From contig CADCVH010000032.1 in assembly GCA_902806085.1 (NCBI GenBank), positions 1 to 42,953 of the forward strand: a DNA stretch of 42,953 bases. The letters run 5' to 3'. This document shows, in pieces, positions 1 to 42,953 of the stretch (within the stretch, counting starts at the first letter, position 1; each line of letters begins with the position of its first letter). Source of the stretch: an uncultured Rubrobacteraceae bacterium. GTDB lineage: Bacteria > Actinomycetota > Rubrobacteria > Rubrobacterales > Rubrobacteraceae. Made by a program: the position numbers and the translations under genes. A model generated the notes under the pieces. It saw nothing but the letters and a program-made list of their open reading frames with translations. It did no database searches and was not told where the DNA came from.

Positions 1-164
1 ACGTGGGCTCGCGCAGGATGTTCGAGGACCTCAACCGCGCCCTCTCCCTAAACCCCGCCGTCAGGCCGGTCGTGGACCGTGAGTTCCGCTTCGAGGAATT
101 GCCCGACGCCCTCCGGCACCTGAAGGGCGGCGCGCACTTCGGCAAAGTCGTGCTCGCCGCATAG
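1..164 (+). CDS. C-terminal end of a zinc-type (medium-chain) alcohol dehydrogenase, partial
   Basis: Only the last 53 codons are in the window (first full codon at base 3, stop TAG at 162-164). The tail carries a run ending GAHFGKVVL, the usual C-terminal signature of medium-chain NAD(P)-dependent alcohol dehydrogenases and quinone oxidoreductases. In that fold the end of the catalytic domain packs against the Rossmann domain after a segment of the form F-x-F-E-E-L-P-D-A. Catalytic zinc ligands and the cofactor site lie upstream, outside the window, so substrate cannot be judged. A strong GC-rich hairpin about 50 bases downstream suggests the transcript ends here. Confidence 0.75.
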   Translation, partial: VGSRRMFEDLNRALSLNPAVRPVVDREFRFEELPDALRHLKGGAHFGKVVLAA

Positions 165-216
165 GGACAGTCTCTGTTGGCGCCACGCCGCGCAAGAGGT
201 CCCTTCGCGGCGTAGC

Positions 217-247
217 GCCGGGGCGGGGCGCGACGCCCCGCCCCGGC
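217..247. terminator. 14-bp perfect GC hairpin, putative terminator
   Basis: Bases 217-230 and 234-247 are exact reverse complements (14 bp, all G/C) around a 3-base loop. The hairpin lies between the dehydrogenase stop at 164 and the next gene start at 355. No T-tract follows, so it would be a tail-less hairpin terminator if it terminates at all. Confidence 0.5.
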
Positions 248-354
248 CTTCGAGAGGAGACATTGCGCCGTTTGCCACTCCCCGGGCAGGGCCAGCGTCG
301 GGGAGAGCCCCGGGGCGGGTACTTCCAAACTCGACCGTACGAAAGGAACCAACC

Positions 355-1053
355 ATGAGCGATTCCATACACGAACGGAACACCGACCAGGCGGCGCCCA
401 CCGGCCTGAGGGAGTCGCCGCTTTCGCGCCGGACGTTCCTCGGCCGGATGGGCCTGGCGGCCTCGCTCGGCCTGGTCGGCGTGGGGATATCCCGGTCTGC
501 CAGTGGGGACGTTGCGGAGCAGCACCAGGAAAAACCTCCGGCGGAAGAGCGCCTGAACGAGCTTGGGACCGGGAACTCGTGGCAGGCGGAGCGGGCCGGG
601 CTCTGGGACGTGGTGCAGACGAACTGGGCCTCCCCGGAGGCCGGGCCGACCACCGCCAACCTCGTCGCGGAACGCACGATGGTCGGCTCGTTCCTCCAGG
701 AGATCTTGCGTCCGGCCCCGGGCTCGGGTACGTCCGACATCGCGCGGATCGACTACCTGAGCTTCAACCGCGTCGAGGGCCGCTGGAAGTACGTCTCGAT
801 GGATACCCGGGACCCGGTCGGGATCATGCCGGCGGCGAGCTACGGGCGCGGCGAAGAGGGACGGATCGACCTTACCTTCGAACCGTTCGCCGTCGCGGGC
901 ACCGAGACGGACGCCTCGGGCCAGATGCTGCGAATGGAACAGAGCATCATCCGGGAGAATGCCAACCGCGACCGAAAGGACCAGTACTTCGTGATGGCGG
1001 ACGGCACCGGCCAGAGATGGCTCGGGAACCGGTACGCCTACACGCGCCGGTGA
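355..1053 (+). CDS. Tat-exported DUF1579-like protein
   Basis: This 232-residue protein starts with a twin-arginine signal (R25-R26 in SRRTFLGRMG, then an Ala/Leu/Gly-rich hydrophobic stretch to about residue 48), so it is probably exported folded. The remainder resembles DUF1579-type domains: a Trp-containing start, a segment around ERTMVGSFLQE, then a stretch describing 'parent structure' strands with IDYLSF and a closing R-Y-x-Y-T-R-R. The function of that family is unknown. AAAGGA lies 8 bases before the ATG. Its leader peptide and the 30 bases before the start closely match those of the next gene at 1109, with which it is co-directional (56-base gap). The family assignment is by motif impression only. 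Confidence 0.6.
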   Translation: MSDSIHERNTDQAAPTGLRESPLSRRTFLGRMGLAASLGLVGVGISRSASGDVAEQHQEKPPAEERLNELGTGNSWQAERAGLWDVVQTNWASPEAGPTTANLVAERTMVGSFLQEILRPAPGSGTSDIARIDYLSFNRVEGRWKYVSMDTRDPVGIMPAASYGRGEEGRIDLTFEPFAVAGTETDASGQMLRMEQSIIRENANRDRKDQYFVMADGTGQRWLGNRYAYTRR

Positions 1054-1108
1054 GCGTAATCCTGGCCGGGATCTCTGATCCCGCCGACCGTACCGAGAGG
1101 AGCGAACC

Positions 1109-1813
1109 ATGAGCGATACCGGACAAGGGCAACCGGAACCCACCACCTCGACGGAGTCGCCGCTGACGCGCCGGACTTTCCTCAGTAGGTTGGGCCTCGC
1201 GGCCTCCTTCGGTCTGGCCGGCCTGGCGGCGGCCTGCGGCGGCGGGGGCGGCGGCCAGGGGGCCCAGGCCCGGGGTGACCGGCCGGCCGGGACGGACACC
1301 CCCGAAGAGAACGGCGGCGAGGTCGCCCAGCAGGGTGGCGGCCAGGAGGGCGAAGGCCAGGAGGGCGAAGGCCAGGAGGGCGAAGGCCAGGAGGAACAAG
1401 CGGCCGGGGCGGGCGGGGGCACGCTCGGGCTCGGCATCATCGGCATTATCGTAACGGACCTCGGCGCCTCGCTCGACTTCTACCGGCGCCTCGGGCTAAA
1501 CATCCCGGCCGACGTCGACCTCGGCGCCCAGGCGTACCGGCTCCGCCTGGACACGGGCCAGATCTTCTGGTGGGAGACCATCGGCTACACCCAGCGGTAC
1601 TTCCCGAACTACGAACCGGGCGCGGGCCAGCGGAAGGTCTCGCTCGAGTTCGGCTTCCGCAACGCGGGGGAGGTCGACGCGATGTACGACGCCCTCCTCG
1701 CCGAAGGCTACGAAAGCTGGAAGCCGCCGCTCTCGTGGGGCCCCATCCGCTTCGCGGGCGTCGTCGATCCCGACGACAACCAGATCTCCCTGCGCTACCC
1801 GCGCGCCTCGTAG
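1109..1813 (+). CDS. Tat-exported lipoprotein with a VOC (glyoxalase-like) domain
   Basis: This is a 234-residue protein in three parts. First comes a twin-arginine leader (R21-R22, TRRTFLSRLGL) ending in a lipobox with Cys43 (LAAAC). Next is a flexible linker of Gly followed by an acidic Gln-Glu-Gly repeat (about residues 44-105). Last is a vicinal-oxygen-chelate fold domain (about 108-231) with the typical opening I-V-T-D-L-x-x-S-L-x-F-Y and the closing V-x-D-P-D-x-N-Q-I-S-L. VOC proteins bind a metal and act as glyoxalases, dioxygenases or resistance proteins; the substrate here is unknown. A lipid-anchored extracytoplasmic VOC domain is uncommon. GAGAGGAG precedes the ATG. The leader is near-identical to that of the gene at 355. 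Confidence 0.8.
   Translation: MSDTGQGQPEPTTSTESPLTRRTFLSRLGLAASFGLAGLAAACGGGGGGQGAQARGDRPAGTDTPEENGGEVAQQGGGQEGEGQEGEGQEGEGQEEQAAGAGGGTLGLGIIGIIVTDLGASLDFYRRLGLNIPADVDLGAQAYRLRLDTGQIFWWETIGYTQRYFPNYEPGAGQRKVSLEFGFRNAGEVDAMYDALLAEGYESWKPPLSWGPIRFAGVVDPDDNQISLRYPRAS
1340..1394 (+). repeat. 15-bp tandem repeat encoding an acidic Q-E-G-E-G linker
   Basis: Three exact copies of a 15-bp unit (ggccaggagggcgaa at 1340, 1355 and 1370) and a partial fourth lie inside the VOC lipoprotein gene. The repeat is in frame and encodes the acidic linker between the lipidated Cys and the VOC domain. Copy number could vary between strains by slippage without breaking the reading frame. Confidence 0.9.
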
Positions 1814-2062
1814 GGGACCGGGTGTCCACGTTTCGGCGAGCGGTGGAGCGTCGGACGGGTCCCGGGGGACCCGGACAAAGCGGCCCGGCCCGGGGGAGGG
1901 CGATCTCGACGTCCCTGTCCGCTCTTCGTCCAGACGGGTACGCGGGAACCGGCGTCGAGAGGCTTTGGCGTAGTATCTCGGCCAACACCCGCAAGCGTGC
2001 CGGAACGTAGAGAGTCGGCAAAGAAATCCAGAACTCGCTCGGTATAGAGACAGGAGATAGAG

Positions 2063-3061
2063 ATGCGGTCCGAAACAACCGACAGGCCAGGCGAAAACAC
2101 CATGCGCACGGTCGCCATCGACGGTTACGGAGGGCGGGATCGGCTCGCCGTGACGGAACTTCCCGTGCCCAGGCCAGGGAACGGAGAGGTGCTCGTCCGG
2201 GTCGCCGGTGCCGGCGTCAACCCCGTGGACGTGAAGATCCGGGAGGGACAGGTGAGAATCGGGCAGGGGAAGTTCCCCCTGGTCCTCGGCTGGGACGTGT
2301 CGGGCACGGTGGCCGAGGTGGGCCCGGGCGTACCGTCGTTCTCCCCGGGCGACGAGGTGTACGGCTTGACGGAGGGGACGGGCGCCTACGCGGAGTACGC
2401 CGTGGCCCCCGCCGCGAACCTTGCTCTAAAGCCCCGCTCGATAGACCCCGTTCATGCCGCCGCCCTGCCGCTTGTGGGGCTGACCGCCTGGCAGGCCATC
2501 GTAGAGAAGCTGCAAGTCGCCGAAGGCGAGACCGTCCTGGTAATCGGCGCTTCCGGTGGGGTCGGCTCCTTCGCCGTCCAGCTGGCCGCGGATCGGGGGG
2601 CGCGCGCGATCGGCGCGGCCAGTGCCAGGAACAGCGACTTCCTCAAGGAGCTCGGCGCCGCCGAAACCGTGGACTACCGCGAGAGGGACGTGGCGGAGGC
2701 CGTCCGCGCCGCGCACCCGGATGGGGTGGACGCCATGCTCGACGCCCACCCCGCGCCCGACGGCGGGAGTGGGGACGAGACGACGCTACAGGCCGCTGGG
2801 GCCGTGCGCTCCGGGGGGCGGATCGCCACGCTGACGGCCGCCGACGAGACGCTTGGGATCCTGCGCGAGCGCGGGTTCGAGGCCCGTCGCGTCGCCGTCC
2901 GGTCGAACGCCGATGCCCTTGCGGAGCTCTCCGGGATGGTGGACGAGGGGAGCCTCTCGGTGCCGGTCGCAGAAGTGCTGCCGCTTGAAGAAGCCGCCCG
3001 TGCCCACGAGCTCTCCGAGGGAGGCCGCGTGCGCGGCAAGCTCGTGCTGAGCGTCGCGTAA
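2063..3061 (+). CDS. NADP-dependent zinc-free quinone oxidoreductase-like protein
   Basis: This 332-residue medium-chain dehydrogenase/reductase is of the quinone oxidoreductase type. It has an N-terminal GroES-like domain (about 15-125, with GVNPVDVKIREG and G-W-D-x-S-G-x-V) and a Rossmann domain with GASGGVG at about 162-168. No Cys/His set for a catalytic zinc is visible, as expected for zeta-crystallin-like quinone reductases. These proteins reduce quinones or enones with NADPH; the actual substrate is unknown. The start at 2063 is chosen because AGGAG lies 6 bases upstream. An internal ATG at 2102 (MRTVAIDGYG) would fit the usual family N-terminus but has a poorer ribosome site. It stands alone, 248 bases after the previous gene. 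Confidence 0.85.
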   Translation: MRSETTDRPGENTMRTVAIDGYGGRDRLAVTELPVPRPGNGEVLVRVAGAGVNPVDVKIREGQVRIGQGKFPLVLGWDVSGTVAEVGPGVPSFSPGDEVYGLTEGTGAYAEYAVAPAANLALKPRSIDPVHAAALPLVGLTAWQAIVEKLQVAEGETVLVIGASGGVGSFAVQLAADRGARAIGAASARNSDFLKELGAAETVDYRERDVAEAVRAAHPDGVDAMLDAHPAPDGGSGDETTLQAAGAVRSGGRIATLTAADETLGILRERGFEARRVAVRSNADALAELSGMVDEGSLSVPVAEVLPLEEAARAHELSEGGRVRGKLVLSVA

Positions 3062-3150
3062 AAGGGAAGGGGGGAAGGCCCGGCATGCTCTGCGAACCGC
3101 GTTACCATCAGTCCAACCCTGTCGCCGCAACGCGTGGGGCCGGCACCCAC

Positions 3151-3193
3151 GTCACGGCACCGTCACGCCCGCGTCACGCTCGCGTCCTATTAT
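3151..3193 (+). promoter_or_regulatory. Direct-repeat array and -10 element upstream of the tsf paralogue
   Basis: GTCACG occurs at 3151, 3162 and 3173, an exact 11-bp period, with a partial GTC at 3184. It is followed at once by a -10-like TATTAT at 3188-3193. No TTGACA-like -35 is visible at the right distance, so the repeats may be activator or repressor sites on one face of the helix. The start of the tsf-like gene is 47 bases further on. Confidence 0.55.
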
Positions 3194-3239
3194 TGTGAGT
3201 TGTGAGCAGTAACGAGAGCCGACGGAAAGGGGTACGATT

Positions 3240-3887
3240 TTGACCGACGCGATCGAGAAGGTGAAGCTGCTACGGGAGGAAACGTCCGCCGGCGTTACGG
3301 ACGTCAGGCAGGCGCTGGAGCGGTCCGGGGGCGACGTCGAGGGTGCCCGGCGGCTTCTCGGGGACCAGGAACGGGTGGTTGCGGCCGAAAAGGGTGACCG
3401 CGAGACGTCCAAGGGTTTGATCGAGGCGTACGCCCATTTTAACGGGCGGATCGGCGTGCTCGTCGAGGTCGACTGCGAGACCGACTTCGCCCTGCGCACC
3501 CCGGAGGTCAAGGAATTGGCGAGGAGCATAGCGTTGCACGTCGCTTCGGAGGACCCCCTGGCCATCGCGCCGGAGGACGTACCGCCGGAGGCTCTGGAAG
3601 AGCAACGCGCGATCGCAGAGGGCGGGGCTGTCGAATCGGGCGCCGAGGACGTGGCCGAGGAGGCGATAAGGGCCCATGTCGAAAGGTTCGCCGCGGAGAG
3701 ATCCCTGCTCACGCAACCCTTCGTCAAGGACAGCTCGAAGACCATCGGTGATCTCTTGCGAGAGACGATAAGCAAGGTCGACGAGAACATCGTGGTGCGG
3801 CGCTTTGTCCGCTACGAGGCTACGGGGTCCGGCTCGTTTTGCACAATCGTCGACGGCCGCACGCTCATCGTGAGGGATAGGGGATAA
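3240..3887 (+). CDS. tsf: Elongation factor Ts-like protein (divergent, solitary paralogue)
   Basis: This 215-residue protein has the EF-Ts layout. The N-terminal UBA-like module (residues 4-40) has T-S-A-G-V-T-D where most EF-Ts have T-G-A-G-M-M-D. The core has C-E-T-D-F (79-83), the loop that contacts EF-Tu, and the C-terminal module has Q-P-F-V-K-D (159-164) and VRRFVRYE. EF-Ts recycles EF-Tu by promoting GDP release. The start is TTG at 3240 with GGAAAGGGG upstream. It is not next to rpsB, where tsf normally sits, and its recognition helix is altered. It may be a second, specialised copy, but whether the genome has another tsf cannot be seen here. A repeat array precedes it. Confidence 0.85.
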   Translation: MTDAIEKVKLLREETSAGVTDVRQALERSGGDVEGARRLLGDQERVVAAEKGDRETSKGLIEAYAHFNGRIGVLVEVDCETDFALRTPEVKELARSIALHVASEDPLAIAPEDVPPEALEEQRAIAEGGAVESGAEDVAEEAIRAHVERFAAERSLLTQPFVKDSSKTIGDLLRETISKVDENIVVRRFVRYEATGSGSFCTIVDGRTLIVRDRG

Positions 3888-4096
3888 CGGGGCACGGGAA
3901 GCGCTCCGCAACCCGCCCGGAACGTGACGCGTTACGGTCCTTCCGGTTCCCCTGTACGGAGCAACCTCGCCGGGGGTGCCCCCGGCGGCCGGAAGCGACG
4001 CGGGCCGTGCGCCCGCCAGCGCCCGCCGAGAAGACCTGATAGAAACCGGCATCGGCGGGCGTGCCGGGGCTCCGGCGACCAGAGAGAGGTTTACGC

Positions 4097-4777
4097 GTGA
4101 ACCCAGAAGATCTTTTCGGCCTCCAGGCGAGGGCACCGGATGGCACGAGGTTCGGCAGGATTACCGACGTGTTCCTCGACGCGGAGACGGGCGAGGTGAG
4201 TTACGTGGTCGCCGAGCGGGGGGCCGAGAGCTTCGAGGTGCCGATCTCCTCCATCTCTCTTGACCAGGAGTTGGACTTCGCGGTCTTCCACACCGACCGC
4301 TCGGATGTCGGGCCCAACGACCACGTCGGCGACGACGAGGAAGAACAGGCCGTCTACATACCCGCGAGGTGGCAGGCCCGTGAGAGCGCCGGAGACGGAA
4401 GCCTCTACGAAACCGTGGAGAACCCGGACCCGGACGGCGAGGTCGTCGGGCCGGCCGAGCGGGCGCGCGAGGACTGGGAGGATCGGAGCTTTGACCCCGG
4501 CTCCGGCTACCCGCGCAACGACGTCTACATCGATCCGGCCACCGGCGAGGAGGAGATAGACCCGCTGGTGCGCAACGACGAGGGCCTCGCCGACGAGGTC
4601 GACGAACTCCTGTCCGGGACCGGATTGCGGGCGCGGAACGTGGCGGAAGGGTCGGTCGAGTTGGAGGGTCGGGCCACCTCGCCCGAGGCCCTGAGGCGCC
4701 TGATCGCCGAGCTCGAGGGTCTCGCCGGGGTCGCGGAGGTGGACGCCACGGACGCCGATCCGAAGGAGACGTCATGA
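4097..4777 (+). CDS. PRC-barrel protein with a BON-like C-terminal domain
   Basis: This protein has 226 residues. Residues 2-65 form a PRC-barrel domain (G-x-R-F-G-R-I-T-D-V-F-L-D, then E-V-x-Y-V-V-A-E, then F-E-V-P-I). An acidic linker follows, and the end (about 176-222) resembles a BON domain with V-E-L-E-G-R and a G-L-A-G-V-A-E-V-D pattern. PRC-barrels are small beta domains found in photosynthetic reaction centres, RimM and many uncharacterised actinobacterial stress proteins; BON domains often bind membranes. The GTG start at 4097 has GAGAGG about 7 bases upstream and gives the family's normal N-terminus. The stop overlaps the start of the next small gene (ATGA), indicating translational coupling. 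Confidence 0.8.
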   Translation: MNPEDLFGLQARAPDGTRFGRITDVFLDAETGEVSYVVAERGAESFEVPISSISLDQELDFAVFHTDRSDVGPNDHVGDDEEEQAVYIPARWQARESAGDGSLYETVENPDPDGEVVGPAERAREDWEDRSFDPGSGYPRNDVYIDPATGEEEIDPLVRNDEGLADEVDELLSGTGLRARNVAEGSVELEGRATSPEALRRLIAELEGLAGVAEVDATDADPKETS

Positions 4778-4935
4778 GCACGGATCGCACGAGGCCCGCC
4801 GGGACACGACGCGGACTCCGCCTGCAGCCAAACGCGTTGTTGCGTACCTCCTTGTTCGAACTCAGGGCGCCCCTGTACGCGCTGATCGTCGCGGAGACGG
4901 TCCTGCTGGCGTACGTGGTAGTGGCGCTGGCGTGA
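4774..4935 (+). CDS. Small single-pass membrane protein, 53 residues
   Basis: An ATG at 4774 overlaps the previous stop (ATGA), with AAGGAG 7 bases upstream, so translation initiation is well supported. The product is basic at the N-terminus (six Arg in the first 16 residues), then has an amphipathic stretch, then one hydrophobic helix of about 20 residues up to the C-terminus (ending V-V-V-A-L-A). By the positive-inside rule the N-terminus should be cytoplasmic. I do not recognise a family. Coupling to the PRC-barrel/BON gene suggests the two proteins act together at the membrane. Confidence 0.7.
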   Translation: MSTDRTRPAGTRRGLRLQPNALLRTSLFELRAPLYALIVAETVLLAYVVVALA

Positions 4936-4982
4936 AGGGCGACGCCCCGCATCCGGTGCGGTCGCCCAGGGGAAGGTAGACG

Positions 4983-5438
4983 ATGGGCTTCGTGGAAGGG
5001 ATCTACGTCGCGCGGAGCGCCGGGGAGGGGATGGAGCGCGTCGGGGAGGCGACGGCGCTGGAAGGCTGCGGCCTCGCCGGCGACCGCTACTGCGAGGGCA
5101 CCGGGCACTGGTCGCGCTTCGGCAGGGTGTGCCAGGTCACCCTGATCCCGGCCGAGGACCTCGAGGCCATCGAGCGGGAGACCGGGGTCCGCGTGAACGA
5201 CGGCGAGCACCGGCGCAACGTCATTACCCGCGGCGTCGACCTCAGGGGCCTGCGCCGCAAGAGGTTCCGGATCGGCGCGGCGACCCTGGTGCACGTCGGG
5301 CCCCGCTCCGTATGCCGGTACATAGAGAGGATCACCGAGCCGGGGATGACGGATGCGCTCAAGGGGCGCGGCGGCGTCTGCGCCACGGTTATCGAGGGCG
5401 GTCCCATACGCGCCGGCGACGAGATGGTGGTGCTTTGA
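4983..5438 (+). CDS. MOSC domain-containing protein
   Basis: This is a 151-residue stand-alone MOSC (molybdenum cofactor sulfurase C-terminal) domain. It has L-A-G-D-R-Y (31-36), R-R-N-V-I-T-R-G near 77-84, a conserved Cys111 (CRYIE) and G-G-V-C-A-T-V-x-x-G-G near 130-140. In the family the conserved Cys carries sulfur or helps bind the molybdenum cofactor, as in YiiM/YuaD-type proteins that reduce N-hydroxylated compounds. The gene follows the small membrane protein by 47 bases with a weak GGGAAGG site. A molybdenum link exists to the sulfite-oxidase-like gene at 11.5-12.1 kb, but they are not in one operon. Confidence 0.85.
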   Translation: MGFVEGIYVARSAGEGMERVGEATALEGCGLAGDRYCEGTGHWSRFGRVCQVTLIPAEDLEAIERETGVRVNDGEHRRNVITRGVDLRGLRRKRFRIGAATLVHVGPRSVCRYIERITEPGMTDALKGRGGVCATVIEGGPIRAGDEMVVL

Positions 5439-5627
5439 TAAACCGCCAGGGCCTGAAATACGGGCGGTGCGGAGTGTGGTAGATCGGACCGGTTCCGACC
5501 ACCGCCCCGGCGCCGCGCCGCGCGCCGTCGGGCCCCGTCGCGTTGCCGTTGCGCCGCCGTTGCGCGGGAAGGCCACTCTGGAACCCGGGGGGCTCTTGTC
5601 GGACGCAACGGAAAAGGAGGCCGCACG

Positions 5628-7259
5628 ATGTCCAGCATCGTGAGACAGCCGTGCGACGAGGGCGTGATGCTCTCCGGTGGCGCTGCCGCCCCCGTCGCTC
5701 CCGCCGCGCGGCCCTGGATCCTGGCGGCCACGATCCTGGCCTCCGGGATGGCTTTTATCGATGGCACCGTGGTCAACGTCGCGCTGCCGAGCTTGCAAAC
5801 GAGCCTCGGCGCCAGCGCCGTGGACGCCCAGTGGATTGTCGAGTCCTACGCGCTTTTCCTCGCCGCCCTCATCCTCGTCGGGGGCTCCCTGGGCGACCAC
5901 TACGGGCGCCGGCGGGTCTTTCTCTGGGGCGTCTCCATCTTCGCGCTCTCGTCGGTTTGGTGCGGGTTCGCCCCGAACCCGGAGAACCTCATAATCGCCC
6001 GCGCCTTTCAGGGTATCGGCGGGGCGATGATGGTGCCGGGGTCGCTCGCGATTATCAGCGCCTCCTTCGAGGGGGAGTCCCGCGGCAAGGCGATCGGCAC
6101 CTGGTCGGGCTTCTCCGCCGTCACGGCGGCCCTGGGACCCGTCCTCGGAGGCTTCCTCGTCGAGAACCTCTCCTGGCGGGCGGCGTTCCTGATGAACGTG
6201 CCGCTGGCGATCGCCGTTGTCCTGATCTCCGTCCGGTACGTCCCGGAGAGCCGGGACCCCGAAGCGCGCCGGCTGGACCTGCCCGGCTCCGTCCTCGCCA
6301 CTTTAGGCCTCGGCGGGGTCGTGTTCGGCCTGATCGAGGCCTCCGCCAGGGGGCTCGCGGACCCGTTGGTCATCGCCGCCCTGGCGATCGGCGTGGCGGC
6401 GCTGGCGGCCTTCTTCCTCGTCGAGCGGTCGAGCCCGGAGCCGATGATGCCCCTCGGGCTATTCAGATCCCGCGACTTCGCCGGGGCCAACCTGCTCACC
6501 TTCTTCCTGTACGCCGCCCTCGGGGGGTCCCTCTACTTCCTGCCCTTCCTCTTGATACAGGTCCACGGCTACTCCGCGACGGCCGCGGGCGCCGCGTGGC
6601 TCCCTTTCGTGGTGGCGACGTTCTTGCTGTCGCGGTGGGCGGGGAAGGTGGCGGGGCGCCGCGGGCCGAGGTCGCCGCTCGTGATCGGCTCGATCATCAC
6701 CGGCGCGGGGTTCGTCCTCCTCGCCGTACCGGGGACCGGGTCCGCCTCCTACTGGACCGCGTTCTTCCCGGCCGTTGCCACCTTGGGGATCGGGATGTCG
6801 CTCGTCATAGCGCCCCTCACGACGACGGTGATGAACTCGGTCGAGGCGGGTCGCTCGGGCCTCGCGTCCGGGGTGAACAACACCGTCTCCCGCGCAGCCG
6901 CCCTGCTCGCCCTGGCGGCCCTCGGCATCCTCGTCTTCCTCGCCTTCTCCGCCGCGCTCGGGCCACGACTGGACGCCCTCGATCTCCCGCCGGAGGCCCG
7001 CGCGGTTCTGGAAGTGGAGATGAAGAACCTTGGCGCCGCCAGGGTCCCCGGCAACCTGGGCGGCGAAACGGCGGCGGCGGTAGAACGGGCCGTGGACGAA
7101 TCGTTCGTCGCCGCCTTCAGGCTGGTGATGTTCGTGGGAGCCGGACTCTCCATCGCCAGCGCTATCGTGGCCTCGACGACGGGAGGGATGGTCGGGCGCC
7201 AGGCAGCGGTCGGGCCTGAGGAAGGAAAGGAGGGAGCGCTTGGCCCCGCCGTCGGATGA
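5628..7259 (+). CDS. MFS transporter, DHA2 (EmrB/QacA) family drug exporter
   Basis: This 543-residue membrane protein has the 14-helix DHA2 pattern. It begins with F-I-D-G-T-V-V-N-V-A-L-P in helix 1, has motif A GGSLGDHYGRRR between helices 2 and 3, and motif C (GPVLGGFLV) in helix 5. Family members are proton-driven exporters of drugs, dyes or toxic metabolites. AAAAGGAGG lies 8 bases before the ATG, an almost ideal ribosome site. No TetR- or MarR-type regulator is adjacent. A long cytoplasmic or periplasmic loop between the last helices (about residues 455-495) is hydrophilic. Substrate unknown. Confidence 0.9.
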   Translation: MSSIVRQPCDEGVMLSGGAAAPVAPAARPWILAATILASGMAFIDGTVVNVALPSLQTSLGASAVDAQWIVESYALFLAALILVGGSLGDHYGRRRVFLWGVSIFALSSVWCGFAPNPENLIIARAFQGIGGAMMVPGSLAIISASFEGESRGKAIGTWSGFSAVTAALGPVLGGFLVENLSWRAAFLMNVPLAIAVVLISVRYVPESRDPEARRLDLPGSVLATLGLGGVVFGLIEASARGLADPLVIAALAIGVAALAAFFLVERSSPEPMMPLGLFRSRDFAGANLLTFFLYAALGGSLYFLPFLLIQVHGYSATAAGAAWLPFVVATFLLSRWAGKVAGRRGPRSPLVIGSIITGAGFVLLAVPGTGSASYWTAFFPAVATLGIGMSLVIAPLTTTVMNSVEAGRSGLASGVNNTVSRAAALLALAALGILVFLAFSAALGPRLDALDLPPEARAVLEVEMKNLGAARVPGNLGGETAAAVERAVDESFVAAFRLVMFVGAGLSIASAIVASTTGGMVGRQAAVGPEEGKEGALGPAVG

Positions 7260-7322
7260 ACGGAGCCCATCTCTGCTGGGCCCTTCCGCCCCGGGGAATC
7301 GCACGTCCCTAATGACCAGGTA

Positions 7323-7360
7323 GCGGAATGCCGGCGGCAAGGGCTGCGCCGGCATTCCGC
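7323..7360. terminator. 14-bp perfect inverted repeat between the exporter and the RidA-like gene
   Basis: Bases 7323-7336 and 7347-7360 are exact reverse complements with a 10-base loop. They sit 63 bases after the exporter stop and about 30 bases before the next start. There is no T-tract. It could be a tail-less terminator or a leader hairpin of the RidA-like gene. Confidence 0.55.
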
Positions 7361-7391
7361 CCGCAACATATTGCTTCCCAAGGAGGCCTCG

Positions 7392-7793
7392 ATGGAGAAC
7401 ACGAAGATCGAACGCATCACCGCCGACCCGGACTGGTACGAGCCTTACAAGATCTCGCTCGGCACGCGTGTAGGAAACCTCTTGTTCGTCTCCGGCCAGG
7501 CCGCCGTAACCCAGGACGGGGGCGAGACCGTCGGCGCGGGGGACTTCGACGCGCAGGCCGAGCAGGCCTTCGCGAACCTCTCGAAGGTGCTCGAGAACGG
7601 TGGGTCCAGCCTCGGGGACGTGGCGAAGGTGTCCATCTACCTCACCGACATGGGCAACTTCCCGAAGATCGTCGAGCTCCGCGAGCGGTACTTCACCCCG
7701 CCCTACCCGGCCGACACCATAGTAGAGGTCTCCGCCCTCGCGGACCCTGCGTGGCTCATCGAGGTCGAGGCGATCGCCGTCGTGGGCGGCTAG
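7392..7793 (+). CDS. RidA (YjgF/YER057c/UK114) family protein lacking the catalytic Arg
   Basis: This 133-residue Rid-family protein has the hallmark L-F-V-S-G-Q (31-36), N-L-x-x-V-L-E (62-68) and the strand I-E-V-E-A-I-A near the end. RidA hydrolyses reactive enamine/imine intermediates, which needs an arginine in a P-A-R-S-like motif. Here the motif is P106-A-D108-T, so that Arg is Asp. This places the protein with the Rid subgroups lacking deaminase activity, and its role is open. The start at 7392 is fixed by AAGGAGG 5 bases upstream; an earlier in-frame TTG at 7371 has none. A strong inverted repeat lies just upstream. Confidence 0.85.
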   Translation: MENTKIERITADPDWYEPYKISLGTRVGNLLFVSGQAAVTQDGGETVGAGDFDAQAEQAFANLSKVLENGGSSLGDVAKVSIYLTDMGNFPKIVELRERYFTPPYPADTIVEVSALADPAWLIEVEAIAVVGG

Positions 7794-8085
7794 CGGACCC
7801 TCGCCCGGCGGAGCACCCGACGAAGGCCACCGCCGCGAGCAGCGGCCCCGCGAGATAAGGGACTTGGCCCAGGGTGCCGACAGGATTAGAGAGCACCCGG
7901 GTCGGTGTTCTCCCGGCAGAACTGAAGCGGCACGGTGCCAGGCACGATGCTAGCGACGGCCATCGCCTTCTGGAACGCGCGCCGTGGTGTTCGCCGGCGT
8001 CGTGTTGCTCGGGTCCTGACCGGCGGGGCGAGGAACGTGGCCGCCCTGTGGGCTACCCCCGTGGGCTACGGCGGCGGGGTCGTGA

Positions 8086-8697
8086 TCAGGGGCGTCCGGA
8101 CGCAGGCCCGGCCGGCGGAGGCGGCGCGGGGAACCACTCCTCGGGCTCCGGGGCCTCGTACCCCTCCGGGATGAAGTAGGTCTCGAAGACCGCCGAGGTT
8201 GCGTCCTCCGTGCCGAAGAAGGCGAAGGCGTCCCGGTCCGAAAACCTGCCGGACTGCGTGAGCGGGAAGCCCCGCTCGGCGAAGTCGGCTATGCGCCGCT
8301 CCAGCGGCACGTCCTCGCAGTCGAAGGCGAGGTGGTGTATCCCCTCGCCGTGCTCCCGGAGGAAGTCCTCGACGACGGTCGGCCCGCCGAGCGGCTGCAT
8401 CAGCTCCCAGATCACGTTCTTCCCTTGAGCGAAGCACACCTTCAGGGAGAAGGGGGCGGGCTCCCCGTTGTAGGTCTGCCCAGAGACGTTCTCGGGGGTG
8501 AAGGTGTAGACCCGCCAGGGGCCGATCCCGAGCCTCACGAGCCCCTCCATGGTCCTGCGGTGGTCCCTCGTGGCTATGCACACCTCGACCAGGTTGCCCA
8601 AAAAGCTGTTGGACATCGTGCTTTTGCCGAGAACCTCGGGCAAGGAGTTCCCCCATCCTTGCTCGTCTACCGTCGCCGGCTTGGGGTCCGTGTCCAT
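8086..8697 (-). CDS. VOC family protein (methylmalonyl-CoA epimerase / glyoxalase-like)
   Basis: This 203-residue cytoplasmic protein has one vicinal-oxygen-chelate domain from about residue 31 to 185. It starts L-G-N-L-V-E-V-C-I-A-T-R-D and contains W-E-L-M-Q-P and G-I-H-H-L-A-F-D, which supply the usual Glu/His metal ligands (E98, H121 or H122). The spacing and the I-G-P-W-R-V-Y segment resemble methylmalonyl-CoA epimerase-like or lactoylglutathione-lyase-like proteins. The last 20 residues are Pro-rich and look disordered. The ATG at 8697 has AAGGAGG 8 bases upstream; longer upstream readings lack a site. It lies downstream of the epoxide hydrolase (215-base gap), so cotranscription is possible but not shown. 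Substrate unknown. Confidence 0.85.
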   Translation of the reverse strand: MDTDPKPATVDEQGWGNSLPEVLGKSTMSNSFLGNLVEVCIATRDHRRTMEGLVRLGIGPWRVYTFTPENVSGQTYNGEPAPFSLKVCFAQGKNVIWELMQPLGGPTVVEDFLREHGEGIHHLAFDCEDVPLERRIADFAERGFPLTQSGRFSDRDAFAFFGTEDATSAVFETYFIPEGYEAPEPEEWFPAPPPPAGPASGRP

Positions 8698-8912
8698 GTT
8701 CGTGCCTCCTTGTGGCCCGGTTTTGGTCGTGAACTGCGGCAGATGCGAGGCGACGGATCGACGCCTTCTTGGTCCCCGGCATGTTCTGGTCATTGGATCA
8801 CGTGTCAATACCGGTTGCGCAAGTAAAAGATAAGCGCGAGAGGAGGGGACGGCCGAGCAAGGCCGGGTCCGCGCGCGGGACAGGGGGGCTGGTCGACCTA
8901 GGCTTGCGACTG

Positions 8913-10049
8913 TCATCGGATGCTGCGGAAGCAGTCGCGGATCTCGCGAACGAACGGCTCCGGCTGCTCGAAGGCGGCGAAGTGACCGCCTCGGTCCAGT
9001 TCGTTCCAGTGGATGATGTTGCGGTAGTAGCGTTCCGCCCAGGATCGTGGCGCGTGCTCCGGAGCCCCGGCGAACTGGCTCACGCCGACCGGTAGATCGA
9101 TCGGCAAAGCCGTGTCGTCACCGTTCTTCCAGTAAAGCCGCCCAGAAGAAGCCCCCGCGTTCGGCAGCCAGTACAGCATTATGTTGTCGAGCATCTCGTC
9201 CAAAGAGAGGATCTGCTCGACGTCTCCGGGGTTGTCCGACCAGGCCTGCAGCTTCTCGTAGATCCAGGCCGCTTGCAGGACGGGAGAATCCGCGAGGCCG
9301 TAGCCGACCGTCTGCGGACGCGTACCCTGCAGTTTGTAGTAGCCGTATTCCCAGTCCGCGAAATACTTGCCTTTGGCGATAGCCTCGCGTTCATCGGGCT
9401 TAGGGTCGCCCCTCACCTCGCGCTCTGTGTCGAAGAACAGCGAGTTGAGATGGATCGCCGCCAGGCCGGGTGGCCGCGTCGTGCCGAGGTGGGCCGTGAT
9501 GTCGGCACCCCAGTCTCCCCCTTGGGCGACGTAGCGATCGTAGCCGAGCCGGTCCATGAGCGTGACCCAGGCCCGGGCGATCCGCCCGAAGCCCCAACCC
9601 GGGGCCGTCGGCTTGTCCGAGAAACCGTAGCCCGGCAGCGACGGCAGCACGAGGTGGAACGCGTCGCGCGCGTCGCCGCCGTGCGCGACCGGATCGGTGA
9701 GCGGGCCGATCACCTTGTGGAACTCGATCACCGACCCGGGCCAGCCGTGGGTCATGATCATCGGCAGCGCATCCGGCTCCGGCGAGCGGACGTGGAGAAA
9801 GTGGATGCCGAGACCGTCCAGCGTGATGCGGTGCTGGTCCCAGCCGTTGAGCGTGGCCTCGCAGCGGCGCCAGTCGTAGCGGTCGCGCCAGTAGTCGCAG
9901 AGCGCGCGCACCTTCTCCAGCGGCGCGCCCTGGCTCCAGTCGTCCACGGTCTCGCGCTCGGGCCAGCGGGCCTGCGCCAACCTTCGTTTCAGGTCATCGA
10001 GTTCCCGCTGCGGGACGGCGATTAGAAACGGCTCGATCAAATCCGACAT
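8913..10049 (-). CDS. Epoxide hydrolase (microsomal-type alpha/beta hydrolase)
   Basis: This is a 378-residue epoxide hydrolase of the microsomal (EHN) family. The N-terminal EHN segment (about 4-110) has D-x-L-K-R-R-L-x-x-A-R-W-P. HGWPGS (101-106) forms the oxyanion-hole loop, and GGDWGA contains the nucleophile Asp179. The C-terminal GGHF gives the catalytic His356. These enzymes open epoxides to diols via an aspartyl ester. No membrane anchor is present, so it should be cytosolic. The ATG at 10049 matches the family N-terminus and has GGAGAGGAA upstream. The natural substrate is unknown; xenobiotic or secondary-metabolite epoxides are possible. Confidence 0.93.
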   Translation of the reverse strand: MSDLIEPFLIAVPQRELDDLKRRLAQARWPERETVDDWSQGAPLEKVRALCDYWRDRYDWRRCEATLNGWDQHRITLDGLGIHFLHVRSPEPDALPMIMTHGWPGSVIEFHKVIGPLTDPVAHGGDARDAFHLVLPSLPGYGFSDKPTAPGWGFGRIARAWVTLMDRLGYDRYVAQGGDWGADITAHLGTTRPPGLAAIHLNSLFFDTEREVRGDPKPDEREAIAKGKYFADWEYGYYKLQGTRPQTVGYGLADSPVLQAAWIYEKLQAWSDNPGDVEQILSLDEMLDNIMLYWLPNAGASSGRLYWKNGDDTALPIDLPVGVSQFAGAPEHAPRSWAERYYRNIIHWNELDRGGHFAAFEQPEPFVREIRDCFRSIR

Positions 10050-10339
10050 CTGACGTTCCTCTCCGGTCGTCGTTGTACGCGCCTCCGAGCGCCGCGAGCC
10101 AACCCGACACACATGCGCAGCGCCACCTACCGTCGTGCTCTCCCGGATGCTACGCGCGCTCGCGCGGTGCCCGGACGGCGTGGGTGTCCGTTGTTTCGAC
10201 CGGCTCGCGCTCCGCGGTCGCCGTCCGGGGCGCGTCGACGAGGTCCTCCGGCCCTCGAGCCGTTATGCCTCAGGGCCGCTGTCTTGCGTCGATCGATCCG
10301 CCCCTTCCCGCGTTCGGGGGTGGGGCCCGTCGTCTTCGT

Positions 10340-10648
10340 TTACTCCTCTGCCGCCGCTTCCCCGGCGGCCACGCTCGAGCCGTCCGGTATGCGCAGGTGT
10401 CGGGCGCCCCGCATCTCCAGCCAGTAGTGACCGGAGTTGTGGACGACGCGCATCAGCACGTTGTCGCAGCCCGGACAGCGCACGACGGTGCCGAGCGTCA
10501 TGGGGGGCTGGTACACCATCAGGGCGCCCACGAAGTTTTCGCTGGCGCAGTGGTCGCAGACGACCTCCGCCATCGTCATCTCGAACGGGAATACCTCTCC
10601 GAGCGACCCCGCCGCCGCGTTGCCGTCGAGCTTCAGTTGTTCGTCCAT
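10340..10648 (-). CDS. DUF6510 family zinc-ribbon protein
   Basis: This 102-residue protein has two CxxC knuckles (C31-C34, C-D-H-C, and C58-C61, C-P-G-C) that should bind one zinc or iron ion. Between them is F-V-G-A-L-M-V-Y and a hydrophobic strand; after them are V-V-H-N-S-G-H-Y-W-L and a charged, probably disordered tail. It matches what I recall as DUF6510, a family without known function. The start at 10648 has GGAGG 6 bases upstream. It is last in a minus-strand set with the flavin reductase (76-base gap) and the sulfite-oxidase-like gene. I recall these three genes occurring together in other actinobacteria, which points to a shared redox role. Confidence 0.8.
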   Translation of the reverse strand: MDEQLKLDGNAAAGSLGEVFPFEMTMAEVVCDHCASENFVGALMVYQPPMTLGTVVRCPGCDNVLMRVVHNSGHYWLEMRGARHLRIPDGSSVAAGEAAAEE

Positions 10649-10724
10649 ATGGATCCTCCGGGTAAAATCTGGTGTTCGACCTTCACGCGCGGTAGCCGGG
10701 GTAAGGTGCCGAGCCCGTTCATGC

Positions 10725-11489
10725 TCATCCTCCCGTCGGCCCGAAGCGCTCGGTCTTGACGCCGGCCGGGTCGTGGCCCAGCTCCACAAGGGCCGCCGCC
10801 GTCGCCTCCACCAGCGGCGTCGGGCCGCAGATGAAGGTGAGCGGCTCTTCGCTCGGGGAAGGGGCGACCTCCCGGAGCATCTCTTCGTCTATGCGGCGGG
10901 CGTAGCCCTCCCACCCTTCGGGCTGGGAGCGGGTGAGGGTGTGCACCACCTCGAGCTTCTCGTCCGCCTCCGCGAGCCGCTCCAGCTCGTCGCGGTAGAT
11001 GACCTCCTCCTGCGAGCGCGAGGAGAAGAGGAGCTTGGCGGGGGCGCCGCTCCCCGACGCGGCCCGATGCCGGAGCATCGCCATAAGCGGGACGACGCCT
11101 GATCCCCCGGCCACGAGCAGCAGCGGACCGCCCAGCCCCCTCTCCCAGACGAAGTACCCACCTATCGGGCCCCGGAGCTCCAGGCCGTCTCCGGCCATCA
11201 GATCCTCGGTCAGATACGGGGAGACCTCGCCGTCTTCTATGCGGTCCACCGTGATCGCGAGCCGCTCGTCCTCGGGCGCCGACGCTATGGAGTAGCTGCG
11301 CTGGACCTGGTAGCCGTCCTCCGCCGTAAGCCTTACGTCCACGTGCTGGCCGGCCTTGTGGCCCTCCCAGCCCGGCACCGAGAGCACCAGGCTCTTCGTG
11401 GTCGGGGTCTCTTCGACGACCTCGAACACCTCGCCGACGCGCCAGAGAAGCCTCCCCGGCTGCGCCGCCGGGCGTGGCTGCGTCGCCAC
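10725..11489 (-). CDS. Ferredoxin reductase-like FAD/NAD(P)-binding oxidoreductase
   Basis: This 254-residue member of the ferredoxin-NADP+ reductase superfamily has an FAD-binding barrel with R64-S-Y-S-I-A-S, a nucleotide-binding domain with G-G-S-G-V-V-P-L (128-135) and CGPTPLVEA (221-229). It has no plant-type 2Fe-2S domain, so electrons must pass to a separate acceptor. The GTG start at 11489 is one base after the stop of the upstream sulfite-oxidase-like gene, which implies translational coupling. The obvious inference is that this flavoprotein is the electron partner of that molybdoenzyme. Confidence 0.88.
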   Translation of the reverse strand: MATQPRPAAQPGRLLWRVGEVFEVVEETPTTKSLVLSVPGWEGHKAGQHVDVRLTAEDGYQVQRSYSIASAPEDERLAITVDRIEDGEVSPYLTEDLMAGDGLELRGPIGGYFVWERGLGGPLLLVAGGSGVVPLMAMLRHRAASGSGAPAKLLFSSRSQEEVIYRDELERLAEADEKLEVVHTLTRSQPEGWEGYARRIDEEMLREVAPSPSEEPLTFICGPTPLVEATAAALVELGHDPAGVKTERFGPTGG

Positions 11490-11490
11490 C

Positions 11491-12099
11491 CTAATCCCCC
11501 TGGTAGCGTTGTTCGCGCCAGGGATCGCCGTAGTTGTGGTAGCCCAAAGACTCCCAGAAGCCCGGCTCGTCGTGAGAGAGGAGGCTCAGACCCCTCACCC
11601 ACTTGGCGCTCTTCCAGAAGTAGAGGTGGGGGACCAGGAGGCGCGCCGGCCCGCCGTGGGCCGGCTCCAGGGGCTCCCCATCGTAGGCGTAGGCCACCCA
11701 CGCCTTGCCGCCCGTCACGTCCTCCAGGGGCAGGTTGGTCGTGTAGCCGCCGTCGCAAAACGCGGTGACGTACGCCGCGGAGGTCTCGACGTTACCCAGC
11801 AGGGTGTCCACCGAGACCCCCCCCCAGCGGGTGCCGAACTTCGACCACTTGGTGACGCAGTGGATGTCCTTGGTGATCTCCTCGGAGGGCAGGGCCTGGA
11901 ACTCCTCCCAGCTCCACCGCTTCGCCTCGTCGATCTCGCCGACCAGCGTGAAGTCCCACTCAGAGAGGGGCACGTGGGGGGTGGGACCGGCCGAAAGGAC
12001 CGGGAATCCCTTCGTCTCGTACTGGCCCGGCGGGAGCTGCGCGTTGTTCGGTTGTCTGCGGCGGCCCCGAAAGCCGCGGGAAATGAACCCCTCTACCAT
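11491..12099 (-). CDS. Sulfite oxidase-like molybdopterin-dependent oxidoreductase
   Basis: This 202-residue molybdenum cofactor-binding domain is of the sulfite oxidase family (YedY/MsrP-like size). It has D-I-H-C81-V-T-K-W, where the Cys is the expected molybdenum ligand, followed by W-G-G-V-S and the C-terminal G-P-A-R-L-L-V-P-H-L-Y-F-W-K-S-A-K-W-V motif. There is no heme domain, dimerisation domain or Tat leader, so it seems cytoplasmic. Such proteins oxidise or reduce S- or N-oxides; the substrate is unknown. GAGGAGG precedes the ATG. It heads a tight operon with the flavin reductase and the DUF6510 protein. Confidence 0.88.
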   Translation of the reverse strand: MVEGFISRGFRGRRRQPNNAQLPPGQYETKGFPVLSAGPTPHVPLSEWDFTLVGEIDEAKRWSWEEFQALPSEEITKDIHCVTKWSKFGTRWGGVSVDTLLGNVETSAAYVTAFCDGGYTTNLPLEDVTGGKAWVAYAYDGEPLEPAHGGPARLLVPHLYFWKSAKWVRGLSLLSHDEPGFWESLGYHNYGDPWREQRYQGD

Positions 12100-12675
12100 A
12101 CTTTGCCTCCTCTTCCCAATGTTGCCCGTTTCAAAGTCCGTATGTCCGTGGGCGTTCGTACGACGCTAGCGGCCCGGCGTGACGAGAGCGTTATTTGAGC
12201 GTGAAGACGCCTGTTTCGAGACGGCGCTGCCTGTGGTCGGTGCTCCGCCAAAGGCCCAGTTTTCGCGGTCCGCGTGCGTCGTCAGGCCCCCGATCCGACC
12301 ACCCTCACCCTCGAGGGAATCGTACACCTCAAAGGAGGCGTCCGGAAGGGCCATGTGGGAGACGTGAGGCTTCGTCGGCGTTCAGGCATCGACAAGACCC
12401 GACGCCGGGAGCGACCCTGGCAGGCGGTCGACCCCGCCCGGATGCGGGCCAAGTACCGGGGGCGCCTCGATCACCGAGTTGCGCGGCGCCTCCGATCCTC
12501 TTGTCTGCGGGAATCTCCGGGGCAAACGTTCGCACGGACCCCCTGGAGAACGAGTGGGTAAGTCCTCGGCTTGTGATGGCATCGACGGCCCCTTTGTCGG
12601 CGGTGCACCGCGGCACCGCGCCTGGGGCCACCCGCTCGTCTGATTTGGTGGCCTGACGTGACCCCACGAGCGCTT
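12100..12675. other. Intergenic region between the molybdoenzyme operon and the thioredoxin-like gene
   Basis: No gene can be supported here. A 62-codon open stretch on the minus strand (12354-12166, beginning MALPDASFEVYD) has moderately coding-like third positions but no ribosome site and no recognised family. The opposite strand is also open over the same bases. I leave it uncalled. Confidence 0.4.
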
Positions 12676-13290
12676 CTACTCCGCGGCCAGCAGGTCCGAG
12701 ATGCCGGCCTCCAGGGGCTCTATACCGTCCGGGAAGCGCTCTGAAATCTCGCCGGTGTGGACGGCGCGGATCACGCCCTCGCGGTCGAGGAGGTAGAACG
12801 TCGGCCAGGCGCGGTTGGCGTAGGCGTCCCATGTGGCGTAGGCGTTGTCCTGGAAGACCGGCCAGCGCACGCCGTCGCGCTCGATGGCCGCCGCGAGCGC
12901 CTCCGGGTCCCTATCCGACTCGAATTCCGGGGTGTGCACTCCCACGATCTCGAACCCCGCGCCTGCGTACCCCTCGTACCAGTGCCGGAGCGTGGGCAGG
13001 CTGTTGTGGCAGTTGACGCACGAGTGGACCCAGAAATTGACGAGCACGACCTTGCCGCGCAGGTCGGAGAGCGCGAACGGCTCCGAGTTGTACCAACCTC
13101 CGACCGGGCTCAACCCGGGTGCCAGCCCGAGATCCGGTCGAGCCTCCGTCGCGTCGGCCCGCTGCACGCGACAAATTCCCTCCGTCGGGTCGCAGGCCGC
13201 CGAGTCGTGCCGGACCAACGGTCCCGGTGTGCCCTCGTGGCCGAGCTTTCGCGCCCCACCTGGTGCCTCGCCGCCCGTCTTCCCTGTCAC
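12676..13290 (-). CDS. Thioredoxin-like / TlpA-type redoxin with CVNC motif
   Basis: This protein has about 204 residues. From residue 66 it is a thioredoxin fold of the TlpA/DipZ C-terminal type: F-A-L-S-D-L-R-G-K-V-V-L-V-N-F-W, then C91-V-N-C94 as the redox pair, then a cis-Pro segment A-W-P-T-F-Y-L-L-D. DipZ-type proteins usually have C-x-N-C at this place. The first 65 residues contain another Cys pair (C33, C40) of unknown role and no clear signal peptide. The GTG at 13290 is chosen because AAGGGA lies upstream and the preceding reading frame is Arg-rich non-coding-like sequence; this start is uncertain. A perfect 9-bp inverted repeat sits 36 bases upstream. Confidence 0.8.
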   Translation of the reverse strand: MTGKTGGEAPGGARKLGHEGTPGPLVRHDSAACDPTEGICRVQRADATEARPDLGLAPGLSPVGGWYNSEPFALSDLRGKVVLVNFWVHSCVNCHNSLPTLRHWYEGYAGAGFEIVGVHTPEFESDRDPEALAAAIERDGVRWPVFQDNAYATWDAYANRAWPTFYLLDREGVIRAVHTGEISERFPDGIEPLEAGISDLLAAE

Positions 13291-13325
13291 CTCGACGCTC
13301 CCTTCTTGACCGCACTTTCCGACGT

Positions 13326-13346
13326 CCAATCGTCGGGGACGATTGG
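13326..13346. promoter_or_regulatory. 9-bp perfect inverted repeat, candidate operator of the thioredoxin-like gene
   Basis: CCAATCGTC (13326-13334) and GACGATTGG (13338-13346) are exact reverse complements around GGG. The site is 36 bases before the proposed GTG start. Its A/T content stands out in a GC-rich spacer, which fits a dimeric repressor site better than a terminator. Confidence 0.45.
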
Positions 13347-13649
13347 GTCCCCGAGCGCCGCCACGCGCCTTTCTTCTCTCCGGGTTACCTTCGTGCCGAC
13401 CAAAGCGCCTCCTGCGTCGTTCTCTTGCTTGTTGACGAACCTGGCGCCTCTCCGCCCGCTCTGATCTCACGCGATCTCGCCTCCTGTTACCGCGCTGCCT
13501 GGGGCCCGGGTGGAACCGTCGTCCCGATTGTCGCGAGGGCCACACCCCCATTCCTGTCCGTCCGCAGCCCGCTTCCGCCGTTTGCGCGCGACGCAAGACG
13601 AAGGTATCCGGCCGGCGTGACGGGAGCGTAAGGCGGGCGTGACGGCGCC

Positions 13650-13667
13650 CCGGGCCCATGGGCCCGG
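13650..13667. repeat. 18-bp perfect palindrome
   Basis: The sequence ccgggcccatgggcccgg equals its own reverse complement. It lies in the spacer, about 360 bases upstream of the thioredoxin-like start and 380 bases beyond the CobW stop, with no adjacent gene end. Its function is unknown. Confidence 0.6.
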
Positions 13668-14049
13668 AGGCCGAACCAAGAGCGCCCCGCCGGGCGACGT
13701 CATGGCTCGACGGGATGACGGTGACGAGGGGTTACAGGGGCCGCGAGCCCGGTCCGCAGACGCCGGCCGTAAGGCGTCCGCAGGCGGCTCTCATGTGCGT
13801 CTCGGCCGAAGTGCCATCTAAGGGGACGCGAGGAGGCCTTCGCGTCGCTTCTCGTAGCCGATGCTGCCGGCCAACCCGCGCACGGCCCCGGCCGCCGCCA
13901 AAAAGACCGCTCCCGCCTCTCCAGGTTTGCCTCGGTCCTCGCGCTGCTCACCCGTTTACCATCGATACCCCGGTACAGCACCGTGCCGGGAACTCTTGGT
14001 GGCCGTGGAGGGTTTTTTCTCGACGGCCTGGAAAGCTACGACGACCGAA

Positions 14050-15072
14050 CTACGGTTGGGTATACAAGGGGCTGGGGCGCGCCCCGAGCAAACCCCCGAA
14101 CGCCCGTAGGGAGCCCGTCAGGTCCTCCGGGGGGATGCGCTTCGTGATGAGGACGATGCGCGAGCTGTGGTCCGCGTCGGGCCACGCGTCGAGGTGCTCG
14201 GGCGGGTGGATGGTGTGCTGCACGCCGTTGACGACGACGGGACCCGCCCCGCCGACGTCGAGCATCCCCTTGACGCGCAGGACCTCCTCGCCCCGGGCGT
14301 GGAGCAGCATGCTCAACCAGATCCCGAACGCCGTCCAGTCCACGGGGCCGTCGAACGTAAGCGAGACGGAATGGGTCTCCGCCGTGTCGTGAAGGCTGTT
14401 CTGCGCGGGAAGGACCGCCGGCGCCGCGCGCGTACCGGCGTGGCCCGGGCGGAAGAGTTCCTCCACGCCCACCTCGCCAAGCGCCGCCTCGAAGGTTTGG
14501 GCGGAAGGGTTGATCGCTCCTAGTCGTGCCAGGAGGCCCTCGACGGAGGCCCGCTCGGCTACGTCGGTCTTGGTGACGACGACCTTGTCTGCCGCGGCGA
14601 CCTGTTTTACGGACTCGGGGTTGTTGTCGAGGTGGAGGTTCCCGTTCAGGGCGTCGACCGTCGCGAGGACGAGGTCGACGGAGAAATGGTGCTGGAGGAC
14701 GGGGTCGGAGAAAACCGTGTGCAGGATGGGGGCTGGGTCCGCGAGGCCGGTCGTCTCGACGACGACGCGGTCGAGGTGGGGGATCTCCCCTCTCTGGTTG
14801 AGGTCGAGGAGATCGAGGAGGGCGACGACGAGGTCCTCGCGGGTGGTGCAGCAGACGCACCCGCCACCGAGCAGCACGGTGCGCTCGTCGACCCGGCGCA
14901 GGAGGTGGTGGTCGAGCCCCACCTCGCCGAACTCGTTGACGAGGACGGCCGTGTTCGCCATCGCCGGTTCCGAGAGCACCCGGGAGAGCAAAGTGGTCTT
15001 CCCGCTGCCGAGGAAGCCCGTCACGACCGTCAACGGCCGCCTGGTGGTGCCGTTCTCCACGGCCCTACGCAT
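14050..15072 (-). CDS. CobW/COG0523 family GTPase (putative metal chaperone)
   Basis: This 340-residue G3E GTPase has Walker A GFLGSGKT (19-26), the metal-binding CxCC motif (C72-V-C-C75, in GGGCVCC), V-V-E-T-T-G-L-A-D for switch/Walker B, a T-K-T-D base-recognition motif and a C-terminal CobW_C domain. COG0523 proteins deliver zinc, cobalt or iron to client enzymes, often under metal limitation. The ATG at 15072 overlaps the stop of the upstream small CxxC gene by 8 bases, so the two are coupled. Which metal and client are involved is unknown. No Zur-like site is visible to me upstream. Confidence 0.9.
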   Translation of the reverse strand: MRRAVENGTTRRPLTVVTGFLGSGKTTLLSRVLSEPAMANTAVLVNEFGEVGLDHHLLRRVDERTVLLGGGCVCCTTREDLVVALLDLLDLNQRGEIPHLDRVVVETTGLADPAPILHTVFSDPVLQHHFSVDLVLATVDALNGNLHLDNNPESVKQVAAADKVVVTKTDVAERASVEGLLARLGAINPSAQTFEAALGEVGVEELFRPGHAGTRAAPAVLPAQNSLHDTAETHSVSLTFDGPVDWTAFGIWLSMLLHARGEEVLRVKGMLDVGGAGPVVVNGVQHTIHPPEHLDAWPDADHSSRIVLITKRIPPEDLTGSLRAFGGLLGARPSPLYTQP

Positions 15073-15415
15073 CGTCGTCTGCGGAGAGCGCCCTTCGCAG
15101 GGCCGGGTCCAGGGGGTCGAGCGGGCGGCCCGCCAGCCGGGCGGCGGCGGGCCACAGGGCGCCGAGGTCCTGCACGATCTCCGATCGCCCCTTGCGGTCG
15201 CGCAGGAGGTACTTGCTCCCGCCCCAGTCCTCGACCCGGAGGCCGTAGTGGCGCAGCACCGCGTTCGTGAGGGCCGCCCGGTGGGCGCGGTCGCGGCGCC
15301 GGTCGCGCTGGTAGCCGCTGGAGTCGCCGGAAGGGCCGGAGAGGAGCGCCCGATCCTCGACGTGGCGGTCCGTCCAGTGGACCCCGACGAAGTCCCTGCC
15401 GCAGAGCACGCACAT
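15065..15415 (-). CDS. Small CxxC protein upstream of CobW, unknown function
   Basis: This 116-residue protein starts M-C-V-L-C-G-R-D-F, a CxxC at residues 2 and 5, followed by a short H/D-rich segment (VHWTDRHVED). An Arg-rich helix (RDRRRDRAHRAALTNAVL) and a domain ending in an acidic tail (S-A-D-D-D-A) follow. I do not recognise a named family. The CxxC plus His/Asp residues could bind metal. It overlaps the CobW GTPase by 8 bases and begins 19 bases after the deacetylase stop, so it is almost certainly cotranscribed with both. It may be a client or partner of the metal chaperone; that is inference. Confidence 0.75.
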   Translation of the reverse strand: MCVLCGRDFVGVHWTDRHVEDRALLSGPSGDSSGYQRDRRRDRAHRAALTNAVLRHYGLRVEDWGGSKYLLRDRKGRSEIVQDLGALWPAAARLAGRPLDPLDPALRRALSADDDA

Positions 15416-15434
15416 GGGATCTACCGGGGCGCCG

Positions 15435-16385
15435 TCAGGCGCCCGCGCCTTCGGCGGCCGGGGTGTCGACGCCGTAGACGTTGACGCCGGGGTCGTGGTT
15501 GGGTTGATCCCTTGGGAACCGCCGGACGAAGTCGTCGGCGATCTCCTCCATCGTCGCCCAGCGCACCCCGTCGTGGCCGTTGATGTACTCGATGAGGCGC
15601 TCGAGCATCAAGAGGACCTGCGGCCGGCCCGAGACGTCCGGGTGGATGGTCAGGGCGTAGACGCCGTAGTCCATCTCCCTGTGGACCCAGTCGAACTGGT
15701 CGCGCCACATCTCCTCGAGGTGGCGGGGGTTGACGAAGCCGTGGGAGTTGGGGCTACCCTTTATGAACATCATCGGGGGCAGGTCGTCGAGGTACCAGTT
15801 GCCCGCGATCTTGACGAGGTCTATCTCCTCGCCCCTCACGAGCGGCTTCATCCACTCCTCTGCCCTTTTGGAGTAGTCGATCTTGGTCCACGTGTCGCCC
15901 TTGCGCGCGTAGTAGGGGGTGAAGTCCCTGTGCTGCAAGGAGTGGTCGTACTTGTAACCGTACTCCAGCAGGAGCTCGTTGGTGGTATTCGAGACCTCCC
16001 ACCACGGCGCGACGTTGCCGACGGGCCTCTTGCCGGAGATGCCCTCGATCAGGCCGATGGCCTTCTCCAGCACGTCCCTTTCCTGCTGGGGCGTCATCGC
16101 GACCGGGTTCTCGTGGGAGTAGCCGTGGCTCCCGATCTCGTGCCCCGCCTCCACGACCATCTTCGTCTGCGCGGGAAAGGTCTCGATGGAGTGCCCCGGG
16201 ACGAACCACGTCGTCCTCAGGTCGTACTTCTCGAAGAGTTTCAAGAGCCGCGGCACCCCGACTTCGCCCGAGAACATGCCGCGAGAGATGTCGTCCGGCG
16301 AGTCCTCCCCACCGTAGGACCCGAGCCAGCCGGCCACCGCATCTATGTCGATGCCGATGGAACAGAAGATCTCCTTGTTCGCCAC
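15435..16385 (-). CDS. Polysaccharide deacetylase family protein (PuuE/PgdA-like)
   Basis: This 316-residue protein has the NodB-homology metal triad: Asp14 in I-G-I-D-I-D, and H87/H91 in S-H-G-Y-S-H. It resembles the cytosolic subgroup that includes the HpPgdA peptidoglycan deacetylase and the allantoinase PuuE more than secreted chitin deacetylases. There is no signal peptide. Conserved P-W-W-E and I-H-P-D-V-S-G-R-P segments complete the active site. These enzymes cleave C-N amide bonds. The GTG start at 16385 has GGGAGAG about 8 bases upstream. It is first in the set with the CxxC protein and CobW. An amide or ureide substrate would fit the nearby asparaginase and amidase, but that is inference. 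Confidence 0.87.
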
Positions 16386-16505
16386 TTTCGTCTCTCCCTT
16401 TTTCTCCGTTGGGTCGTGCCGTTGTCCGGGTCGGACATAAGCTTTTCGTAGGCGGAGGCTCCGGACCCCGCCCGTTGCGCGCGATGCTTGCCCGCTACGG
16501 TGGCA

Positions 16506-17501
16506 TCAGCCACCGAGCCAGCGATCGAACCGCTCCGCGATCTCTTCCTTCGTGGCCCCGGAATTGAGGAGAAGGAGCAGCAGGAGGCGCGACTTGAGTC
16601 CGTCGAGCGGCCCCGCGGCGATGAGCCCGCGCCCGAGCAGGTCGGTTTCGGAGCCGGAGAACCCGTACGTGCTCGTCAATACCTCCCCTTTGCCGGCGCG
16701 CGAGGCGAGTACGACCGGCATCGTATTGGCCAGGGTCTCCAAGGGTTCGACCAAGAGCGAGGGGACGTGGCCGCCGCCGAAAGCCTCGACGACGAGCCCA
16801 GCGTACCCTAGCCGCTTGACCATCGGGATGAGGCGTCCGTCGTCGCCGAGGGTTGCGGTCAGGAGGGCCACGCGGTGATTCTGCGTTCGCTCCGGCAAGA
16901 CGACGCGCCGGCGCTCGCTCGGGCGCAGGACCACCCTCGCCTTGCCCTCCGACACCCAGCCCACGGGGCCTACGGGATCCGAACGGAACGTGGCGAGGCT
17001 CTGGGTGTGGGTTTTCCGCACGAAACGGGCCGCGTGGATCTCGTCATTGAAGACGACGACGGCGCCGAGGCCTCGGGCCGTCTCGCCGGCGGCCACCCGA
17101 ACGGCTGCCAGCAGGTTCGCCGGGCCGTCGGCGCCGGCGAGGGTGGGGTTGCGCATCGCGCCGGTGACCACGACCGGGGCCTCGCGGTCGACGAGGAGGT
17201 CGAGCACGAACGCCGTCTCTTCGATGGTGTCGGTTCCCTGGGTTACCACGACGCCGTCGGCGCCCCCGTCGATGCGGCGTGTGACCTCCCCGGCCAGCTC
17301 GATAAGGTCGTCGACGGTGAGCTCCCCGGAAGCGGCCTGGCGGAACGAAAAGGCAGACACGTCGGCCACTTCCGCGAGCTCGGGCACGTCCGAAACCAAG
17401 GTCTCACCGGCAAGGGTGGGCACCACGAAAGCGCCTCCCGCGTCGGTCGAAGAGGAGATAGTGCCGCCGAGAGAGAGGACGGATACTTCGGGAAGGTTCA
17501 C
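16506..17501 (-). CDS. L-asparaginase
   Basis: This 331-residue asparaginase/glutaminase-family enzyme has the first threonine nucleophile in L-G-G-T14-I-S-S and the second catalytic set in T-Q-G-T90-D91-T-I-E-E-T-A. The T-G-A-M-R segment and the conserved Lys in F-V-R-K-T-H-T are also present. It converts asparagine to aspartate and ammonia. The second motif reads TQGTDT where most asparaginases have H-G-T-D-T, a minor variant. No signal peptide, so it is the cytoplasmic type. The GTG start at 17501 has AAGGAG 6 bases upstream. It is followed 120 bases later by the deacetylase set on the same strand. Confidence 0.92.
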   Translation of the reverse strand: MNLPEVSVLSLGGTISSSTDAGGAFVVPTLAGETLVSDVPELAEVADVSAFSFRQAASGELTVDDLIELAGEVTRRIDGGADGVVVTQGTDTIEETAFVLDLLVDREAPVVVTGAMRNPTLAGADGPANLLAAVRVAAGETARGLGAVVVFNDEIHAARFVRKTHTQSLATFRSDPVGPVGWVSEGKARVVLRPSERRRVVLPERTQNHRVALLTATLGDDGRLIPMVKRLGYAGLVVEAFGGGHVPSLLVEPLETLANTMPVVLASRAGKGEVLTSTYGFSGSETDLLGRGLIAAGPLDGLKSRLLLLLLLNSGATKEEIAERFDRWLGG

Positions 17502-17599
17502 GCGATCTCCTTGTTAGCGGCCGTGCCTGACCGGGCCCACGCCGTCGTCAACCCCGGCCGACCACGCTCCATCTTAACCGAACCGCCCCACGGGAGCCG

Positions 17600-17917
17600 A
17601 TGCTGCTCGAGATCTCCGGAGGCAGATCGAGATCCGCGAGCGGCCCCGAGGGCGCACGGCTACTGGAATTGCTCGATCGCTCCGAGGAGGGACGCAACGT
17701 CGCCGAACTCGGCGTCGGCACCAACGACAAGGCGCGGTTGACGGGCGTAACGCTGGAGGACGAGAAGATCTGCGGCACGATCCACGTCGCCTTCGGCAGC
17801 AACGACACCTTCGGAGGCGCGGTCGCGGCCGGCGTGCATCTGGACGCCGTGGTACTCCGGCCGGAACTCTACGCAGACGACCGCCTCATCGTATCCGGTG
17901 GCTCCGTGTCGGCCTGA
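17600..17917 (+). pseudogene. C-terminal remnant of an M29-like aminopeptidase
   Basis: This 105-codon open frame encodes what looks like the last third of an M29-type (aminopeptidase T/AmpS) metallopeptidase. It has A-E-L-G-V-G-T-N-D-K-A-R, then L-E-D-E-K-I-C-G-T-I-H-V-A-F-G, then G-V-H-L-D-A-V-V. In full-length enzymes (around 320-400 residues) the Glu/His/Asp ligands of the dimetal site fall in these motifs together with others further upstream. Upstream in frame only 30 codons of unrelated sequence separate it from the divergent asparaginase gene, and there is no good ribosome site. It is most likely a deletion remnant; expression as a short protein cannot be excluded. Confidence 0.7.
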
Positions 17918-18043
17918 CCCGAAACCGGTGGCCGCCTAACCGGCGCGGTTCTCGGACGGGCCGGGCTCCCGTAAAATCTAGCTCCGCGCTCGCGACCCGT
18001 CGGTTGGTGGCGCATATTGCGTAGGCGAGAGGAGAGGTGGGGG

Positions 18044-19462
18044 ATGCCCGAAACAGGGACTTGTTTTCTCGACGCGGCGGAGCTCGCCCGTCGCATCCGG
18101 GCGCGCGAGGTGTCCGCCCGGGAGGTGATGGAGGCGCACCTGGCCCGGATCGAACGGGTCAACCCCCGCGTGAACGCCATCGTCACGCTCGTGCCGGAGC
18201 GTGCCTTGCGGGACGCGGACGCGGCCGACGCGGCCCTGGCGCGCGGTGACGAGGTCGGGCCTTTGCACGGCCTCCCGGTGGCGCACAAGGACTTGACGCC
18301 GACGCGGGGGATACGCACGACGTTCGGATCCGCCGTGTACAGAGACTTCGTGCCAGATCGGGACGCCCTGATCGTCGAGCGGCTTCGGGGCGCGGGGGCG
18401 ATCACGGTCGGCAAGACCAACACGCCGGAGTTCGGCGCGGGCTCCCAGACCTTCAACGGGGTCTTCGGCGAGACCCTCAACCCCTACGACACCGCGAAGA
18501 CCTGCGGCGGATCCAGCGGCGGCGCGGCCGTGGCCCTGGCGTGCGGGATGGTGCCCCTGGCAGACGGCAGCGACATGGGGGGCAGCCTCAGGAACCCGGC
18601 CTCCTTTTGCAACGTGGTGGGGTTCAGGCCCACGCCCGGCAGGGTCCCCGCGTGGCCCACGCAAACCGCCTGGTCCGCACTCTCGGTCGAGGGACCGATG
18701 GCCCGTTCGGCCCGCGACGTCGCCATGATGCTTGGCGCGATCTCCGGCCCGGATCCGCGCGCGCCGGCCGCCACTTCGGAGCCGGGGGACGCCTTTCTGA
18801 AGCCGCTCGACCGGGACCTGACGGGCGTCCGGGTGGCCTGGAGCCGGGACCTCGGGGGGTTGCCCGTCGACCCGCGCGTGACGGCGGTGATCGACGGCGG
18901 GCGCTCCGTCTTCGAGGACCTGGGATGCGTCGTGGAGGACGCCGAGCCGGACTTCGCCGGAGCCGACGAGGTCTTCGAGACGCTCAGGGCCTGGCATTTC
19001 GAGTTGAGCCACGGGGAATTGCTCCCGGGGCACAGGGACGAGCTCAAGGACACCGTGGTCTGGAACATCGAGGAGGGTCTGCGCCTCGGCGGGCCCGACG
19101 TGGGTCGGGCCGAACGCGGGCGGACCGAGATCTACCACCGCATCCGGACCTTTATGCAAGACCACGAGTTCCTCGTCCTGCCCGTGAGCCAGGTCCCGCC
19201 CTTCGACGTGAAGCGGCGGTGGGTGGACGAGATAAACGGCGTCTTCATGGGGACGTACATCGACTGGATGAAGAGCTGCTACTACGTCACGGTCGCGGGC
19301 CTGCCCGCGATCTCGGTGCCCTGCGGCTTCACGCCGGAGGGCCTCCCGGTAGGAGTCCAGATCGTGGGCCGCCACCGGGACGACCTCGGCGTGCTCCAGC
19401 TCGCCCACGCCTTCGAGGGGACCACGGGCTTCGGCAAGCGCCGACCGCAGACAGCGGAATGA
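18044..19462 (+). CDS. Amidase (amidase signature family)
   Basis: This 472-residue amidase-signature enzyme has the Ser-cisSer-Lys triad visible: Lys82 in V-A-H-K-D, the cis-Ser158 in G-G-S-S-G-G-A-A, and the nucleophile Ser181 in G-S-D-M-G-G-S-L-R-N-P-A. The family hydrolyses amides to acid and ammonia; the substrate cannot be predicted. The ATG at 18044 has GGAGAGG 6 bases upstream and gives the usual N-terminus. It follows the M29 remnant by 126 bases and is convergent with the DUF2252 gene. The asparaginase and deacetylase in the same neighbourhood suggest nitrogen scavenging from amides. Confidence 0.92.
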   Translation: MPETGTCFLDAAELARRIRAREVSAREVMEAHLARIERVNPRVNAIVTLVPERALRDADAADAALARGDEVGPLHGLPVAHKDLTPTRGIRTTFGSAVYRDFVPDRDALIVERLRGAGAITVGKTNTPEFGAGSQTFNGVFGETLNPYDTAKTCGGSSGGAAVALACGMVPLADGSDMGGSLRNPASFCNVVGFRPTPGRVPAWPTQTAWSALSVEGPMARSARDVAMMLGAISGPDPRAPAATSEPGDAFLKPLDRDLTGVRVAWSRDLGGLPVDPRVTAVIDGGRSVFEDLGCVVEDAEPDFAGADEVFETLRAWHFELSHGELLPGHRDELKDTVVWNIEEGLRLGGPDVGRAERGRTEIYHRIRTFMQDHEFLVLPVSQVPPFDVKRRWVDEINGVFMGTYIDWMKSCYYVTVAGLPAISVPCGFTPEGLPVGVQIVGRHRDDLGVLQLAHAFEGTTGFGKRRPQTAE

Positions 19463-19619
19463 CGAATATCGGTGCTCCCGCGCCGCTACCGGGCCGTCCA
19501 GGCGCCCGCCGCGTGCCAGCTGCCGTCGGACAAAAGTCCCTCCTCATTCGGGACGGCGTCCGCCGCGGTTCAGGCGATATCAGTTGGCGCGTCCGGCTTT
19601 ACTCGGTCACCGTATTCGG

Positions 19620-20942
19620 TCACCGGTCCGACAGGCCCGGGATCTGGCCGTTGCGGAAGGCGTCTACGAACAGCCTGTGGTCGTCGCGGGCGGTCTCGGA
19701 GTAGCGGGTGCCGAAGTCGACCATCTCCCTGACGAACTCGTCCTCCTTGCCGCTGATGGCCTCGATGATCTCGTCCTCGGTCTGGAAACCGACGATGGTC
19801 GGGTCGGAGTCCTTGTCGGCGACGCAGTGGACCTTGGCTGTGGCCCGGCCCAGGTAGTCGAGCACGGGGGACATCTGCTCTGGCTCGGTGAGGTCTGACC
19901 AGTCGAGGTCCTCGACGTAGGGCGAGAGTTCGGAGACGACGAAGCCCGTGCCGTCAACCTCGGTGTAGCCGAGCCAGGGGTCCGCGTGGGCCTGCAGCGC
20001 CCTTTGGGAGACGGCCGTGCGGTGGCCGTGGTGCTTGAAGTAGCCCTTGATGCGCTCGTCGCGGACTATCCGGCTGGGCGCCGCGACGTTGCCCTGCTTC
20101 ATAGAGAGCACCACGTCGTTCTCGAGCGCCTGGGTTGGGCCTTCGATCAGGATGTTGTAGGCGGGCAGCCCCGCGGAGCCGATGCCGAAGCCCTTGCGGC
20201 CCACTATGTCCTTTACCTCGTAGGTCAGGCTGCGGAAGCGCTTGGCCTCCGGGATCGTCTCCAGGTAGGCCTCGTAGGCGGCCTGGACTTCCGCCCGCTC
20301 GGCGTCGTCCAGGTCGCGGACGCCGGGGCCGCGCCGGAACTTCCGCTCGAAGTTGCCGTCGATCAGGGTCGTCCTGTCGAGCAGGTCCACGCGGGTGTTG
20401 AGGCGGGTCTCGAGCAGGATCTCCCGCACCTCGCCGTCGGTGGTCTCCAGCCGCAGCGAGTACTCGTGGTCGCGGTCGGAGTCGACGAAGTAGCGCACCT
20501 GCTCTACGTAGGCCCGGACGTAGGTCTCGATCAGGGAAGCTATGTCATCGTCGGAGATGGCCTTGGTCCACGCTAGCAGGGCCACGCTCGCGACCATGCG
20601 CTTGATGTCCCAGGTGAAGTGGCCGAGGTAGGCCTCGTCGAAATCGTTGACGTCGAAGACGAAGACGCCGTCGCCGTCCATGTAGGTGCCGAAGTTCTCG
20701 GCGTGCAGGTCACCCTGGATCCAGACCCGCCCCGTCCGCTCGTCCGCCCAGCGGTCCTCCACCCGCTCCATGTCAGCGTAGAACAGGCAGGCGCTGCCCC
20801 GATAGAAGGCGAACGGGCCTGCTGCCATCTTCCGGAACTTCTGACGAAACGCGTCCGGATCGGCGACCATGAGGTCCGAGAACGCGTCCACGAGCACGTC
20901 CACGATCTCCGTCTGCCGCCCCGAGTTCACTGCTTCGGCCAT
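19620..20942 (-). CDS. DUF2252 family protein (kinase-like fold)
   Basis: This 440-residue protein matches DUF2252. It has F-Y-R-G-S-A near residue 46-51, the loop G-D-L-H-A-E-N-F-G (77-85) that resembles the catalytic loop of aminoglycoside-phosphotransferase-type kinases, and F-D-V-N-D-F-D-E (96-103) resembling the metal-binding DFG equivalent. W-D-I-K-R and Y-E-V-K-D-I-V-G-R-K-G-F-G follow. Substrate and activity are unknown. GGAGAGGGA lies about 9 bases before the ATG. It is transcribed after the HNH nuclease gene on the same strand (63-base gap), though their functions look unrelated. Confidence 0.85.
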   Translation of the reverse strand: MAEAVNSGRQTEIVDVLVDAFSDLMVADPDAFRQKFRKMAAGPFAFYRGSACLFYADMERVEDRWADERTGRVWIQGDLHAENFGTYMDGDGVFVFDVNDFDEAYLGHFTWDIKRMVASVALLAWTKAISDDDIASLIETYVRAYVEQVRYFVDSDRDHEYSLRLETTDGEVREILLETRLNTRVDLLDRTTLIDGNFERKFRRGPGVRDLDDAERAEVQAAYEAYLETIPEAKRFRSLTYEVKDIVGRKGFGIGSAGLPAYNILIEGPTQALENDVVLSMKQGNVAAPSRIVRDERIKGYFKHHGHRTAVSQRALQAHADPWLGYTEVDGTGFVVSELSPYVEDLDWSDLTEPEQMSPVLDYLGRATAKVHCVADKDSDPTIVGFQTEDEIIEAISGKEDEFVREMVDFGTRYSETARDDHRLFVDAFRNGQIPGLSDR

Positions 20943-21005
20943 AAGTAAGGTCCCTCTCCTCGTGTGCCTACCGTTCCTGGTCCTCCGCGCTCCCCGACGC
21001 CTCCC

Positions 21006-21695
21006 TCAGCGGCAGGTCGAGAGCATCTGCTGGAGGGCGGACTTCTCGGCGCTGGTCACCGAGAGCGCCCAGTAGTGCTTTATGTTGATCCACTTCTTCG
21101 AGTAGACGCAGTGGTAGGCGGCCCGCGGAGGCTTCCACGCTTCGGGGCCCTTGTCCCCCTTGGAGGCGTTGGCGTTGTCCTCCACCGAGAGAAGGTCGAG
21201 CGGGACGTTGGCGAAGCGCTCCTTTCTGGCCGTCGTCCAGGAGGCGGCCCCGCTCCTCCAGGCGTTGGCCAGGGGCACGACGTGGTCGACGTCTATGTCC
21301 GAGGGCTGGTAGTAGGTGCGGCCCGTGTAGGGGTCGAACCAGCGCCCGCCTCCGATAGAGCAGCCATCGCCCACGACTTCCTCGCGGCCGTCGCGGATGA
21401 GGGCGGCGTCGCGGGCGTCGCAGGAGCCGGGGTCGGGGGTGCCGGCGGGCAGCGTCCACCCGTAGGCCTGGGCGTCGCTCCAGTGGGGAAACTTCTCGCG
21501 GGAGTAGCCGTCCATCGTACCCGCCGGCCTCACCCGGAGTTCGGCGAGCTTCTCGGCTGGTGTCGCGGCCTGCGCCCCCGCGCCCTGGGGGAGCGCGAGC
21601 CCGAAAGCCGAGACGGCCAGCGCCGTCACGAGCGCCAACAGGACGGCGAACGCGGCCTTCGGGTTCCCCCGTTGCGTCCTCGCCCTTCGTTCCAT
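21006..21695 (-). CDS. Secreted HNH (DUF1524-type) nuclease
   Basis: This 229-residue protein has an N-terminal signal (basic residues 1-13, hydrophobic 14-36, probable cleavage near A-G-A-Q-A at 42-43). The mature part has D-V-D137-H138-V-V-P-L, the first half of a beta-beta-alpha metal nuclease site, and later E-D-N-A-N-A-S-K-G-D-K-G-P, which provides the Asn and the metal His/Asn region of HNH/GmrSD C-terminal-like nucleases. Four Cys (92, 112, 196, 228) probably form two disulfides outside the cell. A role in nutrient DNA use or competition is plausible. The ATG at 21695 has GGAAGG upstream; longer readings run into the repeat region. Confidence 0.88.
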   Translation of the reverse strand: MERRARTQRGNPKAAFAVLLALVTALAVSAFGLALPQGAGAQAATPAEKLAELRVRPAGTMDGYSREKFPHWSDAQAYGWTLPAGTPDPGSCDARDAALIRDGREEVVGDGCSIGGGRWFDPYTGRTYYQPSDIDVDHVVPLANAWRSGAASWTTARKERFANVPLDLLSVEDNANASKGDKGPEAWKPPRAAYHCVYSKKWINIKHYWALSVTSAEKSALQQMLSTCR

Positions 21696-22263
21696 GCCAG
21701 AACCTTCCGTTCCGCGCCCCCGTGCGGGAACGCTCCTCCGCGGTGCTCTCTCCGGGCCGTGTGCCGCCGGGGCGAGCCGCGCCCCCACCGACCCCCGGAT
21801 TCTACTAGAGATGATCCCCACGGGACGCCCCCACGGGACGCCCCCACGGGACGCCCCCACGGGACGCCCCCATGGGGCACCCTCCCGGGTTTACGCAAAG
21901 CGGCATGGCCCTGGACGCCAGAGGGTGCGGTACCAGGGTTCACGCCGCGCCAGCCGGCATGCTCGACGGTCGCCAAGCGGCGGATCGCACCCTCGTGGTG
22001 GCGAACGGCCAACTCCTCGCCGTCCGTCGTGGGGCCCAAGACCCCGGTTCGCAACGCTCCCTGTTGCGGCGTTACGTCCCCTTCTTTTTGGTGCCTCATT
22101 GACCACTGGATACGCGAAGTAAGTCTTACGCCGCGGGATCGAAGGGTAAAGCGGGCGGCCCGAACGGTCGAGAAAAGTACTGGGACGAACGTATCCCCTT
22201 TGGGGTCCGACCACCGTCCCGACGACCGTCGTCGCGCACGCGCAGAAAGGAGCACCACAGACC
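21696..22263. other. Divergent spacer between the nuclease and the small secreted protein
   Basis: No gene is supported in these 568 bases. The left part carries the 13-bp tandem repeats. The right part contains a TTGACC at 22099-22104 that could be a -35 element, but no convincing -10 at the right distance. Open stretches on both strands are Arg/Pro-rich and have no ribosome sites. Confidence 0.5.
21816..21876. repeat. 13-bp tandem repeats
   Basis: A 13-bp unit (cccccacgggacg) occurs as a 12-base copy at 21816 and exact copies at 21828, 21841 and 21854, followed by a diverged copy running into ccccatgggg. The array lies in the spacer 120 bases upstream of the secreted nuclease start. No coding frame over it is supported. 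Confidence 0.9.
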
Positions 22264-22692
22264 ATGACCACCCGCACGAGGACCGGCCGCACCAGATACC
22301 TCGCCGCTGCCGTCCTGCTCGTCCTGCTGCTGGCGCTCGTCGCCGCCGCGATGCCCGCCGGGGTTGCCTCGGCCGCCCAGGAGGAGCGGCCCGCCGTCGC
22401 CCGCCTGATCTCCGCCGCCTTGGAGATCTCGCCGCCCCTCGCCCGGCTGGAGGCCGGGCTCCAGGTGGTGCCCCGCGGCTCTGTTCTCACCAGCGCCGGA
22501 GAACTGCGACCGGCCGCAGACCTCGGCGCCTGGGCGCGCTCGCGCGGCTACGCGCGGGTAACCCCGGAGCTCGGCGACGCGCTCGCCGAGGGCTCCGCCC
22601 CGGACGCCACGACCCGCGACTGGACCCGGTGCTACGAGCGCGGGAACGGCGCCGCCGTGATCTGCCCGGACGGCTTCGTCGAGGTCAACTAG
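22264..22692 (+). CDS. Small secreted protein of unknown function
   Basis: This 142-residue protein has a clear signal peptide: basic residues 1-12, a Leu/Val/Ala helix from about 13 to 30, and a probable cleavage after A-S-A near residue 37-38. The mature part is about 105 residues, alpha-rich by appearance, with two Cys near the end (R-C-Y-E-R-G and V-I-C-P-D-G) that could pair. I do not recognise a family. AAAGGAG lies about 12 bases before the ATG, a slightly long spacing. A 15-bp hairpin starts 25 bases after the stop, so it appears monocistronic. Confidence 0.7.
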   Translation: MTTRTRTGRTRYLAAAVLLVLLLALVAAAMPAGVASAAQEERPAVARLISAALEISPPLARLEAGLQVVPRGSVLTSAGELRPAADLGAWARSRGYARVTPELGDALAEGSAPDATTRDWTRCYERGNGAAVICPDGFVEVN

Positions 22693-22716
22693 GCGCGGGC
22701 CCCGCGCCGCCACAGA

Positions 22717-22753
22717 CGGCCCCGCATGCCGGCGAAAGCGGCATGCGGGGCCG
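22717..22753. terminator. 15-bp perfect hairpin, putative terminator
   Basis: Bases 22717-22731 and 22739-22753 are exact reverse complements with the loop gcgaaag. It starts 25 bases after the stop of the small secreted protein. No T-tract follows. Confidence 0.7.
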
Positions 22754-22863
22754 GCCGAAAGTAGAGGCGAAGCTCGGGGCGTACTACCCGGACGAAAAGA
22801 CGGAGCGCGGACCTGTAAGATTCGGGGTGGACGTGGAGGTTCGTGCCGGTCTGGAGGTCGAGG

Positions 22864-23235
22864 GTGGCAGCAGAGCTCGCCGGAGAGAGGTGCATCCCCT
22901 GCCGGGGCGGCGAGCCGACGCTCGCCGCGCCGCAGATAGAAGAGCTACTTCCGGCCGTTCCCGGCTGGCGCGTGGTGGACCGCGATGGGGTCAGGCGTCT
23001 GGAGCGTGAGTTCCCGTTCGCGGACTTTGCTTCCGCGCTGGACTTTACGGGCAGGATCGGCGCGCGGGCCGAGGAGGCGGGGCACCATCCGGCGCTGTTG
23101 ACGGAGTGGGGGAGGGTAACGGTGACGTGGTGGACGCACGCCATCGGCGGTCTGCACCGCAACGACTTCGTGATGGCGGCGAGGACGGACAAAGAGTACG
23201 CGACCCTTACGGAGGATGATGGCCAGGGTTCTTGA
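22864..23235 (+). CDS. 4a-hydroxytetrahydrobiopterin dehydratase (pterin-4a-carbinolamine dehydratase)
   Basis: This protein has 123 residues with the family motif H74-H75-P-A, then V-T-V-T-W-W-T-H92 and G-L-H-R-N-D101-F, corresponding to the usual [E/H]HHP...W-x-TH...GLT-x-x-D-F pattern. The enzyme dehydrates pterin-4a-carbinolamine. In bacteria without aromatic amino acid hydroxylases it also has proposed roles in folate or molybdopterin metabolism. An N-terminal CxxC (C10-I-P-C13) is common in this subgroup. The GTG start at 22864 has GGAGG 6 bases upstream; the GTG at 22843 has no better site. It overlaps folD by 17 bases, so the two are probably cotranscribed. Confidence 0.88.
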   Translation: MAAELAGERCIPCRGGEPTLAAPQIEELLPAVPGWRVVDRDGVRRLEREFPFADFASALDFTGRIGARAEEAGHHPALLTEWGRVTVTWWTHAIGGLHRNDFVMAARTDKEYATLTEDDGQGS

Positions 23236-24067
23236 CGGCAAGGCGACGGCGGCGGTCATAAAGGCCGAGGTCGCCGGTGGCATAGAGGAGCTGAAGGCGG
23301 ACGGCCGTTCGGTGCGGTTGGACGTGGTTCTTGTGGGGGACGACCCCGCCTCGGCGACCTACGTGGGCGGCAAGGAGGCCGACGCCACCGAGGTCGGCAT
23401 GGCCTCCAGGGTCCACAGGTTCCCGGCGGACGTCACCCAGGAGAAGCTTACGGCCCTCGTCGACGAGCTCAACGACGATCCCGAGGTCTCCGGGTTCATA
23501 GTGCAGTTGCCGCTGCCGGAGGGGCTCGACCCTTTGCCGCTCATCTCCCGGATAAAGCCGGAGAAGGACGTGGACGGCCTCAACCCCGAGAGCGCGGGAA
23601 GGCTCTCGATGGGTTTGCCGTCGTTGCTGCCCTGCACGCCGCACGGGATAGTCCAACTCCTTCGGCGCCACGACGTCCCGCTCGAAGGCCGGGAGGCCGT
23701 GGTTATAGGCCGCTCCAACCTGGTCGGCAAACCGATGGCCCAACTCCTCCTGCGCGAGAACGCGACGGTGACCGTCTGCCACTCGCGCACCCGGGATCTT
23801 GCGGAGGTCGCATCCAGGGCGGACGTGCTCGTCGTCGCCCTCGGGAGGCGGGAGACGGTCGGCGCAGATCACGTCAAGGAGGGCGCCGTCGTGGTAGACG
23901 TCGGCATCCACCGCAGGGAGGAGGGCGGCCTCGTGGGAGACGTGCGCTTCGATGAGGTGGAGCCGAAGGCCTCGGCCATAACGCCCGTGCCCGGCGGCGT
24001 CGGGCCCATGACCCGGGCGATGCTGCTGCACAACGCCCTCCAGGCCGCCCGCGCCACGCCCGCGTAA
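23219..24067 (+). CDS. folD: Bifunctional methylenetetrahydrofolate dehydrogenase / methenyl-THF cyclohydrolase
   Basis: This 282-residue FolD has Tyr48 and the catalytic Lys52 in A-T-Y-V-G-G-K, Q-L-P-L-P-E, the P-x-K-D-V-D-G segment, P-C-T-P-H-G, and the NADP-binding G-R-S-N-L-V-G-K-P. The end has P-V-P-G-G-V-G-P-M-T. It interconverts 5,10-methylene-, methenyl- and 10-formyl-THF. GGAGG ends 3 bases before ATG 23219 and directly abuts ATG 23216, so 23219 is slightly preferred. It overlaps the pterin dehydratase gene and is followed by a broken 5-formyl-THF cyclo-ligase gene, making a one-carbon/pterin cluster. Confidence 0.96.
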   Translation: MARVLDGKATAAVIKAEVAGGIEELKADGRSVRLDVVLVGDDPASATYVGGKEADATEVGMASRVHRFPADVTQEKLTALVDELNDDPEVSGFIVQLPLPEGLDPLPLISRIKPEKDVDGLNPESAGRLSMGLPSLLPCTPHGIVQLLRRHDVPLEGREAVVIGRSNLVGKPMAQLLLRENATVTVCHSRTRDLAEVASRADVLVVALGRRETVGADHVKEGAVVVDVGIHRREEGGLVGDVRFDEVEPKASAITPVPGGVGPMTRAMLLHNALQAARATPA

Positions 24068-24087
24068 GCGGCCTCTTCCGTGAGACG

Positions 24088-24568
24088 GCGGGGGCCAAAG
24101 CGGCTCTGCGGGAGGCGATCCGCCGCGAGGCCTTGCGGGAGGAAGAACGCGTCTCGTTCAGTAGGCGCATCATCGCTGGCGTCCTCGGTCTCCCCTCGTA
24201 CCAGCGCCCGGGCGTCGTCCTGGCTTACGCGGCCTTCGGCGCCGAGCTACGAACCGGCGGGTTCCTGCGGCGCGTTATGTGCAACAGGAAAACCTTGTTG
24301 CTTCCCAGGGTCGAGCGCGGCGGGCTCGGGCCCTACGAGGTGCGGGATAGGGCGCGGGATCTTACCCCGGGCACATGGGGCATACCCGAACCGGCACCCG
24401 ATCTATGCGCGAACGCGGACCCCGCAACGGTGGATTTCGCGCTCGTCCCAGGCGTCGCCTTCGACCGAAGCGGACGGCGCCTCGGGAACGATGGGCAGAA
24501 TACCGCTCGTCTTCGGGGCGTTCGAGGTCCAGGGGGTGGACGGGGTCCCCGTCCATCCGGACGACTAG
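24088..24568 (+). pseudogene. Frameshifted, internally deleted 5-formyltetrahydrofolate cyclo-ligase
   Basis: One frame reads like 5-formyl-THF cyclo-ligase from its N-terminal helix (A-K-A-A-L-R-E-A-I-R-R-E near 24097) through Y-A-A-F-G-A-E-L-R-T, L-L-L-P-R-V and W-G-I-P-E-P to V-P-G-V-A-F-D-R-S-G-R-R-L-G near 24486. The expected G-G-G-Y-Y-D-R motif should follow but is absent. A different frame then carries the family's C-terminal stretch (P-L-V-F-G-A-F-E-V-Q-G-V-D-G-V-P-V, 24499-24559) and stops at 24566-24568. So the gene has lost an internal segment, shifted frame and been cut short. No good start codon or ribosome site exists. It lies right after folD, where a working copy would fit. 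Confidence 0.8.
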
Positions 24569-24649
24569 CCGGTGAACGCTATGTTTGCGTAGAGGGAGAT
24601 CTATGCCCGGGGCGGACGGTCTAAGGACCTTTGGCCGGTACCCGCCGGG

Positions 24650-25387
24650 CTACCCTTGGGCTTTTGCCGGGATCGCGTACCGGCTCAGGCGCTCGTAGAG
24701 CGGCAAACACTCTTCGAGGAGCGGCGCGAGCCTCTCCGGAAAGGGCTCCGTTACCGGTTTGTAGGCGGAGAACCCGGTCGAGGCGTGGACGTTCGCGTAC
24801 CAGTGTTTGGCCCAGACGCCGTCCTCCGGTTTCGGCCCCGCCGGCCAGCGGAGCATGGCCTCGTCGAACGGGAGCGCGAGCTTCTCGCAGGCCAGGCGAA
24901 GGACGCCGGGCGGGTCAAGAAGGAGTTGCTTCGCGTCCAGGATGACGGGGTCGTCCCCTGCATCGAGGACGTGGTCCAGGATCTCCGCCTGCTGGAGCAG
25001 GCCGGTGTCGCGCATGGTGGGGTTCGGGAGTTGGCGGGCCAGGGAGGGGAGCATCTCTGCCGGGTCCCGGGTCAGCAGTACGTTCGTGATCCCGCCGAGA
25101 AACCCGCGGTCGATCCCGACGAGGTGGTGGGCCATGTTCTTGAAGAAGTGGACCGGCCTCTCGCAGGGACCGAGGATGGCCTCCCGCACGACGCGCCCCG
25201 CGTCCTGGTCCATTGCCGCCAGGACTTCTTCGTCCCCGGGATGGTCCGCCCGCGTGACCTTCAAGTAGTGCCCGTAGAGTGGCTCGTCCAGGACCACCGT
25301 GTCGGGCCTTTGCCGGAACGAGTACATCAGGGCCGTCGAGACGTTGCGCGGCCCGGACCACACGCTCAACTTCAGGCAACCAGCCAC
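24650..25387 (-). CDS. Sulfotransferase-like protein
   Basis: This 245-residue protein begins with a P-loop-like S-G-P-R-N-V-S-T-A-L (11-20), which in sulfotransferases binds the 5'-phosphosulfate of PAPS. F-F-K-N-M-A-H-H and a R-D-P-A-E-M segment follow (3'-phosphate contact). It is of the small bacterial sulfotransferase-like type often found beside class IV aminotransferases. The GTG start lies 3 bases after the aminotransferase stop, so the two form an operon. Actual sulfotransfer and the acceptor are unproven. Confidence 0.8.
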   Translation of the reverse strand: MAGCLKLSVWSGPRNVSTALMYSFRQRPDTVVLDEPLYGHYLKVTRADHPGDEEVLAAMDQDAGRVVREAILGPCERPVHFFKNMAHHLVGIDRGFLGGITNVLLTRDPAEMLPSLARQLPNPTMRDTGLLQQAEILDHVLDAGDDPVILDAKQLLLDPPGVLRLACEKLALPFDEAMLRWPAGPKPEDGVWAKHWYANVHASTGFSAYKPVTEPFPERLAPLLEECLPLYERLSRYAIPAKAQG

Positions 25388-25390
25388 CGG

Positions 25391-26308
25391 CTACCCCCGC
25401 GAGACCGAACGAGAGACGGCCGCCGCGTACAGGTCGTTGAGGCGCCGCGTTACGGGGCCCATGCTTCCGTCGCCTATCCGCCGCCCGTCCACCTTTACTA
25501 CGGGGGTTAGGCCGCCGAAGGTGCCGGTGACGAACGCTTCGTCGGCGTCGTAGACCTCGGTGAGGGAGAAGGCGCGCTCGGAGACGGGAACGTCGTTGGC
25601 CCTGCAGAGCTCGACGATCATGCGCCGGGTGATGCCGTTCAGGGAGTACTGGCCGGTCGAGGTCCAGATCTCCCCCCGGCGGACGACGAAGAAGTTGGTG
25701 GCGTTGCAGGTGGCGACGGCGCCCGTCGGGTCGAGCATGAGCGCCTCGTCGGCACCCGCCTCGAGCGCCTGCAGGAGCGCCACGACCTCGTGCAGCTTGC
25801 TGTGGGAGTTGAGCTTCTGGTCCAGGTTGTCAGGCGGCGGGCGCCTCACCGTCGAGGTGAAGAGGCTGACGCCCCGCTCCTTGACCTCCGGATCGGCCTT
25901 CTTGTGCTCCGCGATGATCACCACGTTCGGGCCGCCGACGACCAGGCGCGGGTCCTGCGAGGGGGTCTTCTTGTCCCCGCGGGTGACCATCAGGCGCACG
26001 TGCACGTCGTCCGTCATGCCGTTGCGCCGGATCGTCTCGCGCAGGGCGGCCGTGATCTCCCCCCGCGTCTGCCCGATCTCCAGCCCGATCGCCTTCGCGC
26101 CCTGGAAGAGCCGGTCGAGGTGCTCGTCGAGGAAGGCGAAATCGCCAGCGTGCAGCCGGATGCCCTCCCACACCCCGTCCCCGACCAGAAAGCCCGAATC
26201 GAAGACGGAGATCTTGGCCTCCGTCCGTGGGAAAAATTCCCCGTTTATGTACACGAGCACGCCCTCATTACGCCTGTCCGGCACCGCCTCGTGCGTGCCC
26301 CTCTGCAT
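25391..26308 (-). CDS. Class IV PLP aminotransferase (branched-chain / D-amino acid type), key Glu replaced
   Basis: This 305-residue fold-type IV PLP enzyme contains V-Y-I-N-G-E-F, G-D-G-V-W-E-G-I-R, the likely Schiff-base Lys165 in D-Q-K-L-N-S-H and a C-terminal T-G-T-F-G-G-L-T-P-V. Relatives include branched-chain aminotransferase, D-alanine transaminase and aminodeoxychorismate lyase. In them a Glu in a G-x-V-x-E-x-x-x-x-N motif contacts the PLP ring nitrogen; here the motif reads G196-A-V-A-T200-C-N-A-T-N, so that Glu is Thr. Activity may therefore differ. The ATG at 26308 has AGGAGA upstream. It is followed by the sulfotransferase-like gene. Confidence 0.85.
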   Translation of the reverse strand: MQRGTHEAVPDRRNEGVLVYINGEFFPRTEAKISVFDSGFLVGDGVWEGIRLHAGDFAFLDEHLDRLFQGAKAIGLEIGQTRGEITAALRETIRRNGMTDDVHVRLMVTRGDKKTPSQDPRLVVGGPNVVIIAEHKKADPEVKERGVSLFTSTVRRPPPDNLDQKLNSHSKLHEVVALLQALEAGADEALMLDPTGAVATCNATNFFVVRRGEIWTSTGQYSLNGITRRMIVELCRANDVPVSERAFSLTEVYDADEAFVTGTFGGLTPVVKVDGRRIGDGSMGPVTRRLNDLYAAAVSRSVSRG

Positions 26309-26413
26309 ATGATCTCCTCTCGCCGGTTCGGGCGCAGTAAAACACGAACGCGCGCCCGAAAGTTGGCGTTCCGACCTCCCCCCGGCGCAGCACCCGCCCC
26401 TGTGGCCGTGGGT

Positions 26414-26419
26414 TATGAT
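26414..26419 (+). promoter_or_regulatory. Putative -10 element of the ptsH-ptsI operon
   Basis: TATGAT (5 of 6 to TATAAT) lies 35 bases before the ptsH ATG, in the spacer divergent from the aminotransferase. A matching -35 is not evident, so this is tentative. Confidence 0.35.
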
Positions 26420-26454
26420 GCTTTGGACGGTCGGGACGCGGAAGGAGCGCTTGT

Positions 26455-26709
26455 ATGTCCGAAAAAGAGGCGACGGTCGGGGCGGAGGAGGGCATCCACG
26501 GGAGGCCGGCGGCGCAACTCGTAAAGGCGGCCAAGCAGTTCTCGTCGCGTATCGAGCTTGTAAAGGGCGGGCGCGGGGTGAACGCGAAGAGCGTGCTCAA
26601 GGTGACCGGGTTCGCCCGGAAGGGGGATCTGGTAACCGTCCGGGCCGAGGGCGACGACGCGGACGACGCCGTCGAAACGGTCGCGAAGCTCATCGCGGAA
26701 GGACACTGA
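26455..26709 (+). CDS. ptsH: HPr phosphocarrier protein
   Basis: This is an 84-residue HPr. The active His15 lies in E-G-I-H-G-R-P-A-A and takes phosphate from Enzyme I on its way to sugar permeases (EII). Ser46 is kept in N-A-K-S-V, the site that HPr kinase phosphorylates in low-GC Gram-positives; whether such a kinase exists here cannot be seen. GGAAGGAG lies 8 bases before the ATG. The stop is directly followed by the ptsI start, so the two are coupled. No EII component is in the window. Confidence 0.95.
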   Translation: MSEKEATVGAEEGIHGRPAAQLVKAAKQFSSRIELVKGGRGVNAKSVLKVTGFARKGDLVTVRAEGDDADDAVETVAKLIAEGH

Positions 26710-28350
26710 TTGTCACCGCCAGTCGAGCTTACCGGCGTCGGCGCCTCCGAGGGGATCGTGGTCGGTCCGGCCCACGCGCACCTGGAAGGCGAGGTCGAGC
26801 CGGAGCGGACGCGTATCCCGGAGGGCTCCTTCGACGAAGAGCTGGCGCGCTTCCGGGCAGCGGTCGAGGCGGTAGCGGGGAGGCTGCGAAAGACGGGCGA
26901 GAACCTGTCGGGGTCCCTCGGGGAGGACGAGGCCGCCATCTTCGAGGTCCACGCCGAGATGGCCGACGACCCCGAGTTGCTCGAAGGCGTCGAGGGGAGG
27001 CTTCGCGGCCTCGAAAGCCCGGAGTCGGCCGTCCTGGCCGTGGGCGAGGAGTACGCGCGGGAGCTGGCCGCCCTGGAAGACGAGTACCTGGCCGCCAGGG
27101 CCGACGACGTGCGCGACGTGGCCCGCCAGATAGCGGTCGAGCTCACGGGCGGCGGGGGGACGGGCCTGGAGATCCTGGAGGCCCTTACGGTGCCCTCCGT
27201 CATCCTCGCCCGCAACCTGGCGCCTTCGGACACCGCGAGGATCCCGAAGGGCATGGCGCTCGGCTTCGTGACCGCCGGCGGGTCGCGGACCTCGCACGTC
27301 TCGATCATGGCCCGCTCCATGGGCATCCCCGCCGTCGTCGGGGTCGGCGACGCCCTGGAGGCCGTCCTGGACGCCGAATCTGTCGCCCTGGACGGCGGGG
27401 AAGGCCGCGTGGTGGCCGACCCCGACCCGAAGACGCGCGCCGCGTTCGACCTTCTCAGGGCGCGGGGGGAAGAAGAACGGGCCGGGTTGGACGAGTACCG
27501 GCTGGTCGAGGCCCGCACCCGCGACGGGCGACGCATCGAGGTCGCGGCGAACCTCGGCTCCGCGTCCGGGGCGGAGGAGGCCCTCTCCTGGGGCGCCGAG
27601 GGCGTCGGGCTCTTCCGCACGGAGTTCCTGTTCATGGAGCGCGAGGAGCTGCCGACCGAGGAGGAACAGTACGAGGCGTACTCGGCGGCGGCGCGGGCCT
27701 TCGGGACCCGGCCCGTGATCCTGCGCACCCTGGATGTTGGGGGGGACAAGAGCCTGCCCGGCGTCCAGCAGCCGCGGGAAGAGAACCCATTTCTCGGCTG
27801 GCGGGGCATCCGCATGAGCCTTGACGTGCCGGCGCTCTTTGTGCCCCAACTGCGCGCGATCCTCCGCGCCGCGGCCCACGGCAACCTGAAGGTGATGTTC
27901 CCGATGGTCGTCGATTCGGGGGAGTTCCGTGCGGCGAAGGGGATGCTGGAAGCCTGCCGCGAAGAGCTCGAAGCGGATGGCGTGCCGGCCGGGCCGGTCG
28001 AGGTGGGGGTCATGATCGAGACGCCCGCCGCCGCCCTCGGCGCCGCGGAGCTGGCCCGCGAGGCCGCGTTCTTCTCCATCGGCACGAACGACCTCGTCCA
28101 GTACACCCTCGCCGCCGACCGCGGCAACGAGAAGCTCAGGCACCTCCAGGGCGCCGACCACCCGGCCGTCCTGGAGCTTATAAGGATGACGTGCGAGGCG
28201 GCCGGCGAGGCGGGCATCCCGGTCGGGGTTTGCGGGGAGGCCGCGGGAGAGCCGGACATGATCCCGCGCCTCGTCGCGCTCGGGGTGACGGAGTTGAGCA
28301 TGGGGCCCCCATCCATACCCGGGGCCAAGAAGATCGTCTCCGGCCTGTAA
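26710..28350 (+). CDS. ptsI: Phosphoenolpyruvate-protein phosphotransferase (PTS Enzyme I)
   Basis: This is a 546-residue Enzyme I. The N-terminal domain opens with G-V-G-A-S-E-G-I-V-V-G-P, and the phosphorylated His196 sits in G-G-S-R-T-S-H-V-S-I-M-A-R. The PEP-binding barrel has F-R-T-E-F-L-F-M, D-V-G-G-D-K, N-P-F-L-G-W-R-G-I-R, G-x-M-I-E-T-P, F-S-I-G-T-N-D-L-x-Q-Y and the catalytic Cys in G-V-C-G-E (about residue 508). It moves phosphate from PEP to HPr. The TTG start at 26710 follows the ptsH stop with no gap and has GGAAGGA upstream. Length is close to the usual 570. Confidence 0.95.
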   Translation: MSPPVELTGVGASEGIVVGPAHAHLEGEVEPERTRIPEGSFDEELARFRAAVEAVAGRLRKTGENLSGSLGEDEAAIFEVHAEMADDPELLEGVEGRLRGLESPESAVLAVGEEYARELAALEDEYLAARADDVRDVARQIAVELTGGGGTGLEILEALTVPSVILARNLAPSDTARIPKGMALGFVTAGGSRTSHVSIMARSMGIPAVVGVGDALEAVLDAESVALDGGEGRVVADPDPKTRAAFDLLRARGEEERAGLDEYRLVEARTRDGRRIEVAANLGSASGAEEALSWGAEGVGLFRTEFLFMEREELPTEEEQYEAYSAAARAFGTRPVILRTLDVGGDKSLPGVQQPREENPFLGWRGIRMSLDVPALFVPQLRAILRAAAHGNLKVMFPMVVDSGEFRAAKGMLEACREELEADGVPAGPVEVGVMIETPAAALGAAELAREAAFFSIGTNDLVQYTLAADRGNEKLRHLQGADHPAVLELIRMTCEAAGEAGIPVGVCGEAAGEPDMIPRLVALGVTELSMGPPSIPGAKKIVSGL

Positions 28351-28386
28351 GACGGGTCGGGAGGAAACCCCGGGCCGGACGGCGCG

Positions 28387-28401
28387 TATGATCTTTGTAT
28401 G
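28387..28401 (+). promoter_or_regulatory. -10 element placed for a leaderless mRNA
   Basis: TATGAT at 28387-28392 is followed by exactly 6 bases and then the ATG of the lipid kinase gene. Transcription would begin at or next to the start codon. No ribosome site precedes the ATG. Confidence 0.5.
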
Positions 28402-29346
28402 GACTATTCGACGGAAGACCGGGGGCAGGGGCGGGCTGCCCTGATCGTCAACACCCGCTCCCGCAGCGGGGAGCGGGTGTTTTTCCGGGCCCTCGACCGG
28501 CTGCAGGAACTAAAAGTGCCGCTGGGGGCGACCTACGCCATCCGGGACCCGGCCAGGTTGGCAGAGACGGTGCGCGAGGTCCTGGAGGACGGGTCCGGTT
28601 ACGAGACCCTGATCCTGGGCGGCGGAGACGGCACGGTCAGCTCCGTCGTGGACTTTCTTGCCCACCGCGACGTCACTTTGGGCCTGCTGCCCCTCGGCAC
28701 GGCCAACGACTTCGCGCGGACGCTCGAGATCCCCCCGGACGTGGACGGGGCCTGCGACACCATCGCCAACGGCAAGGTCGTGGACGTGGACCTCGGCCTG
28801 GCGGGGCGCAACTACTACGTGAACGTCGCCTCCGTGGGCCTCGGGGTCGGGGCGACGCAGGCCCTGACGCCGTGGGCGAAAAGGAACATCGGGGCGCTGG
28901 CCTACCCGGTGGCGGCCATCAAGGCGTTCATGACCCACGAACCGTTCTCGGCCCGGCTCCTCTTCCCGGACGGGGACCACGAGCCCGTCGAGCACGAGCG
29001 GCTCCTCCAGGTCGCGATCGGCAACGGCAAATTCTACGGCGGCGGGATGGTGGTCGCCCCCGGGTCCGGCATCGACGACAAGAGCCTCGACGTCTACGCG
29101 ATAAGGCTCGGCCGGCACCGGGACCTCTTCGGGGCCGCCCGGTACCTCAAGAGCGGCGACTTTATCCGCAACGAGAGCGTCAGCCAGTACCGCACCACCC
29201 GCGTGCGCCTGGAGACCGACCCCGAACTGTCCGTGAACATCGACGGCGAGCTCGTCGCCACAACCCCCCAGGACTTCTCCGTCGCGAACGACGCCCTGAA
29301 GGTGCTCGTCCCGCAAGGTTCCGCCGCCGCCCGCCGCGACCTTTAG
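28399..29346 (+). CDS. YegS/DgkB-type lipid kinase
   Basis: This 315-residue diacylglycerol-kinase-catalytic-domain protein has the nucleotide motif G-G-G-D-G-T-V (74-80), P-L-G-T-A-N-D-F-A-R (98-107) and the C-terminal D-G-E-L (about 289-292). Family members phosphorylate diacylglycerol, ceramide-like lipids or phosphatidylglycerol with ATP at the inner membrane face. It begins 48 bases after ptsI on the same strand, but a -10 element 6 bases before the ATG and the absence of a Shine-Dalgarno suggest its own leaderless transcript. The lipid substrate is unknown. Confidence 0.9.
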   Translation: MDYSTEDRGQGRAALIVNTRSRSGERVFFRALDRLQELKVPLGATYAIRDPARLAETVREVLEDGSGYETLILGGGDGTVSSVVDFLAHRDVTLGLLPLGTANDFARTLEIPPDVDGACDTIANGKVVDVDLGLAGRNYYVNVASVGLGVGATQALTPWAKRNIGALAYPVAAIKAFMTHEPFSARLLFPDGDHEPVEHERLLQVAIGNGKFYGGGMVVAPGSGIDDKSLDVYAIRLGRHRDLFGAARYLKSGDFIRNESVSQYRTTRVRLETDPELSVNIDGELVATTPQDFSVANDALKVLVPQGSAAARRDL

Positions 29347-29415
29347 GGTCCGGGCCAAAAAGCCTCGTCGCGGCCCGGTCCACGGTCGCGTTCGGAACTT
29401 TTCGGGCACGAGAAA

Positions 29416-29441
29416 GGGCCGGGACCTCTCGGCCCCGGCCC
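29416..29441. terminator. 11-bp near-perfect hairpin between convergent genes
   Basis: Bases 29416-29426 pair with 29431-29441 with one G-T type mismatch and a TCTC loop. It lies between the lipid kinase stop (29346) and the GlsB stop (29463, minus strand). Read on the minus strand it is followed by a short T-rich run (ctttct), so it best serves the minus-strand gene. Confidence 0.6.
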
Positions 29442-29462
29442 CGGAATATCGTCGCGGCTTCC

Positions 29463-29726
29463 CTACCTCCTCGCGCTGCGGCCCACGATGAGGCGGTAGA
29501 TCGCGAGCAGGATAATAGCCCCGATGGTGGCCACGATGATCGACCAGATGAACCCACCGCCACCCAGGCCCAACAGGTTGACCGTGATGAAGCTCCCGAC
29601 GAAAGCCCCCGCTATCCCGATCAGGATGGTCACTATGATGCCGCCCGGATCGTCGCCCGGCATGATTAGCTTTGCCAGCGCGCCGGCGATGCCGCCTATG
29701 ATGATAGCGCCGATTATTGCACCCAT
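29463..29726 (-). CDS. GlsB/YeaQ/YmgE family stress-response membrane protein
   Basis: This 87-residue, very hydrophobic protein has three predicted helices: G-A-I-I-I-G-G-I-A-G near the start, a Gly/Ile helix after P-G-D-D-P-G-G (24-30), and one near the end. The P-G-D-D-P-G-G turn and G-A-F-V-G-S-F are typical of the transglycosylase-associated / GlsB family, often induced in general stress. GGGAGG lies 9 bases before the ATG. The upstream DNA has a GTTA-N16-GGGTAG arrangement resembling stress-sigma promoters. Its biochemical role is unknown. Confidence 0.92.
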   Translation of the reverse strand: MGAIIGAIIIGGIAGALAKLIMPGDDPGGIIVTILIGIAGAFVGSFITVNLLGLGGGGFIWSIIVATIGAIILLAIYRLIVGRSARR

Positions 29727-29769
29727 AATGTCTTGCCTCCCGTATCTTTGACTGCGGTACTCAACCTTA

Positions 29770-29805
29770 CTACCCTTTAGTACGCGTGGGGTAACGCAAG
29801 GTTAC
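29770..29805 (-). promoter_or_regulatory. Candidate stress-sigma promoter and GTAAC inverted repeat upstream of GlsB
   Basis: On the minus strand GTTA (29795-29792) is followed after 16 bases by GGGTAG (29775-29770), similar to the GTTT-N14-16-GGGTAT promoters of actinobacterial SigB/SigF. The first element lies within a perfect inverted repeat GTAAC-N5-GTTAC at 29791-29805. Start-site distance to the gene is about 45 bases. Confidence 0.4.
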
Positions 29806-29894
29806 GCCGGATTGTCGTTCGACTGTCCGATCGAACGCGGCCCGCGGCAGGACCTACGGTGCCTGGTCCACCGCCCGCACCCTACCGCAAGCGG

Positions 29895-30476
29895 CTACTC
29901 TTTCGGGTAGAGCCAGAAGGAGAAGAGCCGGGTCATGCGCGGCATGACTACGTAGGTCATGGTGGTGACCATGACCAGGGTGAAGGCGAGCGTGCGTAGG
30001 ACCGTGGGGGCGCCGCCGAGCAGCGGCTGGAGCAGCATGAAGAGAACGGTCGCCAGCGGGAAGACGGCGATCCAGGTGACCACCGCCATCTTGTAGCGTG
30101 GCGGGGCGGGCTCGCCGGCCCTGGACGGCAGGGTGAACCAGGTCTCCAATCCCGTGAGCCTGCGGACGGTCTGTTCCCGGACAAGGGGTTCGGCCCTGTC
30201 CAGCCACCGTCGACGCTCGTCGGACTTCTCCCACCGTTCGAGGTTGCTTGCGTGGTCGAAGCGGTAGAGGATGCGGTACTCGTCATCCTCCGCGCTGCTC
30301 GGACGCAGAATTTCGGTGCCGAGGTAGCCGGGAAATTCTCTGACTTCGCCCAGGATGCCGGAGATCCAATCCTCGAACTCCCCCTCCCGGCCCGGCTCGA
30401 CCCGCCGCGACGCCACCCCCGTCGCGGGGGGATCCTCCCGCCTCTGGTCCTCCGAGCTTTCGACGAACTCTTCCAT
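29895..30476 (-). CDS. Antibiotic biosynthesis monooxygenase (ABM)-domain protein with two membrane helices
   Basis: This protein has about 193 residues. Residues 20-115 form an ABM-type ferredoxin-like barrel, with R-V-E-P-G-R-E-G-E-F-E-D-W at the start and Y-R-I-L-Y-R-F-D in the middle. The C-terminal 65 residues hold two hydrophobic helices (about 130-150 and 160-180) and end basic. This matches a group of membrane-anchored ABM proteins of unknown function. The ATG at 30476 has GGAG 8 bases upstream; a longer reading from GTG at 30509 adds 11 residues and is less likely. It is 168 bases upstream of GlsB and downstream of the DUF4870 gene. Confidence 0.8.
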   Translation of the reverse strand: MEEFVESSEDQRREDPPATGVASRRVEPGREGEFEDWISGILGEVREFPGYLGTEILRPSSAEDDEYRILYRFDHASNLERWEKSDERRRWLDRAEPLVREQTVRRLTGLETWFTLPSRAGEPAPPRYKMAVVTWIAVFPLATVLFMLLQPLLGGAPTVLRTLAFTLVMVTTMTYVVMPRMTRLFSFWLYPKE

Positions 30477-30562
30477 CCGGGGCGCTCCATGGGGTCGTTG
30501 GACGCCCACGATTAAACCCCGCCAAACGCCGCGCGACCACCCGCCGGCAGGAAAAGCCGGTC

Positions 30563-30973
30563 CTAGAGGTAGGGGTGGACCCCGTCGCCCCTATACGCCC
30601 GGTAAGCCTCGAAGGACGCGTGGGCGAAGAACGCCAGCGTCAGCAACCCCATGACCGGCCAGAGCAGAACGCCCACCACGAAGGCGGTAAGGAAGAAGGT
30701 GACCGTCCAGCCGATAAGGAGGCCGCCGAGCCACAGGGACTGGTAGACCACGCTCCTCATGGCGTGGCGCGCGACCACCGACGAACGCTCCCCGTAGAGG
30801 AGCCAGACCACGAACGCCGCCACCGGACCCAGGAAACCCGTAAAGATGTTGAGGAACGCGCTCAGGTGGGCCAGCGCCGACCACGACCGCTCGTCCGCCG
30901 CGCTCATCACCCCTGTAGGGTAAGGGCTCCGAACTTCCCTCTCCTTCTGAATGCCGTAATTATCCGGGTCCAC
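30563..30973 (-). CDS. DUF4870 family membrane protein (Tic20-like)
   Basis: This 136-residue protein has the DUF4870 pattern: D-E-R-S-W-S-A-L-A-H-L-S-A-F, then three to four helices with F-L-G-P-V-A-A-F-V-V-W-L and the conserved V-A-R-H-A-M-R-S-V-V-Y-Q. Function is unknown. The GTG start at 30973 has AAGGAG 5 bases upstream and adds a 22-residue polar lead; ATG 30907 would give the bare domain. It is divergent from citrate synthase. Confidence 0.85.
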   Translation of the reverse strand: MDPDNYGIQKEREVRSPYPTGVMSAADERSWSALAHLSAFLNIFTGFLGPVAAFVVWLLYGERSSVVARHAMRSVVYQSLWLGGLLIGWTVTFFLTAFVVGVLLWPVMGLLTLAFFAHASFEAYRAYRGDGVHPYL

Positions 30974-31114
30974 GTCTGCTCCTTGTCGTAGGCTCCACCC
31001 CCGTATACGCCCGGGACGGTGGGGGGTTGCGGCAGGAGGGGCGGGCCCGCTTTTCCTTTGTCCCGCGGTGGGGGATAATACCCGGAAACGGCTGGCCGTC
31101 GTCGCGGATACATC

Positions 31115-31137
31115 TATGTGAAGTGAACATATATAAT
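31115..31137 (+). promoter_or_regulatory. Promoter region of citrate synthase with an inverted repeat
   Basis: TATAAT (perfect -10) at 31132-31137 lies 29 bases before the TTG start. Just upstream, TATGT (31115-31119) and ACATA (31127-31131) form an inverted repeat with a 7-base spacer that would overlap the space between -35 and -10. The local A/T-rich tract stands out. No TTGACA is present. Confidence 0.6.
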
Positions 31138-31166
31138 CTGGTCCTGTTAATAAGAAAGGGGCTCAC

Positions 31167-32504
31167 TTGAGCGAAGAGGCGCAGGGCACGGGAAACGGTC
31201 GGGCAGGCACGGCGTCGGGTGTCGAGAGCCTGTCGATCACGGACAACAGGACGGGCCGCAATTACGACGTCGAGATCAAGGACGGCACCGTCAGGGCGAT
31301 GGACTTGAGGCAGATCAAGACCGACGACGAGGACTTCGGCCTGATGACCTACGACCCGGGCTTCACCAACACGGCGAGCGCCCGCAGCGCCGTCACCTAC
31401 ATCGACGGGGAGAAGGGCATCCTCGAGCATCGGGGCATCCCCATCGAGCAGCTCACCGAGCACTCTAACTTCCTTGAGGTCTCCTACCTGGTCGTGCACG
31501 GGCGCCTGCCCAACCAGAAAGAGTACGAGGAGTGGGTCTACGACATCACGCACCACACCTACGTGCACGAGATGATCAAGCGCTTCATGGACGGCTTCCG
31601 GCACGACGCCAACCCCATGGGCATGCTGCTCGCGAGCGTGGGGGCGCTCTCCACCTTCTATCCGGAGGCGCGCGACACCTCGGACGAGTACCAGCGCTAC
31701 GTCGCCACGGTGCGCCTGATCGCCAAGATGCCGACCCTCGCCGCCTTCGCCTACCGGCACAGCCTCGGCCTCCCCTACGTCTACCCCGACAACGACCTGA
31801 CGTACACGGGCAACTTCCTCTCGATGCTCTTCAAGATGGCCGAGCCGCGCTACGAGCCCGACCCCAGGATAGAGAAGGCCCTCGACGTGCTCTTCATCCT
31901 CCACGCCGACCACGAGCAGAACTGCTCCGCGGCGGCGGTCAGGGTGGTCGGGAGCGCCATAAACGACCCCTTCACCTCCGTCGCCGCCGGCGTGGCCGGC
32001 CTCTACGGGCCTTCGCACGGTGGCGCCAACGTCGCGGTCCTCAAGATGCTCGAGCGCATAGGGTCCACCGACAAGATCCCGGACTTCCTGCAGAGCGTCA
32101 AGGACGGCAACGAGCGGCTGATGGGCTTCGGGCACAGGGTCTACAAGAACTACGACCCGCGCGCCCGCATCATCCGGGGCCACGTGGACGAGGTTCTGGA
32201 GGCGACCGGCAAGAGCAGCCCGCTCCTGGACGTCGCCATCGAGCTCGAGAAGCGGGCGCTTGACGACGAGTACTTTACCGACCGCAAGCTCTACCCCAAC
32301 GTGGACTACTGGTCCGGCATAATCTACGAGGCCATGGGCATCCCCACCGACGCCTTCACCGTCATGTTCGCCATCGGCCGGACCCCCGGCTGGACGGCCC
32401 AGTGGCTGGAGCTCATGGACGACCCCGAGTTCAAGATAGCGCGCCCGCGCCAGATCTACACCGGCCCCCGCAATGCCGACTACGTGCCCATGAGCGAGCG
32501 CTAG
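31167..32504 (+). CDS. gltA: Citrate synthase
   Basis: This 445-residue citrate synthase shows a perfect set of family motifs: Y-I-D-G-E-K-G-I-L-E-H-R-G (79-91), H249 in L-H-A-D-H-E-Q-N, the substrate-binding H284 in G-P-S-H-G-G-A-N, H323 in G-F-G-H-R-V-Y-K and the catalytic Asp region P-T-D-A-F-T-V-M-F-A-I-G-R. It condenses oxaloacetate and acetyl-CoA at the entry to the TCA cycle. The first ~45 residues are extra and polar. The TTG start at 31167 has GAAAGGGG 5-8 bases upstream and gives a short leader from the TATAAT at 31132. It is divergent from the DUF4870 gene. Confidence 0.97.
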   Translation: MSEEAQGTGNGRAGTASGVESLSITDNRTGRNYDVEIKDGTVRAMDLRQIKTDDEDFGLMTYDPGFTNTASARSAVTYIDGEKGILEHRGIPIEQLTEHSNFLEVSYLVVHGRLPNQKEYEEWVYDITHHTYVHEMIKRFMDGFRHDANPMGMLLASVGALSTFYPEARDTSDEYQRYVATVRLIAKMPTLAAFAYRHSLGLPYVYPDNDLTYTGNFLSMLFKMAEPRYEPDPRIEKALDVLFILHADHEQNCSAAAVRVVGSAINDPFTSVAAGVAGLYGPSHGGANVAVLKMLERIGSTDKIPDFLQSVKDGNERLMGFGHRVYKNYDPRARIIRGHVDEVLEATGKSSPLLDVAIELEKRALDDEYFTDRKLYPNVDYWSGIIYEAMGIPTDAFTVMFAIGRTPGWTAQWLELMDDPEFKIARPRQIYTGPRNADYVPMSER

Positions 32505-32556
32505 GCAAACGCCGGCGCGTCCGCGCTACTAGCCGTCAGCGGCCAGCCGCCGGTAG

Positions 32557-34035
32557 CTAATCCCCGCCCAGCACCGCTTCGTAGAGGCGGTGCTGGCGGG
32601 TCAGGGCGTCGCGGTAGGTCTCGTGGCGGTCGGGGTCGGGGTGGAAGGTCTCGCCCAGGTAGGTTGGTGCCTCCTCTATTCGGGGGCCTCCAAGGGCTTC
32701 CAGGGCGAGAAGGACCGCGCCGCGGCTCGAGGCCTCTTCTACCTTGGAGAGGGTGACGGGTCGGCCGAGGGCGTCGGCTATGATGCGGGTCCAGGTGGGG
32801 GAGTTGAAGAGGCCCCCGCCGGAGGCGACCACCTGTTTGTCGCCTGGGGAGGCTTTCTGCAGGATCTCGGCGATGAGGGCGAAGCGGTAGGCGACCGCCT
32901 CCATGGCGGCGCGCAGGATCTCGATCGGCGTGTGGCTCATGGAGAGCCCGGAGATGGTCCCGTTGGCCCTGTCCGCCCAGGCCGGGCCGCGCTCGCCGTT
33001 GAGTATGGGCAGGAAGGTGAGGCCGTGGGCGTCGGGCTCCATCTCCGCCAGCAGCCTCTCGGTCTCCCCGGGGTCCGGCAGGCGGAGGGTCTCCCTGAGC
33101 CATTCGACGAGGTTCCCCCCGTCCGAGAGCGCCCCGCCCATGACGAAGCGTTCCCGGTCGGCCCTGTAGCACCACGGGCCGGGCGGCACCTCGACCGAGC
33201 CGGCCTTCCAGAGCACCCGCATCGCGCCGCTCGTGCCGACCATGAGCGCGAGCCTGTCGCTCTCCGTGCAACCGCTCCCCACGTTCGAGCACGCGCCGTC
33301 CCCGACCGCCTGGAACCAGGGGACGTCCGCGAGGGCGGGCCACCGCTCGGCCCACTCCCGCCGCAGCCCCCTTCGCGGCTCGTCGGAGAGGTCGGGGAGC
33401 TGCGCTTCGTCGACCGGCGTGGCTTCGACGATCTCCCCGTCCCAGCGGTTCGCGTTCTGGTCGTAGAGGCCGGTGGCCGAGGCCATCGAGGTTCCGATAG
33501 AGGGAGGCCCCCCGAAGAGGCGGGCGTAGAAGTAGTCGGCGGGGGAGGCCCACCGCCCCGCGCGTCTAAAACCGTCCGGGTCGGCGTTCTTTAGCCAGAG
33601 GAGCGTGGCGGGCCAGTAGCTCGAGTGGAGGGGGGCGCCGGTCCGGCGGTGAACGGCCGCCTCGTCGAGCCGGTCCCGCAGGTCTTTGGCGGCGCCGGCG
33701 GCCCGGCGGTCGGCCCAGGTCAGGATCGGGGTGGTCGGGCGGCCGTCTCCCCCAACACCGAGCACCGAGTGCCAGAAGGTGCTGGTCGCGACACAGGAGA
33801 CGCGGGCGTCGCCGGCGCGGCAGAGGGCGCCGTCTATCGCGCGGGCGACCAGGTCGAGCAATTCGTCCGCGTCCTTGGTGGCGCCGCCGTCCGGGGTGTA
33901 GTCGAAGTCGTGGTCGAGCTTTACCGCCGACTCCTCGAGCGCGTCGCCCCTGGCGTCGTGCAGGGCCGCGCGCACGGAAGACGAGCCCACGTCCACGGAC
34001 AAGACCCTCGCGCTCTCCGATTCGCTTGAAGCCAC
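32557..34035 (-). CDS. FGGY-family carbohydrate kinase (gluconokinase-like)
   Basis: This 492-residue kinase of the FGGY family opens with V-D-V-G-S-S-S-V-R-A-A (phosphate-1 loop), has A-T-S-T-F-W-H-S and T-W-A-D-R-R in the first domain, G-D-G-A-C-S-N-V-G-S and G-T-S-G-A in the second, and the closing A-S-G-G-G-L-F-N-S-P-T-W. The pattern is nearest to gluconokinases and xylulokinases. The GTG start at 34035 has GGGGGAGGAAA upstream. It is convergent with citrate synthase (52-base gap). The sugar substrate is inferred, not shown. Confidence 0.9.
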   Translation of the reverse strand: MASSESESARVLSVDVGSSSVRAALHDARGDALEESAVKLDHDFDYTPDGGATKDADELLDLVARAIDGALCRAGDARVSCVATSTFWHSVLGVGGDGRPTTPILTWADRRAAGAAKDLRDRLDEAAVHRRTGAPLHSSYWPATLLWLKNADPDGFRRAGRWASPADYFYARLFGGPPSIGTSMASATGLYDQNANRWDGEIVEATPVDEAQLPDLSDEPRRGLRREWAERWPALADVPWFQAVGDGACSNVGSGCTESDRLALMVGTSGAMRVLWKAGSVEVPPGPWCYRADRERFVMGGALSDGGNLVEWLRETLRLPDPGETERLLAEMEPDAHGLTFLPILNGERGPAWADRANGTISGLSMSHTPIEILRAAMEAVAYRFALIAEILQKASPGDKQVVASGGGLFNSPTWTRIIADALGRPVTLSKVEEASSRGAVLLALEALGGPRIEEAPTYLGETFHPDPDRHETYRDALTRQHRLYEAVLGGD

Positions 34036-34167
34036 GTTTCCTCCCCCGGAAGAGATCCCGGCCCAAGTCTAGCAAGGGCGCGGGCCGGGCGGGCCCAAAT
34101 GTTTAGCGTCGGACAGGCCGCGGGTACGCAAGTTGGGTTGGGTAAAGGCTTGCCGAGGAGGAGTTCG

Positions 34168-35037
34168 ATGGCCAGCGAAGAGCGTTTGCGGGAGCTTGAG
34201 GAGAAGTACGAGGGCTTCACGGTTTACGACAACGGGGGAAGCAAGATCGGGAAGGTAGACGACCTCTTCGTGGACGAATCGGACAACGAGGAGTACATCG
34301 GCGTCAAGATGGGCCTGCTCGGTTCGAAGTCCACCCTGATCCCGACCGAAATAGTCCGGGTAAACGAGAGCGACAAGTCGATAGAGGTCTCAGAATCCAA
34401 GGACCGCGTCAAGGACGCCCCGAGCTTTAGCGACGACGAGGACGTGACCGCCGAGTACGAGGAACGCATCAGACGCCACTTCGGCCTGGGATCCCTCGGG
34501 AGCGGGTCCGGAAGCGGGTCCGGAAGCGGGTCCGGTAGCGGTTCCTACGGCGACGCGGCGGGCGGCGCGGCGGCGGGCGCGGCATCGGGAACCTCGAGCC
34601 GCGACGACGGGGAGTACCCGGATCGGGGTTCCTCCCACTCGATGGGTGACCGCGAGTCTGCCGGCGGGGAGACGCGCGAGGAGACCTACGGCTCTTCCTC
34701 CGAGGCGGAGCACGGCGAACGGCGGGACTCTGACGCCGCGACCACGGGAAGCGCCGGGGCCGCCGCGTATCAGCAGGGGTCAGGGGAGTCTTCGGGCCCG
34801 GAGGAATACCGCGAAGGGAGCGGCACCTCTGCAGGGACCGGAACCCAGTACGAGAACACCGAGTCCACCGTTTCGTCCGGCTCTTCCTCGAGCACGGGGT
34901 CTTCCGGATCCCAGCCCACCACCACCCGCCAGACGGAGGAGACCGAAACGTTCCAGGAAGGCGGTCGCACCAAGATCCGGCGCCGCATCATCCGCGAAGA
35001 GGTCGTGGACGCCGACGACCAGGGCACGAACTCGTAG
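34168..35037 (+). CDS. PRC-barrel protein with a long low-complexity tail
   Basis: This protein has 289 residues. Residues 1-85 form a PRC-barrel: Y-E-G-F-T-V-Y-D-N-G-G-S-K-I-G-K-V-D-D-L-F-V-D, then E-Y-I-G-V-K-M. Next come an acidic helix, a Gly-Ser repeat tract encoded by 12-bp repeats (34501-34546), a Ser/Thr/Gly/Glu-rich disordered region of about 120 residues, and a short basic end T-K-I-R-R-R-I-I-R-E-E-V-V. Function unknown; similar proteins in actinobacteria are linked to stress. The ATG at 34168 has GAGGAGGA about 7 bases upstream. It shares the domain, but little else, with the protein at 4097. Confidence 0.8.
   Translation: MASEERLRELEEKYEGFTVYDNGGSKIGKVDDLFVDESDNEEYIGVKMGLLGSKSTLIPTEIVRVNESDKSIEVSESKDRVKDAPSFSDDEDVTAEYEERIRRHFGLGSLGSGSGSGSGSGSGSGSYGDAAGGAAAGAASGTSSRDDGEYPDRGSSHSMGDRESAGGETREETYGSSSEAEHGERRDSDAATTGSAGAAAYQQGSGESSGPEEYREGSGTSAGTGTQYENTESTVSSGSSSSTGSSGSQPTTTRQTEETETFQEGGRTKIRRRIIREEVVDADDQGTNS
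34501..34546 (+). repeat. 12-bp tandem repeats encoding Gly-Ser linker
   Basis: A 12-bp unit (agcgggtccgga) occurs three times (34501, 34513, 34525, the last with one change) with a degenerate fourth. It is in frame and encodes the Gly-Ser tract of the PRC-barrel protein. Confidence 0.85.
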
Positions 35038-35049
35038 CCGACCGCGCTT

Positions 35050-35081
35050 GGGCGGGGCCGGGCGGACGTCCGGCCCCGCCC
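35050..35081. terminator. 12-bp perfect hairpin between convergent genes
   Basis: Bases 35050-35061 and 35070-35081 are exact reverse complements around GCGGACGT. The hairpin lies between the PRC-barrel stop (35037) and the GGCT stop (35103, minus), the right place for a two-way terminator. A short gattct follows on the plus strand. Confidence 0.75.
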
Positions 35082-35102
35082 GATTCTGACTACGCTGGCC
35101 TG

Positions 35103-35585
35103 TCAGGCGGGCCAGCGTCCTCCGGGGAGGTGTCTGCCCCTGGTTTCCGAGGCGACGTAGGCCCACGCGGCTGTGGTACTGCCGTCCGTTCGGGCCGGGA
35201 CGAGGACCCGCCGGTAGGGGCTCGTTGGGTCACCGGGGGCGAAACCTTCCAGGCTGTCGATGGCGGGTAACCTCTCCGCCGCGTCGTCGAAGACGTACAG
35301 CTCCCCGAAGACGGTGGGGGCTTCGGGTGCCGGCGTTTTCTTCCACCCGGCACCGAGGTCTGCGCCCGCGTCGCGTACGGGGTCGGCGGTCCCGACGGTC
35401 AGGATGTTGTTCTCGGGTACCACGAGTGCCGGGTAGCCTTCGGGTAGATCGTAGAGGGAGCCCCGGACGGTCGCCCCGCGCACTTCCAGGGCGCCGCGGC
35501 AATACCCGTGGTTGCGCTGGCCGCGCTTGAGCGTGCCGTAGAAGAACATGCCGAACGTGGCGGCAACCGGGTGGTTCGTGCCCAC
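35103..35585 (-). CDS. Gamma-glutamylcyclotransferase-like (AIG2/GGCT) protein
   Basis: This 160-residue protein has the GGCT fold signature F-F-Y-G-T-L-K-R-G (14-22) and a downstream D-S-L-E-G-F supplying the likely catalytic Glu. Family members release 5-oxoproline from gamma-glutamyl compounds or gamma-glutamylamines. The GTG at 35585 is preceded by GAGGGAAA; the internal ATG at residue 13 would start directly before the motif. It is 18 bases downstream of the haloacid dehalogenase gene on the same strand, so cotranscription is likely. Confidence 0.85.
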   Translation of the reverse strand: MGTNHPVAATFGMFFYGTLKRGQRNHGYCRGALEVRGATVRGSLYDLPEGYPALVVPENNILTVGTADPVRDAGADLGAGWKKTPAPEAPTVFGELYVFDDAAERLPAIDSLEGFAPGDPTSPYRRVLVPARTDGSTTAAWAYVASETRGRHLPGGRWPA

Positions 35586-35603
35586 TTTCCCTCTTTTCGT
35601 CCC

Positions 35604-36275
35604 TTACGAGTCCGCCGCGGCGATGAGGGCGGCGACCTCGTTCAGGTCGGAGCCGACGATGTCCGGCGCCTGGGCCAGGGGGTCGAGCACCATGCCCGGC
35701 CTGGCGACGAAGGCGGCGGCGCAGCCTGCCCGCATGGCGCCGGCCACGTCCCAGGCGTGCGCCGCGACGAGGCGCACCTCCTCGGCCCCGACGCCGAGGC
35801 TATTCGCGGCGGCGCGGTAGGGTTCGGGCGCGGGTTTCAGGCGCCTTACCGTGTCCGCGGAGAGGATCTGCTCGAAGCGGTCCGCGAGGCCGGCATCTGA
35901 GAGTTGGGCGTTCGCGACCTCCTCGGTGGAGTTGGTCAGCGCGGCGAGCCTGACGCCCGCGTCGCGGAGGCGGTCGAGGGCCTCCGCCGCTTCGGGGTGC
36001 GGCGGTAGCCCGCGCATCCCGCCCAGGATGTCCTGCTTGTCCTCGTCCGAGAGCTCCATCCCGCGCCGGGCGGCCGTCATCTGAAGGGCCGCGGCGCCGA
36101 CGGCCCCGAAGTCCGAGTAGGACCCGGTCACCGTCGCGACCAGCGCGGATTGGAGAACCTGCTGGAACCACTCCCGCCGGACCGCGGCGTCGCCGAAGAC
36201 CCGCTCGAAGCGGGGGTCGAGCGCCCCCAGGTCCAACAGCGTCTCGTTGACGTCGAAAACGCTAACCCTCGCCAC
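35604..36275 (-). CDS. (S)-2-haloacid dehalogenase-type HAD hydrolase
   Basis: This 223-residue HAD-superfamily enzyme has nucleophile Asp8 in F-D-V-N-E-T-L-L-D, the motif II Ser/Thr in A-L-T-N-S-T, the Lys in R-R-L-K-P-A-P-E-P-Y and the motif III-type A-A-H-A-W-D-V-A-G-A. The F-D-V-N-E-T and A-H-A-W-D-x-x-G motifs mark the type II haloacid dehalogenases, which swap a halogen for hydroxyl on 2-haloalkanoates. The GTG start at 36275 has GAGGAGG 5 bases upstream. Physiological substrate unknown. Confidence 0.9.
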   Translation of the reverse strand: MARVSVFDVNETLLDLGALDPRFERVFGDAAVRREWFQQVLQSALVATVTGSYSDFGAVGAAALQMTAARRGMELSDEDKQDILGGMRGLPPHPEAAEALDRLRDAGVRLAALTNSTEEVANAQLSDAGLADRFEQILSADTVRRLKPAPEPYRAAANSLGVGAEEVRLVAAHAWDVAGAMRAGCAAAFVARPGMVLDPLAQAPDIVGSDLNEVAALIAAADS

Positions 36276-36378
36276 TAGGCCTCCTCTGCCGCTTCAACCC
36301 TGTACCCGCCACCGGCCCGGATCGGGCCGCGCCGATGTTGTCGGAGACCTACCCGGTACGACGGGCCGGTAATCGGGG

Positions 36379-36798
36379 CTAACGTCCGACGAGCGAGGCG
36401 TAGTCAACCTTTATGCAGCGGTCCATGACGACCGTCAGGCCGTGTTCTCGCGCGTAGGCGGCGGCCTCTTCGTTGACGACGCCGGATTGCATCCACAAGA
36501 TTCGGGCGCCAGCGTCCACCGCGTCGCGGGCCACCGGCATCACCTCCTCGCTCCTGCGGAACACGTCCACGACGTCCACGCGACCCGGGATCTCCTGCAC
36601 TCTAGAGAACGGCTCCGCGCCGAGCACCGGGCCCGTGAGGTACGGGTTGACGGGGAAGATCTCGAACCCGAAGCCCTGGAGGGCCCGGGCGATGGCGTGG
36701 CTCGTCCGGTACGGCCGCTCCGACAGCCCGACCACCGCGACGGTCTTCGACGCGGACAGGAGTGCCCGGATCTCATCCCTGCTGGGGTTCTGGTGCAA
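36379..36798 (-). CDS. CoA-binding protein (YccU family)
   Basis: This 139-residue Rossmann-fold CoA-binding domain has V-A-V-V-G-L-S near residue 20, V-N-P-Y-L (about 51-55), V-D-V-V-D-V-F-R and the conserved [10 protein letters not shown]. The C-terminal Cys (M-D-R-C-I-K) is also typical. It resembles the CoA-binding half of succinyl-CoA ligases but is stand-alone; its role is unknown. The TTG start at 36798 has AAAGGAG 5 bases upstream and overlaps the UvsE gene end by 26 bases. Confidence 0.85.
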
Positions 36799-37678
36799 CG
36801 CTGCTCCTTTCCCGCCCCGCCCCGACGCCCAGCGCGGCGAGCTCCTTGCCCTTGGCCTCCACCATGACGTCCGTCTCCCGTCCGCCCAGGGCCCCGACCA
36901 CGGCCTCCCAGTCCCCCGGCTCGATAGAGTAGGCGTGGGCGCCGGGGCGCTTCTTCGGGTCCTGGCTGGAGAGGTGGATCTTGGGCCGGACGCCCCTCGA
37001 CTCCCACGTGGGCAGCGCGAGGTCCAGCGCCTCACCGAGCGCCAGGCCGCCCGGGTTCAGGCGGTGGTGGAGGTTGTCCACGATGGCCGGAATGCCGAGG
37101 TCGCGGGCGGCCTGCGAGATCTCCGCGACCGTCCAGATCCGCTCGTCGTTCTCCAGCGCCAGGTAGCGCAAAATCCCCGCCTCCGGCCGCAGCGCCTCGA
37201 CGAACCGGGCGACGGCGGCTGGCCTGTCGTCGTAGGCGCCGCCGAGGTGAAGTACGACCACGGCGTCCTCGCCCCCCATGAGGTCGAAGACGCGGGTGGC
37301 GTAGCGTAGCTCTTCCAGGCTGCGTTCAGCGGTCCGGGGGTCCGGGCTGCCCGGGTTGATGAACTGGCCCGGGTGCATGCTGAGGCGGACGCCCAGGGAG
37401 CGGGCGAGGGCGCCGATCTCGCGCAGGTCGTCGCCGTGTTCGACCTCCCAGTCGTACGGGAAGGCCGGGTGCGAGGCGAAGGGGATTAGGCCCTGCCCGA
37501 TCCTGAAGAGCCGCAGGCCCCGCTCCGCGTTCCACCGGACGATGGTCTCCAGACCCAGCAGGTTCTCCCAGACGAGGGCGCGCACCTTCTCCGTATCTCC
37601 CAGGCTCGCGAGCCGTAGCGTCCGGTTCGTGGTCGCCGGGAGCGTCACGTTCTGCGCCGGGTAGCCGAGACGGATCAT
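36773..37678 (-). CDS. uvsE: UV damage endonuclease
   Basis: This 301-residue UVDE-family protein starts M-I-R-L-G-Y, has [15 protein letters not shown], the metal-binding M-H-P-G-Q-F (His and Gln), [15 protein letters not shown] and I-V-D-N-L-H-H, and ends with the V-E-A-K-G-K motif. The TIM-barrel metalloenzyme nicks DNA 5' of pyrimidine dimers and other lesions. It offers a repair route besides nucleotide excision. No ribosome site is seen; TATCTT lies exactly 6 bases before the ATG, suggesting a leaderless mRNA. It is divergent from the mannosylglycerate hydrolase gene. Confidence 0.93.
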
Positions 37679-37690
37679 GCCCAGAAGATA
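37676..37690 (-). promoter_or_regulatory. -10 element placed for a leaderless uvsE mRNA
   Basis: On the minus strand TATCTT (37690-37685) is followed by 6 bases and the ATG. The same spacing is seen before the lipid kinase and the sigma factor genes. Confidence 0.5.
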
Positions 37691-37760
37691 CAACGCCAGG
37701 ACCCGTTTCGCCGTGTTCCAACGCCCTCTTCCCGACCGTTCTGTTAGCATAGATCCCCTG

Positions 37761-39098
37761 ATGCCGGCCGCCTCCTCCCCAGAACTCTTCCAGCAAGCGG
37801 CCGACGTGTTGCGCCGCAACGACATGGGGGGGTGGACGCGGGCCGCGCCCGACCTCTACCCGCACCAGTGGAGCTGGGACGCAGGCTTTATAGCCATCGG
37901 CCTAGCCCACCTGGACACCGGACGGGCGGCCCGGGAGCTTCTCGGCCTCTTCGGGCACCAGTGGAAGACCGGCAAGGTGCCGCACATCGTCTTCAACCCC
38001 GGGGCGCCGCCCGACAGCTACTTTCCTGGGCCGGAGCACTGGGTCAGCGCCGGGCTCTTTCCCGACGCCCCGCCCGCGCCGCCGTACACCAGCGCCCTGT
38101 GCCAGCCGCCGACCCACGCGATCGGGGCGTTCAGGATCTGGGAGACTGCCGGGGGGGATGAGAAGGATACCGCGCTCGGATTTCTGCGCGAGCTCTACCC
38201 GAAGCTGCTCCTCTGGCACCGCTACCTGGCGACCGCCCGCGACCCGGAGGGCTCGGGGCTCGTCACCATCTACCACCCCTGGGAGAGCGGGACGGACAAC
38301 TCCCCGCGCTGGGACGCGCCGTTGCGGGCCGTCGAGGTCGGCGACCTGCCGCCCTACCAGCGCCGGGACCTCGGGCACGTGGACGAACCCTCGGAACGCC
38401 CCACGGACGATGAGTACGCCCGCTACATCTGGCTGGTAGAGAAGATCAAAGACGCGCGTTGCGACGAGGCCCGGATCTACGGTTCTCACCCCTTCCTGGT
38501 CAAAGACGTCCTCTTCAGCTCCATCCTCGTCGCCGCCAACGAGGCGCTGCTCGAGATCTGCAAGGTCGTGGGAGCCGGCCCGGAGCGCGAGGAGATCTCC
38601 GCCTGGATCGACCGGGGCCGAAACGCCCTCGCGTCTCACACGGACCCCGAAACCAACCTCTGCTTAGACTACGACGTGCTGGCGAGCAGCCCGGTCCGGG
38701 CCCGCACGGTGGCCGGCTTAGCCCCCCTGATAGCCGGGTCCCTGGACGGGAACCGGCTCGCCCGTACGCTAGACACCCTGTACTCGGAGGTTTTTCTCGG
38801 CCACCCGCGGATGCGGCGTCCGCTGCCACCCTCCACCAGCCCCGACGAGCCCGGCTTCCACCCGCGTAGCTACTGGCGTGGCCCCGTCTGGCCGGTGGCG
38901 GTGTGGTTGATCTGGTGGTCGCTCCTACGCGCGGGCGAGCACAAACGGGCCGGGAACCTCCGTCAGGCCGCGCTGGACGAGTTCTCCGCCGGACACTTCG
39001 CCGAGTACTACGAGCCCTTCACCGGCGAACCCCTCGGCTCCGACGACCAGTCCTGGACCGCAGCCGTCGTGCTGGACTGGCTCGCGCGCGGCGAGTAG
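37761..39098 (+). CDS. mgh: Mannosylglycerate hydrolase (GH63)
   Basis: This 445-residue (alpha/alpha)6-barrel glycoside hydrolase is of the GH63 mannosylglycerate hydrolase type. It has [21 protein letters not shown] (probable acid Asp), Y-W-R-G-P-V-W-P-V and a C-terminal E-Y-Y-E-P-F-T-G-E (probable base Glu). The enzyme cleaves the compatible solute mannosylglycerate, or glucosylglycerate, into sugar and glycerate, and is known from Thermus and Rubrobacter radiotolerans. The ATG at 37761 matches the family start. A possible TAGCAT -10 lies 10 bases upstream, with no strong ribosome site. The synthesis genes are not in the window. Confidence 0.9.
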
Positions 39099-39111
39099 AT
39101 GGCCGCTGGCT

Positions 39112-40059
39112 TCAGGCCAGGATAGTCGCGACGAGGAGCGGTACTACGACGATGGTGGCGCTCAGGCGGAAGAGGTGCGTAAAGGCCACCTTGATGAGGT
39201 CCGCGTCCGTCTCGCCGGTGATGGAGAGGAGCGTGCCCATGCCGCCGGGCGCCGCCGCGAAGGTGGCGGTCTCGGGGTCGAAGCTGAAGGCCCAGATCAG
39301 GAGGTATGCGGCCAGCGCCCAGGCCAGCATCTGCGTGGCGTTCACGATGAGCGCGGCCCCGGCCAACTGGACGAGCGTCTCGAAGAACTCGGCGGAGAAG
39401 CCGAGGCCGATGATGCCGCCGCCGGAGATCTGGACGAGCAGGTCGAACCCGCGCTCCGGGACGGCCCCCCGGACACAGACGCGCGCCAAACCGGACCCGA
39501 CGAGCGCCCCGAGGACCCCGCCGGCCGGCAGCGGTGTCAGCGCCAGGCCGAGCGTCCCCCCGACGAGGCCGGCGCAGGCGATCAGGCCGAATCTGGAGAC
39601 CTCGCCCCCGGCCCACGGTGCGGGACTACCGTTGCTCGCCGCGTTGCCGGGGACGGGATGGTGGGAGCGCGAGCGGGCCAGGAACAGGTTTGCGGCGAAG
39701 ATCACCAGCAGCAGCCGCGAGAGATGAACGGCGGCCACGGCGGGGCCGTCCGCGCCGAGGCCCACCCCGATGGACGCCATCTCGGTGAGGCCGCCGGGCG
39801 CCGCCGCGAAGAGCGCCGTCTCGGGCGACATCCCCGTGAGGGCGACCGCGGCGACGGCCGCCGCCACGCCGGAGACGAGGAAGACCGCGGCCAGGACGGT
39901 CGCCGGGAACAGGGTCCTCGCCCCGGAGGCCAGCGAGTCGCGGGAGATCCTCAGCCCGACCAGAATCCCCACCAGGATCTGCAGCATCTGGTTGAGGGGT
40001 GGCGGTGTCCTTATCTCAGGAAAACCGAGCACGGCCAGAAGCAGCCCGACGCCAACCAT
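39112..40059 (-). CDS. AbrB-type membrane protein; N-terminus lacks a start codon
   Basis: This protein has 315 residues from the first available ATG. It contains two homologous halves of about five helices each, both with the hallmark A-A-A-P-G-G (residues 85-90 and 291-296), as in the AbrB/AmoA duplication family of membrane proteins of unclear transport function. Upstream of the ATG the same frame stays open for 36 codons and reads like family sequence (A-Y-A-G-H-R-L-R-V-P-A-G-S-F-T-G-A), but contains no ATG, GTG or TTG before an in-frame TGA. So either the real start is a CTG in that stretch, the N-terminus is truncated, or there is a frameshift. It is convergent with mgh (13-base gap). 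Confidence 0.82.
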   Translation of the reverse strand: MVGVGLLLAVLGFPEIRTPPPLNQMLQILVGILVGLRISRDSLASGARTLFPATVLAAVFLVSGVAAAVAAVALTGMSPETALFAAAPGGLTEMASIGVGLGADGPAVAAVHLSRLLLVIFAANLFLARSRSHHPVPGNAASNGSPAPWAGGEVSRFGLIACAGLVGGTLGLALTPLPAGGVLGALVGSGLARVCVRGAVPERGFDLLVQISGGGIIGLGFSAEFFETLVQLAGAALIVNATQMLAWALAAYLLIWAFSFDPETATFAAAPGGMGTLLSITGETDADLIKVAFTHLFRLSATIVVVPLLVATILA

Positions 40060-40192
40060 CGCGCCCGTAAAGGAGCCCGCCGGGACGCGCAGCCGGTGTC
40101 CGGCGTAGGCGCCGAGGACCGCGGTGGCCGGCGCCGCGAAGACTACCCACGAGTCGAACGTCCCGGATCACCCCCTCGCCCCGGCGGGCACG

Positions 40193-40219
40193 AAAAAGCC
40201 CCGGCCATCAGACCGGGGC
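40193..40219 (-). terminator. Rho-independent terminator of the dodecin gene
   Basis: On the minus strand GCCCCGG pairs with CCGGGGC (bases 40219-40213 and 40204-40198) around an 8-base loop, followed by TTTTT (40197-40193). It lies 25 bases after the dodecin stop and is the clearest classic terminator in the window. Confidence 0.85.
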
Positions 40220-40244
40220 GACGACTCTCTCTCTTGCCGCGTCT

Positions 40245-40454
40245 CTAGGCGCCATCCTCCAGGACGAAGGTAACCGCCAGGTTCACCTTGTACCCGGTGA
40301 TGTTGCCGTCCTGAATCAGGACGTTTTGGTCCTTGATCCAGGCCCCCTCGACACCGCGAAGGGTCGACGTGGCGCGACTAATGGCTTGCTCGATGGCGTC
40401 CTCGAAACTCGTCTGCGAGGTCGCGCTCAACTCGGTTACGCGTGCTACGGACAC
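40245..40454 (-). CDS. Dodecin (flavin storage / sequestration protein)
   Basis: This 69-residue dodecin has the family pattern V-A-R-V-T-E-L-S-A-T-S, F-E-D-A-I-E-Q-A-I, A-x-x-T-L-R-G-V-E-G-A-W39-I and Y-K-V-N-L-A-V-T-F. The Trp is the residue that stacks on bound flavin. Twelve subunits form a hollow sphere that binds FMN/FAD or lumichrome and limits flavin photochemistry. The GTG start at 40454 has AAAGGAG 5 bases upstream; any longer reading is not supported. It is monocistronic with its own terminator. Confidence 0.95.
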   Translation of the reverse strand: MSVARVTELSATSQTSFEDAIEQAISRATSTLRGVEGAWIKDQNVLIQDGNITGYKVNLAVTFVLEDGA

Positions 40455-40663
40455 GAATGCTCCTTTCGCCTGTTTTCTCTCGTTCCCTGGGCAGGTCTCT
40501 ACCCGTTGGCACGCAAAGCAAAACGCACCAGGCGAACCCTTGAAAAGCGGCAGACAGGGCCCCCGGCTCTCGTTTTGCCCCCCGAAAGCGAGGGCGGAAG
40601 GCATTCCCGTGCCGGCGTCAGCCGGCGTGGTCCGCGAAGGCTCGATGCTTCCGCGGACCGCCC

Positions 40664-41404
40664 CTACAGTTCCTTTACGAGCACGGGATCGGTGGTGGGT
40701 TTCTCCGACCCGCCGGCGGGTTCGACGGTGACCGCGATGGCGTCGGCCCCGCCGAGGGGCTTGGTGATGGCGGTCGCGGCCATGTTGCCGGATGGGTCCA
40801 GCAGCCCGCTAGGCTCCGGCACGTCGTTGTTTATGACCCAGACCTGCCCCGTGCGGTCGTCGGGGATTGATGGCATGTCCTCGACCACGAGGATGGCCCG
40901 GTCGTTCTTGAGCGCCGTGACCTCCGCGCGGGCGCCCTGCTCGGCCCAGGCGCCGCCCAGCTCTATCTCCCGGGTCTCCTGGGTTTCTTCCGCGGTGCGC
41001 GCCTCCTCGACCTGGCTCCGAAGGCTCTGCACGTCTCCCTGGAGCAGGACGTTCCAGGACAAGAGGCCGACCACCAGCAGGGCCGCCGCCCCGAGGGCGA
41101 CGTTGCGGAGGCCGCCGAGCCGGCCGAGCCAGGAGAGGGCCGGGCTACGGCGGGCGGCGCGGGGCCGGGCGGCCTCGGAGGCCACCACGCTCATCACCCG
41201 GCGGCGCAGTTCGGTGGGCGGGTCGTGCTCGGGCGGGGCCAGCGCGAGCAGGCCGGCCACCCCCATGAGGTCTTCGATCTCCGCCTGCCGCTCCGGGCGC
41301 GAGGCCAGGTACGTATCCACGGCGGCCCGCTCGTCCTCCGGCAACGCGCCGAGAACGTAGGCGTCCTTGAGTTCGTGGAAAGTCTTGTCGTCCATCGGGC
41401 TCAT
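40664..41404 (-). CDS. Anti-sigma factor (RskA-like)
   Basis: This 246-residue protein has an N-terminal cytoplasmic anti-sigma domain (E-L-K-D-A-Y-V-L-G-A-L-P-E-D-E-R), one membrane helix (about 101-121), and an outer domain of the RskA type with G-Q-V-W-V-I, and the ending V-T-V-E-P-A-G-G-S near the C-terminus. No zinc H-C-C motif is visible, as in other RskA proteins. It should hold the sigma factor at 41401 inactive until an outside signal triggers its proteolysis. ATG 41404 overlaps the sigma stop (ATGA). Confidence 0.9.
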   Translation of the reverse strand: MSPMDDKTFHELKDAYVLGALPEDERAAVDTYLASRPERQAEIEDLMGVAGLLALAPPEHDPPTELRRRVMSVVASEAARPRAARRSPALSWLGRLGGLRNVALGAAALLVVGLLSWNVLLQGDVQSLRSQVEEARTAEETQETREIELGGAWAEQGARAEVTALKNDRAILVVEDMPSIPDDRTGQVWVINNDVPEPSGLLDPSGNMAATAITKPLGGADAIAVTVEPAGGSEKPTTDPVLVKEL

Positions 41405-41988
41405 CTAGGCACCGCCACGTCCTTCTGGTCGAAGTAGTCCCTTATCTTTTTGAGCCCAAGCCGCATCCTGCCTTTGACCGTGCCCAGCGGCAGGCCGAGG
41501 AGCTCGGAGATCTCGACGTGCGTGTAACCCGAAAAGTACGCGAGCTCAAGGATCTTGAGCTGCTCCGACGGGAGCGTGTTCAGCGCCTCCCTTACCTGGT
41601 CGCGCTGCGAGTTGCGCCAGGTCTCCGCGAAGGCCTCGCTCGGTTGCGACCTCGGCGCGGACTGCTTGACGCGGTCCTGGGTCCTGCGGCGGCTCGCCAG
41701 CGAGCGCAACTGGTCTATCCCGCGGTTGTGCACGATGGAGAGGACCCACGTCCGCACGCTCCCGCGCTCGGACCTGTAACCGGCCGCCGAGCGCCACACC
41801 TTCAAGAAAGCGTCCTGGGTGAGGTCTTCGGCGGCCTGCCTCTCGCCCATCATCCGGTAGGAGAGGGAGTACGCCGCCCGGCAGTGGCGGTCGTAGAGCG
41901 CGGCGAACGCATCCGCGTCGCCGGCCTCCATAAGAGACATGAGGTCCTCGTCCGCGAGGATCAGGTACTTTTTGCCTGCGTCCGCCAT
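41401..41988 (-). CDS. ECF RNA polymerase sigma factor (SigK-like)
   Basis: This 195-residue group-4 sigma factor has region 2 with A-A-E-D-L-T-Q-D-A-F-L-K-V-W and V-R-T-W-V-L-S-I-V-H-N-R-G-I-D-Q-L-R, and region 4 with L-P-S-E-Q-L-K-I-L-E-L-A-Y-F-S-G-Y-T-H and I-S-E-L-L-G-L-P-L-G-T-V-K-G-R-M-R. It recruits core polymerase to a small stress regulon and is coupled to its anti-sigma factor by an ATGA overlap. TAGAAT lies 6 bases before the ATG, suggesting a leaderless mRNA. It is divergent from two Tat-exported ferritin-like genes that may be in its regulon. Confidence 0.93.
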   Translation of the reverse strand: MADAGKKYLILADEDLMSLMEAGDADAFAALYDRHCRAAYSLSYRMMGERQAAEDLTQDAFLKVWRSAAGYRSERGSVRTWVLSIVHNRGIDQLRSLASRRRTQDRVKQSAPRSQPSEAFAETWRNSQRDQVREALNTLPSEQLKILELAYFSGYTHVEISELLGLPLGTVKGRMRLGLKKIRDYFDQKDVAVPR

Positions 41989-42000
41989 ACCCTGATTCTA
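41986..42000 (-). promoter_or_regulatory. -10 element placed for a leaderless sigma factor mRNA
   Basis: On the minus strand TAGAAT (42000-41995) is followed by 6 bases and the ATG at 41988. No Shine-Dalgarno sequence intervenes. Confidence 0.5.
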
Positions 42001-42058
42001 CGGCAGTGCCTGGAGGCCGGATCACGGGCGATCCGCTTCAGGCCGCGCCCACCGCTAT

Positions 42059-42106
42059 ATGTTGAGAAATGTTGAGGAAAACTTACGGGGCGATTAAAAT
42101 GTTGTG
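42059..42106 (+). promoter_or_regulatory. Promoter with phased ATGTTG boxes upstream of the ferritin-like genes
   Basis: TTGAGG (42072-42077) and TAAAAT (42095-42100) are separated by exactly 17 bases, a good housekeeping-type promoter; transcription would start near 42107, leaving a leader of about 97 bases. ATGTTGAG occurs at 42059 and 42069 and ATGTTGTG at 42099. The spacings of 10 and 30 bases put the boxes on one face of the helix, overlapping the -35 and -10. Confidence 0.65.
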
Positions 42107-42203
42107 ATCCGCCGTCCGGGGGCTTCCGTAACATGTGGTTGTAAGCAGGCAATCTGTTGTAGGAAGCGGATGCTGTAAAGGGCAACGAGGAAGGGTAGGG
42201 TAG

Positions 42204-42857
42204 ATGAGTGGAGTAGAGAGCCGCGGCCTGATCGCGTTCGATCAGGAGACATCGCGGCGAAGCTTCTTGAAGACCGCGGCGTGGGCCGGTGCCGCGCTGT
42301 CGGCGGCGGGGATCGGTGGCTTTGGTGTCGCCGTCAAGCAGGCCCACGCCACGCACGAGGGCTATGTGCCCCTGGGCGACGCGGGGATCCTGCAGTTCGC
42401 GTACCAACTGGAGCAGCTTGAGGGCATCTTCTACGACGAGGGCCTCAACGCCGGCTTGTTCGCGGACGCGTTCGCCGATCAGGTCGCGGCGATCCGGGAC
42501 CACGAGTTCGCCCACGCCGAGGCCATAGCGGCTACGCTCGGCGACCTTGGCGCGGAGGTGCCCGCGGTGCCCGAGTTCACCTACCCGGACGGTGTGTTCA
42601 CCGACGTGGTGGCGTTCCTGGAGCTGGCGGCGACGTTCGAGCCGGTCGGGATCGGGGCTTATCAGTCGGCGGCCGTGGCGCTTGAGAGCAAGGACATCCT
42701 CGCGGCGGCCATCTCGATCCACAACGCCGAGTGCCAGCACCGGTGCGCGATCAACATAATGAACCTGGTCGTCCCGCCGAACAACATCGCCTTCGAGGAG
42801 GCGCTGCCGTTGGCCGCCGTTCAGGACGCCGTGGCGCCCTTCGGGATCACGGGTTAA
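42204..42857 (+). CDS. Tat-exported ferritin-like domain protein
   Basis: This 217-residue protein has a twin-arginine signal S-R-R-S-F-L-K (17-23) followed by a hydrophobic Ala/Gly-rich stretch to about residue 45. The mature part is a four-helix ferritin-like domain with E/H-rich helices: Q-L-E-Q-L-E-G-I-F-Y near 70-79, R-D-H-E-F-A-H-A-E near 98-106, and N-A-E-C-Q-H near 175-180, which supply E-x-x-H-type di-iron ligands. Such exported proteins are found in desiccation-tolerant bacteria; their role is unclear. GAGGAAGGGTAGGG precedes the ATG. It is followed by a similarly exported partial gene 16 bases on. Confidence 0.88.
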   Translation: MSGVESRGLIAFDQETSRRSFLKTAAWAGAALSAAGIGGFGVAVKQAHATHEGYVPLGDAGILQFAYQLEQLEGIFYDEGLNAGLFADAFADQVAAIRDHEFAHAEAIAATLGDLGAEVPAVPEFTYPDGVFTDVVAFLELAATFEPVGIGAYQSAAVALESKDILAAAISIHNAECQHRCAINIMNLVVPPNNIAFEEALPLAAVQDAVAPFGITG

Positions 42858-42873
42858 GGGAGGAAGGCTAAAG

Positions 42874-42953
42874 ATGCACAAGCACAAAGTAGACGTGCCG
42901 GGCGCGGAGGAGTTCGCGTCGCGGCCCAAGAAGAGCCGGAGGGACTTCTTCAA
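42874..42953 (+). CDS. Second Tat-exported protein, partial (5' end only)
   Basis: Only the first 26 codons are present. The start at 42874 has AGGAAGG 6-8 bases upstream, 16 bases after the previous stop, so it is in the same operon. The sequence contains K-K-S-R-R-D-F-F, a twin-arginine motif. By position and leader it is probably a second ferritin-like protein, but the mature domain lies beyond the window. Confidence 0.7.
   Translation, partial: MHKHKVDVPGAEEFASRPKKSRRDFF

Follow-up and report, generated by a model that had tools for sequence, protein, structure and literature searches.

Proteins of the Pfam family PF13668 (Ferritin_2) occur in plants, fungi, tardigrades, and bacteria that tolerate drying. 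The plant protein PCC13-62 carries a secretory signal and is induced by drying, and is described as lacking molecular characterization (PMC11616004). RvFeMP-1 is a tardigrade metabolite phosphatase with a dinuclear metal site, and phosphatase activity was reported for RvFeMP-1, for RvFeMP-2, and, in vitro, for DRB0118 (PMC11616004). Mutants of the RvFeMP-1 metal site, including Asp135, were inactive, and D. radiodurans lacking DRB0118 showed reduced survival of desiccation (PMC11616004). DRB0118 is required for desiccation resistance, but not for radiation resistance, and has the Thermus homologues TTP0166, TTP0169, and TTP0170 (PMC1274311). The regulation of PF13668 proteins is stated to be unknown (PMC11616004), and in the available text of two biocrust papers (PMC11519504 and PMC7901476) the family appears only as a reference.

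ECF sigma factors paired with RskA-type anti-sigma factors and exported targets are already known from the accounts of M. tuberculosis SigK and Thermus SigE, as is an ECF operon that includes tatB from C. glutamicum. The M. tuberculosis SigK targets mpt70 and mpt83 encode fasciclin-type proteins. For SigK, mpt70 has served as a regulated reporter, and two conserved sigma cysteines are reported for 94% of ECF18 and 56% of ECF19 members (PMC7509140). The name SigE for the Thermus system is that used in PMC4153023.

The locus analyzed here, of a type present in Rubrobacter-like soil bacteria, offers a candidate regulator for the PF13668 family, together with a defined promoter sequence and a compact regulon that could be tested in cultured Rubrobacter, and connects the family with Tat export. 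We favor, as the probable reading, a SigK/RskA-like regulon that would respond to envelope stress, probably drying, and that combines metal-loaded proteins of the PCC13-62 type with the Tat machinery for their export; the use of the promoter, the signal, and the activity of the proteins are all predicted.

Gene order and conservation of the sigma factor-Ferritin_2 locus

The window, which is the whole stretch of DNA analyzed, spans 42,953 nucleotides and is a complete contig (C32) of a source genome of 4.41 Mb in 133 contigs. The features considered here lie at its right end, as follows.

40245 to 40454, minus strand: dodecin gene, 3' of the anti-sigma gene (PF07311, 77.6 bits)
40664 to 41404, minus strand: gene for an RskA-type membrane anti-sigma factor of 246 aa (RskA_C, 73.1 bits; cut-off, 29.4)
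41401 to 41988, minus strand: gene for an ECF sigma factor of 195 aa (Pfam Sigma70_r2, 66.5 bits; r4_2, 52 bits)
41999 to 42024, minus strand: candidate sigma promoter of the sigma/anti-sigma operon, TGATCC-N16-CGTA (in 23 of 23 spacers)
42105 to 42130, plus strand: candidate sigma promoter of fer1-fer2, TGATCC-N16-CGTA (in 22 of 23 spacers)
42204 to 42857, plus strand: fer1, a Ferritin_2 protein of 217 aa with the Tat signal SRRSFLK (PF13668, 107 bits; cut-off, 24.7)
42874 to 42953, plus strand: start of fer2, a Ferritin_2 protein with the Tat signal SRRDFF (overlap with contig C23; tandem in relatives)

The sigma and anti-sigma genes overlap by 4 nt, the sigma gene and fer1 diverge from a spacer of 215 bp, and fer2 starts 16 bp 3' of fer1. 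The anti-sigma protein matched model NF052375 at 150 bits (cut-off, 100). Against Pfam RskA_N it scored 19.1 bits, short of the 27 required, and a single hydrophobic stretch at about residues 100 to 122 was read off its sequence. The Tat signal of fer1 scored 21.9 bits with TIGR01409, above the cut-off of 16.7, and 17.2 bits with Pfam TAT_signal, under the cut-off of 22.7. An ECF sigma/RskA module divergent from a Tat-signal ferritin-like gene had been proposed in the earlier note, and gene order, Pfam, and TIGR01409 agree with that description. The start of the dodecin gene was set at a GTG behind AAGGAG. This gene has no motif of its own, the window holding only the two motif matches listed above, and it is a possible member of the sigma/anti-sigma operon.

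Because the window is a whole contig, fer2 is truncated, with only 26 codons inside. Its continuation was found in contig C23, the end of which shares 90 identical bases with the end of the window, and the C23 fer2 protein scored 83.4 bits, above the Ferritin_2 cut-off. The tandem of ferritin-like proteins suggested earlier was thus recovered, as it was in relatives. A further contig, C44, carries a second copy of fer1 (84 to 85%) and shares an overlap of 127 bases with that end of C23. Since C32 and C44 both overlap one C23 end, the assembly forks at this point.

Orthologues of fer1 were found at 28 loci in 26 genomes of the family, with 58 to 86% identity, in relatives that include Rubrobacter marinus and many Rubrobacter and Rubrobacteraceae MAGs. 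A sigma gene diverged from fer1 in 24 of the 26 testable loci; G028 and G023, whose loci end at fer1, were left out of this count, and G002, where the contig ends inside the sigma gene, was included among the 24. The divergent sigma factors were 68 to 87% identical to that of the window. Its recurrence in 24 of 26 testable loci places the layout beyond chance and answers the conservation check that had been suggested for it. The two exceptions were the C44 copy of fer1 and a second pair in R. marinus, with no sigma gene within the 12 and 16 kb examined; both fer1 genes look intact and have neither sigma nor motif, which counts against the favored reading. The dodecin gene adjoined the anti-sigma gene in 19 of the 24 divergon loci, and two of the five misses (L044 and L054) stop at a contig edge.

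Outside Rubrobacteraceae, ECF/RskA genes were also found next to Ferritin_2 genes in Solirubrobacterales, Ktedonobacteria, a planctomycete, and Thermus. The sample comprised 73 loci from one scan of genome contigs, 52 of them outside the family. Within the stretch examined, 13 of these 52 had a sigma factor at E<1e-25, accompanied in 8 of the 13 by an RskA-like gene. The other 39 had no close sigma gene, which counts against the favored reading; the ECF-Ferritin_2 linkage is therefore recurrent, not general. For background, five sigma matches were obtained, all in Ferritin_2 loci, and none in 149 other loci. This background set, in which a few loci also include a Ferritin_2 gene, was drawn from Rubrobacteraceae and other actinobacteria, not from the other phyla. 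RskA_C was detected in all five anti-sigma proteins scanned (L272, L285, L300, Thermus HB8, and Aquisphaera). Aquisphaera giovannonii has the divergent form of the layout, and in both T. thermophilus HB8 and HB27 the sigma/anti-sigma genes adjoin ferritin-like genes, amid which HB27 also has a peroxiredoxin-like gene.

The bipartite motif and its predicted targets

The motif TGATCY-N16/17-CGTA faces the sigma gene in 23 of 23 comparable spacers and fer1 in 22 of 23, the sole miss on the fer1 side (L056) having TGACTC. The 23 spacers are 25 minus L074, a paralogous pair, and L043, the spacer of which was lost because its sigma match starts at residue 41. The near-identical loci L058 and L071 were both counted, and L071 was kept out of the scoring matrix, which was built from 40 spacer sites, all with a spacing of 16. 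Among 1982 background windows of 300 bases, the matrix score reached at least 10 in 5 and at least 14 in none. The two motif sites in the 42,953 bases of the window compare with 0.26 expected from shuffles, and two sites occurred in 5 of 100 shuffles; the strength of the motif thus rests on conservation and position, not on the window alone. A control with the pattern reversed (0 to 3 matches) was not used, because the reversed pattern contains CTAG and is biased.

The presence of one motif before the sigma operon and before fer1 points to an autoregulated ECF divergon, in which transcription from both sites is predicted, and fer1-fer2 are probably under the linked sigma factor. The earlier note had set against its own proposal the case of ferritin-like genes expressed only from a housekeeping promoter and unlinked to the sigma factor elsewhere. 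What was found differs from that case: linkage in other genomes and an ECF-type promoter motif in both directions. A paralogue of the sigma factor on contig C40 (63%) could use the same TGATCC-N16-CGTA motif, an observation that was counted against the favored reading.

A scan of the whole source genome gave 34 matches to TGATCY-N16/17-CGTA, and eight relatives gave 141 TGATCC matches. These were examined in part, mostly those with a spacing of 16 and a purine after TGATCC. Taking all matches as the full regulon was set aside; many sit inside coding frames.

The earlier note had been confined to the divergon; the motif of the sigma locus also precedes tatAC, as well as Ferritin_2 genes that are not linked to the locus. 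Among the unlinked Ferritin_2 genes, held out from the matrix, 8 of the 13 scanned had a site scoring at least 16.7. A ninth, on contig C40 of G000, has its site 239 nt 5' of the predicted start, beyond the scanned stretch. No good site precedes the gene of G026 (7.7), the copy on C44, or the second pair of R. marinus, nor the C23 gene, which lies at a contig end. The scan left out G019 C54 and C86, G004 C456, G051, and G055.

For tatA, likewise held out from the matrix, a site scoring at least 10 was present in 16 of 19 genomes of the family, compared with none of 9 outside it. The sites lie 34 to 68 nt before the tatA match, and tatC follows tatA in all 19 family genomes; TatA and TatC of G006 were confirmed with curated models. 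The G008 locus, with 2 bases upstream, and L207 were left out of the scoring. The motif is absent before tatAC in G009, G021, and G019, which counts against the favored reading, and among seven other tatA-like loci, with no tatC in the stretch examined, one had a site (G021, 14.6). Most tatA sites read CGTATAAT, which is also compatible with a housekeeping -10 element and was likewise counted against that reading; a housekeeping promoter may therefore overlap, and basal expression of tatA is likely. The common motif suggests that the sigma switch also drives the Tat translocase operon tatAC. A substrate-binding lipoprotein (SBP_bac_8, NF008633) is a candidate member of the regulon, with the motif at a score of at least 10 in 8 of 17 family loci. 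Genes for a DUF192 lipoprotein, a DUF4383 protein, a molybdopterin oxidoreductase, a lipid desaturase, and others had the site in two genomes each and are not claimed as targets.

Beyond the family, the five loci of Solirubrobacterales that have a sigma gene as well as an RskA-like gene (L272, L277, L282, L285, and L287) each had a matrix score of at least 18.3 somewhere in the stretch. In Thermus, the Rubrobacter matrix found no convincing site (best scores, 7.5 in HB8 and 6.6 in HB27); an exact match to the Rubrobacter promoter was set aside there, and the -35 element differs. The pattern CAWMC-N17-CGTA occurs in both HB8 and HB27 5' of sigE, of a divergent DUF5602 gene, and of one ferritin-like gene, a fit that is post hoc because the pattern was chosen after looking at the sequence.

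These targets also bear on a different reading, in which the sigma factor is a general envelope-stress regulator with protein export as its main target, the Ferritin_2 proteins are among many Tat cargoes, and the signal is not drying. The rank of tatAC among the best conserved unlinked sites, the lipoprotein site in 8 of 17 loci, the further exported and membrane proteins with a site in two genomes each, and the association of the C. glutamicum sigE-cseE-tatB operon with surface stress (PMC10012870) are all consistent with it. However, Ferritin_2 is the only protein family found adjoining the sigma unit in several phyla, and most unlinked Ferritin_2 paralogues of Rubrobacteraceae have the site. 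We regard this reading as rather unlikely, though it is the strongest of the alternatives considered.

Metal site, fold, and proposed function of the exported proteins

In Pfam at E values up to 0.01, fer1 matched PF13668 only; none of the models for classical ferritins, bacterioferritins, or Dps proteins matched. Residues E70, E73, E101, H104, E146, E176, and H179 were invariant in all 20 aligned proteins, an alignment without C23 fer2. The ligands of the fer1 family correspond to E51, E90, H93, E132, and D162 of RvFeMP-1, as judged by profile alignment and the ligand list of PMC11616004. Gly149 occupies the position of RvFeMP-1 Asp135, and E73 is an added glutamate of helix 1; a glycine at the Asp135 position and an extra helix-1 glutamate are both described for DRB0118 (PMC11616004). 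The C23 fer2 protein has diverged, with an asparagine in place of the helix-4 histidine and an altered helix-3 ligand region, which counts against the favored reading.

By sequence profile, RvFeMP-1 was the closest solved structure (E, 1.4e-23), at an identity of about 20%. The structure model of fer1 had a pLDDT of 78.9, with a poor signal region. It matched 8w9k (RvFeMP-1) in Foldseek at E 2.6e-5, and comparison with RvFeMP-1 gave a Z score of 22.1 and an rmsd of 1.7 over 156 residues. Lower fold matches were a mini-bacterioferritin (Z, 17.6) and Dps/Bfr proteins (Z, about 16 to 17).

The site could also bind metal in proteins that are not enzymes in vivo and serve outside the membrane as desiccation proteins with a structural or protective role, as has been assumed for plant PCC13-62. 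The secretory signal and drying induction of PCC13-62 fit this proposal, as do the residues lost from the ligand region of C23 fer2 and the low published phosphatase activities (PMC11616004). The latter are reported at 1 to 2 orders of magnitude below those of known metabolite phosphatases, which was counted against the favored reading as well (PMC11616004). The invariance of all ligands in the 20 aligned proteins, from which C23 fer2 was excluded, and the inactivity of the RvFeMP-1 Asp135 mutants (PMC11616004) argue against such a non-enzymatic role, and we think it unlikely.

Least probable of all, in our judgment, is a role of the exported proteins in surface iron storage, iron oxidation, or peroxide removal, under a sigma factor that responds to iron or oxidative stress: the ferritin-like four-helix bundle with its conserved dinuclear carboxylate/histidine site, the structural similarity to bacterioferritin and Dps (Z about 16 to 17), and the HB27 peroxiredoxin-like gene speak for it, but the Pfam assignment is to PF13668 alone, the nearest relatives for which activity has been assayed are phosphatases of the Zn/Mg type, and RvFeMP-1 ranks clearly over ferritins in the fold comparison. 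The earlier note's conserved divergon, with ferritin-like genes probably under the sigma factor, stands. Its "surface iron or oxidative defence" is not well supported as worded, given the PF13668 assignment, the proximity of RvFeMP-1 by both profile and fold, and the role of DRB0118 in desiccation, although the proteins may still bind iron or act as antioxidants.

Collectively, the divergon layout, the paired motif, the held-out motif targets, the cross-phylum linkage, the metal ligands, the RvFeMP-1 fold, and the DRB0118 data favor the drying-responsive regulon of Ferritin_2 proteins and Tat translocase. According to this model, the anti-sigma factor would hold the sigma factor at the membrane and, in response to an extracytoplasmic signal, release it, probably via proteolysis. 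Drying, or damage accompanying it, is named as the most likely signal on the basis of the biology of the PF13668 family. The freed sigma factor would then transcribe its own operon, the Tat-signal Ferritin_2 genes, and more Tat translocase. The Ferritin_2 proteins would fold and load their dinuclear metal inside the cell before leaving via Tat. Outside the membrane they may aid survival of drying through metal-dependent hydrolysis, as phosphatases of the DRB0118/RvFeMP-1 type. If this is true, the Tat machine and Tat cargo are under one stress sigma factor. More tentatively, and with a good deal less confidence, we suggest that the locus may reflect an ancient response to desiccation that spans phyla, with a single ECF sigma factor keeping export capacity in step with cargo. 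It would produce metal-loaded enzymes of the PCC13-62 type and, in Rubrobacteraceae, simultaneously the Tat translocase needed to export them, and the Ferritin_2 proteins would form an extracytoplasmic layer of damage repair or clean-up in drying cells.

Comparison with known systems

A search of the open literature, by title and start of abstract, found no ECF sigma factor tied to PF13668 or to Rubrobacter tatAC; this does not establish absence from print. So far as that literature goes, the regulon predicted here, which unites tatAC with proteins of the PCC13-62 type, and its promoter would be new.

Like the Rubrobacter locus, M. tuberculosis SigK/RskA combines an ECF sigma factor, a membrane anti-sigma factor with RskA_C, and exported targets, whereas the Rubrobacter targets differ in being Ferritin_2 proteins. 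The window sigma factor scored 147.8 bits with the SigK model NF007228, under the cut-off of 226, and lacks the SigK cysteine pair, having one cysteine, at residue 36. Since it falls short of the model cut-off and lacks the pair, it is not SigK proper.

The SigE/anti-SigE system of T. thermophilus (sigE-TTHB212 operon, pTT27) likewise places a sigma factor and an RskA_C anti-sigma factor beside Ferritin_2 genes; we infer from position that the Thermus sigma gene beside Ferritin_2 is SigE. In HB8, however, a ferritin-like gene lies 3' of the anti-sigma gene, not divergent from the sigma gene as in Rubrobacter. The -35 element also differs from that of Rubrobacter, and the Thermus anti-sigma factor contains zf-HC2.

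In C. glutamicum, an ECF sigma factor, its anti-sigma factor, and a Tat translocase gene are co-controlled in sigE-cseE-tatB (PMC10012870). There tatB is inside the sigma operon, whereas tatAC of Rubrobacteraceae is unlinked and tied to the sigma factor by the promoter motif alone; unlike in Rubrobacteraceae, no Ferritin_2 partner appears in the available text on the C. glutamicum operon (PMC10012870).

With PCC13-62, DRB0118, and RvFeMP-1, fer1 has in common the Pfam family, the metal ligands, and the fold, and with DRB0118 in particular the glycine at the Asp135 position and the extra helix-1 glutamate. As in "clade 2," fer1 is without an IgG-like domain. Compared with these three proteins, fer1-fer2 are distinguished by their Tat signals, their tandem arrangement, and their linked sigma factor.

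A second divergon and other motif-bearing genes

In addition to the divergon at the right end of the window, a second arrangement of this kind was identified:

L074 (contig C40 of genome G000), 7425-9190: second Ferritin_2 gene and divergent second sigma gene

The second sigma gene is 63% identical, and the candidate sigma promoter TGATCC-N16-CGTA in this locus faces the ferritin-like gene only. The sigma/Ferritin_2 pair of L074 is a paralogous copy of the divergon. The same motif was also found in eight of 17 Rubrobacteraceae loci at the following gene:

L158, 1088-2332, and orthologues: substrate-binding lipoprotein, NF008633/YnjB-like subfamily

In Thermus, a further set of genes was found within a ferritin-like cluster:

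L305 (T. thermophilus HB27 pTT27), 4267-6659: HD-GYP gene and peroxiredoxin-like gene

These two genes lie amid ferritin-like genes, with the Thermus motif (CAWMC-N17-CGTA, a pattern chosen post hoc from T. thermophilus sequence) ahead of them; both are absent from the HB8 stretch.

A hairpin behind the anti-sigma gene

Directly 3' of the anti-sigma gene, between it and the dodecin gene, a strong structure was predicted:

Window, 40590-40667, anti-sigma strand: strong hairpin RNA

Its folding energy was -45.8 kcal/mol (z -3.5), and none of 200 shuffles was equally stable. A clear T run was not seen at this hairpin.

The assembly fork and fer2

At the window end (42864-42953), contigs C32, the window itself, and C44 (L040) both lead into a single fer2 start in contig C23 (L076), forming an assembly fork. 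Since C44 carries a fer1 copy (84-85%) without the sigma gene or the motif, the fork may reflect a duplication or a mixed strain.

In the fer2 protein encoded on C23, an Ala-Ser repeat separates the signal from the domain, the helix-4 His is replaced by Asn, and the helix-3 ligand region is altered. The fer2 of the other genera differs from that of the window genome in this respect.
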